A stretch of 45,111 nucleotides of DNA from Acidobacteriaceae bacterium (GTDB lineage Bacteria; Acidobacteriota; Terriglobia; Terriglobales; Acidobacteriaceae): assembly GCA_003142015.1 (NCBI GenBank), contig PLOI01000049.1, positions 23,763 through 68,873 on the forward strand. The letters are read 5' to 3'. Under the pieces are notes generated by a model. It saw only the letters and a program-made list of their open reading frames with translations. It did no database searches and was not told where the DNA came from. Positions 1-45,111 of the stretch are shown one piece after another. A program made the position numbers and the translations under genes. The stretch's first letter is position 1. Each line of letters starts with the position of its first letter.

Positions 1-456
1 TCGACGATTGGGATTATCCACGACGGGGACGGGCAACTGAAGCCGCTCGCCGGGGACGAGGCCAAAGTCTACTACGCGATGAACCATAGAAGGAAGATCA
101 ACTACTCGCGCTTCGACCATTTTCAGGAGGCGATTGCCGAGGGGCGGCCGAACGATTGGCGCTGCCGCGCCGGGTCGAGGTACCTCTATATCTGCGAGAA
201 CGGACTGGTGCACTACTGCTCTCAGCAGCGCGGGTATCCGGGCGTGCCGCTGGCCGGGTACACGACAGCGGACGTAAAGCGCGAGTTTCTGACCGCGAAA
301 AGCTGCTCGCCTAACTGCACCATTGGCTGCGTCCACAAGATCAGCTACATCGACCACTGGAGGGCGCCGCAGACGAGCATGGTTTCGCCGGGTGTGTCTG
401 TGGGCGGGCAGGGGGCGGAGACGCCTGTATTGGTGAAGATTCAGACCGGGAATTGA
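1..456 (+). CDS. C-terminal part of a radical SAM/SPASM-like protein (5' truncated by window)
   Basis: Open frame from base 1 to TGA at 454-456; Cys-rich C-terminus (CRAGSRYLYICENGLVHYCSQQ...KSCSPNCTIGCVH) resembling SPASM-like cluster-binding regions. Confidence 0.6.
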   Translation, partial: STIGIIHDGDGQLKPLAGDEAKVYYAMNHRRKINYSRFDHFQEAIAEGRPNDWRCRAGSRYLYICENGLVHYCSQQRGYPGVPLAGYTTADVKREFLTAKSCSPNCTIGCVHKISYIDHWRAPQTSMVSPGVSVGGQGAETPVLVKIQTGN

Positions 457-492
457 GAAGTTGCTATAAATAAAAATCAAGAGCTATAAATA

Positions 493-540
493 TCCCACCT
501 TAGGCGCAAGAACAAGGACGCGCCGAAGGTGGGGCACCCG
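493..540. repeat. Dispersed hairpin repeat copy 1 (TCCCACCTTAGGCGCAAGAACAAGGACGCGCCGAAGGTGGGGCACCCG)
   Basis: Near-identical to 36622-36669; arms CCCACCTT-GGCGC / GCGCCGAAGGTGGG. Confidence 0.9.
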
Positions 541-582
541 CAGATTCAGACTGGGAGCTGAGCGGAATCGGTTGTGTAAAGG

Positions 583-614
583 AAACGGCGCATCCCAGAT
601 GGGGTGCGCCGTTT
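583..614. terminator. Rho-independent terminator-like hairpin, possibly bidirectional
   Basis: AAACGGCGCATCCCAGATGGGGTGCGCCGTTTT between convergent genes. Confidence 0.75.
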
Positions 615-633
615 TGATTTGATGCTGACGGGG

Positions 634-1317
634 TTACCGCGAGCGGGTGTCTGCGATGGCCTGGTCGATGAGCTGGAAGAGCTTGCTGCGGTCGACAACC
701 TCGACGAAAGGCGCCCCCTTGGAGTTGGCGGTGACCACCCAGATGGTGGGAGTGTGCTCGATGCCGATGCGCTGGCCGAGGGCGTAGTCGGCCTTGACCT
801 CGGCAGCCAGTTTGCCTTGCGGATCGACGGCGAAGGGCAGCGCGATGTGGTGGTCAGCGGCAAACTTTTCAGTGAACTGAGCCAGGATTGCAGGGCTGTA
901 GATGGAGATCTGGTTGGCGAAGACCTGGTCGCGGTATTCGTCGCCCAGGGCTTTGCTTTTGGTGTCGAACCAGCGGGCGTTCACCGCGGCTGTGAAGCTC
1001 CAATTGTGCATGGGCAGCGGGAAATCATGGCGCACCAGTGGAATCTTGTACTTGGCCGCGGCCTCTTTCAGGAGCGGGTTGGCGTGGGCGCAGTCGGGGC
1101 ACTCATAGTCCGCAAACTCGACGATGGCCACGCGGGCGCCGGCGGGCGGCTTGAGGGCGGAAGCGTCGTGCACCTGCGTACCGGGCGCCGGAGGGACAAA
1201 CTGAGCCTGGGCAGCAGCGGCGACGGCTATGAGCGCGGCGGCGGCAAAGCTGAGCCAGAGGCCGCTGCGCGGACGAAGAGCAGGAAAGCGATGGGCAAGG
1301 GCTAAAGAATGAGACAT
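634..1317 (-). CDS. DsbA-like thioredoxin-domain exported protein
   Basis: 227 aa, N-terminal signal/TM, EFADYECPDCAHANPLL with a CPDC redox motif, cis-Pro region (HTPTIWVV). Confidence 0.85.
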   Translation of the reverse strand: MSHSLALAHRFPALRPRSGLWLSFAAAALIAVAAAAQAQFVPPAPGTQVHDASALKPPAGARVAIVEFADYECPDCAHANPLLKEAAAKYKIPLVRHDFPLPMHNWSFTAAVNARWFDTKSKALGDEYRDQVFANQISIYSPAILAQFTEKFAADHHIALPFAVDPQGKLAAEVKADYALGQRIGIEHTPTIWVVTANSKGAPFVEVVDRSKLFQLIDQAIADTRSR

Positions 1318-1447
1318 ATTGGTTGGACGGCTCCCTCTTGATTATTGTAACCACTCGCGGCGGGGCAGCAGGCGTTGTGCGGCAGATGGCGAATGAACGG
1401 CCCCCTGAAGAGCATTGTAGCGGGAGAAAACGAGAAAAGTCAGGAGG

Positions 1448-1555
1448 TTATTGACGGTTGCGGCGGCGGGCGGCGATCCATTGGCGCCATTTGTAGTCGG
1501 CGAAGAGGGACGCGGCGATGACGAGAACGGCGAGGATGCCGAGGAGAATTTTCAT
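1448..1555 (-). CDS. Small (35 aa) single-TM protein
   Basis: MKILLGILAVLVIAASLFADYKWRQWIAARRRNRQ: hydrophobic helix followed by a basic tail; inside ORF 1448..1858 with start at 1555. Confidence 0.4.
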   Translation of the reverse strand: MKILLGILAVLVIAASLFADYKWRQWIAARRRNRQ

Positions 1556-1597
1556 GGCGTCTTCAGGATCGCATGAGTTGGGATGAGGTTCGTGTTT

Positions 1598-1641
1598 TCC
1601 CACACTTTCGCCAGAAAAAAGGCGAAAGAATGAGGTCCCCG
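1598..1641. repeat. Dispersed hairpin repeat copy 2 (divergent)
   Basis: TCCCACACTTTCGCCAGAAAAAAGGCGAAAGAATGAGGTCCCC; perfect CTTTCGCC/GGCGAAAG stem; same layout as copy 3 at 19559. Confidence 0.7.
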
Positions 1642-1712
1642 GATTTCGACCTTGATGCGCCTGGCTCATGATGAACATGGCCAGCGCGGCTGTGTAAAGT
1701 TCGGACAAATAC

Positions 1713-1757
1713 AGCAAGTTAGCTCCCGCTTCGCGGGAATAGCAAGTTAGCAAGTTG
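1713..1757. repeat. Short direct repeats (AGCAAGTTAGC) flanking a CCGCTTCGCGG hairpin
   Basis: agcaagttagc at 1713-1723 and 1741-1751, then aagttggc; hairpin tcccgcttcgcggga between. Confidence 0.7.
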
Positions 1758-1993
1758 GCGGTTGGCCGGGATGGAACTGGATTTCTGCTGCCGTTCATGG
1801 CTGTTGCAACTCGCGGAAACCAGCCGGGTTGCTCGGAATGACAGAAATGCTGGCGCACCCACAGGCGCTAGGGTACCTATCTCACTGTCCGAAATCGAAC
1901 ACTGCCGCGCTGGAAACGGTCACTCTGCACACCGTTCTCGGCTGTTTGATTTGCTAAGTAGTTTATTTTCAAAGCAATGTGGCGCGACTCTTT

Positions 1994-2009
1994 TGGCATG
2001 GCAAGTGCA
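1994..2009 (+). promoter_or_regulatory. Candidate sigma-54 (-24/-12) promoter
   Basis: TGGCATGGCAAGTGCA: GG (1995-1996) and GC (2007-2008) with the required 10-bp spacing; matches TGGCACG-N4-TTGCA except two positions. Confidence 0.4.
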
Positions 2010-2021
2010 ATGATTTCTGGC

Positions 2022-3290
2022 ATGGATATCGCACGCCCAGATTTATTGCAGAAGATGAAGCGCAGGCGCTGGATTCTGGCCGGTGTGGTGGTGGCGGGGT
2101 TGGCGGTGGCGCTCGTTGGGCTGTCGCGGCTGAAGCCGGCTGCGCCCACGGTGGACCGCTCGACGATCTGGCCGGATACGGTCAAGCGCGGACCGATGGT
2201 CCGGCAAGTGCGCGGGTCTACCGGCACATTGGTTCCGCGCGAGGACAGCATCGAGCTGATTCCCGCGCAGACGGATGCGACCGTTGTCCGCATACGTGTG
2301 TTGCCGGGCGCCAAGGTCACGCCGGACACCATCCTCATGGACCTGGCCGATCCTCAGCTTGAGCAGGAGCTGCTGAACGCAAAGCTGGCGCTGAGGGCCT
2401 CGCAGGCCGATTACAAGAGCCTGCAGGCGACGCTCGAAAGCACGCTGATGGACAAGAAGACGGCGGCCGCGCAGGTGAACTCAGACTATACACAGGACCA
2501 GTTGCAGGCGCAGACGGACAAGGCTCTCTATGACCTGGGCGTGATCGCCGGCATTGCTTACAACAAATCCAAAAACACGGCCGATCAGTTGACCGTTCAG
2601 CACAAGCTCAGCCAACAGCAGGTCGAAGTGAATCAGAGGGCTATCGAGGTTCAGCTCGCTTCGTCACAGACCAAGATCGACCAGGCTAAGGCGCTGCTCG
2701 ACCTCTATCAGAAGCAGACGCAGGCGCTTGAGGTCAGGGCAGGAATCTCCGGCGCGGTGGCGGCGCTAACGGTTCCGTTGCAGGTGGGCCAGCACGTGAC
2801 GGCGGGAACTTCGGTGGCCGAGGTGATTCAGCTCGACAAGCTCAAGGCCGCTTTGCAAATTGCCGAGACGCAGGCGCGCGACATTCAGATAGGGCAGCCA
2901 GCGTCCATCGACACGCACAACGGCGTTATTCCCGGCCACGTTACCAGAATCGATCCAACTGTGGTGAACGGAACGCGCACGGTTGACGTAGAGCTTGATG
3001 GGCCGTTGCCTCCGGGCGCGGTTCCGTCGCTGAGCGTGGACGGGACGATTGACCTGGAGCGCATGACGGATGTTCTTTATGTGGGCCGTCCGGCGCTGGG
3101 CAACGAGAACTCGACGCTGAGCCTGTTCAGGATTGATCCCGACGGCAAGGGCGCTACGCGAGTGCCGGTGAAGGTGGGCCGCGCGTCGGTGAACAGCATT
3201 CAGGTGCTCGAAGGGTTGAAGGGAGGCGACACGGTGATTCTTTCCGACATGTCGCGCTGGGACAACGTGGACCGCATCAGGCTGGAATAA
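2022..3290 (+). CDS. HlyD/MacA-type periplasmic adaptor of ABC efflux system
   Basis: Signal/TM anchor, biotinyl-lipoyl-like and coiled-coil architecture; ORF 1977..3290, probable start MDIARPDLLQKMKRRRW at 2022 (or M at 2055). Confidence 0.85.
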   Translation: MDIARPDLLQKMKRRRWILAGVVVAGLAVALVGLSRLKPAAPTVDRSTIWPDTVKRGPMVRQVRGSTGTLVPREDSIELIPAQTDATVVRIRVLPGAKVTPDTILMDLADPQLEQELLNAKLALRASQADYKSLQATLESTLMDKKTAAAQVNSDYTQDQLQAQTDKALYDLGVIAGIAYNKSKNTADQLTVQHKLSQQQVEVNQRAIEVQLASSQTKIDQAKALLDLYQKQTQALEVRAGISGAVAALTVPLQVGQHVTAGTSVAEVIQLDKLKAALQIAETQARDIQIGQPASIDTHNGVIPGHVTRIDPTVVNGTRTVDVELDGPLPPGAVPSLSVDGTIDLERMTDVLYVGRPALGNENSTLSLFRIDPDGKGATRVPVKVGRASVNSIQVLEGLKGGDTVILSDMSRWDNVDRIRLE

Positions 3291-3297
3291 CAAAGCA

Positions 3298-3325
3298 GGG
3301 AATAGGGAACAGGGAATAGGGAATA
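3298..3325 (+). repeat. Four tandem GGGAAYA heptamers (G-quadruplex-capable)
   Basis: gggaata gggaaca gggaata gggaata between adaptor stop and ATPase start. Confidence 0.9.
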
Positions 3326-3361
3326 GCAAACCAGATTCATAAACACCTGAGGGGGAGAGTA

Positions 3362-4084
3362 ATGGTATCGAATGACAAGCTGATTGAAATTGAAGATCTA
3401 ACCAAGGTCTTCTACACCGACGAAGTGGAGACGCACGCGCTCTCCGGCATTCACCTGACCATCTCGCGGGGCGAGTATGTGGCCATGTCCGGCCCTTCGG
3501 GCTGCGGCAAATCCACGCTGCTCTCGATTCTTGGCCTGCTCGACACGCCCACGGGCGGCAAGTATCTGCTGAACGGCAGCCCGGTGGAGAACCTGAGTTT
3601 CGGCGACCGCTCGCGGATTCGCAACCAGGAGATCGGCTTCATCTTTCAGAGCTTCAATCTGATTGGCGATCTGACGGTGGAAGAGAACGTCGAGTTGCCG
3701 CTGACTTATCGCGCGGGCATGCCGTCGCAGGAGCGCAAGAAGAGGGTGAAGGAAGCGCTGGAGCGGGTGAACATGGCGCATCGCATGAGGCATTATCCGG
3801 CGCAGCTCAGCGGCGGCCAACAGCAGCGCGTGGCCGTGGCGCGCGCCCTCGCCGGCGCACCGTCGATTCTGCTGGCCGATGAGCCCACCGGCAACCTGGA
3901 CTCGAAGAACGGCGAGGCGGTAATGCATCTGCTGACCGATCTGCACCGCGAAGGATCGACGATTTGCATGGTGACGCACGATCCGCGCTTTGCCAAGCAC
4001 GCGCAGCGCGAGGTGCATCTTTTCGACGGAAAGGTTGTTTCAGAACAGGAGCTGAAAAAGCTCGAAGAGGAAGTGGAGGCATAG
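3362..4084 (+). CDS. ABC transporter ATP-binding protein, MacB/LolD-type
   Basis: Walker A GPSGCGKST, signature LSGGQQQRV, Walker B ILLADEPT, D-loop GNLDS, H-loop VTHD. Confidence 0.95.
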   Translation: MVSNDKLIEIEDLTKVFYTDEVETHALSGIHLTISRGEYVAMSGPSGCGKSTLLSILGLLDTPTGGKYLLNGSPVENLSFGDRSRIRNQEIGFIFQSFNLIGDLTVEENVELPLTYRAGMPSQERKKRVKEALERVNMAHRMRHYPAQLSGGQQQRVAVARALAGAPSILLADEPTGNLDSKNGEAVMHLLTDLHREGSTICMVTHDPRFAKHAQREVHLFDGKVVSEQELKKLEEEVEA

Positions 4085-4086
4085 CC

Positions 4087-6534
4087 GTGTTGTTTCAGGA
4101 CCTGCGTTACGCGTTGCGGCAGTTACGCAAGAACCCCGGATTCACCGCTCTGGCGGTGGGTACGCTGGCGCTTGGGCTGGGCGCCAGTTCGGCCATCTTC
4201 TGCCTCATGGACGGGGTCTGGCTGCATCCCATACGGGTTCCGCATTCGGGTGAGTTGGTGCGTGTTTTCTCGACCACGGAGCAGGATGCGGAGGGCCTGT
4301 TCACCTACTCCGAGTATCATGCGTTGGCCGAGCGGGTCACGGCCTTGAAGAGCACAGTCGCCATTGGCCGCCGGGGCAGCCTGATGCCGCGCGCCGACGG
4401 CACCGCGGCGCTGCTGCTGACAAATGTGGTTTCAACAAACTTCTTTGATGCGCTCGGTGTGCGACCGATGTTGGGCCGCAGTTTCTCGACCGCCGATGCA
4501 GAGCGGTTGCGCACGCATCCCGGCGTGCTGCTCGGCTACAGCTTCTGGCGCAGGGAGTTCGGCGGCGATCCGGGCATAGTCGGCCGGCAGATAACGCTGC
4601 TGCGCGGAAAGGATCAACGCAGTCAAGTTGACGTATGGGGCGTGTTACCGCCGGAATTTCGTGAGACCGAGAACGGCGAAGACCGCAACCTGTGGATGCC
4701 AGCTGAAACCTGGGCCGCAGTCGCCCATCCCGAGGAACTGACCTCAACGGAGTTCCGCTGGTTCAACGTGATGGGCAGGCTGGCGCCGGGGGCAACGATC
4801 ACACAAGCCAACCAACAGGCGGCAGCGACTTCCAAGGCGTTAGAGACGGCCGATCCGGCCGCCAATCATGGACGCAGCGCGCGCGCTGTCAGCGACTTCC
4901 GTTATCGCATGAGCAAAGCGGGAACAAGCGGCCTGTTGTTGTTTGCCATCGTTGGCGGCGTGGTGTTGCTGTCAATCGTCAACGTAGCCCATTTGCTTCT
5001 GGCACGTGGTCTGGCGCGCGGTCGCGAGGTAGCTTTGCGCATTTCACTGGGCGGAAGGCGCTGGGTGGTTGCACGACAGTTGCTGGTGGAGAACCTTTTG
5101 CTCGGCGTAATGGGTCTTGTTGCCGGTCTCGGCCTGGCTGCGGGGATTGCGGCGTTGTTGCCGCGTCTGCTGGTCAAAGAGCCTGCAATGCTCGTTCAAC
5201 TCGGATCGCGGGCGAATAGCTTTCAGTTGGATGGGCGTGTTTTTCTTTTTGCAGGGTCGCTTGCGCTGGTGACCATGCTCCTGCTGGCGCTGATCCCGCT
5301 CAGAGCGGTGGCGCGCCCTCAACTGCTGCCGATGCTGCAGGCTGGCGGCGTGACGCGCACAGCGGGAAAGATTCCGGCATTGCGCCGCGCTGCCATCTGG
5401 CTTCAGATCGCCGTCTCCTTTGCGTTGCTGGTCTCTACCGGCGCTCTGGTGCGCAGCTTCGTGAACACTCGCACACAGCCTATCGGATTGACGCGCAATC
5501 AGGTGTTGCTGGCCTGGACGCAGGAGCCGGAGGCGCCCGTGCGGGATGCCGTGGTGGAGCGCATGAAGGCGCTGCCCGGCGTGGGGCGAGTGGCCTACGC
5601 TATCCGCGCGCCGCTCAGTCTTTCCGAGGAAGGTATTGCTGTAAAAGCTTTGCTGCCCAGTCATCCTGAATTGCGCGACCCGGTTGCGATCAAGTTCAAT
5701 GCGGTCAGTGCGAACTTCCTCGATGTGACAGGTACGCGCATTGTGCGGGGCCGCGGCCTTACGGTTGCCGACGATGCGGATGGATCCGCGGTAGTACTCA
5801 TCAATCAGGCCATGGCTCAGAAATACTGGCCCGGCCAAAACCCTCTCGGGCAAGTTGTGCGACTGGCCAGCGCCAATATTGATGCGCGTGTGGTTGGAGT
5901 CACGGAGAATGCTCCCATCGGCCAGATCGGCGAGCTGGCTGAACCGTATCTTTACGTGCCGTTCCACTTTTATCAGTCTCATTTGTCGAATATGGGCGAG
6001 ATCACCTTCGCTCTTGAAACCGGGCAGAACGCTATGAGCATGGCCCAGGCGGCGCGCCAGGTACTTATTCACACCGACCCGCTGCTGGATCCAATGATGA
6101 TGACTTCGCTTCCGGAACTTATTCGTTACTCGGCAGGTGACTTCCAAATGATGGCCGAGTTGGTGAGCGTACTCGGGTTGATCGGGCTGGCTCTCACCGT
6201 GGCGGGCCTTTATGGATTTCTGGCTTTTCGCGTCATGCAAAGGCGGCGCGAGATCGGCATCCGCATGGCGCTGGGCGCGACCCGCGAGGCCACGGCCTGG
6301 CTGATTTTGAGCGATACCGCGCGCATGGCAGCCATTGGCCTGGCGATAGGCCTCGCGCTGGCTGTGGCCGCCGCGCGCGTCGAATCCTCCGTACTGTTCG
6401 GCGTGCGCCCGCTGGACGCGCTCTCCTTGGTTGGTGCGTTGTGTGTTTTGCTTGCTTCCATGGCCGCTGCCGCATGGCTGCCGGCGCGGCGCGCAGCTTC
6501 CATCGAACCCATGCAAGCGCTCAGAAGCGAGTAG
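4087..6534 (+). CDS. ADOP/MacB-type ABC permease 1
   Basis: Probable GTG start (VLFQDLRYALRQLRKNPGFTALAV), MacB core and FtsX-like domains, C-terminus PARRAASIEPMQALRSE. Confidence 0.9.
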   Translation: MLFQDLRYALRQLRKNPGFTALAVGTLALGLGASSAIFCLMDGVWLHPIRVPHSGELVRVFSTTEQDAEGLFTYSEYHALAERVTALKSTVAIGRRGSLMPRADGTAALLLTNVVSTNFFDALGVRPMLGRSFSTADAERLRTHPGVLLGYSFWRREFGGDPGIVGRQITLLRGKDQRSQVDVWGVLPPEFRETENGEDRNLWMPAETWAAVAHPEELTSTEFRWFNVMGRLAPGATITQANQQAAATSKALETADPAANHGRSARAVSDFRYRMSKAGTSGLLLFAIVGGVVLLSIVNVAHLLLARGLARGREVALRISLGGRRWVVARQLLVENLLLGVMGLVAGLGLAAGIAALLPRLLVKEPAMLVQLGSRANSFQLDGRVFLFAGSLALVTMLLLALIPLRAVARPQLLPMLQAGGVTRTAGKIPALRRAAIWLQIAVSFALLVSTGALVRSFVNTRTQPIGLTRNQVLLAWTQEPEAPVRDAVVERMKALPGVGRVAYAIRAPLSLSEEGIAVKALLPSHPELRDPVAIKFNAVSANFLDVTGTRIVRGRGLTVADDADGSAVVLINQAMAQKYWPGQNPLGQVVRLASANIDARVVGVTENAPIGQIGELAEPYLYVPFHFYQSHLSNMGEITFALETGQNAMSMAQAARQVLIHTDPLLDPMMMTSLPELIRYSAGDFQMMAELVSVLGLIGLALTVAGLYGFLAFRVMQRRREIGIRMALGATREATAWLILSDTARMAAIGLAIGLALAVAAARVESSVLFGVRPLDALSLVGALCVLLASMAAAAWLPARRAASIEPMQALRSE

Positions 6535-6571
6535 TTGCGGCAATCTGATTGTGATGTGGAAAGGAAACACG

Positions 6572-9010
6572 ATGAGTCAGTTGTTTCAGGACCTGCGTTA
6601 CGCGTTGCGGCAATTGCGCAAGAACCCCGGATTCACCGCTCTGGCGGTGGCTACGCTGGCGCTTGGCATTGCCGCCAACAGCACGGTCTTCAGCTGGATC
6701 AACTCAACCCTGCTCGACCCGATTCCCGGAGTAGCACATACCGGCGACATGGTGACGCTGATGCGAGGAGAAAGAAGCGAGCATCCGTCGCCTCCTTTCT
6801 CCTACCCGGATTATGCAGACCTGCGCGACCAGACGCACAGCTTTTCCGGAGTGCTTGCCTATCACGACGACTACATGGCCATCACCGGGTCAGGCAAGCC
6901 GGAGCGCATTTATGGCGCGCTGACCTCGGCGAATTACTTCGAGGTGCTGGGCGTTCGGCCTGTTCTGGGAAGAACGCTTCTTCCCACGCTGGCCAATGAG
7001 CGCGCGGGCGCTGCCGAGGTCGTGCTGGGCTACGACATATGGAAGAACCGCTTCGACGGCGACCCATCGATCATCGGCAAGACGATGCAGATCAACCTGC
7101 ATCCTTACACGATTGTTGGCGTCGCGCCCAGGGGATTTCAGGGATGCAAATCGGGATTGCGCGCTGATGTGTGGGTTCCTTTGGGCATGGACACGCAGAT
7201 ATGGGGATCGAATCGCGTCAATTATCGCGACGCCTCATGGCTCCAGATGCTCGGAAAACTCAAGCCCGGAGTTACACAACACGAGGCTGACGCCGAGCTG
7301 AACCTTCTGATGCAGCGCATCGTGGACCGCTATCCAGAAGCTCATCAAGGATCCAACACCATCTCCTCTGATCCGCTCTGGCGCTCGCCTTTCGGGGCCA
7401 ACGTTTACCTCTATGGCACGCTGCCGATTCTGATGGCTCTGGCCGCGGTCCTGTTGCTCCTGGCCTGCGCGAATGTGGCCAATCTGCTTCTGGTGCGTTC
7501 GGTCGCGCGTCGCCGCGAAATGGCCATCCGCTTATCGATGGGAGCAACCCGCTGGCGGGTGATGCGCCAACTTCTGGTGGAGAATCTGGTAATCGCGCTG
7601 GCTGGAGGAGGAGCTGCGCTGGTGCTGACAATTTGGACGGCCAAATCCCTGGCTGCTTTCCTGCCTCCCGTCACGCTGCCGCTCTCGGTGAACGGCCACG
7701 TCAACGGCGTGGTTTTCCTGGCCACAATACTCGTCTCGATTGCCACGGGCGCGGTCTCCGGCATCGTTCCTGCCCTGCGCGCTTCCGGCCTCTCGCCGGT
7801 GTCGGTTCTGAAGGACGAGGCGCTGAGCACCTCCGGCGGACTTTCCAAATCGCGCCTCTCTTCTACGCTTGTCATCGCCCAGGTTGCTTTGTCGCTTCTG
7901 CTGCTTACCTGCGCGGGGTTGTTCGTTCGCAGCCTGCTCAAAGCGCAGAAATCCGATCCCGGATTTGATCCCAACCATGTTCTGCTGGTTTCCTTCGACC
8001 TCGATCCGATGGACTATTCCGATGCCAAGGGCCTGGAGTTCGAACGGCAGCTAGTGGAACGCGTGAAGCAGTTGCCAGGCGTACAGTCGGCGACCCTGGC
8101 GGATTTTTCGCCTCTCAGTTTCACCATTCATTCCGAAGGCATATTGCCAGAGGGTTACGTGCCCGCTCCTCATCAATCGGTGGAAGCGGATCGGGGAAAA
8201 GTGGGTCCCGGCTATCTGCAAACGATGCACACGCCACTTCTTGCGGGGCGCGACTTCACCGAACAGGACAATGCGGCAGCGCAGCCGGTGGCCATCGTCA
8301 ACCAGGCGCTGGTTGATCGCTACTGGCCGGGACAGAACGCGATCGGCAAACACATTGATGTTTCTTCGCATCCGTATACGGTAGTCGGCGTGGCTGCCAA
8401 CGGAAAGTACCGGCGCATGACTTACGATGCAGCTCCGCTGGTGCTTTTGCCTTTGATGCAACGCTACGATGACCAGGTCATTCTCCATGTGCGCACCAGC
8501 GGCGATCCGCTGGCACAGGCTTCCGCGGTTGAGCAAACGATTCAGGGCCTCAATCCCGACTTGCCGCTGTACAACGTGACCACTCTCAAAGCGAATATGC
8601 AGATGGGAAATGTCTTTGAGCGGATTGCCGTGACCTTCGCCGGATCGTTTGGCCTGCTGGCCCTGCTTCTGGCGGCGGTTGGAATCTATGGCGTGGTTGC
8701 TTACACCACGCGGCAACGCACGCATGAAATAGGAATCCGCATGGCGCTTGGCGCTGCGAAGGGAGATGTCTTCCGCCAGGTGCTGGGACAGGGATTGCGC
8801 CTTACCTTCGCCGGGCTGGCTGTCGGCCTTGTAGTTTCATTCGCCTTCACACGCTTTCTGCGCGGCATGTTGTTTGGCATCGGAGCCACCGACTGGCTGA
8901 CTTTCACATCGGTTGCGGTTTTGCTTTGTGTGGTCACGCTGGCCGCTTGTCTTATTCCTGCGCGGCGCGCAGCTTCAATAGAACCCATGCAGGCATTGCG
9001 CACGGAATAG
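6572..9010 (+). CDS. ADOP/MacB-type ABC permease 2
   Basis: MSQLFQDLRYALRQLRKNPGFTALAV...PARRAASIEPMQALRTE. Confidence 0.92.
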   Translation: MSQLFQDLRYALRQLRKNPGFTALAVATLALGIAANSTVFSWINSTLLDPIPGVAHTGDMVTLMRGERSEHPSPPFSYPDYADLRDQTHSFSGVLAYHDDYMAITGSGKPERIYGALTSANYFEVLGVRPVLGRTLLPTLANERAGAAEVVLGYDIWKNRFDGDPSIIGKTMQINLHPYTIVGVAPRGFQGCKSGLRADVWVPLGMDTQIWGSNRVNYRDASWLQMLGKLKPGVTQHEADAELNLLMQRIVDRYPEAHQGSNTISSDPLWRSPFGANVYLYGTLPILMALAAVLLLLACANVANLLLVRSVARRREMAIRLSMGATRWRVMRQLLVENLVIALAGGGAALVLTIWTAKSLAAFLPPVTLPLSVNGHVNGVVFLATILVSIATGAVSGIVPALRASGLSPVSVLKDEALSTSGGLSKSRLSSTLVIAQVALSLLLLTCAGLFVRSLLKAQKSDPGFDPNHVLLVSFDLDPMDYSDAKGLEFERQLVERVKQLPGVQSATLADFSPLSFTIHSEGILPEGYVPAPHQSVEADRGKVGPGYLQTMHTPLLAGRDFTEQDNAAAQPVAIVNQALVDRYWPGQNAIGKHIDVSSHPYTVVGVAANGKYRRMTYDAAPLVLLPLMQRYDDQVILHVRTSGDPLAQASAVEQTIQGLNPDLPLYNVTTLKANMQMGNVFERIAVTFAGSFGLLALLLAAVGIYGVVAYTTRQRTHEIGIRMALGAAKGDVFRQVLGQGLRLTFAGLAVGLVVSFAFTRFLRGMLFGIGATDWLTFTSVAVLLCVVTLAACLIPARRAASIEPMQALRTE

Positions 9011-9032
9011 AAACGGATTTGGAAAGGCATCT

Positions 9033-11522
9033 ATGATTCAGGCAGTCATTCACGACATTCGCTACGCGCTGCGCCAATTGCGCAGGTCGCCGGGATTTGC
9101 GCTGACGGCGGTTCTGACGCTGGCCTTCGGCATCGGCGCCACCACAGCGATTTTTTCCATCGTCGAGGGCGTGTTGCTGCGGCCCCTGCCGTTTCCGGAG
9201 CCGAACAGGCTGGTCACGCTCGGCGACGCGGTTGAGGGTGTTGAGCAAAGCGCTAGCGGCACTCAGACAACTGCGCCGGCCGTTCTCATCTATTCCCGCG
9301 GCGCCCACGTTTTTTCCGGTCTTGGCGGTTATCAGCAAACCGGCTTTGAATTCTCCGGTGCAGGCGCTCCCGCGCAGATCAGCGCCTCGCGGCTCACAGC
9401 CGGCGTCTTCTCCGCACTCGGCGTTTCGCCCCTTATGGGACGCGCCTTCACGCAGCAGGAAGATGAAGGCTCCCAGCAGGTGGCTGTCATCAGTTACCAG
9501 ATCTGGCACAGCCGTTTCAACGGTGATGCGCACATCCTTGGTCAAAAAATTCTGCTTGACCGTAAGCCCTACGAGATCATCGGCGTCATGCCGCGCGGCT
9601 TTGAGTTCCCTCTGGTTCCGGGACAGTTGAACCGCAATGAGCTTTGGGTGCCCATGAGTTTTTCTCATGCCGAACTGGTGAACGGCGCAGGGAGCTGGAG
9701 CTACCAGATAGTGGGCCGCCTGAAACCGGGCGTGACATCAGCGCAAGCCCAACAGGATGCAGAAGGCGCGGCGAAGGAGATTATGAGCAACTTTCCCCCC
9801 GGCATGGCCAGCGTGCACATTCATCCTCTTATTCATCCGCTCGCCGAGATTACTGTTGCCGAGGCGAGACCGCTGGTGCGCACCCTTTTCCTGGCCGTTG
9901 CGGTGGTGCTGTTCATTGCCTGCGCCAATCTTGCGGGTTTGCTGCTGGTGCGGGTCATCCGCCGCCGGCGCGAAATCTCGGTGCGGCTTGCGCTGGGAGC
10001 CAGCGGAACGGTCGTGCTGCGCCAGTCTCTTGTCGAAGCATTGGTGCTGAGCGTATCCGGCGGGCTTCTCGGACTGGCCTTGGCGTCGGCTGCACTTCGC
10101 GCCGGTGTTAGCCTGCTGCCTGAAACGCTGCCTCGCGTCAGCGCCATCGGTCTTGACTGGCAGGTAGTTGGCTTCGCGATTCTGCTGGCTGTGCTGACCG
10201 GCTTATTATGCGGGCTGATTCCAGCCATTGCCGCTGCACGCACGAGTGTAAATGACGCTCTGAAAGAAGGCGGCCGGACCGGTACCGCGGGAGGAGGACA
10301 TGCTCGCCTGCGCTCAGCCCTGGTAGTTGCAGAGGTTGCGGTATCTCTTGTGCTTCTCACCGCCGCCGGGCTTTTGTTGCGCAGTTTTGACAAGATGCGT
10401 TCCGTCGATCTGGGCTTCCGCACCGATCACACCTTCACCGCCTCTTATGGGCTGCCCCAACAGCAATACTCGACCCAGGTCGCCGTAGACGCATTCGATT
10501 CCACGCTTCTCGGCAAGCTGGAACAGTTACCGGGCGTGCAGGCTGTTGGCGCTACCACCATACTGCCTGCGGCCGGCCAGGATAACAGCAACGTCTTCGT
10601 TCCGGAAGGCTACGTTCCTCCCAAGGGAGCCGGCATGACTCTGGCTTGGACAGCTCAGGTTATGGGCAACTATTTTCGCGCATCAGGCATTCCCATCCTG
10701 CGTGGGCGTGACTTTAACGAGACGGATCGTCCCGGCTCTCAGCTCGTGATAATCGTGAACCGCACTCTCGCCGAGCATTACTGGCCCGGCCAAGACCCCA
10801 TCGGGAAGCGCATACACATCGGCATGCCGGAGAGTCCCACGCCCTGGTTGACCGTCGTGGGAGAGAGCGCAGATATCAAGCAGACTTCGGCGGATGCCGA
10901 TACTGCGAATCAAATCTACGCGCCGGCCCGTCAGTTCAAGGCGGCGCTTGGCCAGTTTGCGCCTCCCGACCTGCTCACCGGCAACTACGGTTCGATCGTG
11001 CTGCGCGGCCAACTGCCGCCCGAGCAGATGGAGGACGTTCTGCGCTCCGTTGTCCGATCCATCGATCCGCAGCTTCCGCTCACGCATGTTGAATCTATGG
11101 ATCGAGTGGTCGCGGAGGGACAGGCGCCACGCCGCTTCAACACGGTGCTGATATCGAGCTTCGCAGGCGCGGCGGTGTTGCTAGCGTTGATGGGCATCTA
11201 TAGCGTCATAGCTTTTTCGGCTGCGATGCGCACCCAGGAGATGGCGATTCGACTAGCGCTCGGCGCGCAGCGCGCCGGCATTCTTCGGCTGGTGCTAGTC
11301 TCCGGCGCAAAGCTGGGCCTGGTAGGTTGCGGCATAGGAGCAGTGGCGGCTGTGTTCGCTACGCGCCTGTTGCGCTCTCTGTTGTTTGAGGTTGATCCGC
11401 TGGATCCTATGGTGATTGGGTTGGCTGCAATCTCGATTTTCCTGCTCGCTCTTGTGGCGTCTGCAATTCCCGCACGACGCGCGGCATCCATTGAACCCAT
11501 GCAGGCGTTACGCGCGGAATAG
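9033..11522 (+). CDS. ADOP/MacB-type ABC permease 3
   Basis: MIQAVIHDIRYALRQLRRSPGFALTAV...PARRAASIEPMQALRAE. Confidence 0.92.
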   Translation: MIQAVIHDIRYALRQLRRSPGFALTAVLTLAFGIGATTAIFSIVEGVLLRPLPFPEPNRLVTLGDAVEGVEQSASGTQTTAPAVLIYSRGAHVFSGLGGYQQTGFEFSGAGAPAQISASRLTAGVFSALGVSPLMGRAFTQQEDEGSQQVAVISYQIWHSRFNGDAHILGQKILLDRKPYEIIGVMPRGFEFPLVPGQLNRNELWVPMSFSHAELVNGAGSWSYQIVGRLKPGVTSAQAQQDAEGAAKEIMSNFPPGMASVHIHPLIHPLAEITVAEARPLVRTLFLAVAVVLFIACANLAGLLLVRVIRRRREISVRLALGASGTVVLRQSLVEALVLSVSGGLLGLALASAALRAGVSLLPETLPRVSAIGLDWQVVGFAILLAVLTGLLCGLIPAIAAARTSVNDALKEGGRTGTAGGGHARLRSALVVAEVAVSLVLLTAAGLLLRSFDKMRSVDLGFRTDHTFTASYGLPQQQYSTQVAVDAFDSTLLGKLEQLPGVQAVGATTILPAAGQDNSNVFVPEGYVPPKGAGMTLAWTAQVMGNYFRASGIPILRGRDFNETDRPGSQLVIIVNRTLAEHYWPGQDPIGKRIHIGMPESPTPWLTVVGESADIKQTSADADTANQIYAPARQFKAALGQFAPPDLLTGNYGSIVLRGQLPPEQMEDVLRSVVRSIDPQLPLTHVESMDRVVAEGQAPRRFNTVLISSFAGAAVLLALMGIYSVIAFSAAMRTQEMAIRLALGAQRAGILRLVLVSGAKLGLVGCGIGAVAAVFATRLLRSLLFEVDPLDPMVIGLAAISIFLLALVASAIPARRAASIEPMQALRAE

Positions 11523-11554
11523 AAACGGAATCGGAAAACCGGAGGGACTCGAAG

Positions 11555-14113
11555 ATGCAGGCAATCATTCAGGACATTCGCTACGCGCTGCGGCAGTTGC
11601 GCAAGTCGCCGGGGTTCACGCTGACCGCGATCGTCACGCTGGCGCTGGGCATTGGCGCCAACACGGCGATCTTCACGCTGATCCAGGGCATCCTGCTGCG
11701 TTCACTTCCGGTGACCGACCCCGCGCGCCTCTATCGCATCGGCGACACGGACGATTGCTGCGTCGATGGCGGTTTCCCCGGCGACGCCGCGACCAACGGC
11801 GATTTCTCCATCTTCTCCTACGATCTTTTTCTGCACCTTAAAAACACCGCGCCGGAGTTTGAGCAACTGGCCGCAGTGCAGGCCGGCCAATGGCAGTGGA
11901 GTATGCGGCGCGGCAATGCGTTGCCCAAATCGCTGCGCGGCGAATTCGTCTCCGGCAATTACTTTTCCACATTGGGCCTTGGCGCTTATGCGGGGCGCGT
12001 GTTCAGCGACAGTGATGACACCCCCGCATCGCAGCCCACAACGGTGCTAAGCTACCAGGCTTGGCAAGGCGAATACGCTGCCGATCCGTCCATTGTTGGC
12101 TCGACGATCTTTATTCAGGCGCGGCCCTTCACCGTCATCGGCATCGCGCCCGCTGGATTTTTTGGGGACCGCGTATCGGATTCTCCGCCCGATTTCTGGA
12201 TGCCGCTTCAGATGGAACCTTATGTCCGGGGTCCAAGCGCCATCCTCCATCATCAGGAGTCCAACTGGCTTTACCCGTTAGGCAGAGTGCGCGCCGGCAC
12301 AAACATCGGCGCATTGCAGGCGAAGCTTACCGCTGCGTTGCGCCAGTGGATCTATACCCGCCCGCTGCTTACCGCTAATGGTGGCGCGAGCATCATTCCC
12401 AAGCAACATGTCACTATCACGCCCGGCGGCGGCGGCATCCAGAACTTGCAACTGGAAACGGGCAAGGGTCTCAAAATGCTGATGATCCTCTCCTGCGTCG
12501 TGTTGCTCATCGCCTGCGCTAACATCGCCAACCTGCTACTGGCGCGCGCGACAACGCGGCGTGCCGATGTGGCCGTGCGCATGGCTCTGGGCGCGGGCCG
12601 TCGCCGCGTCATCCGCCAGATTCTCACCGAAAGCGTGCTCTTGAGCTGCCTGGGAGGATTGGCCGGATTGGCCGTCGCATATGCCGGCACGCACACTATT
12701 CTTGCGCTCGCATTCCCAGACGCCAGACACTTGCCCATCGATGCTGGCCCGTCGCTGTCCGTGCTTGGATTCGCGTTCCTGATTTCACTGCTTACGGGTG
12801 TGCTATTCGGCGCGGGGCCGGCGTGGTTGTCGTCGCACGCACAACCGGCCGAGGCGCTGCGAGGCGTCAACCGTTCCACACGCGACCGCTCCTCGCTGCC
12901 GCAAAAATCCCTGGTCGTATTCCAGGCCGCGCTCTCTTTGGTTCTGCTTGCCGGAGCCATTCTGATGACCAAATCGCTGGCCAACCTGGAGCATCAGAAA
13001 TTGGGCGTCGCCACTTCCAACCGCTACGTGTTGCATTTCGATCCGGCTGGCGCCGGCTATACCGTCGACCGTCTGCCCGCGCTCTATCGCCAGATCGAAG
13101 ATCGCTTCTCCGCGCTGCCGGGCGTGGCCAGCGTCAGCATGGCGCTCTATAGTCCTCTGGAAGGCGACAACTGGGGCGAGTGCGTCATCCAGCAGGGTCA
13201 TCCCGCGCCGGGGCCAAACGTCAATTGCGGCTCGACCTGGGATCGCGTCACTCCTCATTTTCTCGATTCCATTGGCGTGTCCATGGTGCGCGGCCGCGGC
13301 ATTACCGAGCAGGACACGGCTACTTCGCCGCAGGTCGCCGTGGTCAACGAGGCCTTCGTCAAGCGCTTCTTCCCCAACCGGGACCCGGTGGGCCAGCACT
13401 TCGGCATCGACCTCCCGCAGTACTCGGGCAGTTGGGAGATTGTAGGCGTCTTCCACGATTTCAAGATGAACAACCCGCGCGACCCAACGCGCCCTGTTTT
13501 TCTACGCCCGCTTTCTCAGCAGTTCATCGGGTTCAAAGAAGACATGCTGATCTCAGGCGAGACGCAGTCAATGTTTGTCAACGCCATGATTCTCGACTTC
13601 AACACGCCGCAGCAGAATGTAGAGGCGCTGATTCGACGCACCCTGGCCGGCATTGATCCAAATCTCACCGTGATGGATCTCCGCTCATTCGATGCGCAGG
13701 TAGCCGGAAACTTCAACCAGGAACGCCTGATCGCGCGGCTCACCAGCCTCTTTGGAATTCTCGCGTTGGTTCTTGCTTCGGTCGGGCTTTATGGCGTCAT
13801 GTCCTACTTTGTCGCTCGCCGCACCAGCGAGATCGGCATCCGCATGGCCCTCGGGGCAACGCGCGCGAGCGTGGTGGGCATGGTGTTGCGCGGCGCGCTA
13901 TGGCAGATTCTTATCGGCCTTGGCCTCGGCATTCCGGCCGCGCTCATTGCGGGTCATCTGATGGCCAGCCAGCTCTATGAGGTCAGCGGGACGGACCCGC
14001 TTGCCCTGGCCGGCGCAACCCTGGTGCTTGGCCTCTGCGCTGCCGTTGCGGGCTTCATCCCGGCTCGGCGCGCCGCATCCATTGAACCCATGCAGGCATT
14101 GCGCACCGAATAA
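11555..14113 (+). CDS. ADOP/MacB-type ABC permease 4
   Basis: MQAIIQDIRYALRQLRKSPGFTLTAI...PARRAASIEPMQALRTE. Confidence 0.92.
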   Translation: MQAIIQDIRYALRQLRKSPGFTLTAIVTLALGIGANTAIFTLIQGILLRSLPVTDPARLYRIGDTDDCCVDGGFPGDAATNGDFSIFSYDLFLHLKNTAPEFEQLAAVQAGQWQWSMRRGNALPKSLRGEFVSGNYFSTLGLGAYAGRVFSDSDDTPASQPTTVLSYQAWQGEYAADPSIVGSTIFIQARPFTVIGIAPAGFFGDRVSDSPPDFWMPLQMEPYVRGPSAILHHQESNWLYPLGRVRAGTNIGALQAKLTAALRQWIYTRPLLTANGGASIIPKQHVTITPGGGGIQNLQLETGKGLKMLMILSCVVLLIACANIANLLLARATTRRADVAVRMALGAGRRRVIRQILTESVLLSCLGGLAGLAVAYAGTHTILALAFPDARHLPIDAGPSLSVLGFAFLISLLTGVLFGAGPAWLSSHAQPAEALRGVNRSTRDRSSLPQKSLVVFQAALSLVLLAGAILMTKSLANLEHQKLGVATSNRYVLHFDPAGAGYTVDRLPALYRQIEDRFSALPGVASVSMALYSPLEGDNWGECVIQQGHPAPGPNVNCGSTWDRVTPHFLDSIGVSMVRGRGITEQDTATSPQVAVVNEAFVKRFFPNRDPVGQHFGIDLPQYSGSWEIVGVFHDFKMNNPRDPTRPVFLRPLSQQFIGFKEDMLISGETQSMFVNAMILDFNTPQQNVEALIRRTLAGIDPNLTVMDLRSFDAQVAGNFNQERLIARLTSLFGILALVLASVGLYGVMSYFVARRTSEIGIRMALGATRASVVGMVLRGALWQILIGLGLGIPAALIAGHLMASQLYEVSGTDPLALAGATLVLGLCAAVAGFIPARRAASIEPMQALRTE

Positions 14114-14140
14114 CTCGTCTTCTGAAATTGGAGTAACATC

Positions 14141-14839
14141 ATGATCGAATTAAAAAACGTAGAACGCAGTTATAAAGCCGGCCACGCCGAAACCTGGGTG
14201 CTGCGCCGCATCGGACTTACCATCAAGGAAGGCGAGTTCGTCACCGTGATGGGTCCGTCAGGCGCGGGTAAGTCATCGCTTCTCAACGTGCTGGCGCTGC
14301 TGGATGACGGCTGGCTGGGCGAGTATTGGTTTGGCGAAACGGCGGTGCACAAGCTGAATCGAAAACAGCGAGCCGACCTGGCGCGGCAGCACATCGGTAT
14401 GGTTTTCCAGAGTTATCACTTACTGGACGATCTTACCGTCGCCGAGAACATCGATCTTCCACTCTCTTACAAGAACCTACCTGCCCAGGAGAGGCAAGGT
14501 ATGGTGGCGGACATTCTCGACCGCTTCCAGATTGTCGCCAAGAAGGATCTGTTTCCCTCGCAGCTTTCCGGCGGGCAGCAGCAACTGGTGGGCATTGCGC
14601 GCGCCGTGGTCCACGCCCCCGCGCTGCTGCTGGCCGACGAGCCTACCGGCAACCTGCACTCCACGCAGGCGCGCGAAATTATGGAGCTCTTTTGCGAGCT
14701 CAACCGTGCGGGCACAACCATCGTGCAGGTGACGCACTCTGAAGAAAACGCGCGCTACGGCAAGCGCATTCTGGAGTTGCGAGACGGCTGGCTGAAGCGC
14801 GATGAGATGCTGCATGCAACGGAGGCTAGCGCCAAATGA
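14141..14839 (+). CDS. Second ABC ATP-binding protein (divergent signature and D-loop)
   Basis: Walker A GPSGAGKSS, signature LSGGQQQLV, Walker B LLLADEPT, GNLHS in the D-loop position, VTHS. Confidence 0.92.
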   Translation: MIELKNVERSYKAGHAETWVLRRIGLTIKEGEFVTVMGPSGAGKSSLLNVLALLDDGWLGEYWFGETAVHKLNRKQRADLARQHIGMVFQSYHLLDDLTVAENIDLPLSYKNLPAQERQGMVADILDRFQIVAKKDLFPSQLSGGQQQLVGIARAVVHAPALLLADEPTGNLHSTQAREIMELFCELNRAGTTIVQVTHSEENARYGKRILELRDGWLKRDEMLHATEASAK

Positions 14840-16836
14840 AATTCATAAGGATAAATCCGATCAAGAACATTCAGGCACTTGAGTGCGCGAAGAAAATCAG
14901 AGCTCAACGGAGCTATTGCGCGACCTGTGTAGCCGTGATTCTGCTGCTGCAGGCCGTGGTGGCACTGGCGGTTGAGCCGGTGCCTGCAAAGGCTTCCATT
15001 GAGTCTCCCGAGCCGGCAGCAGAGAGCGCACAAACCGTGGAAAACGGCATTCCCTTTGACCGGCTGTTGCGCCGCTCGTATAACCCCATCGACGCCTATC
15101 GCGGGAAGACGGCGCCTCCGCCCAGCATGGCGAACTCCGCGCGGCTCGATGCCCTGGTGCGCGACGGCAAAATCTATCTGTCGTTGCGCGACGCCATTGA
15201 TCTTGCGCTCGAAGACAATCTCGACATGGTGATCGCGCGCTATAACCTGCCTATCGCACAGACCGATATATTGCTTACCCAGGCTGGCGGCGTGGCGCGC
15301 GGCGTCAACACCGGCGTAGTGCAGGGTACGCCCGGCGGCGGCGGCGTAGGCGCCGGCGTGGGCACAGGCGCTGGAGGAACCAGCGGTGGCGCGGGCGGCG
15401 CGGGCGCGGGCGCTTCCGGCATTGTCTCATCTACGCTGGGAATCGGAACCACAGTGCCGAGCTACGATCCGGTGATCAATGCGACAGTTTATAACGACCA
15501 CACTTCGCAGTTACTTACTAACCAGGTAACTCTGGGCGTGCCCATCTACCATCTCAATACGAACCTTTTCAACATGAGTTACACGGAGGCCTTTCCCACG
15601 GGCACGTCGCTTGCGGTGCAATGGAACAATAATCGCCAGACCTCGAATAGCCCGGAGAACGGATTGAATCCGGTGCTCAACGTATCCACGGGCGTCCAGA
15701 TTATGCAACCGTTGCTGGCGGGCTTTGGGTTTGGGCCTAACTTGCGCTTTCTGAGAATCGCGCGCACGAATCAGAAGATATCCAACATAGCATTCCGCGC
15801 CCAGGTCAGCGCGACGGTGATACAGATATGCCGCATTTATTGGGATCTGGTGAGCGCCTATGACACCGAACAGGTGGGCGAGCGATCGGTGGCCTTTGCT
15901 ACGGAGACGTTGAACACCAGCCGCAAGCAGCTTGAGTTACAGGCGATTCCGGAGATGGATGTACTGAAGGCGGAGGGCGAGTTAGCTACCCGGGAGCAGG
16001 ATTTGACTATAGCTCGAACTAACCTTGAGTTACAAGAGCTATATATGAAAAACGCCATCACCCGTTCGCTCGATGACCCGATATTGGAGGAGATGCCGGT
16101 GGTTCCGGTGGACAAAATCGGCGGGCAGGTTGAAGCTATCTCCCAACCGGTGCCGGATATGATTGCCACAGCGCTCCAGAATCGTCCCGAGTTGCAGGAG
16201 TCGATTCTGTTTGAACAAAACAGCGAATTGAGCCGCAAGACGGCGCGCAATGCATTGTTGCCGTCGCTGGCGCTGTACGGCTTCTACAACGGCACAGGAG
16301 CGGGCGGCGTTGCGAACCAAGGGAGCAAGATCGTGGCGCCGGGCGGGTATGGCGGCACACTGCAAAACGCGTTGAACGGCTCATCGCCGGAGTACCAGGT
16401 GGGCTTTCAGTTGAGCGTCCCGCTGCGCAACCGGGCGGCCAAGGCCGAACAAGATCGCACCGAGCTTGAGTACCGGCAGTCGCAGGTATATTTGGAAGAG
16501 CTGAAAAAACAAATTCGCATCGAAGTGCGCAGCGCGCGCTATGCTTTGGAACAGGGCGCCAGCCGCATTGATGCGGCTCGCAAGGCCCGCGACCTGGCGC
16601 AGCGTACGTTGGATATCATGCAGAAGGAGCAAAAACTGGGCGCCGGATCGAATCAGCAGACGCTCTCGGCCGAGCACGACCTGGCATTAGCCGAGTCGGC
16701 GCTGGTGGCGGCTGAGACCGCATACGAGAAGGCACGCATCGAGGTGCGGCGCGCCACCGGCAGCGTCCTCGAAGGGTACGGCATCTCGATTTCCGATGCC
16801 AAAACCGGCGCGGTGGAGGCAAGTCATCTCCAATAA
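14836..16836 (+). CDS. TolC-family outer membrane efflux protein
   Basis: 666 aa with duplicated OEP-type helical repeats; overlaps the upstream ATPase stop by 4 nt; Gly/Ala-rich insert near residues 150-195. Confidence 0.88.
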   Translation: MKFIRINPIKNIQALECAKKIRAQRSYCATCVAVILLLQAVVALAVEPVPAKASIESPEPAAESAQTVENGIPFDRLLRRSYNPIDAYRGKTAPPPSMANSARLDALVRDGKIYLSLRDAIDLALEDNLDMVIARYNLPIAQTDILLTQAGGVARGVNTGVVQGTPGGGGVGAGVGTGAGGTSGGAGGAGAGASGIVSSTLGIGTTVPSYDPVINATVYNDHTSQLLTNQVTLGVPIYHLNTNLFNMSYTEAFPTGTSLAVQWNNNRQTSNSPENGLNPVLNVSTGVQIMQPLLAGFGFGPNLRFLRIARTNQKISNIAFRAQVSATVIQICRIYWDLVSAYDTEQVGERSVAFATETLNTSRKQLELQAIPEMDVLKAEGELATREQDLTIARTNLELQELYMKNAITRSLDDPILEEMPVVPVDKIGGQVEAISQPVPDMIATALQNRPELQESILFEQNSELSRKTARNALLPSLALYGFYNGTGAGGVANQGSKIVAPGGYGGTLQNALNGSSPEYQVGFQLSVPLRNRAAKAEQDRTELEYRQSQVYLEELKKQIRIEVRSARYALEQGASRIDAARKARDLAQRTLDIMQKEQKLGAGSNQQTLSAEHDLALAESALVAAETAYEKARIEVRRATGSVLEGYGISISDAKTGAVEASHLQ

Positions 16837-18193
16837 AGAAGAACCAATCCGGGTACTGGTTGCCGACGATCAGGCGCACATCCTGGAGGCCGTCGAGCTG
16901 TTACTCCGCCCGCAGGGCATCGAGGTGGACTGTGTGCGTTCGCCGCAGTCGCTGCTGGAGGAACTGGGCCATCGCGAATACGATGTGCTGCTGATAGACC
17001 TGAACTACACGCGCGACACTACCTCCGGCCAGGAGGGCCTCGACCTGCTGGCCCGCATCCATGAATTCGATACGCGGTTGCCGGTGATTGTGATGACGGC
17101 GTGGGGCAACATTGACCTTGCAGTCGAAAGCATCAAACGCGGCGCACGCGACTTCATTCAGAAGCCTTGGGAAAACGAACGGCTACTCTCGCTGATTAGC
17201 GTTCATGCAGAGTTGCGCCAGGCACTGCGGCGCGCACGCCAGTTGGAACTGGAAAACCGTTTGCTCCGCGCCGAAGGCATGCCGGAGTTTGTGGCCGGCG
17301 CGCCCTCGATGCGAGGGGTGCTGGAACTGATTGCGCAGGTTGGCCCTTCGGACGCCAACGTGCTCATCACCGGCGAACACGGCACCGGCAAGGAAATCGT
17401 GGCTCGCCTGCTGCACGCCGCCTCGCCCCGCGCGCGCATGGCGCTGGTGGCCGTGAACGCCGGCGGGCTGCCCGAAGGCACCTTCGAGAGCGAGATCTTC
17501 GGCCATGTCAAAGGCGCCTTTACCGATGCGCGCACTGATCGCATCGGGCGGTTCGAGCTGGCCAACGGCGGAACATTGTTTCTGGACGAGATTGCCAACG
17601 TTCCCTTGCGCCAGCAAGCCAAGCTGCTGCGCGTGCTGGAAACCGGCGAACTGGAGCGCGTTGGCTCGTCGCAAACCCGGCGCGTCGATGTGAGGATTCT
17701 TTCCGCGACCAATGCCAAACTCGACGAGGAGGCCAAGGCCGGCAACTTCCGTGAAGACTTGCTCTTCCGCATCAACACCGTTGAAATTCACCTGCCCGCA
17801 CTGCGCGACCGGCGCGAAGATATTCCGCTTTTGGCGCAGCACTTTCTGGGGCGCAACCGCACTCGCTACCGCAAACAGACCATCGGATTTTCGCCGGCGG
17901 CCCTGCAACAGATGATGCAATATGCGTGGCCGGGCAACGTGCGCGAGCTGGAGCACACTGTGGAGCGCGCCGTGCTGCTCTGCCGAGGCGAAGAGATAGA
18001 ACCGGCGGATCTGGCCATCGCCGCCGCGCGCTCGTCCACCCCGCCGCTTGAAAACATGAGCATCGACGAGGTCGAGGCCCTGCTCATCCGCAAGGTTCTG
18101 CGCCGCTGCGACGGCAACATCTCGCAGGCCGCGGAGTCTCTCGGACTCAGCCGCTCCGCGCTCTATCGCCGCATCGAGAAATATGGGCTATGA
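16796..18193 (+). CDS. NtrC-family response regulator (receiver, AAA+, Fis HTH)
   Basis: Receiver (VLVADD...LLIDLN...VIVMTAWG...QKPW), AAA+ (GEHGTGKE, GAFTDA, GGTLFLDEI), Fis-type C-terminus (GNISQAAESLGLSRSALYRRIEKYGL). Confidence 0.95.
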   Translation: MPKPARWRQVISNKEEPIRVLVADDQAHILEAVELLLRPQGIEVDCVRSPQSLLEELGHREYDVLLIDLNYTRDTTSGQEGLDLLARIHEFDTRLPVIVMTAWGNIDLAVESIKRGARDFIQKPWENERLLSLISVHAELRQALRRARQLELENRLLRAEGMPEFVAGAPSMRGVLELIAQVGPSDANVLITGEHGTGKEIVARLLHAASPRARMALVAVNAGGLPEGTFESEIFGHVKGAFTDARTDRIGRFELANGGTLFLDEIANVPLRQQAKLLRVLETGELERVGSSQTRRVDVRILSATNAKLDEEAKAGNFREDLLFRINTVEIHLPALRDRREDIPLLAQHFLGRNRTRYRKQTIGFSPAALQQMMQYAWPGNVRELEHTVERAVLLCRGEEIEPADLAIAAARSSTPPLENMSIDEVEALLIRKVLRRCDGNISQAAESLGLSRSALYRRIEKYGL

Positions 18194-19538
18194 GAAAGGT
18201 GTGCGCAGCCGCCGCTCGGCCGTCCGCCGGGCGTGGCTGTTCTGTTTTTTGCTAGCGGTGCCCGCGCTGGCCTTCACCGGATTTCTTTTTTACCAGCAAC
18301 AAATCTCTCTCGCGCCGGCTCTACTGCTCATCGCTTGTCTGCTGCTTTACCTCGCGCTGGTGGCCGCTGCGCTCATTGACAGCATTATCCGCCCCTTGCA
18401 GACGCTTTCCAATGTAGTGTCATCGCTGCGCGAGGGCGACTATTCTTTTCGCGCTCGCGGGGCGCGCTCGAGCGAAAGCGGGAATCAGGATGCGCTCAGC
18501 GAACTGGCATGGGAGGTAAACGCGCTTGCCGACCTGCTGCAAAAGCAAAGGGTCCGGTCGCTGGAAGCTACGGCTCTGCTGGCGCGCATTCTTGAAGTGA
18601 TGCACACGCCACTGTTTGCATTTGACCGCGATAATCGGCTGCAGTTGGTCAACGACGCCGGCGCGCGGTTGTTGGAAATGCCTCACGCACGCTGCTTCGG
18701 CCGCAGCGCGCACGAGCTGAATCTTGAAGGCCTACTCGCCTCGTCGGACCAGACGATACACTCTTTTGGCGCGAAGACCTCGCGCTGGCTACTGCGAAAG
18801 GCCGCCTTTCGCCAGGACGGCGCGCCCCACACGATGCTGCTGTTGGCCGACGTGAGCCTTCCGCTGCAGGAAGAGGAACAGATGGCGTGGAAGCGGCTGA
18901 TTCGCGTTCTCGGCCACGAGCTTTCCAACTCGCTGGCGCCCATCAAATCCATTGCAGGCAGCCTGCTGGCGCGGGCAGACGCGATGGGCGGAGACGATGC
19001 TACCGCGCACGATTTTCGTCGCGGCCTGGGCGTGATCGAGAGCCGCGCGGATGCGTTGCATCGTTTTGTGCAGTCTTATAGGCAGCTTGCACAGTTGCCC
19101 CCGCCGCACCTGAAGCCGGTGCCGCTGGCGGCGCTGCTGGAGCGCGTGGTGCTGCTGGAGCAGCGATTGCCGGTGCAGCTCGATCCCGGCCCGCCAGTGG
19201 TTCTTTGCGCGGACCCCGACCAGTTGGAGCAGATGTTCATCAACCTGCTGGCCAACGCTGTGGATGCGTCGCTGGCCAATGGAGCGCAGCCGGTGCGTGC
19301 AAGCTGGCAGCTTGCGGGAGAGTCCGCGACGGTTACTATTGAGGACCGGGGCCTGGGCATCGCCAACACTGAGAATCTTTTTGTGCCGTTCTATACCACC
19401 AAGCCGGCGGGCAGCGGCGTGGGGCTGGCTCTGGCGCAGCAGATTGCCCACGCGCACGGCGGCGAAATTCGCCTCGTCAATCGCGACGATGGTGAAGGAG
19501 CGCGCGCTATTGTGCGATTGCAGGTAATGCAGTCCTGA
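18183..19538 (+). CDS. NtrY-type sensor histidine kinase
   Basis: TM region, HAMP/PAS-like segment, H-box VLGHELSNSLAPIKS, N box NLLANAVDAS, G boxes. Confidence 0.93.
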   Translation: MGYEKGVRSRRSAVRRAWLFCFLLAVPALAFTGFLFYQQQISLAPALLLIACLLLYLALVAAALIDSIIRPLQTLSNVVSSLREGDYSFRARGARSSESGNQDALSELAWEVNALADLLQKQRVRSLEATALLARILEVMHTPLFAFDRDNRLQLVNDAGARLLEMPHARCFGRSAHELNLEGLLASSDQTIHSFGAKTSRWLLRKAAFRQDGAPHTMLLLADVSLPLQEEEQMAWKRLIRVLGHELSNSLAPIKSIAGSLLARADAMGGDDATAHDFRRGLGVIESRADALHRFVQSYRQLAQLPPPHLKPVPLAALLERVVLLEQRLPVQLDPGPPVVLCADPDQLEQMFINLLANAVDASLANGAQPVRASWQLAGESATVTIEDRGLGIANTENLFVPFYTTKPAGSGVGLALAQQIAHAHGGEIRLVNRDDGEGARAIVRLQVMQS

Positions 19539-19558
19539 AACATTTTTGCTTTGTGGCC

Positions 19559-19601
19559 TCCCACCCTTGCGACAGGAAAAAGTCGCAAGGATGGGGCACG
19601 G
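19559..19601. repeat. Dispersed hairpin repeat copy 3; likely also terminator for the kinase gene
   Basis: TCCCACCCTTGCGACAGGAAAAAGTCGCAAGGATGGGGCACGG followed by gacTTTTTc. Confidence 0.85.
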
Positions 19602-19634
19602 GACTTTTTCTCAGCAACGGGCTATCGAAGAAAC

Positions 19635-21110
19635 CTACTTTTGTGCGGTTTGCATTGGCTTTTGCGCTGCTGGAGTCGGCGGATTGACCTGGGCGTTGAG
19701 GAAGTTGGTCAGGTCGTCGATGTCCTGTTTGGTGCCGACCATGGGCGGCATGAACCGGCGGTAAGGCGAGTCGGGCTTGTAGTCATGGAGCATTGAAATG
19801 AAGCTGCGGATGTTGGCTTGGTCGCGTCCGGCGAGGAGTTTTGCGAGAGGCCGGTAGCCGTTGAGCGTGTGACAGGAGCCGCATTCGCCGCGGAAGATGG
19901 CCTCGCCGCGGGAGTAACTCGGTTGAGAAGCGTACGAGCTCCACTGGCGCTCTTGTTCAGGCGATACGAGTATCTCAAGATGCTTGGCATGGGATTCATC
20001 GTAATCATTCCAGACCCACATCGAGTGGGCCAGATAGCCCTCCTGATTGATGCGCGCAACATACGGGACGCGGACGCCGTTCGAGAACATCCAGCGGCCG
20101 ATGACGTAGGGCTTGCGCAACATCTCGCGAGAATATTCGCCCGCGCCGGTCGCCATCAGCGCCAGTAGCAGCAAGGCAATAGCGTGCGAGAGGTTGAAGT
20201 CTCGTGGATTGCGATAGGCGAGGAAGTAAGCGACGCCCACGATGGTGGCCGAGGTGATGATGATGAGCAGGGCGATGCGCGTGATGACGGAGAAAGTTCC
20301 GGAGCCGATGGTGTCAATGCCCAGGCTGAGCAGCGCGCGCTGCGAAGCGGGAACCATCCAGAGATACCAGATGAGGATGAAGGGCGTAGCAACGAAGGAA
20401 GGCACCAGCCATTTCACGCTCCACTTGACAAGGCTGGTTTTGAGCTCCGGCTGCTTGTCGCCGTCGATGCGGCTGGCGGTGATGAGCGCCCAGATGCCGG
20501 CCAGCGCGCAGCATACGCAGGTGCGCAGGAAGAGGCTCGGCCAGTAAGTCGGATTGAAGAAGGCGTACCAGAATTTGCTCGCCTCATGACCTGTTCCGGC
20601 GACGGCCAACCAGGTGTCGCCGGGCGTGAGCATGAAGGTAAGAATGCCGTTGATGATGATGAGCGTAAAGGCAGAAGCGCCGGCATAAACCCAGCCGACT
20701 TTGAGGTGCAACTTGGGGTCGATCTTGCCCCAGGTGGTGTAGTAGACGGCGATGGTGGTCAGTTCGACGAGAAAGAAGACCCACTCCATGGCCCATCCGA
20801 AGACGAAGTTATGAATCAGCGTGCTGGTGGCTTCAGGGTGCGTGAGGCCGATGGCGAACCAGATTCCCACGCCGCTGACGGTGCCGAAGACGGCGGTGAG
20901 GATGAGGAAAAATTTGGAGTAGACAGCCAATTGTGTGAGCCAGGCGTCGCGCAATGGGCCTTCTGGCATACGCATGGCTTTGCGCTCGGCGAGCGGCAGA
21001 TAGAGGCCGCCGCCCACGGCAAACTGCGAGATCATGACGTGGAAGATGGCGATGATGCCGATCACCCAGCCCGAGCCGAGAATTGGAATGTCCCAGAATG
21101 GATAGTTCAT
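19635..21110 (-). CDS. CydA-like (cytochrome ubiquinol oxidase subunit I-like) membrane protein fused to C-terminal cytochrome c
   Basis: Start MNYPFWDIPILGSGW...; polytopic; C-terminal GECGSCHTLNG (CxxCH) and RFMPPM; no CydB next to it. Confidence 0.82.
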   Translation of the reverse strand: MNYPFWDIPILGSGWVIGIIAIFHVMISQFAVGGGLYLPLAERKAMRMPEGPLRDAWLTQLAVYSKFFLILTAVFGTVSGVGIWFAIGLTHPEATSTLIHNFVFGWAMEWVFFLVELTTIAVYYTTWGKIDPKLHLKVGWVYAGASAFTLIIINGILTFMLTPGDTWLAVAGTGHEASKFWYAFFNPTYWPSLFLRTCVCCALAGIWALITASRIDGDKQPELKTSLVKWSVKWLVPSFVATPFILIWYLWMVPASQRALLSLGIDTIGSGTFSVITRIALLIIITSATIVGVAYFLAYRNPRDFNLSHAIALLLLALMATGAGEYSREMLRKPYVIGRWMFSNGVRVPYVARINQEGYLAHSMWVWNDYDESHAKHLEILVSPEQERQWSSYASQPSYSRGEAIFRGECGSCHTLNGYRPLAKLLAGRDQANIRSFISMLHDYKPDSPYRRFMPPMVGTKQDIDDLTNFLNAQVNPPTPAAQKPMQTAQK

Positions 21111-21120
21111 TTTTTCTTCC

Positions 21121-22209
21121 TTACCGAATCGTCCAATAACCAATGACAGTGGTGGCCAGCAGGGCGAATACCGCCAGCAAGCCGAAGTAGTGTGCGGCGC
21201 GGGCGCGCTGTCCGAATTCCTTGCCTCTGTCGTAGAAGGGAATCAGAATCCAGAGCACGATGCCGAGCGTGAACAAGAGGATACCCGCTATCTCGCCGGC
21301 TTCACCTTGAAGCACGACGCCCAATAACTTAAGCATCTCGAAGGGGCTCATGAAATACCACTCGGGATGAATGCCGACGGGCGCGGGCGCAAGGGGATCA
21401 AATGGTTTGCCCAGCGACCAGGGAAAGACCGAGGCCAGCAGAGCGAGAATGTTGAGCGAGATGAGCCACATGGCCAGGTCTTTGCGCAGGAAGTTGGGCA
21501 GGAAGGGCATGGTCTTGCGCTCAGAGGCAGGCTTGGCTTCTTCGCTCGGGGGCGCGGCGTTGCCGTAGCGCTGGACTAACCAGAGGTGAAAGCCGAGCAG
21601 CGGCACAAATATAGCCGGCAGCACCACGACGTGCAGAGCAAAGAAGCGCTGCACGGTGAAATCGCTCACATCGGGGCCGCCGCGCAGCATATTGGCGATG
21701 GCCTCGCCTATCCCTGGAATCGCCGACGGAATCTGCAGGCCGACCTTGGTGGCGAAGTAACTCAACTCATCCATGGGCAGCAGATACCCGGAGAAACCAA
21801 AAACCGATGCCACCCCCAGCAACGCCATGCCACTGAGCCAGCCAAGCTCGCGCGGCTTGCGGTAGGCCTTCATGAAGTAGACCGAGAACATGTGCACCAG
21901 GATGGAGAAGATCATCAGGCTGGCGGCCCAGGCGTGCGCCGAGCGGATCAGCCAGCCGAAGTTCATCACAAACGTGATTTGACGGACCGACTCGTAGGCG
22001 TCGGCGCCGGGGCGGTAGTAAACCAGCAGCAACACGCCGGTGAAGCACTGAACGATGAAGAGGAACAGCGAGATGCCGCCCCAGTAGTACCAGAAGGATT
22101 GGGAGTGGACGGGGACGGTCTTGTGGCGCGCAAAGGCGGCCAGCTCAGAGAGGCCCAGACGCTCATCGACCCAATCGTAAACGGAGCTTGCAACGGTCTT
22201 TGAAGTCAT
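21121..22209 (-). CDS. Cytochrome b of a bc-type complex
   Basis: Paired His in TM helices (SAHAW..LVHMF; ALHVV..GFHLW), PEWYF Qo-site motif. Confidence 0.93.
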   Translation of the reverse strand: MTSKTVASSVYDWVDERLGLSELAAFARHKTVPVHSQSFWYYWGGISLFLFIVQCFTGVLLLVYYRPGADAYESVRQITFVMNFGWLIRSAHAWAASLMIFSILVHMFSVYFMKAYRKPRELGWLSGMALLGVASVFGFSGYLLPMDELSYFATKVGLQIPSAIPGIGEAIANMLRGGPDVSDFTVQRFFALHVVVLPAIFVPLLGFHLWLVQRYGNAAPPSEEAKPASERKTMPFLPNFLRKDLAMWLISLNILALLASVFPWSLGKPFDPLAPAPVGIHPEWYFMSPFEMLKLLGVVLQGEAGEIAGILLFTLGIVLWILIPFYDRGKEFGQRARAAHYFGLLAVFALLATTVIGYWTIR

Positions 22210-22242
22210 GCGGCAATCCTTGGGATTTGGATCCTGTTCGCG

Positions 22243-22728
22243 TTACGCAAGAGAAACATTCACGCCGGTATCATTGACGGCCACTTTGAAGAGCTTGAGC
22301 GGCTTTGGAGGCGGGCCGCTGACGTTGGCGCCGGTGTACGGGTTGTAAACGCCGCCGTGGCAGGCGCAGTGGATGCGGTCAGCCTGCGGCTCATACTGCA
22401 CGGTGCAGCCCAAGTGCGTGCAGACCGCGGTCATGGAGATCCAGCGGCCGTCCTCATGGTGAATCAGGAGAGCCGGAGAGCGGCCGAATTTGTACATCAG
22501 CACCGAACCCAAGGGCAGCTTCTGCGCGTCCTTGAGCGTAACCTCGGTGACTGCAGTGGCGTTCATCGCCATCTCCTCGGGCGAGGCCAGATAACGGTAG
22601 ACGGGATAGGCGAGGGCCGCGGTGTAAGCGAGGCCCGCGATGCCGGCAGCGGCCAGAAAAGCGCGGCGGGTATTCCTTTCGCCGGGCTCCTCGATAATAT
22701 TTGCGGCAGGATTTGTCTGTTCGTTCAT
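22243..22728 (-). CDS. Rieske [2Fe-2S] subunit
   Basis: MNEQTN... with Tat-like/TM anchor; CTHLGC and CACHGG cluster motifs. Confidence 0.94.
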   Translation of the reverse strand: MNEQTNPAANIIEEPGERNTRRAFLAAAGIAGLAYTAALAYPVYRYLASPEEMAMNATAVTEVTLKDAQKLPLGSVLMYKFGRSPALLIHHEDGRWISMTAVCTHLGCTVQYEPQADRIHCACHGGVYNPYTGANVSGPPPKPLKLFKVAVNDTGVNVSLA

Positions 22729-22747
22729 AACAATCTCTTCGCGGGGA

Positions 22748-23869
22748 TTAGGCCGCGTCCTCCATGACTTTTCTGGCGCGAGCCACGACGGAGACGAGCC
22801 AGCCGATGACGCCGACGCCGCCAACAAAGAGCGCCAGGAACAGGCCCACGACCCACCAATTGGTTTCCACGGCGCGATCCCAGACGTTGTAGCCCTTGGC
22901 GAGCAGGGTGAGGTCGCGTACACCGTCGCGATAGACGACCAAGGTGATCTCGATGAGGACGGCAAGCAGGACGCCGGCCCAACTGAACAGGCCGAGCGCG
23001 CCGGCGGAGAGTTTGGCGAATCCGGCGACGGCGGCGACGAGAACGGCTAGCGCTACGAGGACCAGCCAACTGTAACCGGCAAAGCCCGCGAACTTGTAGA
23101 GCGCATCGGTGCGCAGGCCGGTTTTGACGATCTCCGGCTGCACACCGGCGGCCCACAACCCAGCCGCCAGATAGACGATACCGAAGACCGCAGCCACCTT
23201 GCCGCCGAGAGGAGCGAGAAATCGCTTCTCTTCCGCTGTGAAGGTCGAGCGGCCCGCCAGATACACCAGCCAGAGTCCGCCGATGAAGAGTCCGCCAGCC
23301 AACATCATCAGCCAGCGCGGAGTGAGCGTGGGGTCGCCCGTGGGCAGATACGCGCCCATGGCCGAGGCGGAGTACATCTGGCGCCAGACCTCGGGCCTCA
23401 GCATGAGCGTCATATTGGTGGAGAGCAGGCGGGCGATGCCACCTGCGAGCAGCCACGCGCTCAGGCCGACCCACCATGCGGATTTGCCGGCCTCAAGACG
23501 CGCGGTGAAGCGATAAAGCAGCCAGTAGGTCAGCGTGAGGAGGCCGATGATCGAGATCCAGTAGATCCCGATCAGCACGCTGCTGGTGTAAAGCGCGCGG
23601 CCATAGAGCACCTGGGCAAAGAGGAGCGGCGGCACGGCGAGGTTGATGACAAATGTCATGACGACGGTGAGCCGGCGCGCAAGCGCTCGCGCGGTGACGA
23701 GCGACGCTGGCGAGTGGCGGAAGAGGCTGAGCAGAACCGCCAGCAGCAGTCCGCCCAACAGCATCTCCACGGCGACAAAATGCAGAGCGAGCGTGACGAT
23801 ATGCAGCAGTTTCAAGAGCCATATCGGCGCCGGCAAGGGAATTGGGTCAACTGCGGGAAAGGATTGCAT
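22748..23869 (-). CDS. Polytopic membrane protein of respiratory cluster (possible CydA-like partner)
   Basis: 373 aa, ~9 hydrophobic helices; TM1 LLHIVTLALHFVAVEMLLGG resembles IFHVMISQFAVGGGLY of the 19635 protein. Confidence 0.6.
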   Translation of the reverse strand: MQSFPAVDPIPLPAPIWLLKLLHIVTLALHFVAVEMLLGGLLLAVLLSLFRHSPASLVTARALARRLTVVMTFVINLAVPPLLFAQVLYGRALYTSSVLIGIYWISIIGLLTLTYWLLYRFTARLEAGKSAWWVGLSAWLLAGGIARLLSTNMTLMLRPEVWRQMYSASAMGAYLPTGDPTLTPRWLMMLAGGLFIGGLWLVYLAGRSTFTAEEKRFLAPLGGKVAAVFGIVYLAAGLWAAGVQPEIVKTGLRTDALYKFAGFAGYSWLVLVALAVLVAAVAGFAKLSAGALGLFSWAGVLLAVLIEITLVVYRDGVRDLTLLAKGYNVWDRAVETNWWVVGLFLALFVGGVGVIGWLVSVVARARKVMEDAA

Positions 23870-24131
23870 CGTGCCTTTCGAAACCCTCGAGGTTGTTTTT
23901 TAGACTAGCATGGTCCAAAATGCCGTCTGTGACGGCAGTCACATTACGAAGAATCGCGTTCAGATTGCCTGTCGCCACACAGCACGGAACGATACTATAC
24001 CCTGGCTTTCGCCGAGCGAGGCCAGGGAAGAAAATATGTTTTGCTCTGCAGTTTGATTCGCGTTTGTGGAACGCCTGCGAGGCCGGGCGCTTGCAAATTC
24101 GAGTTGGGAGTGTTTCAATCTGGTTATTGAA

Positions 24132-24202
24132 ACAGGGGTGCTCCACGAGGTGGGGCTGAGAAATACCCTAGAACCCGATCCGGATAATACCGGCGTGGGA
24201 AG
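24132..24202 (+). ncRNA. TPP (thiamin pyrophosphate) riboswitch
   Basis: acaggggtgctccacgaggtggGGCTGAGAaataccctaGAACCCGATCCGGATAATACCGGCGTGGGAAG: THI-box signature elements in order. Confidence 0.97.
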
Positions 24203-24245
24203 CTTTCGTAGCCGAACGGCCTTCTTCCTCGAATTTCAGCGTTCT

Positions 24246-24274
24246 CTTGTTTCATGAAAGTTAGAAACAAGGGG
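24246..24274 (+). promoter_or_regulatory. Candidate SD-sequestering hairpin (riboswitch expression platform)
   Basis: CTTGTTTC-N10-GAAACAAG overlapping SD AAGGGG, 5 nt before ATG 24280. Confidence 0.5.
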
Positions 24275-24279
24275 AATCC

Positions 24280-26769
24280 ATGTTCAGTTTCGCTGCCGCC
24301 GGTTCGGTCCATATCGCATCGCAATCATTCGAGCTCTTTGAGCCAGCCCAAGAACGCCGTGGCCCGGGTGTCCGATTCTTTCCGCGCAAACGGCGTGAGT
24401 CAAGCCGGTTGCTCTGGGCGGCGGTATTGCTGCTCTGCTGTCTGGCCGCGCCTATGGGCGCAATTGCACAGAATCCCACGCCCAACACCGGCGGCAATAC
24501 AACGCCGCCGCCCGCGCCCAAGCCGGCTGGGCCAGCACAGAAGATTCCGCGCGTGACCACCACGGTGGTGGTGCATGGCGAGACGCAAGACGAGTATCTT
24601 CCTGAGGCTGTCACGGTAGGCAATCTGGATGGCATGCCGCTGGAGCAGGCGCCGCTTTCGGCTACGGTGGTAACGCGCGAGCTGCTCAACGATCAAGGCG
24701 CGCGCGTGCTTTCCGATGTGGTGAAGAACGACGCTTCCATCGGAGAGGATTACGCGCCGGTGGGCTACTACGGAGACTTCGAGGTTCGCGGCTTTCCCAT
24801 CGATCTGGCCACTGGCCTGGAGATCAACGGCATGACCATTGCCGGCGAGCAGGATGTGCCGCTGGAAAACAAGCAGAGCGTCGAGTTTCTCAAAGGCATC
24901 GCCGGCGTGGAGAGCGGCGTGGCCTCGGCCGGGGGGCTGATCGATTACGTGACCAAAAGACCAACTACAATCGAGGCCGTTGATCTGGCCAGCGATCATC
25001 GCGGCAGCACTTACGGCGCCGTCGATTTAGGCCATCTCTTCGGTAGCCGCAAGCAGGTGGGTGCGCGCATCAATCTGGCCGGCGAGAAAATCATGAGTTA
25101 TGTGAACGACGCCAACGGATGGCGCGCGGTGGGCGCGGGCGCGGCTGATTGGCACATCAGCCCCAAAGCGATTTTGAAGGGCGACTTCGAATATCAGCAC
25201 AAGGTGGAGCGCTCGGTTTGCGGTTATCAGCTACTGGGCGGAACGACCGTGCCCGATCTCGACAAAGTGTATCCTTCGACGATGCTGGGCGAGCAGTCGT
25301 GGGAAAAGCCGAATACCTTTGACACATTCAATACCGGTTCGCGATTGGACTACGATTTGCCCCACGCGTGGCGCGTCTTCGCCGAGGCGAGTTATAGCCA
25401 TTCGCTGATCGACGATAACGTGATTTATGCCTACGGAACGCCGTTCGACGCGAATGGCAATGTTGATTGCCCCGGCGCACCGAATGCGCCTGCCTACTTT
25501 TTCTGTCCCGCAGTCCCCGGAATTACTGAGGGCGGCGACTATGGCATCTACGATTATCGCGACCCCGGCGAACTGCGCATTGATGCGCAGTTCGAGGCAC
25601 TCATAACTGGCCACATCAAAACCGGAGCCATCACACACGACTTGACTGGAGGCGGCGAGTTATTTCTGCGCAGCGTCCAACAGCCGGGTGCGCCCTCGTC
25701 CAATGCGCCCGACTGGGTGACGGACGGCTCGGTGTACAACTACATCGGCTCGGAGAATATCTATCAGCCGGATGTGCCGTTTCCGGGCGCAACGGATGCC
25801 AATGGCGTACGATTGCAGGCTGGTCCCCGCGCTCTCTGGGAAGATAGTCATCAATCGGCCGCTGTGGTGCAGGACCGAATTCATTTGCCCGCGCACATTC
25901 AATTGCTCGCCAGCGGCCGGGAAGATTCCCTGCGCGACAACAACTACTCCCTTAGTGCAACCAGCCCCAGCACCCCGCCCACCATCACGGACAAACTTAT
26001 CTGGCTGCCGCAATACGCTGCCACTTACAACCCGGTGGATAGCCTGACGCTATATGGAAACTATGGAGTGCTGTTATCGCTGGGACCGCAAGGGCCGTGG
26101 TGGGTGGATAACGCCAATCAGTTTCTGAGCCCGTTTACGACAAGGCAGTCTGAGGTCGGAGTGAAATACGAGCCAGGCCAGCGCATCCTGATTACTACAG
26201 ATCTCTTTCACATGCGCGCGCCGTTCTTCTATCCCAAGACGCTCTCTGGCCCCGACAGCTTTTGCCCCAGCGGCAATCCGGGCGATCAATGCTTTGAGTC
26301 CGAAGGGCGCGAGACGCACGACGGCATTGAGTTGAACGCGGAAGGAAAAGCAACAAACCGTCTGCGGTTGACAGCTTCGGCGGCGGCAATCCGGGCTATC
26401 TCCAGCGATACCGGCACGCCGGCCTTTGATCACAAGCAAGTGCTCAATGCGCCGCATCTGCGCACCGCAATGTTTGCGGACGTGCTTGTGCTGAAATCGC
26501 GCGGGCTGCATCTGATGCCGGGATGGAGTTACACCGGCCGCAAAGAGGCCACGCGCGACGATCTGGTGAGCGTGCCCGGTTACAACCTTTTCAACCTGGG
26601 TGCGCGATACACGCCCGGCGGCGAGCAGGGCCGCCTGACGCTGCGGCTTTATGCCGATAACATTACCGACAAACGCTACTGGAAGGACACCGGAGCGAGC
26701 TACGGCGACACCTTCATACACCTGGGCGCGCCGACAACGGTGCGGCTCTCGGCTCACTACACTTTTTAA
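24280..26769 (+). CDS. TonB-dependent outer membrane receptor, predicted thiamine (or precursor) transporter
   Basis: Plug domain (VLSDVVKNDASIG...FEVRGF...EFLKGIAGVESGVASAGGLIDYVTKRP) and C-terminal beta-barrel ending in HYTF; TPP riboswitch upstream. Confidence 0.9.
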   Translation: MFSFAAAGSVHIASQSFELFEPAQERRGPGVRFFPRKRRESSRLLWAAVLLLCCLAAPMGAIAQNPTPNTGGNTTPPPAPKPAGPAQKIPRVTTTVVVHGETQDEYLPEAVTVGNLDGMPLEQAPLSATVVTRELLNDQGARVLSDVVKNDASIGEDYAPVGYYGDFEVRGFPIDLATGLEINGMTIAGEQDVPLENKQSVEFLKGIAGVESGVASAGGLIDYVTKRPTTIEAVDLASDHRGSTYGAVDLGHLFGSRKQVGARINLAGEKIMSYVNDANGWRAVGAGAADWHISPKAILKGDFEYQHKVERSVCGYQLLGGTTVPDLDKVYPSTMLGEQSWEKPNTFDTFNTGSRLDYDLPHAWRVFAEASYSHSLIDDNVIYAYGTPFDANGNVDCPGAPNAPAYFFCPAVPGITEGGDYGIYDYRDPGELRIDAQFEALITGHIKTGAITHDLTGGGELFLRSVQQPGAPSSNAPDWVTDGSVYNYIGSENIYQPDVPFPGATDANGVRLQAGPRALWEDSHQSAAVVQDRIHLPAHIQLLASGREDSLRDNNYSLSATSPSTPPTITDKLIWLPQYAATYNPVDSLTLYGNYGVLLSLGPQGPWWVDNANQFLSPFTTRQSEVGVKYEPGQRILITTDLFHMRAPFFYPKTLSGPDSFCPSGNPGDQCFESEGRETHDGIELNAEGKATNRLRLTASAAAIRAISSDTGTPAFDHKQVLNAPHLRTAMFADVLVLKSRGLHLMPGWSYTGRKEATRDDLVSVPGYNLFNLGARYTPGGEQGRLTLRLYADNITDKRYWKDTGASYGDTFIHLGAPTTVRLSAHYTF

Positions 26770-26777
26770 TTTTGTGA

Positions 26778-27965
26778 ATGAGCGTGGAGGATGCACGAGC
26801 GATGAGCATGACGGCAAAGGCGCATGGATTGGATGGAAGTCTGATGGAACCGGACTGGCCGCCGCTGATGCTCGCCGAGGTGCGCTCGCTTTTGGCAGTG
26901 TTTCCCGGATGCGGCGAGCCTATCGAGATTGTGTCGGTGAGTCCGCGGCCGTTTTCCGCGGCAAGCGTGGTGGCAACGGGCAGCGGGCGAGTTTTTATCA
27001 AGCGGCATCACCGGACGGTGCGCGACCGCCAGGGATTGCTTGAGGAACATCGCTTTCTGAATCATCTGCGAGAGCATGGCGCGCGGGTGCCGCGCGTCTT
27101 TATCGCCTCATCGGGTGAGACAGCCATCGAATGCGGCGAATGGATTTTCGAAGTGCACGAAGCGCTTGCGGGCGTTGACATCTATGAAGAGGCGCTCTCC
27201 TGGACGCCGTTTCGCTCAACCACGCACGCGCGCTCGGCGGGCGAGGCGCTGGCGCGGCTGCATTTGGCATCGCAAGAATTCGACGCGCCGCTACGCAAAA
27301 CCGAACCGCTGGTGGCGGGCTTTACGATCTTTGCCTCCGATGACGCAGGCGCGGCTATGGAGCGCTACTTGGCGGCGCGACCCGCACTTGCCGAAGATGC
27401 GGTTGCACGTGAGGGCTGCAAGGAGGCGCTCGAATTGTTGGCGCCGTTTCATGCACGACTGCGGCCACTTCTTCCCGCGCTGAAACCATTGTGGACGCAC
27501 AACGATCCGCACGCCTCCAATTTTTTGTGGAGCGATGCGTCCGACAAAGCGCGGGCCATCGCGGTGATCGACTTTGGCCTTGCCGACCGCACTAACGCTG
27601 TGCATGATCTGGCGCAGGCGATCGAACGCAACATTGTGGAATGGCTTGATCTGATCAAAGACTCTACGCGCGGAGAAAATGTGCGCGTGCATGTTGATCA
27701 CCTGGAGGCGATGCTCGATGGCTATGAATCGGTGCGGCCGCTGAACGATGCGGAGGCCGCTGCCCTTGCGCCGATGACTGCGCTCTGCCACGCGGAGTTT
27801 GCGCTGAGCGAGGCTGACTATTTTCTGGGTGTGCTGCATTCAAAGGAGAAGGCGCGGCTAGCCTCGATCGATTATCTGGTGGGCCATGCGCGATGGTTTC
27901 GCGGCATGGGCGGGCAGAAGCTGCTGGATGCAATTCAGCGATGGGCCGGGATGCGAGAACGGTAA
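26778..27965 (+). CDS. APH-fold small-molecule kinase, predicted thiamine kinase
   Basis: Brenner motif LWTHNDPHASNFLW, DFG-like AVIDFGLAD; located between TPP-controlled receptor and PnuC-type transporter. Confidence 0.7.
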   Translation: MSVEDARAMSMTAKAHGLDGSLMEPDWPPLMLAEVRSLLAVFPGCGEPIEIVSVSPRPFSAASVVATGSGRVFIKRHHRTVRDRQGLLEEHRFLNHLREHGARVPRVFIASSGETAIECGEWIFEVHEALAGVDIYEEALSWTPFRSTTHARSAGEALARLHLASQEFDAPLRKTEPLVAGFTIFASDDAGAAMERYLAARPALAEDAVAREGCKEALELLAPFHARLRPLLPALKPLWTHNDPHASNFLWSDASDKARAIAVIDFGLADRTNAVHDLAQAIERNIVEWLDLIKDSTRGENVRVHVDHLEAMLDGYESVRPLNDAEAAALAPMTALCHAEFALSEADYFLGVLHSKEKARLASIDYLVGHARWFRGMGGQKLLDAIQRWAGMRER

Positions 27966-27994
27966 GGAGCAGAGCCTGTGGGAGCTGAAGACTG

Positions 27995-28594
27995 ATGCAC
28001 TGGACTGCGATAGCGAACTACTTGGCCGCGAATTGGATGGAAGATGCGGGTGTCCTCACCACCGTGGTGGGCATCTGGCTGACTACGCGCCGCAAACTTA
28101 TCTGTTGGCCGGTGGTGTTGATCTCCGACGTACTTTACCTGATTGTGTTTTACCGCGTTCGCTTGTATTCCGATGCACTGCTGCAGATATTCTTTCTGGC
28201 GTTCACGCTGTACGGTTGGTGGTATTGGTGGCGCGGAATGCGCGAAGTGGGCGAGGTGCGCGTGGTGCGGCTGACTCTGCGCAACATGTTAGCGGGATTG
28301 GCGGCTGGAGCTGCGGGCAGCGTGCTGCTGGGGTTGCTGATGGAGCAGATTGGTGCGGCACTGCCTCGTCTGGATGCGACTCTGATGAGTTACAGCCTGG
28401 TGGCCAGTTGGTGGCAAACGCGGAAGCACACGGCCAATTGGTGGCTTTGGATTGCGGTGGACCTGGCCTATATCGGCGAATACCTTTACAAAGGTCTTCA
28501 GCCGACCGCGGCGCTCTATGCGTTGCTTGTTGCCCTGGCGGTGCTGGGACTGCGCGATTGGCGCCGCGCGGCGACGGCTCAGATTGCGGCCTGA
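27995..28594 (+). CDS. pnuT: PnuC-family transporter, predicted PnuT (thiamine)
   Basis: PnuC hallmarks: SYSLVASWWQTRKHTANWWLWIAVDLAYIGEYLYKGL; multi-TM; 199 aa. Confidence 0.8.
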   Translation: MHWTAIANYLAANWMEDAGVLTTVVGIWLTTRRKLICWPVVLISDVLYLIVFYRVRLYSDALLQIFFLAFTLYGWWYWWRGMREVGEVRVVRLTLRNMLAGLAAGAAGSVLLGLLMEQIGAALPRLDATLMSYSLVASWWQTRKHTANWWLWIAVDLAYIGEYLYKGLQPTAALYALLVALAVLGLRDWRRAATAQIAA

Positions 28595-29550
28595 ACCACG
28601 TTATGCAGCTGCTCGCCGGCAATGTAGCGGCGCAACTCATCCGCGGCGGTGCGCAGGGAACGAGGAGCGAACTGCGGACTGGAGCCGGCCACGTGAGGCG
28701 TGAGCAGCAGGTTGGAGCAACTCCACAACGGGTGGCCATCAGGCAGCGGCTCGGGATCTGTGACGTCGAGAGCGGCGCGAATGTGGCCGGCATTGAGCGA
28801 CTCAACCAATGCATCTGTGTCCACAATAGGACCGCGTGCGGCATTGACCAGAAGCGCGCCTTGCCGCATCAGAGAGAGCTGGCGCGTGCCGATCAGATGG
28901 TGCGATTCAGTAGTTGACGGCAGGATCAGAATCACAATCTCAGCTTGCGGCAACAGATTGTCGAGTTCGCTGACGGCATGAACCGGCGGCTTGCTGCGCG
29001 CGGTGCGAGCCACGCGCACCAGTTCGACATGGAAGGGCCCGAGCATGCGCTCGATCTCTCTGCCGATGGCGCCGCAGCCCACCAGCAACATATTCTTGCC
29101 CGTAAGTTCTTCTAGCATGACGGGCGGATAAAGCGGCCGCGCATCGCCGGTGATTTGCGCGTAATGAGCGCTGGCCTCGAATCGGCGCTTCCATACACCG
29201 GAATGCTGCACGTCGAGGTAAAGCGGCACGTACTTCAGCATGGTAAGAATGGCGCTGAGGGTCCACTCGGCGGTGGAGATGCTATGCGCGCCATGAGCAT
29301 TGCAGATAGTGACGTGCGGCCCTGCCACGCCGGGGATCCACTCCGTGCCGGTCATCAGCGACAGGATCAGACGCACACCGCGCAACCGCGGCCAGACGCG
29401 CATGGCCCGCGTGGGATAAGGATTCGGAATCCAAACGTCGATTTCGATGTCGTGATCAAGATTGTCGGGCAGAGGGATGAGTTCGATTCCCGGAGGGAAA
29501 TCGCGCAACAACTCCGCGGATATTGTGGCTGGGTATCCTACACGCAACAT
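28579..29550 (-). CDS. D-isomer-specific 2-hydroxyacid dehydrogenase
   Basis: VGCGAIGREIERML NAD fold, NAARGPIVD, DVTDPEPLPDGHPLW, TPHVAG; start MLRVGYPATIS. Confidence 0.9.
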   Translation of the reverse strand: MLRVGYPATISAELLRDFPPGIELIPLPDNLDHDIEIDVWIPNPYPTRAMRVWPRLRGVRLILSLMTGTEWIPGVAGPHVTICNAHGAHSISTAEWTLSAILTMLKYVPLYLDVQHSGVWKRRFEASAHYAQITGDARPLYPPVMLEELTGKNMLLVGCGAIGREIERMLGPFHVELVRVARTARSKPPVHAVSELDNLLPQAEIVILILPSTTESHHLIGTRQLSLMRQGALLVNAARGPIVDTDALVESLNAGHIRAALDVTDPEPLPDGHPLWSCSNLLLTPHVAGSSPQFAPRSLRTAADELRRYIAGEQLHNVVQAAI

Positions 29551-29655
29551 GGGAAATGTCTCCCTGGGGAAACAAAATTCTGTGCTAAATACTACATGAG
29601 ATGTGATGTTCCACGCGGCCTCTTGACCCGTATTTCTTTTGCAATAGGACAAAAA

Positions 29656-30333
29656 TCAGATCGCTAGCAATTCCGTATAGACGGCCATGCCGACTACGGC
29701 ATCGATGCCGAGGACGTCCAGTTCATCCACTTCCTGCTGGCTGCAAATGCCGCCGGCCACGATGAGTTGCCGTTGGGTGAGCTTGCGCAGGCGCGCGGCC
29801 GTGGCGATGGGAAATCCCTGCATCAACCCTTCGCCGTCTACGTGCGTGTAGAGAAATGCGCCGACATACGGATCAAGCTGTGGAATCGCTTCATCTGGAG
29901 TGAGCGCAACCTGCTCCTTCCAGCCTTTGACGGCGATGCGGCCGTTCTTGGTGTCTATACCGGCCACGACACGCTCCGCGCCAACGGCAGCGGCCAGCGC
30001 GGCGGCAAATTCGGTGTTGACCGCCCCCGCTTCCGAGAAGAGAGCAGAGCCGAAGATGACGCGCTTCGCTCCGGCATCGAGCACCTGACGGGCGCGTTCA
30101 ATCGTGTGAATGCCGCCACCAGCCTGAACGGGCAACCGCTTGGCAATTTGCGCGACAAGTTTTGAATTGTCACCTTGACGCATGGCCGCGTCGAGATCGA
30201 TTAGCTGGACTAACGGGAATTTGGAAAATTTTTCGATCCAATATTCGAAGTCGTCGAAGGCAAGCCGCAGTTTTTCTCCCTGCACAAGCTGGACAATCTG
30301 ACCGCCCAGCAAATCAATGGAAGGAATCAGCAT
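29656..30333 (-). CDS. hisA: HisA, ProFAR isomerase
   Basis: [19 protein letters not shown]...AGGGIHTIE...VAGID...; follows hisF. Confidence 0.95.
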
Positions 30334-31106
30334 GGCAGCCTCACGGAGACGCCGGCCTTGGCCAACTCTTCCTTGAGCGAGCGCGCGCTGGAAACGCCGA
30401 AGTGGAAGATGCTTGCCGCGAGTGCGGCGTCGGCCTTGCCGCGCCCGAAGACATCGACAAAGTGATCGACGGTTCCAGCGCCGCCCGAGGCGATGACGGG
30501 AATGTTGACGGCCTCGCTGACGGCAGCGGTCAGCTCGCAATCGAAGCCGGTGCGCATTCCGTCGGAGTCCATTGATGTAAGCAGGATTTCGCCTGCGCCG
30601 TGTGCTTCGGCTTCGCGCGCCCACTCGACCACGCGGCGGCCAGTCAGCTTTCGCCCGCCTTGCACGAGTACCTGCGCGTCGCGCACTGGGTCGGCGGCCT
30701 CGGGATCACGTCGCGCATCGATGGCGACGACGACGGCCTGCGCGCCGAAGCTGCGGCCGATGGCGTCGATCAACATAGGGTCGGCGAGCGCGGCGGAGTT
30801 CACGCTGACTTTATCAGCGCCGGCCTCGAAGACTTGCGCCGCATCGTCGGCGGAGCGAATGCCGCCGCCTACGCAAAAGGGAACGAATAACTCGCGCGCG
30901 GTACGGCGCACTGTGTCGAGCAGCGTCTGCCGGCCTTCATGCGTTGCGGTAATGTCGAGCAGCACAATTTCGTCGGCTCCTTCGCGGGCGTGACGCGCGG
31001 CCTGGGTGGCCGGATCGCCGGCATCAATGAGATCGACAAACTGCACGCCCTTGACGACTCGGCCGTCACGCACATCGAGACAGGCGATGATGCGCTTGGT
31101 GATCAT
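30327..31106 (-). CDS. hisF: HisF, imidazole glycerol phosphate synthase cyclase subunit
   Basis: [32 protein letters not shown]. Confidence 0.98.
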
Positions 31107-31714
31107 TCATTTCCTTCCCACTTGAGAAAGTTGCCGAGAATCTTGAGTCCGGTTTCGCCGGATTTTTCTGGGTGGAACTGGACTCCCATCACATTTCCAC
31201 GCTCGACGGCTGAGGCGAAAGGCTCGATGTAGTGGGTGATGGCCGCAGTGTCGGCTGTTACTGGAACTTTGTAGGAGTGAGTGAAGTAGACGTACTCGCC
31301 TGGATCGATGCCGGCAAGAAGGCGCGAGTTAGGGCGGATTTCCAGCGAATTCCATCCGACGTGCGGGACTTTTTCTTTGCTCTCCGAGAAACGCGTACAC
31401 GATTCCGTGAAATGTCCGAGGCCCGGCTGCTCGGGCGCTTCGCTTGATCCCGCGTAGAGCCACTGCATACCGACACAGATGCCGAGAAAAGGTACGCCAC
31501 GCGCAATCGCCGCGCGAATCGCGGCCGTGAGGCCGGTTGCGTCGAGCCTCTGAGTGGCTGCAAAATGGCCCACGCCGGGAAGCACAATGCGCTCAGCTCT
31601 CTCGATGGGAGCGAGGTCGCCATCGGTTACTTCGGCTTCCGCGCCCAGATGGCGCAGAGCCTTGAGCACCGAGGTGAGATTGCCGGCCTTGTAGTCGATC
31701 ACCGTTACGCGCAT
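31103..31714 (-). CDS. hisH: HisH, imidazole glycerol phosphate synthase glutaminase subunit
   Basis: [26 protein letters not shown] catalytic Cys, GVQFHPEKS. Confidence 0.98.
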
Positions 31715-32334
31715 CAGAGCAGTCCCTTCGTTGAAGGCAGCATCTTTCCTAATTGTTTGTCGCGGGAGCAGGCCACGCGCAGCGCGCGCGCGAAGGCTTT
31801 GAAAATGGCTTCGATCTTGTGGTGATTGGAGCGGCCATACATGGTCTTGACGTGAACGTTGGCGCGTGCTCCGCGCGCAAAGCCTTCAAAGAAGTCCGTA
31901 ACCAGTTCGGTTTGCAGGTCGCCGACCAGGCGCGTGCGGACTTTGGTTTCGACGGCAAAGGCCGCGCGTCCGCTCAGGTCCACGGCCGCAATCGCGAGAG
32001 TCTCGTCCATCGGCATGAGGAAGTAACCTGCGCGCAGAATGCCGCGTTTGTCGCCGAGGGCTCGATCGAATGCCTCGCCGAGCGCGATGCCAACATCTTC
32101 GACTGTGTGGTGCTGATCCACATCGAGGTCGCCGTCGCATTTGAGTTCGAGATCGAAGGCGCCGTGGCGTGTGAACAGCTCCAGCATGTGATCGAAGAAG
32201 CGAATGCCGGTGGCGATTTTGTATTGCCCGCTGCCTTCAATGGTGAGTTTGACGGCGATGCGCGTCTCGGTGGTGTTGCGAGCGAAACTGGCGGTGCGCA
32301 GGACAACGGGTTTGGCCTGTTTCTTGGGCGTCAC
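31714..32334 (-). CDS. hisB: HisB, imidazoleglycerol-phosphate dehydratase
   Basis: [45 protein letters not shown]. Confidence 0.98.
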
Positions 32335-33428
32335 TGAGCGCCTCCTTTCATGTTGAGTGTGGCCAGTACTTCATTGAGCGCGAACGCAGCCTGGCGCATC
32401 TGTTCTCGCGTTCCAATGGTGATGCGCACGCGGCCATCGCAGCCTGGATCGCTGGAGCGGTCGCGGACGAGTACGCCGGCGGCGCTCATGTGGCGCGTGA
32501 ACTCCTTGTGCTGCGCGCCGATTTCAATGAGAACAAAGTTGGCTTGGCTGGGCCAGCGGCGAACTCCGGCTTGATCGAGCGCGGCCTCGAACTCCGCGCG
32601 CGCGGTTAGAACTTCGGAGACGTACCAATCGATATATGCGGCATCTTCGAGCGCGGGCGGCAGGCACGCCAGAGCAAGCGAGTTCACGCTGTAAGGAGAG
32701 AGCACACGCTTGACCCAGCGCATCAACTCCGCCGGACCGGCTAAGAGGCCGAGGCGCAATCCGGCGAGGCCATAGGCTTTGGAGAAGGTGCGCGCGACGA
32801 TGAGATTGGGCACCGTGCCGATGAGATCGATGACGGTTTCGCCGTGGAAGTGGAAATAAGCTTCATCGACCAGCAGTACGGCTTGAGGAGCGCGCGCGGC
32901 AATCTCAAGCAATTGAGCGCGCGTGGCCGCAGAGCCGGAAGGGCTGTTGGGGTTGGCGATCGCGATGATCTTGGTGCGCGGCGTGACGGCTGCAAGCAGG
33001 CGCTCGAAGGGAAATTTCAGGTCGTCTCCGGCAAGCACCGAAACCACGCGGGCATCGGTGGCAGAGGCATAGATCTCGTACATTGTGTATGTCGGAACGG
33101 GCAGCAGGAGTTCGTCGCCGTCTTCAAGGAAGGCCTCAAAGAGCACGTGAATGGCTTCGTCCACGCCGTTGGTGAGCGCGACCTGCGTGGACGCAAGGCC
33201 GAGATACGCGGCGACGATGGCCTCGACCGGCTCGCGCTCGGGATAGCGCGTGAGGCTTCCCGCACTGATTCTGCCCAGCACCTCGCGCACTTTGGGCGAG
33301 CAGGCCACTGTGTTTTCGTTGAAGTCCAGGCGCAGCGTGTCGCGGCAGCCGAGCGGAGGGTGATACTCCTTCATGGCCTGTACACGGGCGCGCGGCACGG
33401 GGATGACATTTGTTGCGGCTTCAGTCAC
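32331..33428 (-). CDS. hisC: HisC, histidinol-phosphate aminotransferase
   Basis: PLP aminotransferase fold; [21 protein letters not shown]; probable GTG start ([11 protein letters not shown]) overlapping hisD 3' end by 8 nt. Confidence 0.95.
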
Positions 33429-34698
33429 GAGTCCTCCTCCTATGTAAGCGTGCGCGAATGGATTCGGCGTGGGCGGTGAGTCCTTCGGCTTCGGCCAGCA
33501 GGACAGCGCGCAGGCCGAGTGTGCGCAGACCCTGTGACGAATACTGCTGCACGGTGATGAGCTTGACGAAGTCGTTGACGCTGAGGCCGCCGCGGACACG
33601 CGCCATGCCGCCGGTGGGCAGCGTGTGATTGGGCCCGGAGATGTAATCGCCCATGGGCTGCGCGGACCAGCGACCCACGAAGACCGATCCCGCGTTCTGC
33701 ACCCAATCGAGATCGCTTGCGGAGTCTACGGTGAGGTGCTCGGGCGCCAGGCGATTGGTGATGGCGCGGGCTTCGTCCAGGCTTGTTGCAATTATGGCCA
33801 GGCCGTTGCGGTCGAGGGCCTGGCGCGCGACGGGATTGTTGCGGCTGCGCAGCTTAGTTTCGGCAATGACCTCTTTGGCGAGATCGGCGCGCGTGGTGAT
33901 GAAGATGGCCAGCGCCTCCGGATCGTGCTCGGCCTGCGCAACCAGGTCGGAGGCAATGCAAGCCGCGTTGCCGCGTTCGCTGGTGACGACAATCTCCGTG
34001 GGACCTGCGAGCATGTCGATGGCGCAGTCGAAGGCGATGAGACGCTTGGCGCCGGTGACATAGAGATTGCCGGGGCCGACGATTTTATCTACACGCGGAA
34101 TGGATGCAGTTCCATAGGCCAGCGCGGCAATGGCGTGCGCACCGCCGAGGCGGTAGAATTCGGTAATGCCGAGCAGGTGTGCGGCTGCGAGAGTTTCCAA
34201 TGCGGGTTTCGGCGAAACCACCGCAATGCGCTCGACGCCCGCGACCTGCGCGGGAACGGCGGTCATCAGCAGCGTGGACGGCAGCGGATGACGGCCGCTG
34301 GGCACATAGCAACCCACCGATCCGAGAGGCCGAACAAGCTGACCTGTGGTGAGGCCGGGGATAGGCTCATCGCTGAATGAGGCGGGCAGTTGGGAAACGG
34401 CAAAGCGGCGAATCTGCTCAGCCGCTTTTGTGAGCGCTTCTTGCATCACGGGAGTGATTGCGTTCCATGCAGCGGCCATCTCGTCGGGAGTAACGCGCAG
34501 AGAGCTCGCGCCAGCCAGGCCGTCGAATTGAGCGGCATAGCGGAGCAGTGCGCGGTCGCCCTGTTTGCGCACGTCGGCGACGATACGCTTGACGGCGGGC
34601 AGCACGGTATCGAGCGCCGCGCCGCCACGCCGTTCGAGAGCGGCGAGGATTTCCGCCGTTTGTTCCGCGCCGCGTCCTTTGGTCCGGATCGTCTTCAT
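33421..34698 (-). CDS. hisD: HisD, histidinol dehydrogenase
   Basis: VGCYVPSGRHPLPSTLLMTAVPAQVAGV, PTEIVV, DYISGPNHTLPTGG. Confidence 0.98.
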   Translation of the reverse strand: MKTIRTKGRGAEQTAEILAALERRGGAALDTVLPAVKRIVADVRKQGDRALLRYAAQFDGLAGASSLRVTPDEMAAAWNAITPVMQEALTKAAEQIRRFAVSQLPASFSDEPIPGLTTGQLVRPLGSVGCYVPSGRHPLPSTLLMTAVPAQVAGVERIAVVSPKPALETLAAAHLLGITEFYRLGGAHAIAALAYGTASIPRVDKIVGPGNLYVTGAKRLIAFDCAIDMLAGPTEIVVTSERGNAACIASDLVAQAEHDPEALAIFITTRADLAKEVIAETKLRSRNNPVARQALDRNGLAIIATSLDEARAITNRLAPEHLTVDSASDLDWVQNAGSVFVGRWSAQPMGDYISGPNHTLPTGGMARVRGGLSVNDFVKLITVQQYSSQGLRTLGLRAVLLAEAEGLTAHAESIRARLHRRRTRD

Positions 34699-34712
34699 TC
34701 ATTGCCTCCGGT

Positions 34713-35588
34713 CTAGAGCACGACTTTGTTGAGCGGGTATTCGACGATGCCCGTTGCCTTCGCTGCTTTGAGTTTTGGGATCACGTCTCGAGCAACACGC
34801 TCATCGACGATGGTGTTGACCGCGACCCAGTCGGAGTTGCTCAGCTGGGAGATAGTGGGCGAGTTGAGCGCGGGCAGCACGGCGAGAACCGCATCGAGAT
34901 CGGCGCGCTGCACATTGAGCATGAGGCCCACCTGCGATTGCGCATCGATGGCGCCGCGCAACATGAGCGCAATCTGATCAAGTTTCTCGCGCTTCCAGGG
35001 ATCGGCGAGAGTCTTCTTGCCGGCGATGAGATGCGTTTCGCTTTCCATGACCGTGTCGATGATCTTGAGGTGGTTGGCCTTGAGCGAGCTGCCGGTCTCA
35101 GTAACTTCGACGATGGCGTCGGCCAGCATAGGCGGCTTTACTTCCGTTGCGCCCCAACTGAATTCGACCTTGACATTGACGCCCTTGGCGGCGAAGTAAC
35201 GCTTGCTGACTTCGACCAATTCAGTAGCGACGATTTTGCCTTCGAGATCTTCGGCCTTTTCAAAGCCGCTGCCTTCAGGAACCGCGAGTACCCAGCGCAC
35301 CTTGCGGCGGCTCTGCTTGGCATAAGTGAGAGTGGTGACGCTGGTGACAGCAAGGCCGCTTTCGACGACCCAGTCGATGCCGGTGAGTCCGGCGTCGAGC
35401 ACGCCGTGGTCAACGTAACGAGCCATCTCCTGCGCGCGAATCAACATGCACTCAATTTCCGTGTCGTCGATGGATGGAAAGTAAGAGCGGCCGTCGGCGT
35501 AGATGTTCCAACCGGCGCGCTTGAAGAGAGCAATGGTGGCATCCTGCAAACTGCCTTTGGGAATACCGAGTCTCAGCTTGTTAGCCAC
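34713..35588 (-). CDS. hisG: HisG, ATP phosphoribosyltransferase, long form
   Basis: [18 protein letters not shown]; 291 aa with C-terminal ACT-like extension; no hisZ nearby. Confidence 0.97.
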
Positions 35589-35964
35589 GAGTTATCTCCT
35601 TATTTGCGCCGGATGGCTGGTTTGCGCCGGCCACGGTCAGTGGTTTGGTGAAGCAACTGACCGTGCCCTCGTGGCATACGAGTCCGTCGCCTTCGACAAC
35701 CACGCGAAATAACAGCGTGTCGTTGTCGCAGTCGGTTGCGGCGGAGACCACGCGCAGGCGGTTGCCGCTGGTTTCGCCCTTCATCCACAGCTTCTGGCGC
35801 GTGCGGCTCCAGAAGGTTACAAAGCCGGTCTCAAGGGTTTTGGCATAACTGACGGGGTTGAGAAAGCCCAGCATCAGCACTTCGCCGGTACTCGCATCCT
35901 GCACAATGCCGGGCGCGAGGCCGTCCATCTTGTCGAAATCGATTGTGGGGTTTGTATTGCTCAT
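35581..35964 (-). CDS. hisI: HisI, phosphoribosyl-AMP cyclohydrolase (no HisE fusion)
   Basis: [65 protein letters not shown]; 127 aa. Confidence 0.97.
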
Positions 35965-36004
35965 GGTTTTTCCTTGGTCCTGGTTCAGATTCTTTGGGGA
36001 AACG

Positions 36005-36037
36005 AAAAAGCCCGCTGGCTGAGTCGCCGGCGGGCTT
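36005..36037 (-). terminator. his attenuator terminator (3:4 hairpin)
   Basis: Minus strand AAGCCCGCCGGC-GACTCA-GCCAGCGGGCTTTTT: 12-bp stem with one mismatch plus U-tract, between leader ORF and hisI. Confidence 0.92.
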
Positions 36038-36093
36038 GGGTGATTCTTTAGATCTCTCTGGCCGTTTACTTCAGGCCATGGCAGTCCGCCGGC
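36026..36093 (-). promoter_or_regulatory. his antiterminator pairing (2:3)
   Basis: 36086-36093 (minus GCCGGCGG) is perfectly complementary to 36026-36033 (minus CCGCCGGC), the 5' arm of the terminator. Confidence 0.8.
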
Positions 36094-36143
36094 ATGGAAG
36101 TTCCATGATGATGGTGGTGACCGTGATGGCGGCTGCTCTGCAT
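36066..36143 (-). CDS. hisL: His leader peptide [25 protein letters not shown]
   Basis: ATG at 36143-36141, TAA at 36068-36066; 8 His codons in 25, seven within an 8-codon stretch; followed by attenuator hairpins and hisI. Confidence 0.93.
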
Positions 36144-36152
36144 CTGATTTTC

Positions 36153-36181
36153 AGGTTAAGGGAAAACTGGGCGTATGTCAA
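36153..36181 (-). promoter_or_regulatory. Candidate housekeeping promoter of his operon
   Basis: Minus strand TTGACA (36181-36176), 17-nt spacer, TAACCT (36158-36153); weak -10. Confidence 0.55.
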
Positions 36182-36238
36182 ATGATTGACTTGCGGGCAA
36201 GGTGCGGCAGGGCAGAGAATGGAGCCTTGCGAGCAAGG

Positions 36239-36553
36239 ATGCGATTTACGGCAGCAGCGGCTGTGGTGCTGGGCGTTTGCCTGGCGGGGAAGGCGCAATA
36301 TCAGGATCGAGACACCCGCGGAGTGGCCAAAACATCGGCAACGGCGCCTCAGCCGGAGGCGCGCGTAGACATCAATCATGCCAGCGTGGATGAATTGTTG
36401 AAGGTTCCCGGTATGACGCGCAGTTGGGCCGGACGCATTGTTCGCTTCCGGCCATACCGCACCAAGCAGGACCTGGTGGAGCACGGCGTGGTGACCAGCC
36501 AGGTTTACGACCGCATCAAGGATTACGTGATCGCGCACCGAGAGGCGCAGTGA
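36239..36553 (+). CDS. ComEA-like helix-hairpin-helix protein
   Basis: Signal peptide, then VDINHASVDELLKVPGMTRSWAGRIVRFRPYRTKQDLVEHGVV. Confidence 0.8.
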   Translation: MRFTAAAAVVLGVCLAGKAQYQDRDTRGVAKTSATAPQPEARVDINHASVDELLKVPGMTRSWAGRIVRFRPYRTKQDLVEHGVVTSQVYDRIKDYVIAHREAQ

Positions 36554-36621
36554 TCGCGGCTAGTTGATGCGACTGATTAAAGGTTTTTTAGACTGTAAAA
36601 AGCCATAGGTAGATGGAGCTA

Positions 36622-36669
36622 TCCCACCTTAGGCGCAAAAACAAAGACGCGCCGAAGGTGGGGCACCCG
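36622..36669. repeat. Dispersed hairpin repeat copy 4
   Basis: TCCCACCTTAGGCGCAAAAACAAAGACGCGCCGAAGGTGGGGCACCCG, near-identical to copy 1. Confidence 0.92.
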
Positions 36670-36684
36670 GCAGTTACCTTGGCC

Positions 36685-39600
36685 TCAAGCCTCGGTTGGT
36701 TCCGGCGTTGGTGCGTCGCCGCGCCTGAGCAGCCTGCTCAGAATCACATAGAGCACAGGGATAAAGAACAGGTTCAGGACTGTGGAGAGCAACATGCCGC
36801 CGACAACGGTGGTGCCGACGGAGCGGCGACCCAGAGCGCCTGCACCGGTGGCGAAGACCAGCGGAAGAACGCCGAGGATGAAAGCGAAGGAAGTCATCAA
36901 AATGGGCCGCAGACGCAACTCGCCTGCCTCGGCGGCGGCATCGGCGATGGAGCGTCCCTTCCTGCGAAGTTGCTCGGCAAACTCGACGATCAGAATTGAG
37001 TTTTTCGCCGAGAGGCCGATGAGCATGACCAGTCCAATCTGGCAATAAACATCGTTGGAGAGGCCGCGCAGCGAGACCAGTCCGAGCGCGCCGAGCACCG
37101 CCATGGGCACGGCAAGAAGAATGATAAAGGGCAGCGCGAAGCTCTCGTAAAGCGCCGAGAGAGTGAGATAGACGACCAGAATGCCGAGGCCGAAGATGAT
37201 GAGCGCCTTGCCGCTGGACTCGATTTCGTCCAGCGTCAGTCCGGTCCACTCGAACTTCATGCCGGGCATCATCGTTTTAGTGGCCACGTCTTCCATGGCC
37301 GCGAGTCCCTGGCCGGAGCTGTAACCGCGCGCGGGCGAGCCGTCTATTTCGACTGCGCGGAAGAGGTTGTAGTGGGTGATGACGGGCGGGCCCGAGCTCT
37401 CGGTAACCTTAGCCAGGTTGTCGAGCGGCACCATCTGGCCGGAGTCGGACCGCACGTAGTAGCTGTGCAGATCGCTGCCCGACATGCGGAAGGGCTGGTC
37501 AGCTTGGACAAAGACGCGATAGGTGCGGTTGTTGTAGTCGAAGTCGTTGATGTATTCCGAGCCCATGAAGACGCCGAGAGTGGTGGTGATCTGCGAGAGC
37601 GGAATGTTCATCGTCTTGGCTTTCTCGCGATCGATGGTGACCAGCACCTGCGGGTCGTTGGCGGAGAAGGTGGTCAGCAGGCCGGTGAGGTCCTTGCGCT
37701 GGCGGCTCGCGCCCACAATCTGATGGGCCACGCGGTCCAGGTCGCTGAGGGTGTTGTTTCCCTGGTCCTGAAGCATGAACTGGAAGCCGCCATAGCTGCC
37801 GACGCCCGACACGGCGGGAGGCTCGAACATGGCCACCAGTCCGCCATTGGGCGCGAACATAAGGCTCATCAGCTTGGGTGAGAGGTCGGCCACAATGTCG
37901 GCGGTGGAGTGCCCCTTGCCGCGCCGCTGATCGGAAGGTTTGGTCGAAATAAACATCATGCCCGCGTTGGAGGCGCCGCCGGAAAAGCTGAAACCCATGA
38001 CGGAGAAGGCTCCGGCAATGTCAGGATTCTGGCCGATGATGGCCTCGGCGCGATCGGCCAGAGCTGTTGTGTAGGCCAGCGACGAGCCCGGCGGAGCCTG
38101 CACGATCACCATCAGAAAACTCTGGTCCTCTTGGGGGATGAAACCGGTGGGAACGTGCTGATAAGTCCACACTGTTGCGCCCAGGCCGGCGAAGAATACG
38201 ACGAGCAGCACATAGCGCAAGCGCAGCGCGACATGGATCGATTTTGCATAGGAGCTGGACAGCCAGCTGATCTGCTTGTCGGTGGTGTGAATGAAGGCGG
38301 CAAAGAGGCGCGAGACCGGGCGAATGTGCAGGAAGTCAAGCTGGTGAGGACGGTCCTCTTCGCCGCGCAGGAAAATGGCCGAGAGAGCCGGCGAGAGCGT
38401 GAGCGCGTTGAAGGCCGAGATGGCGATGGCAAAAGCAATCGTGAGCGAGAATTGGCGGTAGAGAATGCCCGTGGTGCCGGGGAAGAACGAGACCGGCACA
38501 AAGACTGCGATCAAAACGAGAGATGTCGCAATGACGGCGCTGGTCACCTCGCCCATGGCCCTCGAAGTGGCCTCGTGGGGATCGGAGTGCTCCATGGCGA
38601 TGTGGCGCTGCACATTCTCGATGACCACGATGGCATCGTCCACCACGAGTCCCGTAGCCAGTGTGATGCCGAAGAGGGTGAGCGAGTTGATGGAGAAGCC
38701 GAATAACTTGATGAAGGCGAAGGTCCCGATCAGCGAGACCGGAATAGTGACGGCGGGAATGATGGTAGCGCGCCAGTCCAGCAGAAAGAGGAAGATGACG
38801 GTGATGACGATGAAGATGGCCAGGCCAAGGGTCCACAGCACTTCGCGGATGGAGTCGCCGACCACGGTTGTGGAGTCGAAGGCGATGGCGTATTCCAGAC
38901 CCGGCGGAAAGCTCTTCGACAACTCGGCAAGCACGGCCTTGGCGTTTTTGTCTACTTCAAGGGCGTTGGCGTTGGAGAGCTGCATGACGCCGATGCCCAT
39001 CGCCTCGCGTCCGGAGTATTTCAGCACGGTGCTGTAGTCCTCGGCGCCCACCTCCGAGTGGCCGATATCCCTGAGCAGCACTAGACCGTTGGGGGAGTTC
39101 TTGACGATGATATTGTCGAATTCGGCAGGACTCGTGAGGCGGCCCACTACGCGCACCGGGATCTGGAAGGCCTGCTTCGTATCCGAAGGAGGCTGGCCAA
39201 GCTGGCCGGCGGGAATTTCGACGTTCTGCTCGACCAGCGCATTGACCACGTCGGTGGCCGTGAGACTGCGCGCAGCCATCCGCACCGGATCAAGCCAGAC
39301 GCGCATGGCGTACTTGCGCTCGCCGAAGATCATCACGTCGCCCACGCCGGGCACGCGCTTGAGGGCGTCCTTCACGTAAACGTCGAGGTAATTAGAGATA
39401 AACTCAGGCGAGTAGCGGCTGTCGCGCGTGAAGAAGCCGGCGCCAAAGACAAAATTGTCGTTGGCCTTGGTGATGCTGATGCCGGTCGCGTTGACGGCCG
39501 CGGGCAGCCGGCCCGTTACGCTAGCCACGCGATTCTGCACGTCCACGGCGGCGATGTCGAGGTCGTAGCCGGTCTGGAAGGTGGTGGTGATGGAACTGGT

Positions 39601-39894
39601 GCCGCTGTTGGTGCTCGACGAGCTGATGTAGCGCATTCCCTCGACGCCGTTGATGGCTTCTTCCAGCGGGATGGTGACGGCCTTCTCGACCGTGTCGGCA
39701 TTGGCGCCCACGTAGTTGCAGCCCACCTCCACCTGCGGAGGAGCAAGCGTGGGGTACATGGAGATCGGGAGATTGGGAATGCACACCGCGCCGGCGAGAA
39801 TAATCAGCAGCGCGCAGACTGTCGCAAAGACTGGCCGATGAATAAAGAAATCGACAAACAAAGTAGGCCTTCCCCTTTTGCCCGCAATGGGCAC
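36685..39894 (-). CDS. RND (HAE1/AcrB-type) efflux permease
   Basis: 1069 aa; FIHRPVFATVCALLIILAG..., TTFQTGYDLDIAAVDVQNRV, TGLVVDDAIVVIENVQRH. Confidence 0.95.
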   Translation of the reverse strand: MPIAGKRGRPTLFVDFFIHRPVFATVCALLIILAGAVCIPNLPISMYPTLAPPQVEVGCNYVGANADTVEKAVTIPLEEAINGVEGMRYISSSSTNSGTSSITTTFQTGYDLDIAAVDVQNRVASVTGRLPAAVNATGISITKANDNFVFGAGFFTRDSRYSPEFISNYLDVYVKDALKRVPGVGDVMIFGERKYAMRVWLDPVRMAARSLTATDVVNALVEQNVEIPAGQLGQPPSDTKQAFQIPVRVVGRLTSPAEFDNIIVKNSPNGLVLLRDIGHSEVGAEDYSTVLKYSGREAMGIGVMQLSNANALEVDKNAKAVLAELSKSFPPGLEYAIAFDSTTVVGDSIREVLWTLGLAIFIVITVIFLFLLDWRATIIPAVTIPVSLIGTFAFIKLFGFSINSLTLFGITLATGLVVDDAIVVIENVQRHIAMEHSDPHEATSRAMGEVTSAVIATSLVLIAVFVPVSFFPGTTGILYRQFSLTIAFAIAISAFNALTLSPALSAIFLRGEEDRPHQLDFLHIRPVSRLFAAFIHTTDKQISWLSSSYAKSIHVALRLRYVLLVVFFAGLGATVWTYQHVPTGFIPQEDQSFLMVIVQAPPGSSLAYTTALADRAEAIIGQNPDIAGAFSVMGFSFSGGASNAGMMFISTKPSDQRRGKGHSTADIVADLSPKLMSLMFAPNGGLVAMFEPPAVSGVGSYGGFQFMLQDQGNNTLSDLDRVAHQIVGASRQRKDLTGLLTTFSANDPQVLVTIDREKAKTMNIPLSQITTTLGVFMGSEYINDFDYNNRTYRVFVQADQPFRMSGSDLHSYYVRSDSGQMVPLDNLAKVTESSGPPVITHYNLFRAVEIDGSPARGYSSGQGLAAMEDVATKTMMPGMKFEWTGLTLDEIESSGKALIIFGLGILVVYLTLSALYESFALPFIILLAVPMAVLGALGLVSLRGLSNDVYCQIGLVMLIGLSAKNSILIVEFAEQLRRKGRSIADAAAEAGELRLRPILMTSFAFILGVLPLVFATGAGALGRRSVGTTVVGGMLLSTVLNLFFIPVLYVILSRLLRRGDAPTPEPTEA

Positions 39895-39957
39895 GGTATG
39901 ACTGTCGCCCTGTACCCGCCTCCAGCCCGCTGCCGGAGGCGCTTGTCTAGCTGTACT

Positions 39958-41049
39958 CTAGGCTCCCGGCAACGGCATAACCGGCATGTTGTTGATCAGG
40001 AACTGAGTGCTGGAGACGATGACCCGGTCGCCCGCGTTCAGGCCCGAAGAGACGGAGTAGCTGTTGCCCACCGTATCGCCCAGCGTGACCGCGACTTGGT
40101 GGGCAACAAAGTGGCCGTTCTGCTGCTGGGCAACAAACACGAAGCTCTGCCCGCCTTGGCGCGTAACCGCCAGCACCGGCACAACGGCCATGGGAGTGGT
40201 GCTCCAGATGATGCGCGCCTTGATCATCTGCGCGTTGCGCAGCACTTCGGGTGTGGCGTGGACCGAGGCCTTTACCAGAATTCCCTGCAAGGTGCTGTCC
40301 ACCTGCGGCGAGAGAAAATCGATCTTCGTCTTCTCCAGCAATTTGCCGGTGTTGTCCATCAGCTCCACAGCAAGTCCCTGACGCACCTGGCCGGAGCGCT
40401 CTGTGGGAACGTAAATGTAGGCTTCCAGATCCTTGTATTCATCCACCGTGGTCAGCACAGTGGCCGGAGAGTTCGACGGCGACGCAAAATCGCCCACATG
40501 CACCGGAATATCGCCCACAACGCCGTAGAAGGGCGAGCGGATGCTGTAGTAGGCCAGTTGCTCCTCCTGCGTCTTGCGCAGTTCCACAGCCGACTGATAA
40601 TCCTCCTTGGTGTTGCCAAAAGATTGCTGCGCCTGGTCGTAGGCGTCGCGGCTGGTTACTCCGGCCTCAAAGAGCTTGCGCTGGCGTTCGAGCTCGATCA
40701 CGTTGTAATCGTAGAGGGCTTTCTTCTGGCGCTCGGTGGCGCGCGCCGACGCGACGGTGGCCATTTGCTGCCGCGGATCGATCTCCATCAGCAACTGCCC
40801 TGCCTTCACGTGATCGCCCGAGCGGACGACAATCTTCGTGAGCATTCCGCTCACCTGCGGCAGCAACGTCGCCGAGCGGCGAGATTTGATGGTGCCCTCG
40901 TACTCGCTCGATTGGGCCACCGGCGCAAATGTCACTGCTACCGTCTGCACCGGCATAGCCTGCATCCCAGACGCTGCCTGAGCCACCGGCTTCTTCTGGC
41001 AGCCCGTAGCCGCCAACCCAAGAAGCACAAAACAACCTATCGCAATCAT
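39958..41049 (-). CDS. RND periplasmic adaptor lipoprotein
   Basis: Lipobox GLAATGC; SGMLTKIVVRSGDHVKAGQLLMEID; adjacent to RND permease. An upstream TTG at 41058 is an alternative start. Confidence 0.92.
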   Translation of the reverse strand: MIAIGCFVLLGLAATGCQKKPVAQAASGMQAMPVQTVAVTFAPVAQSSEYEGTIKSRRSATLLPQVSGMLTKIVVRSGDHVKAGQLLMEIDPRQQMATVASARATERQKKALYDYNVIELERQRKLFEAGVTSRDAYDQAQQSFGNTKEDYQSAVELRKTQEEQLAYYSIRSPFYGVVGDIPVHVGDFASPSNSPATVLTTVDEYKDLEAYIYVPTERSGQVRQGLAVELMDNTGKLLEKTKIDFLSPQVDSTLQGILVKASVHATPEVLRNAQMIKARIIWSTTPMAVVPVLAVTRQGGQSFVFVAQQQNGHFVAHQVAVTLGDTVGNSYSVSSGLNAGDRVIVSSTQFLINNMPVMPLPGA

Positions 41050-41432
41050 GCGTTTCAAAACGATTTTCCTCACTTTATCTCTTTTACGGAAATCTTCAGC
41101 CCGAAGTTCCGCGCAAAACCCAATCAAGTCCTTCGGTTTGTGCCGGATAAAATTGCGATGCTGCCTGGCCGAACCGGTCGTCATCACGAATTACAGCTTT
41201 CACGAAAGCGTCCGCCCCGCCGTGCGCTGAACTCACGCGGGGAATCAATTTCAGGTCGCCTTCCCTATTGTAATGTGACTCCTGGGACCGGGGCAGCGAC
41301 GCAAAATATCGCTCTTCGATCATCGGGTCAGTTTAGGACAATGACTCCGTTTCTTTGACACGGCCCGGTTGAGTTGGTAGCCTTCATAAGGGCGCATGTG
41401 GCCACTTCTGGCCGATGGTTGGCCCTCTCAGC

Positions 41433-41510
41433 GTCCCCGTCGTCTAGCCCGGCCTAGGACACCGCCCTTTCACGGCGATAACACGGGTTCAAATCCCGTC
41501 GGGGACGCCA
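41433..41510 (+). tRNA. tRNA-Glu (anticodon TTC), CCA encoded
   Basis: GTCCCCG...CCGCCCTTTCACGGCG...ACGGGTTCAAATCCCGT...CGGGGACGCCA cloverleaf. Confidence 0.96.
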
Positions 41511-41731
41511 ACAAAACAAAAGATTTAGATCAATTACTCTCTTCATTCAATTCTCCCGGTAGCGCTGTGGTAACAATAGAACAGAACACGAACTTTGTCC
41601 GTTTACAGGGCTTTTCGGAGACTCCGCGTGAGCCCGTCTGGGAGCTTCATTGCGGCAGGGCCCGCCGGGGTTTCCCGCCGGAGCGAACTGCGAGAGAGTT
41701 TCAACCGTAATACCAACAAGGAGGAATATCC

Positions 41732-42076
41732 GTGGCACTGACAATTGCTTCCCGTGAAGTGGACGGCGTCGTCGTTCTGGATCTTAATGGGCGAATCACC
41801 CTGGGCGAGGGCAGTGTGCAGTTGCGCGACGCCATTCGCGGGCTGATCGGCCAGGGCAAAAAGAACGTTCTGCTCAACATGGGCGAGGTGAGCTACATCG
41901 ATAGCTCTGGTTTGGGCGAGCTGGTGAGCGCCTACACCACGGCCAAGAATCAGCAGGCGGAGGTGAAGCTGCTGAAACTGACCAGGAAGGTTCACGATCT
42001 TCTGCAGTTGACCAAGCTGTACACGGTCTTCGACATCAAGGACGACGAAGCCAGCGCCATCGCTTCGTTCAAGTAG
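41732..42076 (+). CDS. STAS-domain anti-sigma factor antagonist (RsbV-like)
   Basis: GTG start after AAGGAGG; VSYIDSSGLGELVSAY phosphorylatable Ser motif. Confidence 0.92.
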   Translation: MALTIASREVDGVVVLDLNGRITLGEGSVQLRDAIRGLIGQGKKNVLLNMGEVSYIDSSGLGELVSAYTTAKNQQAEVKLLKLTRKVHDLLQLTKLYTVFDIKDDEASAIASFK

Positions 42077-42116
42077 ACGAGGCTGGGGCGGCGGCTTGGC
42101 TGCAACCGACAAGAGA

Positions 42117-42147
42117 AGGCCATCCCGCAGGACGGGATGGCCTCTTT
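42117..42147 (+). terminator. Rho-independent terminator
   Basis: AGGCCATCCCG-CAGGA-CGGGATGGCCTCTTT perfect 11-bp stem. Confidence 0.88.
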
Positions 42148-42242
42148 GCGTGGCATCCCGCATTTGCCGCAAAAGACGAGGCCGACGTGGAACACTCGGG
42201 ACTTGGCATTACGCGTCAGGGTTCTGGTGAGCGAGTCACGCT

Positions 42243-42956
42243 TTAGCTGGTCCCTGCTTTTCCGGGCATACCGTGTAATTCCAAAATCCCTGCTTCATAC
42301 TCTTCGAGAAGAGAAATGTGCATATCGGTTGGAAGCGGCGCTTCGGAAAAGTATTTATTAGCAGAGAACTCGGTCTCGGCTCTCCTGGTGATCTGAAATG
42401 GCGCTATTCCCCATCTACGCGCCAGTGGATCGTGTCCCACCTTCAAATCTATTGGCTCGTAGCTGACGGGCTCGCTCCAGATTTCAGTCAAGGCCTCACT
42501 GGTTTTTTGAGCGATTCGTTCCAAGAGGGGACTCACGCGAAGCATCGGTGCATCGCTATGAAAGGTCAAATTACTTACATAGGCAAAACGCCTTATCATT
42601 CCAGGTTCGTAGGCTAGATCAAACTTTTCTTTGCCCCATGCAAGGATTTCTTCAAGAAGGGCTTTGGAATCATCCGTGGAGGAGCGAGTCTCAAGAACCA
42701 TTATGTTCGGCCAGATTACAAACTTTGTTATGCCCCTTTTTCCGGATTGTCCCTCTATGAACTCGACGCCCTTTGCCATATCATGCTCTTCAAAGGTCTG
42801 CGGCGACTTTTGAAAGCGATAGTATTTCGCTATTTCCCGCACGAGGTCTGGAAAGTAGATGCCGCTTTTCGAGACGAGATCGGACGGCTCAATAAATGCG
42901 AGCACTCTGGCTAGGATTATTGCCGTGAGACGCAAGTTGTTCTCCCCCAATGACAT
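42243..42956 (-). CDS. Hypothetical protein
   Basis: Open frame with coherent protein (MSLGENNLRLTAIILARVLAFIEPSDL...); no recognisable motif; low local GC. Upstream in-frame ATG (43040) would give a larger overlap with the neighbour. Confidence 0.6.
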   Translation of the reverse strand: MSLGENNLRLTAIILARVLAFIEPSDLVSKSGIYFPDLVREIAKYYRFQKSPQTFEEHDMAKGVEFIEGQSGKRGITKFVIWPNIMVLETRSSTDDSKALLEEILAWGKEKFDLAYEPGMIRRFAYVSNLTFHSDAPMLRVSPLLERIAQKTSEALTEIWSEPVSYEPIDLKVGHDPLARRWGIAPFQITRRAETEFSANKYFSEAPLPTDMHISLLEEYEAGILELHGMPGKAGTS

Positions 42957-43152
42957 AGTTGGTCCCGCCAGCTTCCATAAACATGGCGAGATTGGGTTCT
43001 TTAGGACGCTCATCTCTTCCTGATGGCGTAGATGGTGCATCAGGCGGATGCACTCTGGTGCGCCGTCGGCTGTGATCTGCGTTCGGCGCAGCGAGAGCGA
43101 TGCCTAAAATAGCGAAGCCCACGAGAAGCGTGATGATGATTACCGGCCACAT
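42889..43152 (-). CDS. Hypothetical small membrane protein (one N-terminal TM)
   Basis: MWPVIIITLLVGFAILGIALAAPNADHSRRR...; 4 bp after upstream gene. Confidence 0.55.
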   Translation of the reverse strand: MWPVIIITLLVGFAILGIALAAPNADHSRRRTRVHPPDAPSTPSGRDERPKEPNLAMFMEAGGTNYVIGGEQLASHGNNPSQSARIY

Positions 43153-43156
43153 ACGT

Positions 43157-43435
43157 TTACTCCTCCTCGCCCTTTAGGGACAGTATACCTGCCAAAACGA
43201 GAAAGAATGCAGCAACAAGGAAGCTTGCGAACACCTGCCAGCCTACCTGCTTCCCGGTATAGTAAAGGGTGTCCAAGAATGGGAAAACGAACCATAAAAC
43301 AGCAACCTCAACACAGAATTCCGTCAGAATCTTGAGACCCTTCGGGGCAAGGAAAGTCCGTCCAAACCAATGCCGAACGCTCCACGCAGCTCCCCTTATA
43401 CGATTAGACGCGGCATCGATCCATCGGCGAATCAC
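43157..43435 (-). CDS. Hypothetical small membrane protein (two TM)
   Basis: MIRRWIDAASNRIRGAAW...VLWFVFPFLDTLYY...VFASFLVAAFFLVLAGILSLKGEEE. Confidence 0.6.
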   Translation of the reverse strand: MIRRWIDAASNRIRGAAWSVRHWFGRTFLAPKGLKILTEFCVEVAVLWFVFPFLDTLYYTGKQVGWQVFASFLVAAFFLVLAGILSLKGEEE

Positions 43436-43457
43436 GGTCCCTCATTCTACACCTCAA

Positions 43458-43503
43458 TCCCACCCTAGCCGCAAAACAAAAACGCGGCGAGGGTGGGGCA
43501 CCC
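43458..43503. repeat. Dispersed hairpin repeat copy 5
   Basis: TCCCACCCTAGCCGCAAAACAAAAACGCGGCGAGGGTGGGGCACCC. Confidence 0.88.
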
Positions 43504-43507
43504 GAAG

Positions 43508-43867
43508 TTACAGCGCCGCCAGCGCCTCCGCTTGGCTGGGGAAGAGTCCGGCGTATCTGGCGATGCCCACCATGGTGAAGACCTTGGTAAAGTGCGCCGA
43601 GAGGCCGAAGGCGTACACCTTCTGGCCGGAGTTCGAGGCCTCAATCAGCATTTGAATCACCAGCGCGATACCGCTGGAGTTGATGTAATCCACCTTGGTA
43701 AAGTCCAGCAGCACCAGTTTGGCGGTCTCCTTGGGGAGGGCCTGGTAGGTGCCCAGAACAGCGTCCTTTGAGGTGCTGGCGATATCGCCCTCGAAGCGCA
43801 AAACGCTGACCGCATGGCCAGCCGGGGAAGTGAGCTGTTCTACGTGTGCCTTGGTTTCGCTTTGCAC
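43508..43867 (-). CDS. STAS-domain anti-sigma factor antagonist
   Basis: LDFTKVDYINSSGIALVIQML; 119 aa. Confidence 0.92.
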   Translation of the reverse strand: MQSETKAHVEQLTSPAGHAVSVLRFEGDIASTSKDAVLGTYQALPKETAKLVLLDFTKVDYINSSGIALVIQMLIEASNSGQKVYAFGLSAHFTKVFTMVGIARYAGLFPSQAEALAAL

Positions 43868-43894
43868 GATCGGTCGTCTCCGTATCCTGTTCGG

Positions 43895-44350
43895 TTATTC
43901 CGCATCCTTATCCAGCCGGATTACCAGCCGGACATAACTACTTTTGCCTTCGGAGCCGGTTACCCACTCCGCCTCGTCCACCAGCGCCTGAATCAGGAAC
44001 ATGCCCATGCCGCGGGGATCTTCCTCGCCGTGCATCTTGCGGTCGATGTCAGGCTTGATCACCTTGCCCGGCGGGGTCTTCAGGCCCTTGCCGTCGTCAA
44101 TCACCTTTACTTCCAGCGAATCGGCGCTGGCTGAGAGCACCACGCCCACACTCAGCTTTTCGTTCAGCCGGTTGCCGTGCTCGATGGCGTTGATGCAGGC
44201 CTCGGCCACGGCCGTCTTCAGGTCTTCGATGCGCTCGTCGCGGAAGCCCATCAGCTTGGCCACTGAAGACGCGGTGCTCATGGCCACCTTCTCAAAGCCC
44301 ATGCGCGAGGGCATCCGGACTTCAACGTTTGCGGTTTTGAACTCGCTCAT
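43895..44350 (-). CDS. RsbW-like anti-sigma factor / HATPase serine kinase
   Basis: DLKTAVAEACINAIEHGN, VIDDGKGL, DPRGMGMFLIQALVDE. Confidence 0.93.
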   Translation of the reverse strand: MSEFKTANVEVRMPSRMGFEKVAMSTASSVAKLMGFRDERIEDLKTAVAEACINAIEHGNRLNEKLSVGVVLSASADSLEVKVIDDGKGLKTPPGKVIKPDIDRKMHGEEDPRGMGMFLIQALVDEAEWVTGSEGKSSYVRLVIRLDKDAE

Positions 44351-45111
44351 TCCGCCATCTCCGTCCCGCTCGTCGCACGGCACAGCGCCAACGCGGTCAT
44401 GTCGTCGGCTTGCGGGCCGCCTTCGGCAAATTCCTCGATGGCCGCCCACAATGCATCGAGAATACCATCGGCTTTGTACGCCGGGCAGCTTAAAAACTCA
44501 TGCAGAAGCCTTTCGGGGCCAAATTCCTCATCGCCCTTGAAGACCTCCGTCAGCCCGTCTGTGTAAAACAAAAGCCGTGCTCCCGGTGTAAACCCGCACT
44601 GCTCGCTCAAGTAGCGCATCCCCGGCAAAAGTCCCAGCGGCGTGCCCCCGGCATCAAATTGGCGCGGCGGCGCGCCCGGCTGCACAAGAAAACCGGGATT
44701 GTGGCCGGCGTTCACTACCTCGATCTCGCCTGCCTCCGGATGCAGCCGGAGGAAGATGGCGGTCACGTAGCGCCTGCGCGCCTCTTCCCCCTCCGCCCAG
44801 TGGTACTGGTTCATGCGCGTGGCCAGCTCATCGAGCGGCGGTCCGCTTGCCGCCATCGCACGGAAGGCCGAGCGGAAGCTCACCGACACTATCGCCGAAG
44901 CCATCCCTTTGCCGGCCACGTCGGCCACTGCGATCAGCAGGCTTCCGTCCGGCTGTTCCACAATATCGAGATAGTCGCCGCCCACCTCGTAACAGGTGGC
45001 CGAGCGAAAGGCCAGCGAGTAGCCGGGGATTGAGGGCAGATTATGCGGCAAAAGCGACCGCTGGATGGCGCGGGCCGCGTCCAGGTCCTGCTGCACGCGC
45101 GCATACTCCAG
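44347..45111 (-). CDS. SpoIIE/RsbU-type PP2C phosphatase (5' truncated by window)
   Basis: ARAIQRSLLPHNLP, GGDYLDIVEQPDG, VADVAGKGMASAIVSV, LLFYTDGLTEV; frame open to window end; 4-nt overlap with the RsbW gene. Confidence 0.93.
   Translation of the reverse strand: MEYARVQQDLDAARAIQRSLLPHNLPSIPGYSLAFRSATCYEVGGDYLDIVEQPDGSLLIAVADVAGKGMASAIVSVSFRSAFRAMAASGPPLDELATRMNQYHWAEGEEARRRYVTAIFLRLHPEAGEIEVVNAGHNPGFLVQPGAPPRQFDAGGTPLGLLPGMRYLSEQCGFTPGARLLFYTDGLTEVFKGDEEFGPERLLHEFLSCPAYKADGILDALWAAIEEFAEGGPQADDMTALALCRATSGTEMAE

Follow-up and report, generated by a model that had tools for sequence, protein, structure and literature searches.

A predicted ribosome-mediated attenuator of histidine biosynthesis operons in Acidobacteriota

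Described attenuators and the his leader of the window

Ribosome-mediated attenuation of the his operon is a textbook mechanism established in enterobacteria, where the leader (hisL; Rfam family RF00514, His_leader) combines a run of His codons in a short ORF ahead of the operon with mutually exclusive antiterminator and terminator structures. Predicted His leaders of Firmicutes, located ahead of his genes (PMC9413887) and of hisS/hisZ in bacilli (PMC2965389), share the His-rich peptide, the antiterminator and the terminator, but are comparative-genomics predictions within narrow groups of another phylum. In Sinorhizobium meliloti, the transcript of trpLE(G) starts at the AUG of the trpL leader and carries a ribosome-dependent terminator/antiterminator switch (PMC7298713). 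For Acidobacteria, a survey from 2010 listed almost no predicted attenuator with a known function (PMC2965389), and a full-text literature search on acidobacterial leader peptides and his attenuation returned no described case; as subscription papers lay outside the scope of this search, priority is uncertain.

The locus described here, from a soil acidobacterium, lies on the minus strand of the analyzed stretch of 45,111 nucleotides, referred to as the window, in which a 25-codon leader ORF is followed after 28 nt by the hairpin AAGCCCGCCGGCGACTCAGCCAGCGGGCTT with a U tail and, about 40 nt further on, by hisI. The earlier note on this DNA, made from the sequence alone, had proposed a His-rich leader peptide, three RNA segments and a terminator ahead of hisI; re-reading of the sequence confirmed the ORF at 36143-36066, and segments 1, 2 and 3 as well as the terminator were all found where they had been placed. 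The downstream genes were identified with NCBIfam, and the features of the locus are as follows:

36176-36181, minus strand: -35 box, TTGACA, as read from the sequence
36153-36158, minus strand: -10 box, TAACCT, with a 17-nt spacer to the -35 box and 9 nt to the leader ATG
36066-36143, minus strand: leader ORF with seven His in codons 6-13, without a Shine-Dalgarno sequence
36128-36135, minus strand: segment 1, CAGCCGCC, tentative, with the conserved core CCGCC at 36132-36128
36086-36093, minus strand: segment 2, GCCGGCGG, which forms the 5' arm of the antiterminator and lies within the leader ORF past the His run
36059-36078, minus strand: UGGCC/GGCCA hairpin enclosing the leader stop codon in its loop, kept among close relatives
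36026-36033, minus strand: segment 3, CCGCCGGC, common to antiterminator and terminator
36005-36037, minus strand: intrinsic terminator (3:4), AAGCCCGCCGGCGACTCAGCCAGCGGGCTTTTT, with a U tail, based on sequence, fold and pairing conservation
35581-35964, minus strand: hisI, phosphoribosyl-AMP cyclohydrolase, first gene of the operon (NF000768, 126.7 bits, cut-off 126)
34713-35588, minus strand: hisG, ATP phosphoribosyltransferase, long form (TIGR00070, TIGR03455)
33421-34698, minus strand: hisD, histidinol dehydrogenase (TIGR00069)
32331-33599, minus strand: hisC, histidinol-phosphate aminotransferase (TIGR01141), matching from residue 70; its true start is probably downstream of the listed GTG

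The terminator has a predicted energy of -21.4 kcal/mol, and RNA folding showed the window leader to be more stable than its dinucleotide shuffles (z -3.0). While a simple terminator scanner returned only the plus-strand echo of the leader hairpin, the minus-strand terminator, the stem of which has a 1x1 mismatch, is visible in the fold. Across both strands of the 45 kb, the leader is the sole ORF of 8-45 codons with at least five His within eight codons, and 200 kb of control loci (trpE, leuA, ilvB and hisS of relatives) contained a single such ORF, which no terminator follows. A divergent ComEA-like ORF (36182-36553, plus strand) starts with an ATG that directly abuts the his leader promoter at its -35 box, and a TPP riboswitch (RF00059, 64.8 bits) is present at 24124-24218 on the plus strand of the window.

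Sequence and predicted folding thus supply a His-codon ORF, a terminator before the first gene and an antiterminator that excludes it. Based on this anatomy, its conservation, codon-level selection for His alone, the coevolution of the 2:3 and 3:4 pairings and the link to his genes, we interpret the element as a ribosome-mediated transcription attenuator of the his operon, at a probability of roughly 0.93; the response to histidine, the stalling of the ribosome and the role of the 1:2 pairing are deduced from sequence. In the proposed mechanism, transcription would be initiated from a strong promoter, either directly at the leader AUG or beside it. As long as charged tRNA-His is sufficient, the ribosome would clear the His codons and move onto segment 2 and the stop, 2:3 would not form, segment 3 would pair with segment 4 and transcription would terminate before hisI. 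If charged tRNA-His runs short, the ribosome would stall on the His codons and leave segment 2 free to pair with the emerging segment 3, whereupon no terminator would form and hisI-hisG-hisD-hisC would be transcribed.

Compared with the described systems, the window leader reaches 27.1 bits against RF00514 (E 0.018), which is below the gathering score of 49; no Rfam model, RF00514 included, reached its gathering score in the loci of 20 relatives, and RF00514 was not among the matches listed at E up to 5 for 20 more loci. In contrast to hisL, the first gene is hisI rather than hisG, the leader ORF has no Shine-Dalgarno sequence and is probably leaderless, and segment 2 lies inside the ORF. Unlike the Firmicutes predictions, the acidobacterial element spans many families of one phylum and comes with a swap test for coevolution. 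The trpL system differs in responding to Trp ahead of trpE(G) in Alphaproteobacteria, and its transcript start is reported, whereas that of the acidobacterial his leader is predicted. Overall, the kind of mechanism is known, while the phylum, the sequence family and the leaderless his format appear to be new.

Conservation and RNA pairing among acidobacterial leaders

A HisI search of species genomes yielded 80 loci, the best-matching segments of which reach up to 94% identity. As the named loci belong to Acidobacteriaceae (e.g. Terracidiphilus, Occallatibacter, Acidicapsa and Granulicella), the window DNA is acidobacterial. Two loci, for which the upstream DNA ends at a contig edge, were left out, and the readable set consists of 78 loci plus the window. 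Conservation of the His run in relatives, on which the earlier note had staked its reading, held for 78 of 78 readable relatives, and all 79 leaders, including the window, combine a His-rich ORF, a terminator and hisI. Among the cultured carriers of the element are Terracidiphilus gabretensis S55 (L054), Occallatibacter savannae AB23 (L050) and Acidicapsa dinghuensis 4GSKX (L060). In an alignment of 76 sequences, base identity at codon positions 1, 2 and 3 was.98,.95 and.81 for His codons, with both CAC and CAT (CAU in the RNA) in use across the leaders, as compared to.84,.81 and.80 for the remaining leader codons. Codon-level selection is hence seen for His alone, and outside the His run no protein-type codon-position signature was found, which argues that His is kept as codons and the remainder, where it is kept, as RNA. 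Although the peptide end MPADCHGL is conserved among close relatives, indels between the His run and the stop have rewritten it in five leaders (L027, L037, L058, L075, L079), in all of which the segment 2 RNA is intact. A Pfam search with the leader peptide gave no match, and neither did a search of the plasmid collection.

The antiterminator pairing 2:3, the second feature that had been predicted to be conserved, is paired in 97.8% of cells of the close set and in 98.1% of those of a broader family set, where three pairs have changed on both sides; its covariation in the family alignment (.281) exceeds that of shuffled (.210) and slid alignments (at most.137), and other families keep the pairing through compensatory changes. 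For the terminator (3:4), 98.1% of cells are paired and two pairs show two-sided changes. Coevolution was further assessed by a swap test comparing own with swapped partners in 26 leaders from many genera and families, using 20,000 permutations. The own 2:3 duplex reached -22.9 kcal/mol versus -18.5 kcal/mol for swapped partners, a value matched in 0 of 20,000 permutations, and the 13 leaders from outside the family likewise gave 0 of 20,000. As a control, the zone reaching to the last His was paired with segment 3, and here own and swapped partners did not differ (p.38).

Pairing 1:2 fared less well. The earlier note had described an 8-bp segment 1, of which the five-bp CCGCC core is kept (90% of cells paired), while the outer CAG:CUG part is mostly private to the window; there are no two-sided changes, and the swap test on the zone reaching to the first His gave p = 0.012. 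In the window, 2:3 is moreover predicted to outcompete 1:2 before segment 4 is made, with 8.3 versus 1.2 expected pairs when no ribosome is present. A 1:2 protector helix is therefore the weak part of the scheme and proposed only tentatively. An untranslated window leader, in which 2:3 would form, may consequently not terminate efficiently, and poor termination without translation would be a departure from the textbook attenuation scheme. The UGGCC/GGCCA hairpin around the stop codon, found in close relatives only, is paired in 88% of cells with two-sided changes at three of five pairs, and may shorten the 2:3 loop while the ribosome is stalled upstream.

Folding of masked leaders predicted that a ribosome on any of the His codons allows 2:3 to form (10-11 expected pairs) ahead of the synthesis of segment 4, whereas masking of segment 2 abolished 2:3 and masking of everything up to the stop left only 3:4. 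Equilibrium folding of the full masked leader was discarded as proof of the switch: in the finished RNA, 3:4 is preferred in most species even if a ribosome occupies the His codons, and the switch becomes apparent at the stage before segment 4. Thus, the switch must be kinetic, and timing matters. In most leaders, segment 2 ends 17 nt 5' of the stop codon, so that a ribosome on the stop codon would abut rather than cover segment 2, and blocking would require steric hindrance or ribosomes still on the preceding codons. The passage of the ribosome over segment 2, besides its stay on the stop codon, may therefore set the outcome.

Distribution and alternative explanations

A covariance model, R1, for which only leaders of the close set were used, was run over 396 Acidobacteriota genomes; its matches point to his operons. 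Within the own family, 43 of 44 sampled genomes carry both hisI and an R1 match (E 1.3e-6 or better), and all 33 inspected matches lie ahead of hisI. The only own-family genome in the sample without hisI (G210), which may be incompletely assembled or auxotrophic for histidine, is also without an R1 match. Outside the family, eight of the ten whole-genome matches at E up to 2e-6 precede hisI-hisG-hisD or hisG-hisC. Weak matches were accepted only if a his gene adjoined them and its His leader was readable, and matches not adjoining his genes (L122, L123, L125-L130) were discarded.

A census of 60 further loci revealed terminator-bearing leaders, which precede hisI of hisI-hisG-hisD operons in families f16, f25, f45, f47 and f59 and precede hisG in f68 and in f18; the best 15 matches of R1 in 360 kb of loci from other families all fell on his leaders, two of these matches being opposite-strand echoes of the terminator. 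The upstream DNA of 20 more operons, mostly of other gene orders, held two probable His leaders with terminators, one directly ahead of hisD (L256, genome G002, f5) and one in f26 (L257, G230), and otherwise none, and five hisG-containing loci of other order with more than 300 nt of upstream DNA each had no leader. Judged by these sequences, his genes are preceded by the element in roughly a dozen Acidobacteriota families besides the own one, and its presence is broad but patchy and mostly bound to hisI-first operons, being usual with hisI-hisG-hisD operons and absent from most hisG-first ones. Since the trpE, leuA, ilvB and hisS loci of nine genomes from the genus and order showed no comparable leader, the device appears specific to his biosynthesis among the operons tested. 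In the own genus, leuA-like matches of two genomes (L208 in G399, L211 in G398) contain one in-frame TGA in the matched stretch. A divergent hisG-hisC operon of f68 (L169/L117, G198), with 33-34% identity to the window proteins, has its own His leader, MTVIRHHHHHGNKLQDLMLLR, with a weaker predicted 2:3 duplex.

These data also bear on other explanations of the locus. The ORF could encode a functional small His-rich protein, acting in metal binding or as a trans-acting leader peptide like peTrpL, with the terminator ending only its own transcript. The peptide is indeed His-rich, its end is conserved in close relatives, and attenuator peptides can act in trans, as reported for peTrpL (PMC7298713), but the missing codon-position signature outside the His run, the tolerance of frameshifted ends while the segment 2 RNA is kept, the coevolution of segment 2 with the terminator arm and the location ahead of his genes make such a protein very unlikely, although a side role of the leader peptide in trans is conceivable. 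Less probable still is a leader RNA sensing something other than tRNA-His charging by means of an aptamer, a protein or a T-box, with an incidental ORF: conserved RNA does extend beyond the core, e.g. in the GGCCAGAGAGATC stretch and the hairpin, but this extra conservation ends with the close relatives, whereas other families retain the run of His codons, and neither a riboswitch nor a T-box of Rfam matches the leader.

Certain his attenuators act by sequestering the ribosome-binding site and not by termination (PMC9413887), and an alternative hairpin might accordingly control the translation of hisI and not its transcription; however, a U run follows the 3:4 hairpin in the aligned members, and this hairpin is 40 nt from hisI in the window and farther away in others, leaving control of translation with a probability lower again. 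Finally, short ORFs and hairpins are common, yet a His-rich ORF meeting a fortuitous terminator by chance is refuted by the conservation, the coevolution, the R1 matches on his leaders and the rarity in control loci, and was given practically no weight.

Promoter placement and the start of the leader

The attenuator reading gains a further aspect, absent from the earlier note, from the placement of the promoter close to the leader ATG. The motif TTGAC lies 37-39 nt 5' of the leader ATG in 71 of 79 leaders, and the end of the -10 box of the best promoter within 60 nt upstream lies 8-10 nt from the ATG in 111 of 125 leaders, with the f18 leader (17 nt) as a clear exception. The mean promoter score for these 60 nt was 9.4 versus 6.2 after shuffling, and Shine-Dalgarno-like words were rarer before the ORF (3/125) than in control windows (6 and 15). 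Given this spacing and the lack of a Shine-Dalgarno sequence, the leader ORF is probably leaderless or nearly so. Internal his promoters of C. glutamicum have the -10 box 7 +/- 1 nt before the start site (PMC3896937); if the same spacing holds, the 5' UTR would comprise ~0-3 nt, and based on the -10 position transcription is predicted to start at or within ~3 nt of the leader ATG. An apparently leaderless start of this kind agrees with predictions for three Acidobacteria genomes, in which leaderless genes make up 13% on average (PMC3160421).

Taken together, we consider it likely that Acidobacteriota possess a widespread and old his attenuator, the leader peptide of which is translated from a leaderless mRNA. 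The attenuator itself would extend his attenuation, established in enterobacteria and predicted in a few other groups, to a large and poorly studied soil phylum; if its leader mRNA is leaderless, the ribosome would load at the very 5' end of the nascent RNA, with RNA polymerase and ribosome coupled within the first codons. To our knowledge, there is little work on transcription-translation coupling in Acidobacteriota. As the switch needs a ribosome close behind RNA polymerase, its conservation constitutes genomic evidence for coupling, which would be close across much of the phylum and is made testable by the leader. The apparently leaderless leader would also represent a compact sensor suited to transfer into reporters. 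One family would have two attenuators in tandem: locus L177 (G043, f18) contains, at oriented positions ~1014-1390, two His-rich ORFs with their own terminators ahead of hisG, a possible double attenuator.
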